NCBI GenBank assembly: GCA_945861925.1
Contig: CAMAWO010000006.1
Span: 1 to 39,657, forward strand
Length of the DNA: 39,657 bases
Reading direction: 5' to 3'
Source: Bifidobacterium breve
GTDB taxonomy: Bacteria; Actinomycetota; Actinomycetes; S36-B12
Position numbers and translations under genes: made by a program
The notes under the pieces: model-generated
The model's input: only the letters and a program-made list of their open reading frames with translations
The model's database searches: none
What the model was told of the DNA's origin: nothing
Shown: one piece after another, positions 1 to 39,657 of the stretch
Layout of the letters: every line of letters starts with the position of its first letter
Position numbering within the stretch: position 1 is the stretch's first letter

Positions 1-372
1 GACCGCCTGTGCATCGCCTCGGCCGAGCCCGCCAGCGGCCTGCGCGACACTGTGCCCGTCGGTGCCGTCCTCACCATGAAGGCCGGGTCTGCGGCGCAGG
101 TGCTTGCGGCCTGGCTACCGTCATCCGAACGATCAGCGTTGCTCCGCGGCGCCGCTTACACCGCAGCCACCCTCGCGGATGTTCGTAGGCGAGGCTGGGC
201 GCAGAGCATCGGCCAGCGCGAGGCGGGGGTCGCGTCGATCTCTGCACCGGTGTTCGGCACCGATGGCGCCGTGATTGCCGCCGTCAGCATCTCCGGCCCG
301 ATCGAACGCCTTGCAACACCATCAGTTTCCCAGCGACGTCACCTCATGGCGGCCGCCGTCTCGCTCGCGTAA
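1..372 (+). CDS. ndgR: IclR-family regulator, C-terminal part (NdgR/LtbR-like), 5' truncated by window edge
   Basis: An open frame runs from base 1 to a TAA at 370-372 with no start inside, so only about 123 C-terminal residues are visible. They look like the effector-binding domain of IclR regulators: a RLCIASAEPASGLRD segment, a GS-A-QVLAA helix, then the G-A-S-I-SAPVFG and AAVSISGP strands that line the ligand pocket. In Streptomyces and Corynebacterium an IclR protein (NdgR/LtbR) lies beside leuCD and near gltX and controls leucine genes. Here the gene runs towards the tRNAs and gltX, so leuCD would be expected just left of the window. The family call is secure; the NdgR/LtbR identity rests on context. 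Confidence 0.8.
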   Translation, partial: DRLCIASAEPASGLRDTVPVGAVLTMKAGSAAQVLAAWLPSSERSALLRGAAYTAATLADVRRRGWAQSIGQREAGVASISAPVFGTDGAVIAAVSISGPIERLATPSVSQRRHLMAAAVSLA

Positions 373-410
373 ACCGTCTCACGCACGCCGCCAAGAGCCC
401 GAGAAATAAA

Positions 411-441
411 AAGGGACCCCCCACGTGATGGGAGGTCCCTT
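411..441 (-). terminator. Rho-independent terminator of the tRNA-Gln/tRNA-Glu transcript
   Basis: An 8-bp perfect stem (411-418 with 434-441) encloses a C-rich/G-rich interior that can extend it. On the minus strand the hairpin is followed by a T-rich run (complement of the A-rich 404-410), placed just after tRNA-Glu. On the plus strand, after the IclR gene, the T-run is only two bases, so termination in that direction would be weaker. Confidence 0.75.
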
Positions 442-447
442 CCTGCG

Positions 448-520
448 TAGCCCCGACGGGATTCGAACCCGCGCTACCGCCTTGAGAGGGCGGCGTGCTA
501 GGCCACTACACAACGGGGCC
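448..520 (-). tRNA. tRNA-Glu (anticodon CTC)
   Basis: The minus strand folds into a complete cloverleaf of 73 nt. It has a 7-bp acceptor stem starting GGCCCCG (with a G1-U72 wobble), a 4-bp D stem, an anticodon stem CCGCC/GGCGG with loop CTCTCAA giving anticodon CTC, and a T-arm with loop TTCGAAT. CCA is not encoded. It lies downstream of gltX, whose product charges it, and downstream of tRNA-Gln on the same strand. Confidence 0.95.
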
Positions 521-584
521 GTACGCGTGCGAGCGAATTGCTCCTCGCACGTGACTGCGTCACCTCTGGCGGTCACGCATGTCG

Positions 585-656
585 CTGGGGTACCAGGACT
601 CGAACCTAGACTTACTGAACCAGAATCAGCAGGGCTGCCAATTACCCCATACCCCA
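585..656 (-). tRNA. tRNA-Gln (anticodon CTG)
   Basis: The minus strand folds as a 72-nt cloverleaf with acceptor stem TGGGGTA/TACCCCA, discriminator G, anticodon stem GCTGA/TCAGT and loop TTCTGGT (anticodon CTG), and T loop TTCGAGT. CCA is not encoded. The start U1-A72 pair is typical of tRNA-Gln. In Actinobacteria Gln-tRNA is usually made by GltX mischarging followed by GatCAB amidation, which fits the neighbour gltX. Confidence 0.95.
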
Positions 657-731
657 AACCTCACATGCAGCGTTCGCATGCTTGGCTCAATCTCACGTTC
701 CTGATTCACTCCGATTACTCGGTACCAGTGA

Positions 732-737
732 AGTATA
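732..737 (-). promoter_or_regulatory. Candidate -10 box for the tRNA-Gln/tRNA-Glu transcript
   Basis: In the 89-bp gap between the gltX stop and tRNA-Gln the minus strand reads TATACT, five of six matches to the sigma-70-type -10 consensus. It lies about 75 bp upstream of the tRNA-Gln 5' end. No convincing -35 hexamer is seen at 16-18 bp, so this is a tentative call. Confidence 0.4.
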
Positions 738-745
738 GGGGACAC

Positions 746-2254
746 CTAGATCGTCCGGCGAGCCGCCGCTCCAAGTCTGGCGAGCGTGACATCCTTGCCG
801 AGGATCTCTATCGACTCAAAGAGTGGGGGCGACACCCGCCGCCCGGTCACGGCAACGCGCACGGGGCCGAACGCTACCTTGGGCTTCAGTGCGAGGCCAT
901 CGATGAGCGCTGCGCGAAGCGCCTCCTCGATGCCAGCGGTCGTCCACGCATCAAGACCATCGAGCGCAGCTACCGCGGCATCGATCACCATTGTGGATTC
1001 GGGTGAGAGCACGGCCTGTGCATCAGTGGCGTCCATCTCGAAACGCTCGTTCGGCACCAAGAGAAACGCGAGCATTCCGACCGATTGGCTCAGGGTTTCC
1101 ATCCGCTCCTGAACGAGCGGCACAGCCGCCCGCAGGACAGCCTGGTGGTCCGCTGTCGGCGGGTGGTCGATGACGTGAGCCTCGACGAGGAAGGGCACGA
1201 TTCGGTCGATCAGGTCATCACCGCCTAGGGCGCGGATCCAGTCGCCATTGATGGCCGTGCACTTCTTCAGGTCGAAGCGCGCCGGATTCGGGTTTACCCG
1301 GTTCAACGTGAAGTGCTCGGCCATCTGCTCCTTGCCGAAGAACTCCTGGTCGTCGCCCATCGACCAGCCAAGGAGGGCGAGGTAGTTGAGCAATGCCTCA
1401 GGCAGGTAGCCCTGATCGCGGTACATCTGCAGCGCCGACTCGGGATCGCGCTTCGAGAGCTTTCTGTTGCCCTCCCCCATGACGTAGGGCAGGTGGCCGA
1501 ATCGAGGCGTCGTTCCATCGCTCACCCCAATGGCCGCAAGGGCCTCGTAGAGGGCAATCTGCCGCGGCGTCGACGAGAGCAGGTCCTCGCCACGCAGCAC
1601 GTGCGTGATCCGCATGAGCGCATCGTCGACCGGGTTCACAAGCGTGTAGAGCGGTTCGCCATTACCTCGGACGAGCACATAGTCGGGCACATGTTCCTTG
1701 CCGAAGGTGATCTCGCCCCGGACGAGGTCATCCCAGGTGCAGTCGCGGTCCGGCATCTTGAAACGCAGAACATAGTCGCGGCCCTCGGCGATATAGGCAG
1801 CAGCCTGGGCGTCCGTGAGATCCCGGCACTGCCCGTCGTACCCCGGCGTGCGGCCCTCCGCCTTCGCAAGATCGCGTCGTTCCTCGAGTTCGGACTGGGA
1901 GCAGTAGCACGCGTAGGCATAGCCCGCATCACGCAGTCGCGCAGCGACGTCCGCATAAATATCGAGCCGTTGGGACTGGCGGTACGGCCCGTGAGGACCA
2001 CCCACCTCGGGGCCCTCGTCCCAGGTAAGGCCCAACCAGCGCAGTGCATGGAGGAGGGCGTCATAGGACTCCTCGCTGTCGCGGGCCGAATCGGTGTCCT
2101 CGATGCGGAAGACGAAGGTTCCCTGCATATGACGCGCGAATGCCCAGTTGAACAGCGCAGTGCGAATCATCCCAACGTGCGGGTTGCCAGTGGGCGACGG
2201 GCAGAATCGGACGCGAACCCGTTCGCCTGTGCCGGTTGCCTCAGCCACGGTCAA
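746..2254 (-). CDS. gltX: Glutamyl-tRNA synthetase
   Basis: A cytosolic class Ic aminoacyl-tRNA synthetase that attaches glutamate to tRNA-Glu and, in bacteria without GlnRS, probably also to tRNA-Gln. The HIGH-type signature is [10 protein letters not shown] at residues 19-28 and the KMSKS-type loop reads KLSKRD near residue 270; 502 residues is normal for the family. The frame opens with TTG at 2254; a GTG two codons later (2248) is equally possible. Either start overlaps the end of the preceding FAH gene, implying translational coupling. It is the last gene of the leuB-ilvE-cimA-FAH-gltX run, and both likely tRNA substrates follow immediately. Confidence 0.96.
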
Positions 2255-3032
2255 TCACCGGATTCGTCAACGTCCCCACACCTGCGATCGTCACTGAAAC
2301 CTCATCTCCAGCCCGAATCGGACCCACCCCAGCCGGGGTGCCCGTAAGAATGACATCGCCCGGCAACAGGGTCATCACCGAACTTATCCACGACACCAGT
2401 TCGGCAACATCGAACACCATGTCACCCGTCGAACCATCTTGCCTGACCTCGCCATTCACGTGACAGGTGATTGATGCCGCATCCGTGTCGAGGTCAGTGA
2501 CAATCCAGGGCCCGAGCGGGCAGAACGAGTCGAAGCCCTTAGCCCGGCCCCACTGCCCATCAGATTTCTGGAGGTCGCGGGCGGTCACGTCATTCGCGCA
2601 CGTGTAGCCCAGGACGACCTCGGGAACCCGGTCGACCGGCACATCGCTGCAGAGCCTGCGTATCACGACCGCGAGCTCGGCCTCGTGCTCCACCTGCTCG
2701 GACTGCCACGGCAGCAGGATCGGCTCCCCCGGTCCAATGACCGAGGTGCTCGGCTTAAGGAAGATCATCGGGGACACGGGCACCTCGTTTCCCATTTCCT
2801 TCGCATGAGCCGCGTAATTGCGCCCGACAGCGATGATCTTGCTCGGCAGCACCGGGGCGATGAATCGCACATCTGACGCCTTCATGATGCGCCCCTCAGA
2901 TGCCAGTTCGCCGAACGGGTGACCATCAAGTAGCGCGACGAGCGTGCCCTCGCCGATCTCCCCCGTGTCGGACAACCCCTCGATGAGGCCAAAGAACAGG
3001 TCGCCATCAACGGAAACTCGGCAGATACGCAC
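2241..3032 (-). CDS. Fumarylacetoacetate hydrolase (FAH) family protein
   Basis: A 263-residue FAH-fold enzyme. A short N-terminal domain (about 1-60) precedes the catalytic domain with the [18 protein letters not shown] start, the metal-binding acidic motif [10 protein letters not shown], the DVTARDLQ segment and the C-terminal [12 protein letters not shown] loop. The family includes acylpyruvases, 2-hydroxyhepta-diene-dioate isomerases and oxaloacetate tautomerase/decarboxylase-like enzymes, so the substrate cannot be read from sequence. It starts with GTG 9 bp after the cimA stop (a GGTAGG ribosome site overlaps that stop) and its end overlaps the gltX start. The same association with gltX occurs, as I recall, in Streptomyces. 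A housekeeping 2-oxoacid repair role is possible but unproven. Confidence 0.85.
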
Positions 3033-3041
3033 GAGCGGAGC

Positions 3042-4643
3042 CTACCGACTCGACGCAGTCCCCTCGGACGCCCGAGCATTCCTCAGCAGCCCGAACAGGA
3101 CGGCATCCTCGAGTGCTCGCCATGACGCTGCAATGACATTCTCATGGACGCCCACGGTCGACCATTCGCCCGTGCCATCGGTCGTTCCGACGAGGACGCG
3201 CGTGACCGCTCCAGTCCCCGTCGCGCCCTCGAGGATTCGCACCTTGTAGTCGACCAGCCGCAGTGCCTCGAGCTCCGGGTAGATCTGCATGACCGCAGCG
3301 CGCAGGGCTTTGTCGAGGGCATTGACGGGCCCATTTCCCTCGGCCGTTGAAATGATGCGCTCGCCGCCGGCGAAGACCTTGACTGTGGCCTCGCTCTTCA
3401 CCGCGCCGTCGGGCAACTGCTCGACGATCGTGCGCCAGGACTCCACCTCGAACGCTTTGGTGAGGCCATCCTCCCCCCGCAGCAGAAGCTCGAACGACGC
3501 ATCAGCCGCCTCAAAGGTCCATCCTTGGGACTCAAGTGCCTTCACCTGCTCGACGACCCGGGTGAGGAGCCCGGGGTCCTCTGAGAGGTCGTAGCCCAGC
3601 TCGCGGCCCTTCAGTTCAACGGAGGATCGACCAGCCATTTCGGTGATGAGGACCCGCTGGTTTCCCCCGACGAGTGCCGGGTCAATGTGGTTGTAGAGCT
3701 CGGCATTCACCTTCAGGGCGCTCGCATGGAGACCTGCTTTGTGCGCGAATGACGAGATCCCCGCATATGCCTGGTGAGTATCGGGCGCGATGTTCGTGAT
3801 CTCCGCGATCGCATGCGATACCCGAACAGTCTCCCGTAGATTGCCCTCCGGCAGGCATTCAATGGCGAGCTTGAGTTCGAGATTCGCAACAACTGGGAAC
3901 AGGTCGGCGTTGCCGGTGCGCTCGCCATATCCATTGGCGGTGCACTGGACATGGGTGGCACCGGCCTCAACCGCCGAAATCGTGTTCGCGACCGCGCAGC
4001 CCGTGTCGTTTTGGCAGTGGATCCCGATCCTGACGCCGGAGCGCTCACGGACATCGTTGACCGTCTCATGGATACCGCTCGGAAGCATGCCGCCGTTGGT
4101 ATCGCAGAGGACTCCGACACTGGCACCCGCCTCGAACGCTGCAATCAGCAGGCGGACCCCGTAGTCGGGATCGTGCTTATACCCGTCGAAGAAGTGCTCC
4201 ATGTCGACGAAGACGCGCCGGCCTTCCCCCACGATGAACCGCACTGTGTCACTCACCATCGAGACGTTCTCGTCCAGCGTGGTCTTGAGCGCCTCGAAGA
4301 CATGCCTGACATCGGACTTTGCAACGAGCGTCACCACCGGCGCCAAGGAGTCGAGCAGCGCGCGCACCTGCAGGTCATCCTCCACCTTCACGCCCGCCTT
4401 ACGGGTGGCACCGAATGCCACGAGTTGGGCGTTTCGCAGGGTCAGCTCGGACTGCGCCCTCGCGAAAAACTCAGTGTCCTTCGGCATCGCACCCGGCCAG
4501 CCGCCCTCGATGAATCCGACCCCGTACTCGTCAAGGAGCCGGGCAACGGCGAGCTTGTCATGGACCGAGAACGAGATGCCCTCCCGTTGGGCGCCATCGC
4601 GCAAGGTCGTGTCAAACACGTGAAATCCATCAGGACGACTCAT
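3042..4643 (-). CDS. cimA: (R)-citramalate synthase
   Basis: Condenses acetyl-CoA with pyruvate to citramalate, the first step of the threonine-independent route to 2-oxobutyrate and isoleucine. The 533-residue protein has the DRE-TIM signature FDTTLRDGAQREG near residue 10, an IEGGWPGAMPKD segment typical of the long CimA/NifV-like group, the HCQNDTGCAVAN metal-site region, the GLHASA motif, and a LeuA-type allosteric domain over about the last 130 residues. I chose the ATG at 4643 because GAAAGG lies 6 nt upstream; an in-frame ATG at 4673 overlaps the T-run of a terminator hairpin and lacks a ribosome site. It follows ilvE after an attenuator-like element. LeuA-type homology alone could suggest 2-isopropylmalate synthase, but a separate leuA is present. 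Confidence 0.93.
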   Translation of the reverse strand: MSRPDGFHVFDTTLRDGAQREGISFSVHDKLAVARLLDEYGVGFIEGGWPGAMPKDTEFFARAQSELTLRNAQLVAFGATRKAGVKVEDDLQVRALLDSLAPVVTLVAKSDVRHVFEALKTTLDENVSMVSDTVRFIVGEGRRVFVDMEHFFDGYKHDPDYGVRLLIAAFEAGASVGVLCDTNGGMLPSGIHETVNDVRERSGVRIGIHCQNDTGCAVANTISAVEAGATHVQCTANGYGERTGNADLFPVVANLELKLAIECLPEGNLRETVRVSHAIAEITNIAPDTHQAYAGISSFAHKAGLHASALKVNAELYNHIDPALVGGNQRVLITEMAGRSSVELKGRELGYDLSEDPGLLTRVVEQVKALESQGWTFEAADASFELLLRGEDGLTKAFEVESWRTIVEQLPDGAVKSEATVKVFAGGERIISTAEGNGPVNALDKALRAAVMQIYPELEALRLVDYKVRILEGATGTGAVTRVLVGTTDGTGEWSTVGVHENVIAASWRALEDAVLFGLLRNARASEGTASSR

Positions 4644-4674
4644 GATGCGCCTTTCGTGCGGTGCTCTGCACATG

Positions 4675-4727
4675 AAAAAACCCTCCGCGGATGCGAAGGG
4701 CTGCGCGTCGACCGATGGTCGACGCGC
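4675..4727 (-). promoter_or_regulatory. Attenuator between ilvE and cimA: hairpin plus terminator with T6
   Basis: Reading on the minus strand, a perfect 11-bp hairpin with a 3-nt loop (4727-4703) is followed two bases later by an 8-bp hairpin (4700-4681, stem CCCTTCGC/GCGGAGGG, loop ATCC) and six T residues (4680-4675). The first hairpin begins on the last base of the stop codon of a nine-codon ORF rich in Ile/Leu/Val. This is the layout of a transcription attenuator that senses BCAA-tRNA charging. I do not see a strong alternative antiterminator pairing, so a simple ilvE terminator remains possible. Confidence 0.7.
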
Positions 4728-4756
4728 TAGGAAATAATGACGGTGATGCTCAGCAC
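4727..4756 (-). CDS. Putative BCAA leader peptide upstream of cimA (M-L-S-I-T-V-I-I-S)
   Basis: A nine-codon ORF starts with GTG at 4756 and encodes MLSITVIIS; five of the eight residues after the start are Leu, Ile or Val, with two adjacent ATT codons just before the end. It is in frame with the ilvE stop, only four codons downstream. The AGG that overlaps the ilvE stop region sits 8 nt before the GTG and could be its ribosome site. Ribosomes stalled on the Ile codons would cover the 5' arm of the first hairpin. This is inferred from composition and position only. Confidence 0.55.
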   Translation of the reverse strand: MLSITVIIS

Positions 4757-4765
4757 ACCTGCAAC

Positions 4766-5890
4766 CTAGCAGATGGTGTGCATCCAGTTGTGGGGATCGG
4801 GCGCAGCGCCCGTTTGAACGTCGAGGAGAGCTTGACGAAGCTGCGTCGTCACCGGCCCGGTCAGCCCGCCAGAAATCGACCAGGCGCCGCTCTGCCGAGA
4901 CTTCACATGGCCCACGGGGGTGATGACTGCGGCCGTGCCGCAGGCGAACACCTCAGTGATCTCGCCGCTCGCGCAGCCATCACGCCAATCGCCGACACTG
5001 ATCGGCTCCTCGTCGGCGCGAATGCCGTGATCGATTGCGACGGTGAGGAGTGAATCACGGGTGATACCAGGGAGCAGCGATCCGGTGAGCCTGGGCGTGA
5101 CGAGGCGGGCGGAATCGCCGGACCCCAGCACGAAGTAGAGGTTCATGCCGCCCATCTCCTCGATCCAGGTCCGTTCGACCGCATCGAGCCACACCACCTG
5201 ATCGCAGCCATGCTGCGCGGCCTCGGCCTGCGCGACGAGCGATGCAGCGTAGTTTCCGCCGCATTTTGCCTCACCGGTACCGCCCGGTGCCGCCCGCACA
5301 TAGTCGTCGGAGAGCCACACAGAGACCGGCTTAATCCCGTTGGGGAAATACGCGCCTGCGGGCGAGGCGATGAGGAGGTACTGGTAGGAATTGGCTGGCC
5401 GCACACCTAGACCAATCTCGGTGGAGATCATGAACGGGCGCAGGTAGAGGGATCGCTCATCCTCCCCGGAAACCCACGCAACATCCTGACGGACAAGCGC
5501 CTCGATCGACCCGAGGAACAGTTCTTCCGGGAGTTCTGCCATCGCTAGGCGCCGAGCCGATGACGCGAAACGGGCGGCATTGCGCATCGGACGGAAGGTC
5601 TTGACTGACCCGTCAGCGTGGAGATACGCCTTCAGCCCTTCGAAGATCTCCTGGCCGTAGTGGAGAACACTTGTCGCAGGGTCAAGACTGATGGGCCCGT
5701 AGGGGACGAGCTCGGCGTCGTGCCATCCATGCTCCGCAGTCCACTGCGCGGTGACCATGTGGTCAGTGAAGTAGCGTCCGAATCCAGGGTCCGCGAGGAT
5801 TTCGGCCCGGCGCTCCGCGGTGACCGGCGACGGGCTCTCAGTGATCCCGATCGGCCACATGGCCGTTCCATGCTTTGCCTTCGCGCTCAT
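4766..5890 (-). CDS. ilvE: Branched-chain amino acid aminotransferase
   Basis: A PLP enzyme of fold type IV that interconverts Leu/Ile/Val with their 2-oxo acids using glutamate. The 374-residue length fits the longer, eukaryote-like BCAT group common in Actinobacteria. Seen motifs are [20 protein letters not shown], the PLP-lysine segment [15 protein letters not shown], and [11 protein letters not shown], with a C-terminal [23 protein letters not shown] ribosome site lies just upstream of the ATG at 5890. It follows leuB by 41 bp and precedes the cimA leader region, so leuB-ilvE-cimA may be one transcript with an internal attenuator. Confidence 0.96.
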
Positions 5891-5931
5891 GCTCGCCTCC
5901 TCATCGAAACGTTCCCCAAGTGCTCAGGCGA

Positions 5932-6993
5932 TCAGCCTAGACCCGACGCTGCGACAGCGCCCGAAGTAAGAGCATCGCCAATCTCGCTCGTCGACCGAAC
6001 CGCACTGCCCCGGGAGGCGAGGTCGGCGGCCACGGCAGTCTCGACCCATCCCGATGCATCGGCGAGCCCAACGTGGTCGAGGAGCATCGCAAGCGACATG
6101 ACCGTCGCGGTTGGATCAGCCTTGCCCTGACCCGCGATATCCGGCGCCGATCCGTGGACGGGCTCGAACATGCTCGGATTCGTACGACTCGGGTCGATAT
6201 TGCCACTCGCGGCAAGCCCGATGCCCCCGCCAATCGCGGCCCCGATGTCGGTGAGAATGTCGCCAAAGAGATTGTCAGTGACGACGACGTCGAAGCGCTC
6301 CGGATTCGTGAGGAAGAACATCGATGCGGCATCAACGTGGCAGTAGTCGGTGGTGATGTCGGGGTACTCCTTGGCGACGCGATCGAAGGTTCGCTGCCAC
6401 AGGGACCCAGCGTGAACCAGGACATTCGTCTTGTGCACGAGCGTGACCTTGCCCCGCCGCCGGCCTGCCCTCTCGAACGCGTCGCGCACAATCCGCTCAA
6501 CGCCGAATGCCGTGTTGATGCTCTCCTCCGTTGCGACCTCATGGACGGTGCCCTTGCGAAGGACGCCACCAGATCCGACGTACGGACCTTCGGTCCCCTC
6601 ACGACACACGACGAAGTCGATGTCCGCAGGACCCTTGCCAGCGAGCGGCCCGGTCACTCCCGAGTACAGTTTCACGGGGCGCAGGTTTACGTGATGGTCC
6701 ATGACGAATCTGAGCGGGAGCAGAACTCCCCGCTCGAGAATCCCGGGAGCCACCGACGGGTCACCAATTGCACCGAGCAGGATCGCGTCGTAGCCGCGCA
6801 ACTCCTCAACCACCGCATCGGGCAGGAGTTCTCCCGTTGCGTTGTAACGCCGCGCGCCGAGGTCATATTCGGTCGTCTCGACAGTGACGTCAGCCAGCGG
6901 CGCGATCGCGAGGAGAACCTTCATGGCCTCGGCCACGACCTCCGTCCCGATGCCGTCGCCGGGAATGAGTGCAAGGTTCAGTGTGCGTGACAT
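5932..6993 (-). CDS. leuB: 3-isopropylmalate dehydrogenase
   Basis: Oxidatively decarboxylates 3-isopropylmalate to 2-oxoisocaproate with NAD, the third step of leucine synthesis. The 353-residue protein starts [14 protein letters not shown], has the substrate-loop arginines ([18 protein letters not shown]), the catalytic Lys/Tyr regions ([17 protein letters not shown]), the Mg-binding Asp segment [16 protein letters not shown], and the NAD-binding [12 protein letters not shown] motif. It is divergent from leuA with 246 bp between. No clear ribosome site precedes the ATG, so the transcript could be leaderless. It heads the leuB-ilvE-cimA-FAH-gltX run. Confidence 0.96.
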
Positions 6994-7054
6994 GGTGAGA
7001 AGAGTAGTTGTCGCCCAATGGCAACACCTCCCGGGATCAGTAAGGCGTGAGTCC

Positions 7055-7082
7055 CAGACAGATAGCCGACACCTGCTACAGT
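7055..7082 (+). promoter_or_regulatory. Candidate leuA promoter
   Basis: CAGACA (7055-7060; four of six to TTGACA) and TACAGT (7077-7082; four of six to TATAAT) are spaced by 16 bp. The ATG of the leucine-rich leader ORF lies 9 nt after the -10 box and has no ribosome site, so the transcript would start at or just before the leader ATG. The arrangement mirrors the stronger ilvB promoter in this window. Confidence 0.5.
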
Positions 7083-7091
7083 TTGGCCATC

Positions 7092-7117
7092 ATGAAGCGC
7101 GACCTCCTCCTTCGCTG

Positions 7118-7133
<16 letters not shown>
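7092..7133 (+). CDS. leuA leader peptide (M-K-R-D-L-L-L-R-C-R-G-E-A)
   Basis: A 13-codon ORF, ATG to TAG, with three consecutive Leu codons (CTC CTC CTT at positions 5-7), 106 bp before leuA. Leucine-rich leader ORFs of this kind precede leuA in many Actinobacteria. Its 3' end forms the 5' arm of a hairpin, so stalling at the Leu codons would change the downstream fold. It appears to be translated from a leaderless or nearly leaderless transcript. Confidence 0.8.
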
Positions 7134-8994
<1,861 letters not shown>

Positions 8995-9001
8995 CGGGCT
9001 C

Positions 9002-10966
9002 CTAGCCTGCGATGATTTCGTCGGGACTCTGCGCGAACTGGCTTTCGTGCAGGTCGTAGTAGAAGCCCTTGCGGCCCATGAGTTTCTCGTGGGTGCCCTG
9101 CTCAATGATGCTTCCCTTGTCCATGACGAGGATGACGTCGGCCGCACGGATGGTCGACAGACGGTGGGCGATGACGAAGCTCGTGCGCCCTCGCCGCAAC
9201 TCGGCCATCGCGCGCTGGATGAGGACCTCGGTTCGCGTGTCGACCGAACTCGTCGCCTCGTCCAAGATGAGGACCGCCGGATCGGCAAGGAATGCCCGGG
9301 CGATGGTGAGGAGCTGACGCTCACCGGAGCTCAAGTTCTCCGCGAGATCGGTGAGCCTGGACTGGTAACCGTCGGGCAGGGTCCGAATGAAGTGCTCCGC
9401 GAATGACGCCCGCGCTGCTCGCTCGACATCGTCACGTGTCGGGTCCTGCGCACCGTAGGCGATGTTGTCGAAGATCGTGCCCTCGAACAGCCAGGCATCC
9501 TGGAGGACCATGCCGAAGCAACGCCTCACATCCTCTCGGGTCACATCTCGGGTGTCGACGCCATCGATGAGGATCCGGCCCGACTGCACCTCGTAGAAGC
9601 GCATGAGCAGGTTGACGAGGGTTGTCTTGCCTGCGCCTGTCGGTCCGACGATCGCGATCGTTTGCCCCGGCTCGACGTCGAGGCTGAGATCGTCGATGAG
9701 GGGCACGTCGTCGAGATAGCGGAAGCGGATATTCTCGAACCGGATTCGTCCAGTGGGATCGATGATGCGGGCCGGTGAGGCGCTGTCGGGAGACTCCTCG
9801 GGAGCATCGAGAATCTCGAACACCCGCTCGACTGAAGCAGCACCCGATTGGAGCAGGTTTGCCACTCCGGCGATCTGCATAATCGGCATCGAGAACTGGC
9901 GCGAGTACTGGATGAACGCCTGCACATCGCCGAGCGACATCGTCCCGCTCGCGACGCGCAGTCCGCCGAACACGGCGATCGCGACGTAGTTGAGGTTTGA
10001 GACGAAGGTGAGTGCGGGCTGGATGAGCCCCGAGATGAACTGGGCCCGGAAACTGCTCTCATACATTCGCTCGTTCACCGCGTCGAAATCGACGATTGCC
10101 TGATGTCGGTGCCCATATACCCGGACCAATTCGTGTCCGGAGAAGATCTCCTCCACATGCGAGTTCACCTTGCCGGTCCAAGACCATTGTGCGACGAAAT
10201 GCGGCTTTGACCGCTTCGCGATGAGCATCGCCACGACGAGCGACAGCGGCACCGTGAGGACGGAGATGATGGCGAGCAGCGGACTGATCCACACCATCAT
10301 CGCCAGCACGCCGATGACCGTGAGGATCGATGTCACGAGTTGAGTGAGGGTCTGCTGCAGCGTCGTCGCAATGTTGTCTATGTCATTGGTAACCCGGCTG
10401 AGAAGATCGCCCCGAGGAGTGGAGTCGTAGTACTTGAGCGGCAGGCGACCGAGCTTGTGGTCGACCTCCTCCCGCAGGCGGTACATCGTTCGCTGCGTCA
10501 CCCCCGCCATGAGGGCGTTCTGCGCCCAGGACAGCACCGCGCTCACGAAGTAGACGACGGCGACCAGCGAGATGATCCTCGCCAGCGCACCGAAGTCGAC
10601 CCCCGAACCTGGGTTCAGGGTCATCGCGCCAACCATCTCGGCCTGCCTGTCGTCGCCCGCAGCGCGCATGGCCTCGATGGCCTGCTCCTGGGTCATGCCG
10701 CTCGGGATTCGCGACGAGATGACGCCCGCGAAGATGACGTTCGTCGCGTTGCCGAGCAGTTTGGGTCCGAGGACCGCAAGGAACACGCTCACACTCCCGA
10801 GCATGAACACTGCGGCGATGAGCTTGCCCTCCGGGTGCAGACGGGTCGCGAATCGACGAATCGCGGCCTTGAAGTCAGACGCCTTCTGCGCCGCCGGCGC
10901 CAATGCCATGCCGGGGCCGGCAGCCATCGGACCGCCGGGCCGCCCCCCGGGCCCGTGCATGCTCAT
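9002..10966 (-). CDS. ABC exporter half-transporter with canonical ATPase site (second subunit of a heterodimer)
   Basis: A 654-residue permease-ATPase fusion in the inner membrane. After a Gly/Pro/Ala-rich N-terminus it has about six membrane helices (roughly residues 45-370) and a nucleotide-binding domain with Walker A GPTGAGKTTLV, signature LSSGERQLLTIARA, and Walker B VLILDEATSSVD with the catalytic Glu. It starts with ATG in a 4-base ATGA overlap with the partner gene. Such pairs (TM287/288, BmrCD, LmrCD types) export drugs, lipids or peptides; the cargo is unknown. It converges on leuA. Confidence 0.9.
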   Translation of the reverse strand: MSMHGPGGRPGGPMAAGPGMALAPAAQKASDFKAAIRRFATRLHPEGKLIAAVFMLGSVSVFLAVLGPKLLGNATNVIFAGVISSRIPSGMTQEQAIEAMRAAGDDRQAEMVGAMTLNPGSGVDFGALARIISLVAVVYFVSAVLSWAQNALMAGVTQRTMYRLREEVDHKLGRLPLKYYDSTPRGDLLSRVTNDIDNIATTLQQTLTQLVTSILTVIGVLAMMVWISPLLAIISVLTVPLSLVVAMLIAKRSKPHFVAQWSWTGKVNSHVEEIFSGHELVRVYGHRHQAIVDFDAVNERMYESSFRAQFISGLIQPALTFVSNLNYVAIAVFGGLRVASGTMSLGDVQAFIQYSRQFSMPIMQIAGVANLLQSGAASVERVFEILDAPEESPDSASPARIIDPTGRIRFENIRFRYLDDVPLIDDLSLDVEPGQTIAIVGPTGAGKTTLVNLLMRFYEVQSGRILIDGVDTRDVTREDVRRCFGMVLQDAWLFEGTIFDNIAYGAQDPTRDDVERAARASFAEHFIRTLPDGYQSRLTDLAENLSSGERQLLTIARAFLADPAVLILDEATSSVDTRTEVLIQRAMAELRRGRTSFVIAHRLSTIRAADVILVMDKGSIIEQGTHEKLMGRKGFYYDLHESQFAQSPDEIIAG

Positions 10967-12723
10967 ACCGCGCTGCCCAGTTCGGCCTGCGAGAGCGCGA
11001 TCTCCCGGTAGGTCTCACAGGAGTCGATGAGATCGGCGTGCGTGCCAATGCCGACCACCCACCCGTAGTCCATAACGACGATCTGGTCACAATGCATGAT
11101 CGAACTGATGCGCTGCGCAACCATGATCATGGTCGACCCGGTCGTCTCCCTGGCAAGAGCCGCGCGAACGCGGGCATCGGTGGCGTAGTCCAGCGCCGAG
11201 AAACTGTCGTCGAAGAGGTAGACCGCCGGTCTTCGGACAACGGCACGGGCTATCGACAGTCGCTGGCGCTGGCCGCCCGAAAGATTCGCCCCACCCTGAT
11301 CGACTGTCGATCCGAGTTGATCGGGCATCCGCCGGACGAAGTCGGCCGCCTGCGAAATCTCAAGTGCACGCCAGATCTCGTCATCGGTCGCATCAGGCCT
11401 GCCGAATCGGATATTGCTCGCAATAGTTCCAGAGAACAGGAATGACTTTTGAGGAACGATTCCGAAGCCTTGCCACAGTTCCTCCATCGGGACGTGACGC
11501 ACGTCGACACCATTGACGATGACCTTCCCCGCCGTCGTATCTAGAAGTCTCGGGATGAGGTTGAGCAGGGTCGTTTTCCCTGACCCGGTGCCGCCGACGA
11601 TCGCGGTCGCCTGACCCGGCACGAAGGCAAGTGACACGTCCTGAACGACGCTCGCCTGCGCCCCCGGATAGCGGAACCCCACCCCCACCAACTCGATGCG
11701 GCCCTGCCCGAGGTTCGACTCCCCCCGCGCTGACCACAGCCCCTCTCGGCGCTCAGCGGGAGACGGATCGAGCATGTCAGGCTCGGCTCCAAACACCTCG
11801 TTGATCCGCTCAGCTGACGCAGCTGCCCGCGGGATCATCATGAGGGTCATCACCGCCATCATCACCGAGAAGAGGATCTGCATGATGTAGGCGAGGAACG
11901 CAGAGAGGTTCCCAATAGGCATGTTACCGCTGTCGACGAGGTGCCCGCCGAACCAGATGACCGCGACCGATGACAGGTTCATGATGAGCATGAGCACCGG
12001 GATGATGATGGCGAACATCAAGGTCACCTTGAGCGACGTGTCCGTGAGATCCGCATTTGCCTCGGCGAAGCGCGCCTGCTCTGTCTCGGTGCGATTGAAG
12101 GCGCGAACCACCCTGATCCCCGTGAGGCTCTCGCGCAAGACCTGGTTCACCCGGTCGATCTTCAGTTGCATGGCCTTGAACAGCGGCATCGTTCGGACCA
12201 CCATCACCGTAATCACGGCGAGCATGACCGGGATGATGACGAAAAGGAGCCGGGCCAGCTGGGCATCCTCACGGACGGCCATGATGATGGCGCCGATAGC
12301 CGTGACCGGAGCGAGGATCATCATCGTCAGGCCCGTCATGACGAGCATCTGGATCTGCTGCACGTCGTTCGTGCTTCGAGTGATGAGCGAGGGAACGCCC
12401 AGCGAGTGAACTTGGCTGAGCGAGAGCGACTCGACTCTCCTGAACAGGCTCGCGCGAATATCGCGTCCGAGTCGCATCGAGGTTCGCGCGCTGAAGTAGA
12501 CCGTCACAACCGAGGCCACGACGAGAGCAGCGGACACCGCCAGCATGATCAGCCCCACCCGCAGGATGTACGGAACATCGCCCTTGATGACACCGTTGTT
12601 GATGATGTCAGCATTGAGATTGGGCAGGTAAAGGTTCGTGAACGCCTGGATGAGGAGCAACCCGCTGATGAGCACGAGCACCGCGTGATGGGGGCGCAGG
12701 TACTCGCGCAGGAGCACCCTCAT
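10963..12723 (-). CDS. ABC exporter half-transporter with degenerate ATPase site (first subunit)
   Basis: A 586-residue permease-ATPase fusion. About six membrane helices are followed by an ATPase domain with Walker A GGTGSGKTTLL, signature LSGGQRQRLSIARA, and Walker B VYLFDDSFSALD, where the usual catalytic Glu is Asp. That substitution marks the non-hydrolysing site of heterodimeric exporters and fits pairing with the next gene (ATGA overlap). I chose the ATG at 12723, since GGGGAGGG lies about 7 nt upstream; an in-frame start at 12831 would overlap the EamA gene. It follows the EamA gene by 59 bp. Confidence 0.9.
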   Translation of the reverse strand: MRVLLREYLRPHHAVLVLISGLLLIQAFTNLYLPNLNADIINNGVIKGDVPYILRVGLIMLAVSAALVVASVVTVYFSARTSMRLGRDIRASLFRRVESLSLSQVHSLGVPSLITRSTNDVQQIQMLVMTGLTMMILAPVTAIGAIIMAVREDAQLARLLFVIIPVMLAVITVMVVRTMPLFKAMQLKIDRVNQVLRESLTGIRVVRAFNRTETEQARFAEANADLTDTSLKVTLMFAIIIPVLMLIMNLSSVAVIWFGGHLVDSGNMPIGNLSAFLAYIMQILFSVMMAVMTLMMIPRAAASAERINEVFGAEPDMLDPSPAERREGLWSARGESNLGQGRIELVGVGFRYPGAQASVVQDVSLAFVPGQATAIVGGTGSGKTTLLNLIPRLLDTTAGKVIVNGVDVRHVPMEELWQGFGIVPQKSFLFSGTIASNIRFGRPDATDDEIWRALEISQAADFVRRMPDQLGSTVDQGGANLSGGQRQRLSIARAVVRRPAVYLFDDSFSALDYATDARVRAALARETTGSTMIMVAQRISSIMHCDQIVVMDYGWVVGIGTHADLIDSCETYREIALSQAELGSAV

Positions 12724-12782
12724 CCCGCTTCCCTCCCCTACCTTGCCCGAATCGTCACCGCGCACTGGCACCGTTGCGGTCG

Positions 12783-13730
12783 TTACTCCTCGGGCGCAAT
12801 CGTCACCGTACCGCGGCTTCGCTGGGCCCACACGACGCAGCTAATGACCGCCACGGCGGCTAGCACCGTGCCGACGGACACCCGCTCGCCGAGGAGCAGA
12901 GCCGACCACAGCAGGGTGAGGAGCGCCTGGAGTTGCTGTACCTGCCCTCCATGGGCTGCTCCGGCGAGCGACAGCCCTCGATACCAAGCGAAGAAGCCGA
13001 GGTACATAGACGAGACGCCGAGGAGCACGAGCGACCACCATTCGGCAGCACTCGTGTCGTAGGAACCCTCGGTGAGCCACCACAGGATGAGGGATGCTGG
13101 CACTGTCACCGGAAGTGCGAGCACCACGACCCACGAGATGACCTGCCACCCCGGCATCACCCTCGTGATCGCCGCACCTTCCACGTAGCACCATGAGGAT
13201 GACAGCACCGCCCCGACGATGAGCAGGTCCGCGAGGAAGTCGCCTCCCTCCGCACCACCCTTTGACAGCGCAAATATGACGAGGGCAAGCGTGCCAGCCG
13301 AAGCCGCCCACCAGAACTGCCGCGAGACTCGCTCCTTGGACCTCATGACTGCGAACAGGGCGGTCGTCAGTGGCATGAACGCCGCGATGACGGCCGCGTG
13401 GGCGGCAGTCGTTCGCTCGAGCGCAAGGGCAATGAGAATCGGCCACCCAAACACGGCACCGATCATGGTGAACACGAGCGGGCGAAGCGAGGATCGCTGC
13501 GGCCACGGCGCCCGGCACAGGAGAAGGAGCAGGCCCGCGATGGATCCGGCGATGACCGCGCGCCCCGTTGCCGTGAAGAACGGGCTGAAGCCGCCCACCG
13601 CCACCTTCGTCAGCGGAACCGAGAACGAGAACATGACGACCCCGAGGAGCGCCCACGCGAGTCCCACTCGCACGACTGTCGCTTGCTGGGTCACGGGCTC
13701 ATCATGTTCCACGAGACTCAGGTGACCCAT
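12783..13730 (-). CDS. EamA/DMT-family transporter
   Basis: A 315-residue hydrophobic protein with about ten predicted membrane helices in two EamA repeats, with typical features such as the ALERTTAAHAAVI segment in repeat one and AAHGGQVQQLQALLTLLWSALLLGE near the end, broken here as AAHGGQVQQLQ and LLWSALLLGERVS. DMT proteins often export amino acids or metabolites. It starts 16 bp after the serA stop on the same strand, so it is probably co-transcribed with serA and the ABC pair. Export of serine-family or BCAA products is a guess from context. Confidence 0.85.
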   Translation of the reverse strand: MGHLSLVEHDEPVTQQATVVRVGLAWALLGVVMFSFSVPLTKVAVGGFSPFFTATGRAVIAGSIAGLLLLLCRAPWPQRSSLRPLVFTMIGAVFGWPILIALALERTTAAHAAVIAAFMPLTTALFAVMRSKERVSRQFWWAASAGTLALVIFALSKGGAEGGDFLADLLIVGAVLSSSWCYVEGAAITRVMPGWQVISWVVVLALPVTVPASLILWWLTEGSYDTSAAEWWSLVLLGVSSMYLGFFAWYRGLSLAGAAHGGQVQQLQALLTLLWSALLLGERVSVGTVLAAVAVISCVVWAQRSRGTVTIAPEE

Positions 13731-13746
13731 AGTCCGAGCAAAACGA

Positions 13747-15330
13747 CTAGATCAAGTCGACGGCGCGCCCGGAATGCGCGGCGATGCGCTCGGTGATCGT
13801 GGCGATCGCGCCAGCCGGGATCGGCGAATCAACGGTGAGCACGATGAGCGCGTGACCTGAGTCGTCACGGGCAACCTGCATGCCGGCGATGTTTATGTCG
13901 GCGTCACCGAGAACTCCACCCACCACCGCGACGACGCCTGGCTTGTCGTGATATCGGAAGAAGGCCATGTGATCGCTCACAGGAACATCAACCTCGAAGC
14001 CATCGACGCCAACGACTTTCGACGTATGGCGCGCGCCGGTCACGGTGCCGGCCACGCTCACCTTCTGCCCATCGGTCAGGGTCAGAATGACGCGAACAAC
14101 GGATCTGTGGTCCTCGCTCGTCCGGTCGGTGGTCATCGCGACCTCGACACCACGCTGCTCAGCGAGGACGGGGGCATTCACGAACGAGACCGGATCGTGG
14201 ACCAATTTCTGGAAAACACCTTTGAGAGCCGAGAGTTCCAAGACCCGGACATCGTGGTCGACGATTTCGCCAAGGACCTCGACATCGACCCGTTGCACGG
14301 CAGCGCTCGCGAGGGCGCAGGCAATGGATCCGATTTGCTCAGCCAACGGGAGCAGCGGCTTGATGGCATCAGCCAGCTGCCCGCCCTGGACATTGACCGC
14401 GTCCGGCACGAGTTCGCCAGCAAGCGCGAGGCGAACAGATCGAGCCACCGAGATCCCCGCCTTCTCCTGGGCCTCGTCCGTGGACGCCCCGAGGTGCGGG
14501 AGTGCCACGACGTTCTCAAGGGTAAACAGCGGCGAGTCGGTGCATGGCTCCTTGGCGTACACATCAAGGCCAGCCCCGGCAACTCGGCCGTCGACGAGCG
14601 CCTCGTAGAGGGCTGTCTCATCGACGATGCCGCCGCGCGCCGCGTTGATGATGCGGACGGTCGGCTTGACCTTTCGGAGTTCGGCATCGCCAATGAGTCC
14701 GACCGTTTCCGGCGTCTTGGGGAGGTGGACGGTGATGAAGTCACTTTCGACGAGGAGGTCGTCAAGGGTGACCATTCGGACCCCGAGCTGGGACGCCCGG
14801 ACCGGCTGGACGTAAGGGTCGTAGGCAATGAGCTGGACTCCGAACGCACTCAGCCGCTGGGCGACGAGAATGCCAATGCGTCCGAGACCAACGATGCCGA
14901 CGACCTTGTCGGAGACCTCGACGCCGGTGTACTTGGATCGCTTCCACTCACCGCGGTGCAGGGCCTCGCTCGCCGGCACCACGTTGCGCGCGCACGCCAA
15001 GAGCAGGGCGACCGCCAGCTCAGCAGCCGAAACGATGTTCGAAGTCGGGGCGTTCACGACCATCACCCCGGCCTGCGTCGCCGCCTTCACGTCGACGTTG
15101 TCAAGCCCGACGCCGGCGCGAGCGATGACCTTGAGGCACTTCGCTGCCGCGATAGCCTCGGCATCGACGAGGGTCGCTGACCGCACGAGGATCGCATCAA
15201 CATCGGTGATGGCCGCGAGCAACGACAACCGATCCGCCCCATCACATTCGATGACCTCGAAGTCGGGGCCGAGGGCCTCAACGGTCGCTGGGGAGAGCTC
15301 TTCGGCGATAAGGACGCGGCGCTTGGTCAC
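13747..15330 (-). CDS. serA: D-3-phosphoglycerate dehydrogenase
   Basis: Oxidises 3-phosphoglycerate to 3-phosphohydroxypyruvate, the first step of serine synthesis. The 527-residue length matches the long mycobacterial-type SerA: a catalytic/NAD domain with GLGRIGILVAQRL (about 147-159), the catalytic Arg in NAARGGIVDE, Glu in DVYAKEP and His in LPHLGAS, then an intervening (ASB) domain and a C-terminal ACT domain for serine feedback. The start is GTG at 15330. It is downstream of ilvC in the same direction, with a 112-bp gap holding a pair of palindromes. Confidence 0.96.
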   Translation of the reverse strand: MTKRRVLIAEELSPATVEALGPDFEVIECDGADRLSLLAAITDVDAILVRSATLVDAEAIAAAKCLKVIARAGVGLDNVDVKAATQAGVMVVNAPTSNIVSAAELAVALLLACARNVVPASEALHRGEWKRSKYTGVEVSDKVVGIVGLGRIGILVAQRLSAFGVQLIAYDPYVQPVRASQLGVRMVTLDDLLVESDFITVHLPKTPETVGLIGDAELRKVKPTVRIINAARGGIVDETALYEALVDGRVAGAGLDVYAKEPCTDSPLFTLENVVALPHLGASTDEAQEKAGISVARSVRLALAGELVPDAVNVQGGQLADAIKPLLPLAEQIGSIACALASAAVQRVDVEVLGEIVDHDVRVLELSALKGVFQKLVHDPVSFVNAPVLAEQRGVEVAMTTDRTSEDHRSVVRVILTLTDGQKVSVAGTVTGARHTSKVVGVDGFEVDVPVSDHMAFFRYHDKPGVVAVVGGVLGDADINIAGMQVARDDSGHALIVLTVDSPIPAGAIATITERIAAHSGRAVDLI

Positions 15331-15403
15331 CAGCAGAGCCTACCTGTGGGTCGGGCACCTCACGACTCATCGCTCGCCTATGCCGCCGAGTGCGATGAAC
15401 ATC

Positions 15404-16540
<1,137 letters not shown>

Positions 16541-17065
16541 TCAGCCGGTTCGGTCGAGCGACCGGACCGATCGGTCAGTGATCGAGCGCGGACCCCGACC
16601 CATCGCCACCAAGCCTGACTTCACGAGTTCCTTGATCCCGTAGGGCTCAAGGACACGAAGCAGTGCTTCGAGCTTCTCATGCTTGCCGGTCGCCTCGATC
16701 GTCACAGCATCGTTCGCCACGTCGACGACTTTGGCGCGAAAGAGCTGCACCGTCTCCAAGATGTGCGACCGGGTTTCGGCATCGGCCTTCACCTTCACCA
16801 GCATGATCTCCCGCTGGACAGACGACGCCTCATCGAGTTCGACAATTTTCAGAACGTTGATCAGCTTGTTCAACTGCTTCGTGACCTGCTCGAGTACGAG
16901 TCCCTCGACATTGACGACGATCGTCATCCGGGAGACCAAAGGGATCTCGGTCGGGCCAACGGCCAGCGACTCGATGTTGAAGCCGCGCCGCGAGAACAGG
17001 CCAGCAACGCGAGCGAGAACACCCGGCTGGTCTTGGACGAGGACAGAAAGCGTATGCCTGGACAT
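16541..17065 (-). CDS. ilvN: Acetolactate synthase small (regulatory) subunit
   Basis: The regulatory partner of IlvB that confers valine feedback and raises activity. The 174-residue protein has an N-terminal ACT domain (HTLSVLVQDQPGVLARVAGLF, here residues 4-24; RRGFNIESLAVG follows) and the C-terminal small-subunit domain. Its ATG shares one base with the ilvB stop (TGATG), so the two subunits are translationally coupled. The tail after residue 160 is poorly conserved. Confidence 0.96.
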   Translation of the reverse strand: MSRHTLSVLVQDQPGVLARVAGLFSRRGFNIESLAVGPTEIPLVSRMTIVVNVEGLVLEQVTKQLNKLINVLKIVELDEASSVQREIMLVKVKADAETRSHILETVQLFRAKVVDVANDAVTIEATGKHEKLEALLRVLEPYGIKELVKSGLVAMGRGPRSITDRSVRSLDRTG

Positions 17066-18807
17066 CAGTCGTCACTTCCCCACTGCGGAGCCATCGATCG
17101 GGCAACCATGAGTTCATCGTTGCTCGTGCCCGCCGCCACCATCGGCCACACCATCGCATCGCGGTGCACGACGAAGTCGATGACGACCGGGGCGTCATTC
17201 ATGCCCATCGCCTTCTCGATCGTCGCATCAACCTCCTCAGCAGACTCGCAGCGCAAACCGTGACAGCCATAGGCATCGGCGAGCTTCACAAAGTCCGGGA
17301 TCCGATGGGAGTGGAGGTCGGTATTCGAGTAGCGCTCGTTATAGAACAGGGTCTGCCACTGACGGACCATGCCAAGGCTGCTGTTGTTGATGAGCGCAAC
17401 CTTGATCGGGATGTCGTTGATCGCGCACGTGGCGAGTTCCTGGTTCGTCATCTGGAAGCAGCCATCGCCATCGACCGCCCATACGGTGCGCTCCGGCGCT
17501 CCAACCTTGGCCCCCATGGCGGCAGGCACCGCGAAGCCCATCGTGCCGAGGCCACCTGAGTTGATCCAGCTGTCAGGGCGCTCGTATTTGACGAACTGCG
17601 CCGCCCACATCTGGTGCTGGCCGACGCCCGCGGCGTAGATGGACTCAGGTCCGGAGATTAATCCGAGCCGTTCGATGACGTACTGCGGTGAAAGCGATCC
17701 GTCGTCGGGCAAGTCGTAGCCGAGGGGGTAGGTGTCTCGCCAGCGGCCAACGACCGACCACCAGGCCTCATAGTCTCCGCGGCGACCAGCGGCATATTCG
17801 GCCTCGATGGCCGTGACGAGATCGGGAATGATCTCAGCAAGATCTCCGACGATCGGGACATCGGCGTCGCGGTTCTTGCCGATCTCAGCCGGGTCAATAT
17901 CGGCATGGATGATCGCGGCATTGGGCGCGAAGGTCGAAAGCTTTCCCGTGACGCGGTCATCGAACCGCGCACCGAGGGTAATGAGGAGATCGGACTTCTG
18001 CAGCGCTCCGACCGCCGCCACCGTGCCGTGCATGCCGGGCATACCGAGGTGCAGGGGGTGTGAGTCAGGGAATGCACCTCGCGCCATCAGGGTCGTGACG
18101 ACCGGTATGCCGGTGAGCTCAGCAAGGCGCATGAGCGCCTGAGATGCCCGGGCGCGCATGACGCCGCCGCCGACATACAGCACAGGCGACTTGGCGTCGA
18201 TGATCATTCGGGCCGCCTCGCGAATCTGCTTCGCATGCGGCCGGGTAACGGGGTGGTACCCCGGCAGGTCCAGACTCGACGGCCATTCGAAGGTCGTGCT
18301 CCGCTGAAGGGCGTCCTTCGAGACATCGACGAGGACAGGGCCTGGGCGACCCGATGATGCTAGGTAGAAGGCCTCGGCGATCGCGCGGGCGATATCGTCC
18401 GGGTTCGTCACGAGGAAACTGTGCTTCGTGATCGGCATCGTGATGCCTCGGATATCGGCCTCCTGGAAGGCATCGGTCCCGATCGACGGGCTTGGCACCT
18501 GCCCGGTGATCGCGACCATCGGGACCGAATCCATGTTCGCATCGGCAAGGGGCGTGACGAGGTTGGTGGCCCCTGGCCCGCTCGTGGCCATGCATACGCC
18601 GACCTTGCCGCTCACATATGCGTAGCCCTCCGCCGCGTGACCGGCGCCCTGCTCGTGACGGACGAGAATGTGCCGAATCGATGACGAGTCCATCAGCGGG
18701 TCGTATAAGGGAAGGATTGCCCCTCCTGGGATACCGAACACGTCGGTGACCCCTGCCGTCTCCAGCGCATAGACCAGGCTCTGCGCCCCGGTTATCTGCT
18801 CGCCCAT
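17065..18807 (-). CDS. ilvB: Acetolactate synthase large (catalytic) subunit
   Basis: A ThDP- and FAD-dependent enzyme that condenses two pyruvates to 2-acetolactate, or pyruvate with 2-oxobutyrate. The 580-residue protein has the ThDP-activating Glu in [15 protein letters not shown] (about residue 52), the GPGATNLVT loop, the FAD-domain [11 protein letters not shown] segment, and the ThDP/Mg motif [10 protein letters not shown]...NNSSLGM. ilvN and ilvC follow on the same strand. A promoter, a BCAA-rich leader ORF and a terminator hairpin precede it, so expression is probably set by attenuation. Confidence 0.97.
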
Positions 18808-18874
18808 CCTGTTGTCGCCAATCTCTCGTGTCGGTGATACTTGTTCCAGTCGCTGACGCTTGACCGTCCCAATG

Positions 18875-18942
18875 AAAAACCCCCCGACCCGGCTGGGTAA
18901 CGGAGGGCGGCGCGCCGGTCGACGTGTGTCAGCCCGCGCGCC
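18875..18942 (-). promoter_or_regulatory. ilvB attenuator: leader hairpin plus terminator with T5
   Basis: On the minus strand, GGCGCGC at 18942-18936 (inside the leader ORF) pairs with GCGCGCC at 18915-18909. It is followed by a terminator hairpin: CCCTCCG (18907-18901) pairs with CGGGGGG (18886-18880), with an inner ACCC/GGGT stem and AGCC loop, then TTTTT (18879-18875). This is a standard transcription attenuator layout between the leader ORF and ilvB. Confidence 0.85.
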
Positions 18943-18967
18943 AAATAACTACAAGATTCTTTGCCAC
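18929..18967 (-). CDS. ilvB leader peptide ([12 protein letters not shown])
   Basis: A 12-codon ORF from GTG at 18967 to TGA with the run Leu-Val-Val-Ile (CTT GTA GTT ATT). It covers the 5' arm of the first attenuator hairpin. The GTG lies 7 nt after a good -10 box with no room for a ribosome site, so it is probably read from a leaderless transcript. An in-frame GTG at 18976 overlaps the -10 box and is less likely. Leader peptides rich in Val/Leu/Ile precede ilvBNC in Corynebacterium and Streptomyces. Confidence 0.8.
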
Positions 18968-18974
18968 GCACCAC

Positions 18975-19003
18975 ACAGTAGCGGCACTTCGACTCCCTGT
19001 CAT
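18975..19003 (-). promoter_or_regulatory. ilvB promoter
   Basis: On the minus strand ATGACA (19003-18998; five of six to TTGACA) is separated by 17 bp from TACTGT (18980-18975; four of six to TATAAT). The expected start site is at the GTG of the leader peptide. This is the best-formed promoter I found in the window. Confidence 0.7.
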
Positions 19004-19077
19004 CCGAACGTGACCTATGCCATATTCGCCCGGCCGGCCCAGATTTGTTCCGGACGGGCGTTGCCAACCTGTCCTGC

Positions 19078-19968
19078 TCATGACACCTGGTTTATCAGCG
19101 GATCACCTCGACCGAGTCGGTGGAGTTGACCTTCGACGAGCCGGCGAGCCCGTGGCAGGAATGCAGATGAGTTTCCCCCCAGGTGCGGGGTTACCAGCAG
19201 GCCAGGGACGCTCCACAGGGGGTGGTCTATGGGAAGGGGTTCGGGATCAGTGACATCTAGGCTCGCCCTAAGCCGCCCGGATGCGAGTTCTGCAAGCAAG
19301 TCGTCTGAACGAACGACCCGACCTCGTGCCACGTTCACGAGCAACGCCCCGTCCTTCATTCGGCCTAGGAACGTCGCATCGACCATGCCGGTTGTCACGT
19401 CGTCTAAGGGGATCGCCAAGATCACCACATCCGCCAGGGGAAGCAGGGCGTCTAGTTCGCTGCTAGCACTCACGCCCACCCGCGCAGTGCGTCCGACCAT
19501 GATGATTTCTGCCTCGAATGGCTCAAGTCGTCGGCGAATAGCCTCACCGACACCCCCCGCACCGATGATCAGCACCTGCTTGTCCGCCAGTGCGGGAAGT
19601 TGCCGGTGCCGCCACATCCCCAACCTCATATCACGAGCCGCCTCATCGATACCGCGAAGGTTCGCAATGATCAGGCCAACGGCCAATTCCGCCGTACTGG
19701 CATCATGCACTCCCGCGGCGTTGTAGAGCCTCGCTCCGGTTGGCAAGTACGGCAATGCGTTTTCAAATCCTGCTGTCAACATTTGGCAGGTGTGCAATCG
19801 TGGCATTCGATTCATGAGTGCGAGATTCGCCTCTGGACCCATGTAGATCGGCACGAAAAACGTGGCTCGCTGCAGGTCATCCGCGGTGATATCTTCGACG
19901 TAAGCGACGACGGGAATCGGACTCGGCACTTCTCCAAGGCCACTCGGCAGCAATGCCATTTCGGTCAT
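19078..19968 (-). CDS. D-isomer-specific 2-hydroxyacid dehydrogenase
   Basis: A 296-residue NAD(P)-dependent dehydrogenase of the SerA/GhrA superfamily. It has GAGGVGEAIRRRL for cofactor binding, the catalytic Arg in NVARGRVV, Glu in DVTDPEPLP, and His in TPHLGG. It probably interconverts a 2-oxo acid and a D-2-hydroxy acid; the substrate is unknown. I chose the ATG at 19968, in an ATGA overlap with the preceding Gfo/Idh gene and 6 nt after GGGAGAG; an in-frame TTG 15 bp upstream is less likely. It is the last gene of the VOC-Gfo/Idh-Gfo/Idh run, ending about 75 bp before the ilvB promoter. Confidence 0.88.
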   Translation of the reverse strand: MTEMALLPSGLGEVPSPIPVVAYVEDITADDLQRATFFVPIYMGPEANLALMNRMPRLHTCQMLTAGFENALPYLPTGARLYNAAGVHDASTAELAVGLIIANLRGIDEAARDMRLGMWRHRQLPALADKQVLIIGAGGVGEAIRRRLEPFEAEIIMVGRTARVGVSASSELDALLPLADVVILAIPLDDVTTGMVDATFLGRMKDGALLVNVARGRVVRSDDLLAELASGRLRASLDVTDPEPLPIDHPLWSVPGLLVTPHLGGNSSAFLPRARRLVEGQLHRLGRGDPLINQVS

Positions 19969-21164
19969 CTCACACTCTCCCAACTCCGCGTCGCTGCCGA
20001 AGCCACCACTGCTTCGTTGGCACGTGCCGCCCAGAGGGCATCCTCAATCGTGGCACCAATGGGTTTGCCGCGCGCTATCGACTGCAGCAAACGAGCCAAC
20101 TCAATGACCTTGGAGTCGTCATAGCCGATGGCAACCCCTGCCCCAGGCTGGAATCGTCCGTACTCACCGTCCCCCGGACCACCGTAGGCAACCTGTGTCG
20201 GACGGCCCTGATAACCGTCGCCGACACAAATGGATAACTCATCCGAGCGCCGAAAGTCCCAGCTCAGTGAACCCTGCGTGCCGTAAATCTGGAATCCGTA
20301 GTTGCACTGGTCCCCGACCGCTGTGCGACCAGCCTCATAGGTGACCAGTGCTCCGTTGGTCATGCGAACCATCGCACAGAAATGGTCTTCGTTCTCGACT
20401 TCACCAAAGTCAATGCCCACGCCCAGCACATCCACCGTGGCGAAGTGGCTCGAGCCGGGCTTGGCAATCGGCCTTCGCTCGATGAAGGTAGAGGTGTCCG
20501 CCACAAGTTCATCGATGTCACCAAGAAGCATGCGAATCAGGTCGAATCCGTGGGAACCAAGGTCGGCGAGAATCCCGTGGCCGCCTTGGGCGTAGGTGTA
20601 GCGCCACGACAGGGTCCCGCCGGGATCGGCTGCGTAGTCCGAAAGGGTGCGAAAACTCGCATGGGTTGGGCTGCCGATTGCGCCTGAGTCGATGAGTTCC
20701 CGAGCGCGCTCAACCATGGGGAAGTTGCGGTAGTTGAATCCCACCGCTGCCTGCACACCGGCTGCGCGTACTGCCGTCACTACTCGTTGGCAATCAGCGG
20801 CGCAAAGTCCAACCGGTTTCTCAATCCAAAGGTGCTTTCCCGCTCGGGCCACCGCCTCACCGACTTCCGCGTGAAATGCATTCGGGACAGTCACACTGAC
20901 GATGCCGATTTCTGGATCGTCCACGATCGACCGCCAGTCCTCGTATGCCATCACTGGTCCGAGTTGATTTACGAAGGCATCCCGGTGCTCAGGCAATGTG
21001 TCGGCCACCGCCATCAGTACTGGTCGCAGGGGCAGATCCCCGTAGTGATGGGCCAGCCGAACCGCTGCACGCGCATGAACATGCCCCATCCAGCCAGCGC
21101 CGATGACTCCATAGCCGACGCGATCCTTCGGCAAACCCGAGTGGTCGAAGTGGTTCTCCTTCAC
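19965..21164 (-). CDS. Gfo/Idh/MocA-family dehydrogenase (inositol/sugar dehydrogenase-like)
   Basis: A 399-residue oxidoreductase with an N-terminal Rossmann domain (GVIGAGWMGHVHARA, about residues 19-33), the family EKP motif (WIEKPVGL, about 113) and a C-terminal substrate domain with DLGSHGFDLIRMLLGD, where Asp and His match the catalytic D-x3-H pattern. Related proteins oxidise inositols, 1,5-anhydro sugars, levoglucosan or glucosides with NAD(P). The start is GTG at 21164 after AAGGAG. It is 45 bp downstream of another Gfo/Idh gene and overlaps the following 2-hydroxyacid dehydrogenase by four bases, so the three are probably one operon. Confidence 0.9.
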   Translation of the reverse strand: MKENHFDHSGLPKDRVGYGVIGAGWMGHVHARAAVRLAHHYGDLPLRPVLMAVADTLPEHRDAFVNQLGPVMAYEDWRSIVDDPEIGIVSVTVPNAFHAEVGEAVARAGKHLWIEKPVGLCAADCQRVVTAVRAAGVQAAVGFNYRNFPMVERARELIDSGAIGSPTHASFRTLSDYAADPGGTLSWRYTYAQGGHGILADLGSHGFDLIRMLLGDIDELVADTSTFIERRPIAKPGSSHFATVDVLGVGIDFGEVENEDHFCAMVRMTNGALVTYEAGRTAVGDQCNYGFQIYGTQGSLSWDFRRSDELSICVGDGYQGRPTQVAYGGPGDGEYGRFQPGAGVAIGYDDSKVIELARLLQSIARGKPIGATIEDALWAARANEAVVASAATRSWESVR

Positions 21165-21209
21165 GATTCTCCTTGGTTTGCATCTGCCCGGGTCCTTCGT
21201 GCGTCAGCG

Positions 21210-22262
21210 CTATTCATTTGTAATCGATGAGGGGTCGATAGGGACCTCTCGCCCCGTACGTGCTGACTCATGCAAAGCCATGATCACCTGAACATTCATC
21301 CGACTGTCCGACAACGGGTACGGCGACTGTGCGCCAGCAAGAACGAGTTCTTCGAACCCCCGCACTTCATCGAGGTAGACATCACTGGGTCCGTAGTCCC
21401 ACGTGGCTACCTCAAGTTGGTCCGGATCGTCACCAAAGGTTCCCGCCCCGGCGGCCGATGGCATCAACTGCTGTCGCACCGTAGTTTGCGCGCCAACGCT
21501 CGTAAGCCAAGGCTGGTCAAGTTCGAGACTGCCGCGCTCACCGACAATTCGAGCCGAACGGGCCGTCGGGGTTGCCATGCTCACCGTGAATTGCACAGCA
21601 GTACCGGACTCATATCCAAGAAACCCACTGAACGCAAGGTCGATGCCCGTGGGGCCGTTGACCGCACGCGCATAGGCACAGACCGGATTCTCTCGAAGGA
21701 CAGCTTGAAAGAATGCAACCGGGTAGCAGCCGACGTCCCACAACGCGCCACCGCCCATGTCGGTATTGAGGCGGATGTCTGCTGCTGCCGGCAGGGTGAA
21801 TTCGAAGGTCCCGTGACAGAACACAATTCTGCCCAACCGGCCAGAGGAGACGATCTCAGCGATGTCTGATGTCTGACGATGAAACCGCGTAGCCGAGGCT
21901 TCCTGAAGGACCACTCCTGCCTCGTGAGCTGCGTGGGCCATCTGGTCCACATTCGCTGTGGTCAGTGCTAGCGGCTTCTCGCAGAAGACGTGCTTGCCGG
22001 CCTCGCATAGCCGCACCGCCCATTCGGCATGCAGATGATTTGGCAGCGAGATGTACACCGCATCCACATCTGCGGTGTTGGCCAACTCCTCGTACGTGCC
22101 GTACGAGGAGCAAATATCGTGGCGATCGGCGTACGACTTCGCTCGTTGCGCATCTCGAGACGCGACCGCCACCAGTTCGGAACGATCAGAGCGGCGTACT
22201 GCATCAATGAAGCGCTCGTTGATACGCGCAGTACTGAGCAGTCCCCAGCGCAGCCGTGACAT
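21210..22262 (-). CDS. Gfo/Idh/MocA-family dehydrogenase
   Basis: A 350-residue NAD(P)-dependent oxidoreductase. It starts RWGLLSTARINERFI (Rossmann strand and glycine-poor loop typical of the dimeric dihydrodiol/xylose dehydrogenase branch), and has the EKP motif in FCEKPLAL (about 95) and GGGALWDVGCYPVAF with the Asp-Tyr pair typical of that branch. Substrates in this branch are pyranoses such as D-xylose or glucose, giving lactones. It starts 3 bp after the VOC gene stop, hence the same operon. The plus-strand operon next door supplies two lactonase-type proteins that could act on its product. Confidence 0.9.
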   Translation of the reverse strand: MSRLRWGLLSTARINERFIDAVRRSDRSELVAVASRDAQRAKSYADRHDICSSYGTYEELANTADVDAVYISLPNHLHAEWAVRLCEAGKHVFCEKPLALTTANVDQMAHAAHEAGVVLQEASATRFHRQTSDIAEIVSSGRLGRIVFCHGTFEFTLPAAADIRLNTDMGGGALWDVGCYPVAFFQAVLRENPVCAYARAVNGPTGIDLAFSGFLGYESGTAVQFTVSMATPTARSARIVGERGSLELDQPWLTSVGAQTTVRQQLMPSAAGAGTFGDDPDQLEVATWDYGPSDVYLDEVRGFEELVLAGAQSPYPLSDSRMNVQVIMALHESARTGREVPIDPSSITNE

Positions 22263-22265
22263 GAC

Positions 22266-22721
22266 TCAGTGACCCCCGCCGTGCACTTCCTCGAGTTCAA
22301 CGTAATTGCCGTCCGGGTCGCGCATAAAGCACACAGTCGCGGAGCCATCGGTGAGGTGGAACGTGACCGGATCGGAAACGAATACGACCCCCTTTGCCCT
22401 CAATTCAGCGACAACGGACTCCAAATCCTCGACGGTGAACGCCATGTGCGTTGAGCCGATCGACCCGAGAGGTTGAACCGATGTCCCGCCCTCGGCACCG
22501 CTTAATTCCATAATGTCGATCAGGATCTCGGGTTGCCCGGGCACCTGCAGACGGGTCGAAGTCCCCGAGGCGCCTGTCAATCCGAACACGGTGTCAATTG
22601 AAGACATCGGGAGGTGATGCTGCTCGACCTGAATCAAGCCGAGTTTTCCGACGTAGAAATCCAGCGATCGCTGAGTGTCACTCACGGTGACGGCAATGTG
22701 GTTGAGCGCCCGAACCTGCAT
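22266..22721 (-). CDS. VOC-family (glyoxalase/bleomycin resistance/dioxygenase fold) protein
   Basis: A 151-residue protein with two beta-alpha-beta-beta-beta modules. Likely metal ligands are His in LNHIAVTVSD (about residue 8), His in STHMAFTVEDLE and Glu in NYVELEEVH. The family covers lactoylglutathione lyases, epimerases and extradiol dioxygenases; the size and single domain fit a lyase or epimerase more than a dioxygenase. I chose the ATG at 22721 with AAAGGAG upstream. It is first in the leftward operon and divergent from the amidohydrolase gene. Confidence 0.85.
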   Translation of the reverse strand: MQVRALNHIAVTVSDTQRSLDFYVGKLGLIQVEQHHLPMSSIDTVFGLTGASGTSTRLQVPGQPEILIDIMELSGAEGGTSVQPLGSIGSTHMAFTVEDLESVVAELRAKGVVFVSDPVTFHLTDGSATVCFMRDPDGNYVELEEVHGGGH

Positions 22722-22765
22722 GAATGTGCTCCTTTCGGCCCTACTTTGGGATAGTCTCAAGTCAA

Positions 22766-22785
22766 ATTTGTTAACGATAAACAAT
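22766..22785. promoter_or_regulatory. Imperfect AT-rich dyad in the divergent VOC/amidohydrolase promoter region
   Basis: TTGTTAACGATAAACAA (22768-22784) is an imperfect inverted repeat with half-sites TTGTT and AACAA. It is AT-rich against a GC-rich background and central in the 128-bp gap between divergent operons. Its TGTTAACG resembles the TGTYARCA core near 32.6 and 38.5 kb. It could be an operator; promoter hexamers are not clear. Confidence 0.4.
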
Positions 22786-22849
22786 CTACATGTGGTGAAC
22801 TGCTGAACTGAGCCAATTCACAACACTCCGCGTCAATTCGAGGAGACCG

Positions 22850-23785
22850 ATGTCAATGACAAGCCCGGAGCAAACAACCGTGATCGACATTCCCCCTATC
22901 GCGGACGCCCATCACCATCTGTGGGACATGAACGACCACCACGTATGGATCCATGCCGACCCGCGAATCATCAACTTCGTCGGTGACTACGAGGCCATCT
23001 GCCGCGACTACCAGGCGACCGATTACCTCGCGGATACAAGCGGACTGCCACTCGTGGCTTCGGTTCACGTGCAGGCGGAGTTCGACCCTGCCAATCCGGT
23101 GGGCGAAACCGCCTGGCTGACAAGGCAGGCGGAGGAAACTGGCTTCCCGACCGGGATCGTTGGCTTCGCTGATCTGTCAAGTCCGAACGTGCAGGGCCTG
23201 CTTGAGGCCCATGCCGAGTTCTCGAGATTCCGTGGCGTCCGTCACATGCTCAACTGGGATACCTTGCCCGGACGCTCTTTCGCTGAGCATGGCGACCACA
23301 TGTCCAGCGAACAGTGGCGTTCCGGATTCGCGCTCCTGGCTCGAATGGGCCTGCGCTTCGACATGCAGATCTGGCCGAACCAAATGCTGGAGGCAACCGG
23401 CCTCGTCGCGTCGCATGAGGACGCTCGCGTGGCCCTCAACCACACCGGCTTCCCTATCGATCGAGATGCAGCGTCGATGCAGTTGTGGCGCGACGGTATG
23501 CGTGCGCTGGCATCGCAGCCCAACGTGTTCGTCAAGATCTCAGGACTCGGGATGCTGGACCACCAGTGGACAGCCGACAGCATTCGACCCATTGTCTTGG
23601 AGACCATCGAGATCTTCGGTGTCGATCGGTGCATGTTTGCGAGCAACTTCCCCGTTGACAAGCTCTACTCCGACTACGCCAGCATCTTTCGCGCGTTCTC
23701 CGAGATCACTGCGGACTTCACCGCCGACGAGCGCGCTCGGCTCTTCGCGGGCACTGCTCAGGACTTCTACGCGCTCGGGACATGA
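22850..23785 (+). CDS. Amidohydrolase-2 family hydrolase (COG3618-type lactonase)
   Basis: A 311-residue TIM-barrel hydrolase. The N-terminal metal motif is ADAHHHLWD (about 18-26), and later parts include GVRHMLNWD, the ALNHTGFP strand with its His, and the final FASNFPVD Asp segment, all as in COG3618 proteins such as L-rhamnono-gamma-lactonase and L-fuconolactonase. It probably hydrolyses a sugar or cyclitol lactone in the cytoplasm. GAGGAG lies 4 nt before the ATG. The next gene starts in an ATGA overlap with its stop. Pairing with Gfo/Idh dehydrogenases across the divergent promoter suggests a dehydrogenase-lactonase sequence. Confidence 0.88.
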   Translation: MSMTSPEQTTVIDIPPIADAHHHLWDMNDHHVWIHADPRIINFVGDYEAICRDYQATDYLADTSGLPLVASVHVQAEFDPANPVGETAWLTRQAEETGFPTGIVGFADLSSPNVQGLLEAHAEFSRFRGVRHMLNWDTLPGRSFAEHGDHMSSEQWRSGFALLARMGLRFDMQIWPNQMLEATGLVASHEDARVALNHTGFPIDRDAASMQLWRDGMRALASQPNVFVKISGLGMLDHQWTADSIRPIVLETIEIFGVDRCMFASNFPVDKLYSDYASIFRAFSEITADFTADERARLFAGTAQDFYALGT

Positions 23786-25398
23786 TGGATGGGGACTGCC
23801 CACCATTGGCTTGTGGACAGTGGCGCACCTGGCAGGACGTTCAGTGGTCAGAGGTCCCCGACGCTTCACGACTGCAGGTCTGGGCTTATGCGGGGCAACC
23901 GTCCTACCAACCCGGCGAGATCGTGGGCATCCACACCAGCACGAACGCCGACGAAATCGAGATCACGATCGTTCACGACGGTGCGACGCCGCGTGTTCTG
24001 GCGCGGCTAGGACCGCAGCAAGGTGCTTGGCTCGACACACCCGCCGATGCACCCAGCGCAGGCTGCGGCTGGCCAGCGAACTTCGCACTCACGATCGGTG
24101 ACGACTGGCCTTCCGGCGGGTACCTCGTATGCGCCCGTGCTGTACGAGGGAGCGAGGAGGTCAGCCAGGATGCATTCTTCGCAGTACGAGCCTCGCCTGA
24201 ACGCCGCAGTCCCCTAGCGCTCATCCTGTCGACCTACACGTGGAATGCCTACAACGACTGGGGGGGAGCCAGTTCATACACGGCTCTGCGCGACCGATTC
24301 CCCAGAGCCTTCTCCCCGGTCTTGAGCCTGCAGCGCCCATGGTCCCGCGGACAGGTGCGCTGCCCGGTCGGCGCCCCGAGATTCGGATCCGTCATCAATC
24401 CCCCCATCGGTTGGGCCGTACGTCACGAATGGACCGAGTGGGCCTTCGCCAATGGCTACGCTCACTGGTCCGCCTCCGCAGGTTGGGCCCGGTACGACGG
24501 GCTCATGGCCAGGTGGCTGGAGTCAGAGGGCATCGCGTTCGATGTCGTGACCCAATGGGATTTGGACCGCGATTCCCAAGTACTCGACGGATACACCTGC
24601 GTCATCACGAGCGGTCACGACGAGTACTGGTCAGCGGGCGGCCGCGCTTCTCTTGCCACCCATCTCGCCCGAGGCGGGCATCATGCCCGCTTCGGCGGCA
24701 ACATCATGTGGCAGGTCCGCGCCGATGAGCGAACGCAGACGACTGAGTGCTACAAGTTCGCGGCCGATGAGGATCCTTCACGGAATGGACCAGTTGAACA
24801 GCGCACCGGGGCCTTCGAGGGGTTAGCGATTAACCGTCCCCCTGTCACGGAGTTCGGAGGGAACGCTACCCGGGGCATGTACGCGGGCTGGGGCGGAGCA
24901 TCGATCCGGGGCTCACGCGGCTTCACGATCTTCCGCCCGCGACACTGGGCGTTCCAGGGGCTCGATGCCTACTACGGCGAGGTCATCGGGTCAGGCAGCA
25001 ACCTGGTGAGCTACGAGGTCGACGGAGTCGACTACACCATGGTCAACGGACTGCCGTATCCCACGGGTTCAGACGGAACTCCAGACTCTCTGGAGATCCT
25101 CGCGCTCACGCCCACGGTCGCATTCGAGGAGGACCATGGCAATCCCGGCTCAATGTTCGACCCACTCGAAAGCGACCTCGCTGGGATCGCGGTGCTGCGC
25201 TACGGCTCGGACACCCCCGAGCATCGCGACCGGTGCCGTTACGGTGCCGGCATGATCACCTCAATGTCCTACCCGGCTGGATCTGGGATGGTCTTCTGCG
25301 CTGGTACTACTGAGTGGCCGGCCAGCCTTGCCAGTGGTGACCTCGCCTGCAGCATCATCACCCACAACGTGCTGCAACGATTCATGGGAGGGAACTAG
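23782..25398 (+). CDS. N,N-dimethylformamidase large-subunit-like protein
   Basis: A 538-residue protein that resembles the beta (large) subunit of N,N-dimethylformamidase. An N-terminal beta-rich region (about 25-135) precedes a glutamine-amidotransferase-like domain with the hallmark TYTWNAYNDWGG (about 152-163), the VITSGHDEYWS segment and a C-terminal HNVLQRF. The characterised enzyme is about 760 residues and uses a Tyr-Tyr-Glu iron site with a small alpha subunit; no small-subunit gene is seen here and the protein is shorter at the N-terminus. An amide hydrolase role is therefore an inference. It overlaps both neighbours (ATGA and TAGTG), implying tight co-translation. Confidence 0.8.
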   Translation: MMDGDCPPLACGQWRTWQDVQWSEVPDASRLQVWAYAGQPSYQPGEIVGIHTSTNADEIEITIVHDGATPRVLARLGPQQGAWLDTPADAPSAGCGWPANFALTIGDDWPSGGYLVCARAVRGSEEVSQDAFFAVRASPERRSPLALILSTYTWNAYNDWGGASSYTALRDRFPRAFSPVLSLQRPWSRGQVRCPVGAPRFGSVINPPIGWAVRHEWTEWAFANGYAHWSASAGWARYDGLMARWLESEGIAFDVVTQWDLDRDSQVLDGYTCVITSGHDEYWSAGGRASLATHLARGGHHARFGGNIMWQVRADERTQTTECYKFAADEDPSRNGPVEQRTGAFEGLAINRPPVTEFGGNATRGMYAGWGGASIRGSRGFTIFRPRHWAFQGLDAYYGEVIGSGSNLVSYEVDGVDYTMVNGLPYPTGSDGTPDSLEILALTPTVAFEEDHGNPGSMFDPLESDLAGIAVLRYGSDTPEHRDRCRYGAGMITSMSYPAGSGMVFCAGTTEWPASLASGDLACSIITHNVLQRFMGGN

Positions 25399-26288
25399 TG
25401 GCAACCGTCGTTCGCGCGATCGGTCCGCGAGCAATCCTTGGCGAATCCCCACTATGGGACGACCGCTCCGGCAACCTCACCTGGGTGGATGTCGATGGCC
25501 GTCAGGTGCATCGTTGGCACTGGGCGAGTGAGCTCGTCGAGTCTGTCACGACGGTGGGTCGCCCAGGGAGTATCGCCCTCACCCCCGATCCAGACACCTT
25601 GGTGCTCGCCAGCGAACAGCGCATCGGCCTCCTCCACTGGCCCAGCGGCGAGGTCGTATGGAAGGTGTCTCTCCCGATCATTCATCCCACTGTCAGGCTG
25701 AATGACGGCCGCGTGAGCCCGAGCGGAGATTTCTGGGTTGGAACAATGCACGTGCCCGCAAGCGACCGCAAGTTCATCGGTAGCCTCTACCGGGTTCACC
25801 CAGACTGGACTTGGGACCTCGTCGTCGACAGGGTGGGGGTAGCGAACGGCCTAGCGTGCACACCCTTGGGTATGCAGTGGGCCGACACCCTGCTCGGCCG
25901 GTGTTGGCTCGCTGACGACGACCTCGTCGCCGGCGCACCGATGATCAGCGGACAGGGCGCGCCGCTCATCGACTTTCAGAGCTCAAATCTCGCGGGCGGC
26001 CCTGATGGCGCCTGCATGGATCAAGCTGGCGGCACCTGGATAGCGTGCGTTCACGGGTCGACGCTAGCCAGATTTGAGGGAGGCACCCTTACGGAGCAAC
26101 ACGAACTTCCGGTGCGCAGGCCAACCTGCCCAACCTTCGGCGGGCCCGACCTCACGACGATGTTCATCACCACCATCGGCGGTGGCGGCAACTACCCGGT
26201 GTTCGATGATGAACCGGACGCTGGCCGTGTCCTCGTCGTAGAGTCCCAGAACCGTGGAGTCCCCGAGCGGATCTTCAGCGTGGGCTAG
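25398..26288 (+). CDS. SMP-30/gluconolactonase/LRE-family lactonase
   Basis: A 296-residue six-bladed beta-propeller. The metal ligands expected in gluconolactonases are visible: Glu in ILGESPLWD (about 15), Asn in VRLNDGRVSPSG, Asn in VANGLA and Asp in GGPDGAC. The blade after VANGLA departs from the usual SPDGRTLYFTDS pattern, so substrate or activity may differ. It starts with GTG sharing one base with the previous stop and ends 12 bp from the converging APH-fold gene. It is the second lactonase-type gene in this three-gene operon. Confidence 0.88.
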   Translation: MATVVRAIGPRAILGESPLWDDRSGNLTWVDVDGRQVHRWHWASELVESVTTVGRPGSIALTPDPDTLVLASEQRIGLLHWPSGEVVWKVSLPIIHPTVRLNDGRVSPSGDFWVGTMHVPASDRKFIGSLYRVHPDWTWDLVVDRVGVANGLACTPLGMQWADTLLGRCWLADDDLVAGAPMISGQGAPLIDFQSSNLAGGPDGACMDQAGGTWIACVHGSTLARFEGGTLTEQHELPVRRPTCPTFGGPDLTTMFITTIGGGGNYPVFDDEPDAGRVLVVESQNRGVPERIFSVG

Positions 26289-26300
26289 GGCTGGCCGAAA

Positions 26301-27377
26301 TCAGGCGGAGCCGCTCGCACGGCGAGCAATGGCTGCCCACGTTTCGTTCAAGGTCCCTTGTCCACCCACCAACCCGCATGCCTCCGCGAGAACGAAGACC
26401 TCGGCCTCCGTCGAAAGGTATGACACACGCGATACGCCGCGAATTCGCGCAGCGAGGATGGCGCCGGTGTGCTCATCCCATCGCCGCGCGTCGACGAGTG
26501 AACTTTGCGCGCGGTAGGCCTCCTCGAATGCTTGTCTGGCCACGTTTAATGGCCCCGCAAGTTCCGGCCTTGCGACGGCCTTGCACGCGAGGTGCGCTGA
26601 AAAGTAGGCAACGTCAAGGGCAGGGTCACCAACATGTGCTACCTCCGCATCCAGCATCCAAGCCTCCAATCCCATGGCCTCCGGGGGGCTCACAAGAACG
26701 TTCTTCGGTGAGAAATCTCCGTGCACCAGACAGGTCCGCGCGCTCTCCAGCTCGGTCGCCAACTCCTGCAATCGTGACCCAATCATCGGTACCTCCCGCG
26801 CTGTTGCCCGGTGGAAGGGATCGGTGCGCAGGGTCCGCAACCGGTCGCCGCTACGCAGAACCTCAGGAAGCGCATCGACTTCTCGAGTGCGCACATGCCA
26901 CGTTGCGAGTGTGTTGCCAAGGTGCGTTGCTATGGCGGAAAGTCGTGCGCCATCGAGCTCCGGCGATCCGGATTCGGCATTGAGCATCTGTTCGCGCCAA
27001 TCCTGCCACGTCTGCGGCGCAGCCTCGATGACAAGGACGGGAGCCTCAGGATGGCGCCACACCACTCGTGGAACAGCGCTCGGTGTCAGTTGGCCGAAGC
27101 ACTGCAGTGCAATCGCCTCGGCGAATCCCCGCGAGATATCGGCCTGCCAAAGGGATGGCGTGCGCAGGGTCGCAAGGGGAGCCTTGACAACCAGGCCATG
27201 TGGATTCTGCTCCCTGACATCCGCTTCTAGGTCGCCGGCAGCGATGCGCCACACCTCGCAGGAAACGCCACCGGTGAGAGGTGTGAGCTCCCCGCTTCCT
27301 CGAACAAGTCCGGCATCCACCAGATCTAACAGAACCTCGGCTGCTGTAGGCACACCATCGAAACCGTGATCACTCAT
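26301..27377 (-). CDS. APH/choline kinase-fold phosphotransferase
   Basis: A 358-residue small-molecule kinase. It has the ATP-site Lys in LVVKAP (about 66), the catalytic loop LVHGDFSPKNVLV (HxDxxxxN) and the metal-binding LDAEVAHVGDPALD motif. The overall shape is nearest to methylthioribose kinase-like and other APH proteins. In this cluster it may phosphorylate a polyol or keto intermediate, taking the role of a sugar kinase; it need not confer antibiotic resistance. I chose the ATG at 27377 with GAGG 5 nt upstream; an in-frame start at 27455 would overlap the small ORF ahead. Confidence 0.82.
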   Translation of the reverse strand: MSDHGFDGVPTAAEVLLDLVDAGLVRGSGELTPLTGGVSCEVWRIAAGDLEADVREQNPHGLVVKAPLATLRTPSLWQADISRGFAEAIALQCFGQLTPSAVPRVVWRHPEAPVLVIEAAPQTWQDWREQMLNAESGSPELDGARLSAIATHLGNTLATWHVRTREVDALPEVLRSGDRLRTLRTDPFHRATAREVPMIGSRLQELATELESARTCLVHGDFSPKNVLVSPPEAMGLEAWMLDAEVAHVGDPALDVAYFSAHLACKAVARPELAGPLNVARQAFEEAYRAQSSLVDARRWDEHTGAILAARIRGVSRVSYLSTEAEVFVLAEACGLVGGQGTLNETWAAIARRASGSA

Positions 27378-27384
27378 TGAATCC

Positions 27385-27546
27385 TCATTTGTGACTGATG
27401 AACGTGCGCAAACGGTCGCAGTCGGGACTGACCGACTCTCGGATCGCAGATCCATCGCGTGCTTCGATGGTGTCGGCCATGGCCTGGTGAGGGTTTACGA
27501 CGATGAGTTCGCGCGGTGAATGATGCGCCAAGGCTCTCGGGCTCAC
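27385..27546 (-). CDS. Small ORF of 53 codons between the E1 and kinase genes, unknown function
   Basis: A GTG at 27546 is preceded by GGAGG with 5-nt spacing, and the ORF ends at 27385 inside the kinase ribosome-site region. It fills the 182-bp gap between the fused E1 gene and the kinase gene. The product, starting MSPRALAHHSPRELIVVN, has no membrane segment or signal peptide. Its middle part faintly recalls the N-terminus of some cupin proteins, but I would not assign it. It may be a small protein or the remnant of a longer gene. Confidence 0.45.
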   Translation of the reverse strand: MSPRALAHHSPRELIVVNPHQAMADTIEARDGSAIRESVSPDCDRLRTFISHK

Positions 27547-27559
27547 TCGGGCCTCCGCA

Positions 27560-29791
27560 TCAGAGTTTCTCCACGCTTCCGACCCCAATGCGAAGTTCGC
27601 GAATCGCCTTCTCAATATCATCATCGGAGAGGAGTACACCCTCCTCCAGCACCCGTGAGACCGGAGTGGGAACGTCCAACCCGGTAACGAGTCGAACCGG
27701 CGCACGCAGTCGCCCGAAATGCCGCTCATGGATCAACTGCGAGATTCGGGGTCCGATCGAGTGCGACGCAGTCGCATCCTCGACGATGATGGCAGCACCG
27801 GTACGGGCCACGGACTCGTCAATGAGATCCACATCGAGTCCAATTGGGTCGATCGTCCGTAGGTCAATCACCTCGACATCGATCCCCTCGCCGGCCAGTC
27901 GCTGGGCGATGGCGATCACCCGGTGCACCGGGTGAGACCAAGTGAGCACGGTCAGATCCTTCCCTGATCTAGCGACCCTGCCAATGCCCAATGGAATCCG
28001 GGCATCGAGATCCGGGATCGGTCCAGTCGTGTTCCAAAGTCGGTGGTGTTCGATGATGAGGACGGGATCAGCGCCGCTGATGGCCGTGTTGAACATTCCG
28101 ACATAGTCCGCCGGTGTCGAGGGCGCGATGATGCGCCAGCCTGGAAATAGTGCAAAGAGAGCCGCTGGATCGCTGCTGTGCTGCGGACCGAAGCCCCGTC
28201 CCTGCGCCGTCCGGGTACGCACGACGACAGGTACGTCAATATTTCCGCCGAACATATGCCGAGCCTTCGGGACGTGATTGAAGAGTTGATCAGCCGCTTC
28301 AAGTGCAAAGTCCGGGAACATCAGTTCGACGATCGGGCGCATACCGAGCAATGCCGCACCGAGTGCAAGCCCGCTGAATCCATTCTCCGAGATGGGTGCA
28401 CTGAAGACCCGCTCTGGAAAGTTCTTGCACGCATGCCGAGTTGTCCCATAGGCACCTCCGCGAAGGTGTCCTACCTCCTCGCCGATGACGAAGACCTCAG
28501 GATCACGCCGCATGGCGCGGTCGGTCACAAGCGAGATCGCCTCTTGGAACGTCACGTCTTCACCAACTGGCAGCATCGGCTCCGATGCACCGTCAACTGG
28601 AGTCCTCTTCTGCGCGGATCGAACCCCGCGAGGAGCGTCAAGCGGATCAGGCCAGCCAGTATCGATGATTCGCGGTCCGTCGGGACCCTCCTCGATCACC
28701 TCGCTCAGGACCCGCGCTAGGTCGTCGACTGCGCGGGCTTCGATACGCCGGGCAGCGGCGGCGTCGACCAGACCCGCGACCGCGAGTGCCGCCGGAAAAT
28801 GAGTGATGGGGTCGCGCTCCTGCCAGAGCGCCTCCTCATCCTTGGTGCGGTATCGGTAGTCGCTCCCGGGCAGACGCCCTGACTGGTGAAGGTACCGGTA
28901 GGTCTTCGCCTCGATGAGTACCGGACCGAGTCCGGCTGCTGCGTGCCCCCTCGCTCGCATCACCGCGGCGCGCATGGCCAGAGGATCCATCCCATCGACG
29001 ATGATGCCCGGCATGTCGTGCCCAGACGCCCGGATGGCAATGTCCGGAAATCCGACCGTTTCTGCGACCGTCGTGGCCACTGAATAGAGGTTGTTCTCGA
29101 CAACGAAGATCATCGGCAGAGCCATGACCCGCGAGATAGCCATGGATTCATGCAGGGCACCGATCGAAGAGGCACCATCACCGAAGAACGCAAGGGCTAC
29201 ACCGCCGGTCCCCCGCTGGGCAAAGCTGAACGCGGCTCCGGTGGCCATGGGGATGCCGCCTCCGACGATGGCACTCGTTCCAAGCACTCCTGCCTCGATG
29301 CTGCCGAGGTGCATGGAGCCGCCCCTCCCGCCCGCGAAACCCTGTCGCAAGCCGAGTATCTCCGCCAAGGTTTGCAGGATTGCCAAGGTGACCGGCTGCG
29401 GCGTCGCGGCCGCTCCAGCTGGATCGAAGTCGCCCAAGGCTCGCACGGCATTGGTCACCACCTGAGCAAGCACGTGATGATGCGCGCGATGGGTGGAGGC
29501 GATCTGGTCCCCGGGTTTCAGTGCAGCAATCGCTCCGATGGCAACGGCCTCCTGTCCGATGCTGGAGTGCACTGGACCATGGACAAGTGATTCGTGGTCG
29601 ACTAGCCACTGCTCAAGTCTGCGGATAAGCGCCAATTCATAGAGCATGAACTGAGCCTCGGCCTTGCCCAGTCCTTCGACGGTGGCATCCACCCGCATCA
29701 GGTTGGGGTACGACTCCCAGGGCAGGTTCTGATGAGCGGTCAGATCTGGCGCGACCTCCAGCATCGAGTCAAGCCCATCCAGCCCGTTCAC
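27560..29791 (-). CDS. Fused E1 alpha-beta 2-oxoacid dehydrogenase (acetoin/branched-chain type)
   Basis: A ThDP enzyme with both E1 halves in one chain of about 743 residues. The alpha half (about 35-345) has HSSIGQEAVAIGAI, GGRGGSMHLG and the ThDP motif GDGASSIGALHE...VVENN. The beta half (about 400-740) has EEVGHLRGGAYGTT, the catalytic Glu in ISENGFSG and GPQHSSDP. It would decarboxylate a 2-oxo acid, or cleave an acetoin-like ketol, and pass the acyl group to lipoamide. A free-standing lipoyl protein is encoded three genes upstream, but no E2 or E3 gene is present. The GTG at 29791 gives a GTGA overlap with the preceding stop; a GTG at 29803 is the alternative. Confidence 0.88.
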   Translation of the reverse strand: MNGLDGLDSMLEVAPDLTAHQNLPWESYPNLMRVDATVEGLGKAEAQFMLYELALIRRLEQWLVDHESLVHGPVHSSIGQEAVAIGAIAALKPGDQIASTHRAHHHVLAQVVTNAVRALGDFDPAGAAATPQPVTLAILQTLAEILGLRQGFAGGRGGSMHLGSIEAGVLGTSAIVGGGIPMATGAAFSFAQRGTGGVALAFFGDGASSIGALHESMAISRVMALPMIFVVENNLYSVATTVAETVGFPDIAIRASGHDMPGIIVDGMDPLAMRAAVMRARGHAAAGLGPVLIEAKTYRYLHQSGRLPGSDYRYRTKDEEALWQERDPITHFPAALAVAGLVDAAAARRIEARAVDDLARVLSEVIEEGPDGPRIIDTGWPDPLDAPRGVRSAQKRTPVDGASEPMLPVGEDVTFQEAISLVTDRAMRRDPEVFVIGEEVGHLRGGAYGTTRHACKNFPERVFSAPISENGFSGLALGAALLGMRPIVELMFPDFALEAADQLFNHVPKARHMFGGNIDVPVVVRTRTAQGRGFGPQHSSDPAALFALFPGWRIIAPSTPADYVGMFNTAISGADPVLIIEHHRLWNTTGPIPDLDARIPLGIGRVARSGKDLTVLTWSHPVHRVIAIAQRLAGEGIDVEVIDLRTIDPIGLDVDLIDESVARTGAAIIVEDATASHSIGPRISQLIHERHFGRLRAPVRLVTGLDVPTPVSRVLEEGVLLSDDDIEKAIRELRIGVGSVEKL

Positions 29792-30534
29792 GAATCGAAC
29801 CACGTGCGCTGAGCAACCACGCCACTGATCATCTTGATCGACTCCTTAGAAAGACCCCAGATATTGCTGGTGAGCAATGCGAGATCCGCAGCCACTGCTG
29901 CCGGATCACCAACCACAGGAAAGTTTGATGCCCACATCACGCGATCCGGCCCGAACCCCGAGACGACATCACGAACGAGTTGCTGCAATGGCCGGTGTGG
30001 TGAGTCGCAGACCATGCCCGCCCCCGAGAGCGTGATCATGACCCGCTCATCGGCCGCAAGTCGCAAAACCCCCTGTCCCCGCACCAATACGCCCTTTTCA
30101 ACCGCGGGGGATCCCAGATGCGTCACCACGATTCGCCCCGGGCCGGCCGCCAGCAGTGGCAGAACCGACTCAATGGGCTCGGTACCGTCAGGGCAGAACA
30201 AGGTGACGTTCAGCCCCGCCTCGATAGCCGCTGAGGCGATCACGGGGGCGGCCGCCAACATGTCGGCGGTCATCCGTAGCCCGCGAAAGGCACCGGTTTC
30301 GATCACCGCAGTAAGGGCATCGTGGGCCCCCGGATCCGTAGTGTCGATCATGGCCACCCCGGCGAAGGCATCCGGCGCCAACTTCACGCAACTAGCTATG
30401 TAGGAGTTGTCATATTGACCGAGATGCTGAGCGAGCACCGCCCGGTCTATCCCGACAGCAGCCATCATCTCCTGAACCTCCGGGAGGGGGCGGAACTTCT
30501 CGATTCCGCAATGGGTGTAAGCATCGATGATCAC
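29788..30534 (-). CDS. Amidohydrolase-2 family protein with altered first metal motif
   Basis: A 248-residue TIM-barrel protein of the amidohydrolase-2 group. It opens MIIDAYTHCG, where the usual D-x-H-x-H has Tyr in place of the first His, and ends with the family MWASNFPVVGD segment; IVVTHLGSPA supplies a later His. The altered metal site suggests metal-independent hydrolysis (as in LigI lactonase) or decarboxylase-like or other chemistry. The start is GTG in a GTGA overlap with the LigC-like gene, so the two are tightly coupled. That pairing resembles LigC and LigI, which make and open a pyrone lactone. Confidence 0.8.
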   Translation of the reverse strand: MIIDAYTHCGIEKFRPLPEVQEMMAAVGIDRAVLAQHLGQYDNSYIASCVKLAPDAFAGVAMIDTTDPGAHDALTAVIETGAFRGLRMTADMLAAAPVIASAAIEAGLNVTLFCPDGTEPIESVLPLLAAGPGRIVVTHLGSPAVEKGVLVRGQGVLRLAADERVMITLSGAGMVCDSPHRPLQQLVRDVVSGFGPDRVMWASNFPVVGDPAAVAADLALLTSNIWGLSKESIKMISGVVAQRTWFDS

Positions 30535-31475
30535 GGATGGCTCGCCTTCTGCAGGAGATCTAGTGAATCCATGGCTGGAAGCACCCCGCGTGCATCAAAA
30601 TCAGTTGGCTCCCGAGTCCGCAGCCCTCCGAGGATTTGCGAGTTCTGAGCCCTCAGGTCCCTGACCGAGACACCAGCGACGAGAACCTCGCCATTGACGC
30701 CGTAGAGCGTGCCACCGTCAAAGAGGTAATCACCACGGTCCGCGACCATGCGCATCTGCCAGCAAAGGGCCGATGCGTTGTAGGTGAGGGCATGGGTTAC
30801 GAGCACCGAAGAATTGAGGATGAAGGACATGGAGATATCCATTGTCGTGCCGAATTCGGGATGAACTCGCCCCTGCAGCAGGGACTCATTGGTTATGCCA
30901 TCGGATTCGGTCACCCACAGGCTCGCATCAACAAGATGGCACGCATGATGCCAAAGCAGATTGTCAGCCCACGTCCGCGTTCCCGTGAACCCCTCATTGT
31001 TTCGCCTGGGAATCGCGAAGAATCCAACGATCTGCGAGATGGTGTCTTCACCGGATGCAAGGAGGTTCCGCATGTATCTGATGCCGTCGAAGGACCGCAT
31101 CGTATGAAGTGCAAAGAGACGTCGCCTTGTCGCATCAGCGAGTTCCACCAATTCCCGAGCATCCGCACCGCTCATGGCTATCGGAATCTCGAGGAGGACA
31201 TCTTTTCCGGCCAGGATCGCTCCCCGAGCCTGCTCGGCGTGTAGGGCATTTGGGGAGCAGATGAGCACCATGCTCACCTTGGGATCTGCCAATGCATCCT
31301 CGGCCGATACGCCGAAGTGTGCAAACCCCCAGCGATCGGCAAAGAGTCTGGCGCCTTCCAGAGTCCGACCAACAGACCAGAGCGGCGCGACGCCTCCTAT
31401 CTGTTCGAATGCCCCTAGGTGTGCATCGGCAATGGATCCCGGGCCGATTACCGCCAAACCGATGGGGTCGGTCAC
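30531..31475 (-). CDS. LigC-like Gfo/Idh/MocA dehydrogenase
   Basis: A 314-residue Rossmann oxidoreductase starting LAVIGPGSIADAHLGAF. Where most family members have Glu-Lys-Pro it has LLEIPIAMS, so the conserved lysine is Ile. The C-terminal half has RTWADNLLWHHACHLVDASL and HPEFGTTMDISMSF. From memory, LigC/PmdC (4-carboxy-2-hydroxymuconate-6-semialdehyde dehydrogenase) share the EIP variant and the LLWHHA-HTVD and HPELG-AMDMSI segments. That enzyme oxidises a cyclic hemiacetal to a lactone. No ring-cleavage dioxygenase is present here, so the substrate is probably another hemiacetal. It starts with GTG overlapping the lipoyl-domain stop. Confidence 0.8.
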   Translation of the reverse strand: MTDPIGLAVIGPGSIADAHLGAFEQIGGVAPLWSVGRTLEGARLFADRWGFAHFGVSAEDALADPKVSMVLICSPNALHAEQARGAILAGKDVLLEIPIAMSGADARELVELADATRRRLFALHTMRSFDGIRYMRNLLASGEDTISQIVGFFAIPRRNNEGFTGTRTWADNLLWHHACHLVDASLWVTESDGITNESLLQGRVHPEFGTTMDISMSFILNSSVLVTHALTYNASALCWQMRMVADRGDYLFDGGTLYGVNGEVLVAGVSVRDLRAQNSQILGGLRTREPTDFDARGVLPAMDSLDLLQKASHP

Positions 31476-31711
31476 ATCACTTCCAAAGTCGCGATGACCT
31501 GACCCACCTTGACCGGGTCATCTGCGAGGACGAGCACGGAATCAAGTCGTCCCGATGCCGGCGCCGGGATCTCCACCTGCGCCTTGTCTGCTTCGACGAG
31601 GAGGAGCGGCGCCCCCTCGGCCACCTCCTCGCCGATTCCTACCAGCCATTCAACGACGTAGATATCCGTTGGATCGCCACCGAAAGGAGGAAGCGTTACG
31701 TCACGTCGCAT
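31472..31711 (-). CDS. Free-standing lipoyl (biotinyl/lipoyl) domain protein
   Basis: A 79-residue protein consisting of a single lipoyl-type beta barrel. The modification site is VEADKAQVEIPAP with Lys43, flanked by the acidic and DK pattern typical of lipoyl rather than biotin (MKM) sites. No E3-binding or acyltransferase domain follows. It starts 6 bp after the SDR stop with AAGGA upstream and overlaps the LigC-like start. It probably serves as acyl or electron carrier for the fused E1 enzyme of the same operon. Confidence 0.88.
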   Translation of the reverse strand: MRRDVTLPPFGGDPTDIYVVEWLVGIGEEVAEGAPLLLVEADKAQVEIPAPASGRLDSVLVLADDPVKVGQVIATLEVM

Positions 31712-31717
31712 TCCTTG

Positions 31718-32500
31718 TCACTCCCCCGCTGCTGGAAGGCTCATACCGGTCATGGCTCCCCCATCAACGAAGAACTCCGAACCGGTTGAATAGGTGGCCT
31801 CCAAAATGAGATAACGAATCAGACGTGCCGCCTCGGGAGGATCGCCAATGCGCTGAACTGGCTGGGACTTCACCAACTCAGTCAATTCTGCATGGAAGGG
31901 TTCGGTCATCGGGGTCGAGAAGGGGCCGGGCACCACCACGTGCACGCGGATGCCATACGGGGCGAGATCAAGTGCGGCCGCCTTTGTCAGGCCTCGCACC
32001 GCCCATTTGCTCGCGACATAGGCAGCCTGATCCGCATATCCGATGATTCCGCAGGTCGATGAGATGTTGATGATGACTCCGCCATTACCAGCGTTTGCCA
32101 TCGCGGCGCCAACGGTGTTGATGCCGAGGAATGGTCCGTTGAGATTGATGTCCTGAACTCGGCGCCAGTTCTCGTAGGTATCGCCGATCACCGTGCCGAA
32201 TGAGTGCACGCCAGCGTTGTTAATGAGAATGGACGGCACTCCCAATTCCGTGCTCACCTCACCAACCAATGCCTGCCAGTTTGACTGATCGGTCACGTTC
32301 AAGCGCCGAAAGGTTGCTCGCTCACCGAGATGGTCGACAAGTGCCCTTCCCTCAGTCTCGAGCAAATCAGCTACCACCACTCGCGCGCCCTCTTCAACGA
32401 GCATCCGAACGTACGCCTCGCCTAGGCCTCTGGATCCACCCGTGACGATGGCGACCCTGCCTGCCAGTGGACCAGCCAACAACTCCATCTGGGGATTCAT
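31718..32500 (-). CDS. Classical short-chain dehydrogenase/reductase (SDR)
   Basis: A 260-residue NAD(P) oxidoreductase with TGGSRGLG at the cofactor site (about 20-27), NNAG (about 94), the catalytic Ser in ISSTCG, and YVASK for Tyr and Lys. Asp in VVVADLLE at the end of beta-2 favours NAD(H). The C-terminal FFVDGGAMTG is typical. AAGGAGG precedes the ATG. It is first in a six-gene leftward operon ending with the kinase, and its promoter overlaps a 19-bp repeat shared with the divergent IolE-like gene. The substrate is unknown, probably a secondary alcohol of the cluster's compound. Confidence 0.9.
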   Translation of the reverse strand: MNPQMELLAGPLAGRVAIVTGGSRGLGEAYVRMLVEEGARVVVADLLETEGRALVDHLGERATFRRLNVTDQSNWQALVGEVSTELGVPSILINNAGVHSFGTVIGDTYENWRRVQDINLNGPFLGINTVGAAMANAGNGGVIINISSTCGIIGYADQAAYVASKWAVRGLTKAAALDLAPYGIRVHVVVPGPFSTPMTEPFHAELTELVKSQPVQRIGDPPEAARLIRYLILEATYSTGSEFFVDGGAMTGMSLPAAGE

Positions 32501-32588
32501 TGAACCTCCTTGACGATGGCACGAGCACTCTTGCGAGTGTCAACATGCTGCTGAGACCAAGCGCGTTCCCACCGACCATTGATGGCCG

Positions 32589-32607
32589 ACTGTTAGCAAT
32601 ATAGTGG
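32589..32607. promoter_or_regulatory. 19-bp operator-like repeat, copy 1, over the SDR promoter -10 box
   Basis: ACTGTTAGCAATATAGTGG matches copy 2 at 16 of 19 positions, 40 bp away in the same orientation. On the minus strand it contains TATATT (32604-32599), a five-of-six -10 box for the SDR gene, with a poor TTGCAT -35 at 19 bp. TTAGCAA also forms an inverted pair with TTGCTAA at 32617-32623. Confidence 0.6.
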
Positions 32608-32628
32608 GTGGATTCCTTGCTAATGCAA

Positions 32629-32647
32629 ACTGTCAGCAGTATCGTGG
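32629..32647. promoter_or_regulatory. 19-bp operator-like repeat, copy 2, over the IolE-like promoter
   Basis: ACTGTCAGCAGTATCGTGG; its first 12 bases contain the dyad ACTG-N4-CAGT. On the plus strand TTGCTA (32617-32622) and TATCGT (32640-32645) are spaced 17 bp and may be the promoter of the IolE-like gene, so the repeat covers the spacer and -10 box. Confidence 0.55.
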
Positions 32648-32702
32648 CGATGACTTGAGGCTCCGACGTACACCGAGCCCATCGACTGCAAGGAGAAACC
32701 TC

Positions 32703-33620
32703 GTGAGTCTTATCGATCGCGTCGCTGCTGCCCCAATCACCTGGGGTGTTGACGGGTCACCCGGATGGGGCTATTTGGTTTCCCGGGAGCGCTACGTCCG
32801 AGAGATGACCTCCCTGGGTCTGCATGCAACTGAACTCGGTCCCGACGGGTATCTGCCCTCTGACCCCGACGAACTCGACTCCTACCTCAAGGAGCACGAC
32901 CTCTTGGTCGTCGGAGGCTGGGTCCCCATGGCCATGGCATTTCAAGGCATGTTCGACGAGAGTCTTGAATACCTCCGCCGGGCCTGCCGACAATTCCAGC
33001 GCGCCGGCGCCGACGTGCTCGTCCTCGGACCAGTGTGGGATTACCTGGGATACGAGAAGCGCGGAGTTCTTGATGCCGATGAGTGGGCGACATTCTTCCA
33101 AAATCTAGAACTCGTCGACACCATCGCAACCGAGCGCGGCCTGCAAACGGCTCTCCATCAGCACATCGGAACCGTGATCGAGGACCAATCCGACCTAGAT
33201 CGTCTCCTCAGCAACTCCGGGGTGAAACTCTGTGTCGACACCGGGCACATGCTGTCCGCAGGAATCGATCCATTGACGGTAGTGCGAGCCGAACCATCGA
33301 GGGTTGCGCATGTACACCTCAAGGACATTTCGGTGTCGTTGGCCAACCGAATCTCGACCGGGGAGGTGAGTTTCGGGTCAGCCGTCAAGGACGGTCTCTT
33401 CCTTCCGCTGGGGACAGGCGACGTCGACCTCGCCGGAGTCATCGGAGCACTTGAAGACTCGGGCTACCGCGGCTGGTACGCCATCGAGCAGGATTGCTTC
33501 CTCACCGAGGACCCACCCGAGGGGCAAGGCCCGGTCGAGGACTGCCGCATCAGCTACCGATACCTCGTGGAACTTGCCGGCTCACGCGGATGGTCCCTGA
33601 CGACTGACTTGCCCGATTAG
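32703..33620 (+). CDS. IolE-like sugar phosphate isomerase/epimerase family protein (AP endonuclease 2 fold)
   Basis: A 305-residue TIM-barrel protein resembling IolE (2-keto-myo-inositol dehydratase) in length and pattern. It has the LHQHIGTVIED segment near the middle, CVDTGHMLSAGIDP, VAHVHLKD and a late FLPLGTGDVDL loop, which supply His, Asp and Glu metal ligands. IolE removes water from 2-keto-inositol to form a cyclic dione. The presence of an IolD-like gene in the same cluster supports a dehydratase acting on a cyclic polyol ketone, though isomerase or epimerase activity is possible. I chose the GTG at 32703 with AGGAG 7 nt upstream. Its last 71 bp overlap the converging MFS gene. Confidence 0.85.
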   Translation: MSLIDRVAAAPITWGVDGSPGWGYLVSRERYVREMTSLGLHATELGPDGYLPSDPDELDSYLKEHDLLVVGGWVPMAMAFQGMFDESLEYLRRACRQFQRAGADVLVLGPVWDYLGYEKRGVLDADEWATFFQNLELVDTIATERGLQTALHQHIGTVIEDQSDLDRLLSNSGVKLCVDTGHMLSAGIDPLTVVRAEPSRVAHVHLKDISVSLANRISTGEVSFGSAVKDGLFLPLGTGDVDLAGVIGALEDSGYRGWYAIEQDCFLTEDPPEGQGPVEDCRISYRYLVELAGSRGWSLTTDLPD

Positions 33621-34932
33621 GTCCCTGCCCCTTCTTCATAAAGTCATCCATCGGCTCCGGCCACCGGATGACGAGCGAGGCAATGCTGATCAGGCCGGCT
33701 GCGACAGCGGCGACCCAGATGATTACTGAGTCGTTCACTCCCTGAATCAGATCAAATCCCAACGGGCCGAATGAGGCCATCATCATCGTGACCGCACCGA
33801 AGGTTCCCCTGATCTCCCCAAGATGCAAGGTGCCGAAGTAGCGGGGAAGGGCCGCCAGCACATACCCGAAGATCAGACCAGTTGACAGCCCGAAGCTCAG
33901 CCCAAACAGCCACAAAGGGCCCAGTAACTCTAGGTTGAAACCCCACCAAAGGGTGAAGATGAGTTGCAACATCGAAATGACAACGATGCCGCGTAAGCGT
34001 CGCCCGTCAACTAGTGAGCTCACAATGAGAATTCCCACTGCATTGCCGACCATCTGCGGTACAAGACTGCGCGCTGCATCCTGAGCAGTCGCTCCCTGTT
34101 CGATAAAGATTGTGGCCTCGTGGAAGAGATAGCCCGTGCAAAGGATTGCAGCCAGCGACCCGGCCGCCAACATCACGAGTGCGAATGGCGTCCGATATGC
34201 CTCGGAGGCTCGAACCCCGGTTCGACCTTCATCCACCGACGGGGATTGCCCATGCGAACCCGTCGCCGAAGGCGGCACGCCATCGGGGTGCTGATGAAGT
34301 TCCTCCGGGGAGTCAACAATCCCCCAGATGATCATCGGGGTGATGACGAGCAGGGTGAGCGTTGCGAGCACGAGAAAGCTCTCTGCCACACCCACATGCT
34401 CAATCAGCACACTGATGCCAAAGGCCAGGCAGGAGAGTAGGGCTGATCCGACTCCGATAAGTATTCCTAGGACAAGTCCCCTTCGCCGACTGAACCACCA
34501 GGCCACCAGAACGGAGGCTCCGAGCCACAGCACGATACTCCCGATAAGACGAACGGCGAGTAGTGCTCCCATGGCAGCCGCCTTGCTGGGAACCAGAGCG
34601 AGCACAGCGAAAGCTCCGGCGTAGGCCAAGCTCGCGATGATGAGAATTCGTCGAGCTCCCCGACGATCAAGGAGGCGACCGACATACGGCATGAGCAGGG
34701 CTCCACCGAAGGCGCCAACAAGGAAGATCAGCGCAATGTCATGCGATCCCAAGTCCATCTGCTTTGTCAGAGGAAGGACTAAGACCGAGAAACCCTGAGT
34801 CTGGGCCATTGCTGTCCAGGCGAAGATCACGATCGCCATAACCAGAATCCACCAGCCATAGAAGCGTCCGGCGCCTCGTGACCCTCGCCGCGCCGGCACG
34901 TCGGTCTGCGGGCGGGGCCACTCCCCCATCAT
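33550..34932 (-). CDS. MFS transporter (oxalate/formate antiporter or monocarboxylate carrier-like)
   Basis: A 460-residue membrane carrier with about 12 helices, starting FYGWWILVMAIVIFAW after a basic N-terminus, with the loop 2-3 motif GRLLDRRGARRIL and a long cytoplasmic loop between helices 6 and 7. The GWW start and pattern fit the OFA/monocarboxylate branch of MFS. It is the only obvious importer in the cluster and probably carries the substrate or an acidic derivative. The start at 34932 is an ATGA overlap with the SDR stop; a longer frame to 35061 lies wholly inside the SDR gene. The 3' end overlaps the converging IolE-like gene. Confidence 0.88.
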   Translation of the reverse strand: MMGEWPRPQTDVPARRGSRGAGRFYGWWILVMAIVIFAWTAMAQTQGFSVLVLPLTKQMDLGSHDIALIFLVGAFGGALLMPYVGRLLDRRGARRILIIASLAYAGAFAVLALVPSKAAAMGALLAVRLIGSIVLWLGASVLVAWWFSRRRGLVLGILIGVGSALLSCLAFGISVLIEHVGVAESFLVLATLTLLVITPMIIWGIVDSPEELHQHPDGVPPSATGSHGQSPSVDEGRTGVRASEAYRTPFALVMLAAGSLAAILCTGYLFHEATIFIEQGATAQDAARSLVPQMVGNAVGILIVSSLVDGRRLRGIVVISMLQLIFTLWWGFNLELLGPLWLFGLSFGLSTGLIFGYVLAALPRYFGTLHLGEIRGTFGAVTMMMASFGPLGFDLIQGVNDSVIIWVAAVAAGLISIASLVIRWPEPMDDFMKKGQGPNRASQSSGTIRVSRQVPRGIGS

Positions 34933-35738
34933 GGAGACCAGATCACCGGCACCTTCGCATACGCCTGCCCGCTTGCCTCCGGGCCGGCACCTAGGTAGCC
35001 GCCATCGACGTTGAGCTCTGCTCCGGTGATGAAGGTGGCCCGCTCTGACAATAGGAAACAAATGGCGTCAGCGATCTCGCTGGGTTCAGCCATCCGCCCG
35101 AGGTACTGGAACTCTGAGGCGAATTCATCTGCTCGTTCCCTAGAGCCGTACCGGCGCTCGATATTGCGACTCCATGTCCACCCAGGCAAGACCGCGTTCA
35201 CGCGGATTCCATCACCGGCCAGAGCCTGAGCCGCATTCCTGGAGAGCCCAAGAAGTGCAGCCTTCGTTGTCGGGTAAAGCAATCGGTTCGGTTGGGATCG
35301 ACGACCGCTGATCGACGAGACGATCACAACCGAGCCGCCACCGAGCGCCCGCATGTGCGGCGCGCACAATCCCAGAAGTCGTGCGACGGAAATGACGTTT
35401 ATGTCCATAATCGTTCGCCAGTCATCCCAGGTGGCATCCAGCGCAGGGTCAGCAAAAATCGCTGCGGATGTCACCAGGCCGTTGATCCCGCCAAACCCTT
35501 GCAGCCCCTGCTCAACAACCCGGATCAGGTACGCATCATCTCGAACGTCACCGGCCACCACCACCAAGGAATCGGCTGCCCCAAAGGACTCAAGGAAATG
35601 AGCGTTCTCCTCGGTGTCACATGCCACAACGCGCGCACCCCCGTCGAGCAACTCTGTCACCGTCGCCATCCCGATGAGCGACGCCGCACCAGTGACGACC
35701 ACCACGCGACTTGCGAATGCGCCATCTCCCATAGGCAT
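34929..35738 (-). CDS. Short-chain dehydrogenase/reductase (SDR) with altered glycine motif
   Basis: A 269-residue classical SDR. The cofactor loop reads TGAASLIGMA, with Leu where the second Gly of TGxxxGIG is usual. The active site has Ser in IVSSISG and YPTTK for Tyr and Lys; AELNVDGGYLG closes the domain. Asp at the end of beta-2 (VVACDTEE) favours NAD. I chose the ATG at 35738, 34 bp after the IolD-like stop; a second ATG at 35732 and a longer frame upstream exist, and no strong ribosome site decides. It is followed by the MFS gene in an ATGA overlap. Confidence 0.85.
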   Translation of the reverse strand: MPMGDGAFASRVVVVTGAASLIGMATVTELLDGGARVVACDTEENAHFLESFGAADSLVVVAGDVRDDAYLIRVVEQGLQGFGGINGLVTSAAIFADPALDATWDDWRTIMDINVISVARLLGLCAPHMRALGGGSVVIVSSISGRRSQPNRLLYPTTKAALLGLSRNAAQALAGDGIRVNAVLPGWTWSRNIERRYGSRERADEFASEFQYLGRMAEPSEIADAICFLLSERATFITGAELNVDGGYLGAGPEASGQAYAKVPVIWSP

Positions 35739-35772
35739 GCGTTTGACGCCGTCAATCCCGGGAGTCAATGAT

Positions 35773-37632
35773 TCAGGCAAGTCGCTGGTGCTTCTTCTCG
35801 GCGTCCAGCGCTTCTCGCGCCACGCGCACGTCGGCACGCTCACTCACCTCAGGCACCCCAACCTCCCACCACGAACTTCCCTCCAGCCATGAGTACGCCT
35901 GCACCGGGATGATCAAGCCATAACTGCGATCACAGGCCCTTGCTCGCTCGAATGCCGCTGGAAGATCACTGATTGAAGCAACGACCTCGCCCTCGGCGCC
36001 CATTGAAGTGATGTGCTGCAGGAAGTCGACTCGCGTATCGCGCACGCGCCTGCTCGAGGCAAAAAGGTTGTTGAACTCAGCGCCGCCAGTACTCACCTGC
36101 AATCGGTTGATGACAGCAAAACCACCGTTATCGCAGACGATAAAAATCACCTTGTGACCGCTCAGCACAGTGCTGTAGACATCTGAGTTGCCCATGAGGT
36201 ACGAGCCATCCCCCATGAACGCGAGGACCTCACCCCCCTTGGACCGAGCATCTTCGGCTAGGGCCATGCTCGCACCCCACGCCCCGGCAACCTCGTAACC
36301 CATCGTCGAGAACCCCCACTCGGAATCAAATGAGTTCGGGGCAAGGCAATCCCATGCCATCGTGAGTTCACCGAGGATCCCACCGGCAGCACACACCACG
36401 TAATCCTCCGGTCTGGCCAGAGCGTTACAGCCTTGAATCACCTGGCCATAAGACGGGGGGTCCAGATCCGTGCGCTCCATCCAGCCGCCGAGGTATCCGG
36501 CCCAATCGGCTACGTGCCCTTGCGCGCCCGTCATCCACGATTCTGGAGCGAGGTAGTCATCGAGACCCGCATCCAGCGCTTCGATGCACGTGAGGGCGTC
36601 GCCAATGACTGCGCAGTCAGTGCGCTTCATGGCGTCCCATCGGTTGGTGTTCACCAGGATGAATCGCGCATCGGGATCTCGGAACAATGCCCACGATCCG
36701 GTCGTGAAATCCTGCAACCGGGTCCCGATGGCCACAATGACATCGGCCTCCTCAGCCACTTTATTGGCGGATGAAGCACCGATGATCCCGATGGTGCCGA
36801 CAGAATTGGGGTGCGAGCCAACAACGGTTGACTTGCCCGCGGCGGTCTCAGCGATAGGAATCCCGCGCCGCTCTGCAAGATCTGCCAGGGCGGCATTGGC
36901 TCCCGAATATCTCACCCCGCCGCCTGCGATGATGAGGGGTCGCTTGGCCTGCTTAAGGAGCCCAATCGCACTCTCGATATCACGGGGGTCGGGTGCTGGT
37001 CGCCGAATGTAGTGCATGCGCGTCTCGAAGAAACTCGCTGGGAAATCGAAGGCCTCCGCCTGAACGTCCTGGGGAAGGGCGAAGAAGGCTGGCCCGCAAC
37101 TGGCTGGATCGAGCATGGTGGCGAGTGCCTGCGGGAGTGATCGAATGATCTGCTCCGGCCTGCTGATGCGATCCCAGTAGCGGACGATCGGCTTGAAGGC
37201 ATCGCAAATGGAAACGGTTGGATCGGTGAAGGTCTCGATCTGTTGAAGTACCGGGTCGACCGCCCGGTGGGCGAAGTAGTCACCGCACAGCATGAGCAGG
37301 GGCAACCGGTTCACCGAAGCCACTGCAGCAGCCGTCAGCAGGTTGCTACAGCCAGGACCGACAGAGGTGGTCGACACCATGATTTGCTTGCGTAATCGGG
37401 CCTTCGTAAAGGCCACGGCCGCGAGGGTCATGTATTGCTCATTTTGGCCACGCCAGGTCGGAAATTGCTCCTGTACGGGCTCTAGAGCCTCGGCGAGAGC
37501 CGTGACATTACCGTGACCGAAGATTCCGAACGCTCCGGCGAACACCGGAGCCTCCTGACCATCGATGACGGTGCGCTGAGCCAGCAACCACTGAACGATC
37601 GCCTGATCAGTGGTGAGCCGAACTGTTTGCAT
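35773..37632 (-). CDS. iolD: IolD-like ThDP-dependent cyclic-dione hydrolase
   Basis: A 619-residue ThDP enzyme with the IolD pattern (3D-(3,5/4)-trihydroxycyclohexane-1,2-dione hydrolase): an opening RLTTDQAIVQWLLAQ, GAFGIFGHGNVTALAEAL, the ThDP-activating Glu65 in RGQNEQYM, SVGPGCSNLLT, ALPQDVQAEAFDFP, the ThDP/Mg motif GDGSYLMGNSD...CDNGGF, and a C-terminal WWEVGVPEVSERADV. IolD opens a cyclic 1,2-dione to 5-deoxy-glucuronate in inositol breakdown. It differs from IlvB, which is also in this window, in its termini and internal motifs. AGGAGG lies 4 nt before the ATG. It follows the aldolase by 10 bp. The exact dione substrate is uncertain since iolB, iolC, iolJ and iolA are absent here. 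Confidence 0.85.
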   Translation of the reverse strand: MQTVRLTTDQAIVQWLLAQRTVIDGQEAPVFAGAFGIFGHGNVTALAEALEPVQEQFPTWRGQNEQYMTLAAVAFTKARLRKQIMVSTTSVGPGCSNLLTAAAVASVNRLPLLMLCGDYFAHRAVDPVLQQIETFTDPTVSICDAFKPIVRYWDRISRPEQIIRSLPQALATMLDPASCGPAFFALPQDVQAEAFDFPASFFETRMHYIRRPAPDPRDIESAIGLLKQAKRPLIIAGGGVRYSGANAALADLAERRGIPIAETAAGKSTVVGSHPNSVGTIGIIGASSANKVAEEADVIVAIGTRLQDFTTGSWALFRDPDARFILVNTNRWDAMKRTDCAVIGDALTCIEALDAGLDDYLAPESWMTGAQGHVADWAGYLGGWMERTDLDPPSYGQVIQGCNALARPEDYVVCAAGGILGELTMAWDCLAPNSFDSEWGFSTMGYEVAGAWGASMALAEDARSKGGEVLAFMGDGSYLMGNSDVYSTVLSGHKVIFIVCDNGGFAVINRLQVSTGGAEFNNLFASSRRVRDTRVDFLQHITSMGAEGEVVASISDLPAAFERARACDRSYGLIIPVQAYSWLEGSSWWEVGVPEVSERADVRVAREALDAEKKHQRLA

Positions 37633-37642
37633 TCATCCTCCT

Positions 37643-38431
37643 CTAGTAGAGGCCCCCGGCGGAGTTCGCCACCTCGTCGCGTGCCTTCGCCACCTCCTCG
37701 GTATAGGCCGCATGCAGCCACACCGAGTCACTCCCGATTGAGCACATTTGGTATCCCAGTGCGATCTTCTCGCGGCAATCGACGCCCGACGTCGTATGGA
37801 TTGCCGGGATCTTCCCCTGACCAACACACCCGTCGCGGATTCGCCGAAGCAATGCATCAAGTTCGACCGAAGGCTTCCCTACCGAGAGGCCATGGCTCAG
37901 TGCCAGATCAGCCGGCCCCACATACACGCCATCGACACCCTCAACCGCCAAGATGCTGTCCAGATTGGACATCGACTGACGAGTCTCAATTTGAACCAGA
38001 CACATGATCTGGATGTTCACCCACACCGGATCGGTTCCAAGATTGAGTTTGGATCGGATCGGGCCGAAACTCCGCTCACCCAGCGGTGGATACCTGCAAC
38101 AGTCGACTGCGATCCGTGCCAGTTCCGGGGAGTTGACCATGGGAAATATAAGGCCCAAGGCCCCTGCATCCAGGGCTCGCTGGGCCATACCGTAATCGCC
38201 AAAGGGGATGCGCACGAGGGGGACGGCTCCGGCAAGGCTGATCGCCTGCAGCATGGAGACAAGGTCCGAGTAACCGGTCAGACCATGCTGCAGGTCGATC
38301 ACCGCATAATCAACGCCACTACTTGCGACCAATTCGGCCGCGAAGGAAGTCGGCAATGTGCACCAACCACCGAGGAGAAGTTCCGATCCCTCAATTCGGG
38401 ACCGGAGGGGATTGCGCGCTGGGGCAGACAT
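37643..38431 (-). CDS. HpcH/HpaI-family class II aldolase
   Basis: A 262-residue TIM-barrel aldolase that cleaves 4-hydroxy-2-oxo acids to pyruvate (or a 2-oxo acid) and an aldehyde. It has the catalytic His in YAVIDLQHG (about 47), the GLIFPMVNSPE strand, the metal ligands Glu in LVQIETRQSM and Asp in YVGPADLALS. I chose the ATG at 38431, although its AGG is only 3 nt away; in-frame upstream starts reach 38470. The gene precedes the IolD-like gene by 10 bp. Inference: it may cleave an unphosphorylated product downstream of the ring hydrolase, instead of the phosphorylated route through IolC and IolJ. Confidence 0.88.
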   Translation of the reverse strand: MSAPARNPLRSRIEGSELLLGGWCTLPTSFAAELVASSGVDYAVIDLQHGLTGYSDLVSMLQAISLAGAVPLVRIPFGDYGMAQRALDAGALGLIFPMVNSPELARIAVDCCRYPPLGERSFGPIRSKLNLGTDPVWVNIQIMCLVQIETRQSMSNLDSILAVEGVDGVYVGPADLALSHGLSVGKPSVELDALLRRIRDGCVGQGKIPAIHTTSGVDCREKIALGYQMCSIGSDSVWLHAAYTEEVAKARDEVANSAGGLY

Positions 38432-38508
38432 CGACCTGCGTACTCCAACCCATAGACGGATCACTCCCAATTTCCAGAGTGATGACCACCCTTTCAGTCG
38501 GACAAGTG

Positions 38509-38527
38509 ATTGTCAACAGTCTACACT
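38509..38527. promoter_or_regulatory. Operator-like site upstream of the aldolase operon
   Basis: ATTGTCAACAGT at 38509-38520 matches the 12-base core of the two repeats near 32.6 kb (consensus AYTGTYARCART). On the minus strand it includes a perfect TTGACA, a possible -35 for the aldolase operon, but I see no good -10 at the right distance. It lies in the 103-bp gap just after the GntR gene stop. Confidence 0.5.
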
Positions 38528-38534
38528 TTTGCCC

Positions 38535-39233
38535 TTAGGCTTTTTTCGTCTCCGGAAACGGCTCAGTTGCCCGCCATCTGGCCCTTCGGTAATGCTCGGC
38601 TATAGCCTCCGTTGCGGCGTCGGCATCCCCTGCGACGATTGCGTCGAAAATCGCATGGTGCACCGCCCGCATGTCTTTCCACCCGACGAGAGGCCACCTA
38701 CTTGGGTCGATGGCACGCACATGGTGGCGATTCTGCGAGAGCATCTGCCGGTAGATCGCGGTGTAACGAGAGTTTCCGGCAAGATCCACCAGCGCCTGGT
38801 GAAAGTCCAGATCATGGTTACGAGCGGCCTCAAGTTGCCCCTGATCCTTCTCCTTGTCGATCTTGTTCAATAGATCGCTCAGGCGACGTAGCTCAGTTTG
38901 GGTTACCCCCTCCCCTAGGTTGCACACATCCATCGCCGAGAAGGTCTCAATCGCCTCGCGCACACTGAGGACCTCCTCAAGGTCCACGATGGAAGTGCTG
39001 CCAACGACCGTGCCATGACGACGGGTACTCACGACGATGCCTTCGTTCTCGAGCGCCATCAAGGCCTCACGGATAGGACCTCTGCTCACCCCCCATCGCT
39101 CAGCCAACTCGGCGGTAATGAGCCTGGTTCCAGGTCCCCTCTCTCCGGTAAGGATCGAACTCCTCAGCTCGTCTGCAATCTGCTCCCACAAGTGACGTTG
39201 CTTGATAGGGCTGACATTGCGTGCCTGTGCCAT
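38535..39233 (-). CDS. GntR-family regulator, FadR/FCD subfamily
   Basis: A 232-residue DNA-binding regulator. The N-terminal winged helix (about 10-80) has LAERWGVSRGPIREALMALENEG; the C-terminal FCD domain has the metal-binding Asp and His in NHDLDFHQALVDLAGN, plus later His residues (RAVHHAIFDAI, EHYRRA). FCD regulators sense organic acids or sugar acids, usually as repressors released by the ligand. I chose the ATG at 39233, 6 nt after GGGAG; in-frame ATGs reach 39302. It lies upstream of the aldolase-IolD-SDR-MFS run and is the likely local regulator. Confidence 0.9.
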   Translation of the reverse strand: MAQARNVSPIKQRHLWEQIADELRSSILTGERGPGTRLITAELAERWGVSRGPIREALMALENEGIVVSTRRHGTVVGSTSIVDLEEVLSVREAIETFSAMDVCNLGEGVTQTELRRLSDLLNKIDKEKDQGQLEAARNHDLDFHQALVDLAGNSRYTAIYRQMLSQNRHHVRAIDPSRWPLVGWKDMRAVHHAIFDAIVAGDADAATEAIAEHYRRARWRATEPFPETKKA

Positions 39234-39349
39234 TGATATCTCCCGCGACATTGCGGCCGGACTATTGCTGTCCGCCATCCAGTAGAGCCAATTATGGTCC
39301 AAAGAATGGAACTAAGCCCGGCGCAGGTTTGAGCAATCGCCGTTGGCCA

Positions 39350-39657
39350 TCACAGATCTGCCAATCGGACCAAATGCTCGGCCGGGCGCCCGTCTAGGGC
39401 GCGGCGCACATTCACCGCCGTGATTTGCGCACGCCTTTGCATGGTGGCACGCGTTGCCGCGGCCCAGTGCGGGGTAACGACGACGTTCGACATGCTCAGG
39501 AGGGGGCTATCCAGGGGCAAGGGCTCTACCTCGAACACATCCAGACCCGCGCCACCGAGATCTCCCCGCGTCAGGGCATCCACGAGCGCAGGCTCATCGA
39601 TGAGTTGCCCTCGCGCCACATTCACCACGATCGCTCCGGCCTTCAGCGCCTCGAACG
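39350..39657 (-). CDS. D-isomer-specific 2-hydroxyacid dehydrogenase, C-terminal part, truncated by window edge
   Basis: The frame is open to the right edge, so only about 101 C-terminal residues are seen. They hold the catalytic Arg in VVNVARGQLIDE, Glu in LDVFEVEPLP, and His in VVTPHWAA of the family. Trp follows that His in place of the more usual Leu/Ile. The gene stops 116 bp before the chosen GntR start and lies on the same strand. It is a second gene of this family, a counterpart of the one at the cluster's left end, so the catabolic cluster probably continues beyond the window. Confidence 0.88.
   Translation of the reverse strand, partial: FEALKAGAIVVNVARGQLIDEPALVDALTRGDLGGAGLDVFEVEPLPLDSPLLSMSNVVVTPHWAAATRATMQRRAQITAVNVRRALDGRPAEHLVRLADL

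Follow-up and report, generated by a model that had tools for sequence, protein, structure and literature searches.

A predicted isoleucine-responsive attenuator ahead of cimA, conserved across an actinobacterial class

What controls the citramalate synthase gene cimA where a hairpin and a terminator separate it from ilvE, and which amino acid would such a control sense? The question is raised by the window analyzed here, the whole 39,657-nucleotide stretch of a contig titled Bifidobacterium breve, in which an original prediction placed a branched-chain amino acid (BCAA) attenuator between the two genes. Our results indicate that the element very probably attenuates transcription of cimA in response to isoleucine; the gene encodes the citramalate entry step into isoleucine synthesis. 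The isoleucine response, as read from sequence, is strongly supported.

Layout of the interval between ilvE and cimA

All features of the site lie on the minus strand. The upstream gene, ilvE (4766-5890; NF009897/TIGR01123), ends in a TAG codon at 4768-4766 that falls inside the presumed leader promoter, an extended -10 box (TGC-TAGGTT, 4763-4771, identified from its sequence) 6 nt ahead of a leader GTG. That GTG, at 4756-4754, is the fourth codon past the ilvE stop and opens the nine-codon ORF, in the same frame as ilvE, that had been predicted. The ORF (4727-4756; codons GTG CTG AGC ATC ACC GTC ATT ATT TCC TAG) is a predicted leaderless leader encoding MLSITVIIS, with ATT ATT as candidate isoleucine control codons on the evidence of its sequence, of conserved codons and positions, and of ATT enrichment. 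The 11-bp hairpin at the end of the leader is likewise present. Hairpin 1 (regions 1:2; 4703-4727), supported by folding and covariation, is a perfect stem pairing 4727-4717 with 4713-4703 around the loop ATC, and the last G of the leader stop codon (4727) is the first base of the stem. It is abutted, with a gap of 0 nt, by an intrinsic terminator (regions 3:4; 4675-4702), supported by folding, covariation and relatives; as predicted, this carries T6 (4680-4675) and is followed by cimA, and the final two base pairs of its 10-bp stem (4702-4679) draw on the first T's of the T-run. The regulated gene, cimA (3042-4643), starts at ATG 4643, about 30 nt beyond the terminator, with a second in-frame ATG at 4673; its product scores 598.3 bits against the equivalog model TIGR00977, for which the cut-off is 450. 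NCBIfam models confirm cimA, ilvE, leuB, leuA, and ilvB, with ilvE and leuB exceeding the cut-off of their best models.

At -39.0 kcal/mol, the predicted fold of positions 4674-4754 is much more stable than those of dinucleotide-shuffled sequences, at -20.7 (z -6.5, reached by 0 of 200). When both strands of the 39.7-kb window are scanned for a strong perfect hairpin with T4 at most 45 nt downstream, a single place is found, versus 0.05 per shuffled window.

Downstream of cimA, and probably in one operon with it, are genes for a FAH-family hydrolase (2241-3032) and for glutamyl-tRNA synthetase, gltX (746-2254), which together occupy 746-3032 on the same strand and were assigned from Pfam and relatives. 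Among the 71 relatives with enough sequence, the FAH gene follows cimA in 69 and gltX in 68, and the attenuator may therefore also affect glutamyl-tRNA synthetase. A point against the present reading is that ilvA, too, is encoded in the window's own genome, and isoleucine may thus be reached by a route other than cimA.

Conservation across the class and control codons

A CimA search among related actinobacterial genomes, most of them metagenome assemblies, yielded 80 loci, and the chief features of the element stand ahead of cimA in 73 of these. The original prediction had looked to relatives for conserved Ile/Val/Leu codons and hairpins; isoleucine codons and hairpins are conserved there, and so, clearly, is the small ORF, whose lack of conservation would have refuted the prediction. 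The seven loci that lack the element are L051, at a contig end, L062, L066, L071, L072, L075, and L088; in several of them, ilvE and cimA are separated by a mere 50 nt or so. Four of these (L066, L071, L072, and L075) have in common a gap of about 50 nt and, ahead of cimA, a sequence of the GTGGAAACGGAG type, and with the attenuator absent as well, cimA is probably cotranscribed with ilvE there. As a separate matter, five loci (L010, L011, L012, L042, and L072) are titled Bifidobacterium breve, yet their CimA clusters with Nanopelagicales-type actinobacterial assemblies, and the titles look mislabelled; for three of the five, CimA shows 94-96% identity to that of the window.

Covariation was counted in an alignment of 42 sequences. 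Over both helices, 96.5% of alignment cells are paired and 11 of 20 pairs show two-sided changes, a result equalled by 0 of 500 shuffles and far above that of slid controls. For hairpin 1, two-sided changes occur in 7 of 10 aligned pairs, with 95.7% of cells paired. Two side-by-side hairpins are the minimum-energy structure in 159 of 167 cimA loci, and the gap between hairpin 1 and terminator is 0 nt in 132 of 159 relatives.

Of 297 genomes sampled from the actinobacterial class, 205 hold at least one match to a covariance model, R1, at E ≤ 0.01, some of the matches being ilvB copies; cimA was detected in 237 of the 297. When 146 strong matches were fetched and classified, 127 proved to lie ahead of cimA, 16 ahead of ilvB, and three ahead of other genes. 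Other classes of the phylum gave weaker matches, four of the seven inspected sitting before ilvB. Within the window's own genome, R1 at E ≤ 10 hits exactly two places: the cimA site and 18872-18970, before ilvB.

Statistics for the leader peptide were drawn from 167 dereplicated cimA leaders. In the leader frame, 48.5% of the final five codons specify isoleucine, versus about 0.1-0.2% in the other frames. At least two isoleucine codons occur among these five in 155 of the 167 leaders, and in 146 the distance from the start of the last isoleucine codon to the hairpin-adjacent stop position is exactly 6 nt. ATT accounts for 57% of isoleucine codons in leaders but 7.5% in cimA ORFs (Fisher p 2e-79); by this count, the use of ATT in leaders is a marked choice of a rare codon. 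The expectation of a BCAA-type leader was thus right in placing an attenuator-like BCAA leader before cimA but too broad in its specificity, as relatives keep isoleucine codons rather than BCAA codons generally. Copies of the element ahead of ilvB carry Leu/Val at the control positions (ILVLH, RLVV), and two or more isoleucine codons are found in 0 of 11 dereplicated ilvB leaders. Control-codon identity therefore tracks the gene, being Ile in cimA leaders and Leu/Val in ilvB leaders. With end-product codons conserved in frame and position, and with an intrinsic terminator formed by a covarying GC stem and a T-run, the element has the marks of a leader-peptide attenuator. A nascent arrest peptide was also considered and rejected: the leader has 7-10 residues in most copies and is variable outside its isoleucine codons.

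Leader start and mode of switching

In 136 of the 167 leaders, an extended -10 (TGnnAnnnT) lies with its last base 5-8 nt from an ATG or GTG that is in frame, while the other two frames give 0 and 1. Such spacing fits a transcription start that coincides, or nearly coincides, with the start codon, and the cimA leaders accordingly appear to be leaderless; the start site of the leader and its translation are both presumed. Several amino-acid leader peptides of Streptomyces lividans have been measured as leaderless, in a species with the -10 consensus TAnnnT (PMC8079986).

In the proposed switch, the promoter overlapping the ilvE stop would give a transcript beginning at or next to the leader GTG, and 70S ribosomes would translate the nine-codon leader leaderlessly. 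Where charged Ile-tRNA is ample, the ribosome would get to the stop codon at the base of hairpin 1, and RNA polymerase would be halted by the adjoining terminator, some 30 nt short of cimA. Where it is scarce, ribosomes would stall on the rare ATT codons that immediately precede hairpin 1, and a larger share of polymerases would pass the terminator into cimA and probably also into the FAH gene and gltX. The direction of this response is presumed, and so, above all, is the way in which a stalled ribosome would weaken the terminator, as a competing antiterminator was not found. Counting against isoleucine-responsive attenuation is a result for Streptomyces coelicolor ilvB, where, in earlier work as summarised in PMC1262725, replacement of leader codons was without effect on regulation.

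The effect of ribosome position was modeled with an assumed footprint that extends about 12 nt from the A site. Hairpin 1 keeps 97% of its predicted pairing with no ribosome, 57% with a ribosome stalled at isoleucine, and 5% with a ribosome at the stop codon, while the terminator is predicted to form with a mean probability of about 0.94-0.98 throughout. Because the terminator is about equally probable in all three states, equilibrium folding fails to explain the switch, which would depend either on a very short competition, as proposed for Corynebacterium glutamicum ilvBNC, or on the position of the ribosome relative to RNA polymerase. One conceivable form of the latter, which we put forward tentatively and rate as improbable, is a class-wide attenuator free of any antiterminator. 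The abutting hairpin 1 would compact the RNA and hold the isoleucine-stalled ribosome close behind RNA polymerase, where termination would be suppressed sterically or by NusG occupancy; a ribosome at the stop codon would melt hairpin 1 and be released, and termination would follow.

Less probable again is a classical trp-type switch, in which the isoleucine-stalled ribosome would mask region 1 and allow a 2:3 antiterminator to form, blocking the terminator 3:4. Leader, hairpin 1, and terminator are arranged as in classical attenuators, and the tests used could miss an antiterminator that depends on an overlap of only 3 nt, such as that reported for C. glutamicum ilvBNC (PMC11857589). However, when an antiterminator was sought by region pairing in 159 loci, only 1:2 and 3:4 clearly beat partner-swapped or shuffled controls. 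Pairing of regions 2:3, at -3.2 kcal/mol, was weaker than both controls (-3.6 swapped, -4.6 shuffled), and complementarity of 1:3 and of loop 1 with region 3 was no better, and mostly worse, than in the controls. Nor did a hidden antiterminator emerge from these loci among the other pairs (1:3, 1:4, 2:4, loop:4, and others), where the swapped controls of three loop-1 comparisons were unusable owing to invalid energies from very short loops. The terminator persists in 155 of 159 sequences when the 5' arm of hairpin 1 is masked. Under the assumed footprint, moreover, it is the ribosome at the stop codon that abolishes hairpin 1, the isoleucine-stalled ribosome only touching its base. An antiterminator that competes with the terminator was therefore not found, by tests that could miss a competition of 3-4 nt. 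A pairing of the leader with sequence past the terminator, seen in the minimum-energy fold of the window's element, was dropped as a candidate, being no better than with swapped partners across 159 loci (z 0.2).

The original prediction also saw the leader as coupled to the ilvE stop. In such a scheme, ribosomes finishing ilvE would reinitiate at the leader GTG, and the leader would report translation of ilvE mRNA; in this genus the GTG is indeed 9 nt past the ilvE stop and in frame. Outside this genus, that closeness is shared by just a few further members of the family, whereas the leader elsewhere stands alone in a longer gap. In most relatives it lies tens to more than 1000 nt from ilvE, and the constant feature is the extended -10 at its fixed distance. 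Since box spacing is constant while the distance to ilvE varies, the seeming coupling is best read as promoter overlap, and coupling as the basis of control is highly improbable, although reinitiation after ilvE may be an additional input in this genus. We give just as little credence to a plain leuB-ilvE intergenic terminator with an incidental small ORF and a separate promoter for cimA: the terminator does directly follow ilvE in this window, but the mere 30 nt or so from T-run to cimA ATG leaves scant space for such a promoter, and the isoleucine codons, their frame and distance from the hairpin, the -10 spacing, and hairpin 1 are all conserved even where ilvE is not adjacent.

Related leaders and known systems

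The second copy of the element in the window (18872-18980, minus strand), recognized by R1 and by its sequence, precedes ilvB (NF005860). It comprises a -10 box (TACTGT, 18980-18975), a predicted leaderless leader of 12 residues (18967-18929), and a hairpin with terminator; the R1 match, at 18872-18970, scores 24.7 bits with E 0.015. Its leader carries LVVI, as does that of Mycobacterium tuberculosis ilvB1, in which changing the LVVI codons to alanine abolished induction (PMC13236596). On the plus strand, a Leu leader peptide, MKRDLLLRCRGEA followed by a stop, occurs at 7092-7133 before leuA (7240) and resembles S. lividans LeuL1 (MRFGLLLLSCRGEGL and stop). The window would thus hold three distinct BCAA leaders, that of leuA with Leu codons, that of cimA with Ile, and that of ilvB with LVVI.

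Some copies found elsewhere depart from the usual arrangement. Extra copies in two genomes of one family (L238, G106:C6:196633-196725, leader MFTPRIII; L170, G187:C37:283433-283526, leader MFALVIIM) precede a small protein of about 107 aa, the two proteins sharing 53% identity over 79 aa. The L238 protein, when searched, had no Pfam or NCBIfam match; the family is perhaps an ACT-like regulator of isoleucine metabolism. A further copy (L239, G156:C781:6208-6299, leader MQLHLMAIT) precedes a threonine dehydratase-like gene that scores below the ilvA family cut-offs; threonine dehydratase is the other entry to isoleucine synthesis. In part of the class (L079, L082, L084, L134, L180, and similar loci), the leader runs on into hairpin 1, which then contains its stop; the added residues read GRRAG or ARRAG before the stop, or GKRAA.. 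These tails are like the end of S. lividans IlvL (..LGKRVG and stop), which suggests common descent of cimA and ilvB leaders.

The control of cimA has been little studied so far. The element described here is an apparently undescribed attenuator, predicted to respond to a single amino acid, isoleucine, and is conserved in a class with many producers of antibiotics and amino acids; it would show one RNA architecture fitted with gene-matched control codons, Ile for cimA and Leu/Val for ilvB. It also makes testable an old puzzle, that of how actinobacterial BCAA leaders regulate though S. coelicolor leader mutations misfit classical attenuation. On the practical side, isoleucine overproduction can be approached through cimA as an entry point, and the operon probably includes gltX.

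Rfam searches of the window and six relatives gave no relevant match to a T-box or known riboswitch even at permissive thresholds, the weak matches falling far below gathering scores. In their survey of actinobacterial leaders, Seliverstov et al. 2005 (PMC1262725) describe elements for ilvB, leuA, trp, cys, and leuS; cimA is not among the genes of the eight leaders given for the S. lividans transcriptome (PMC8079986); and the Corynebacterium ilvB-II motif is confined to ilvB (PMC10272879). The original prediction knew of no described attenuator for cimA, and none was found in the open-access literature on attenuation of cimA or citramalate synthase, nor in Rfam.

The element shares with the E. 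coli trp attenuator a leader peptide, 1:2 and 3:4 hairpins, and control codons for the pathway product, but lacks the 2:3 antiterminator. The mycobacterial polycysteine leaders (Canestrari 2020, as cited in PMC13236596) are likewise leaderless short ORFs that sense a single amino acid ahead of an operon; they are cited there as acting by translation attenuation, whereas the cimA element conserves an intrinsic terminator with T-run. Closest are the actinobacterial ilvB/ilvBNC attenuators (S. lividans ilvL, MRTRILVLGKRVG and stop; Corynebacterium ilvB-II; the M. tuberculosis ilvB1 uORF), with their short leader of BCAA codons and a last hairpin that is an intrinsic terminator. S. lividans ilvL is leaderless, and in C. 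glutamicum the transcript starts one nucleotide from the leader start codon. The cimA element differs from these in its target, in its isoleucine control codons, in having no detectable antiterminator, in a hairpin 1 that in most copies adjoins the terminator directly and starts inside the stop codon or beside it, and in spanning a class rather than one genus. Its -10-to-start spacing, its tandem hairpins, and the recognition of ilvB copies by R1 agree with membership in the same group, and it appears to be a previously undescribed, class-wide cimA form of the actinobacterial leaderless ilvB-type attenuators.
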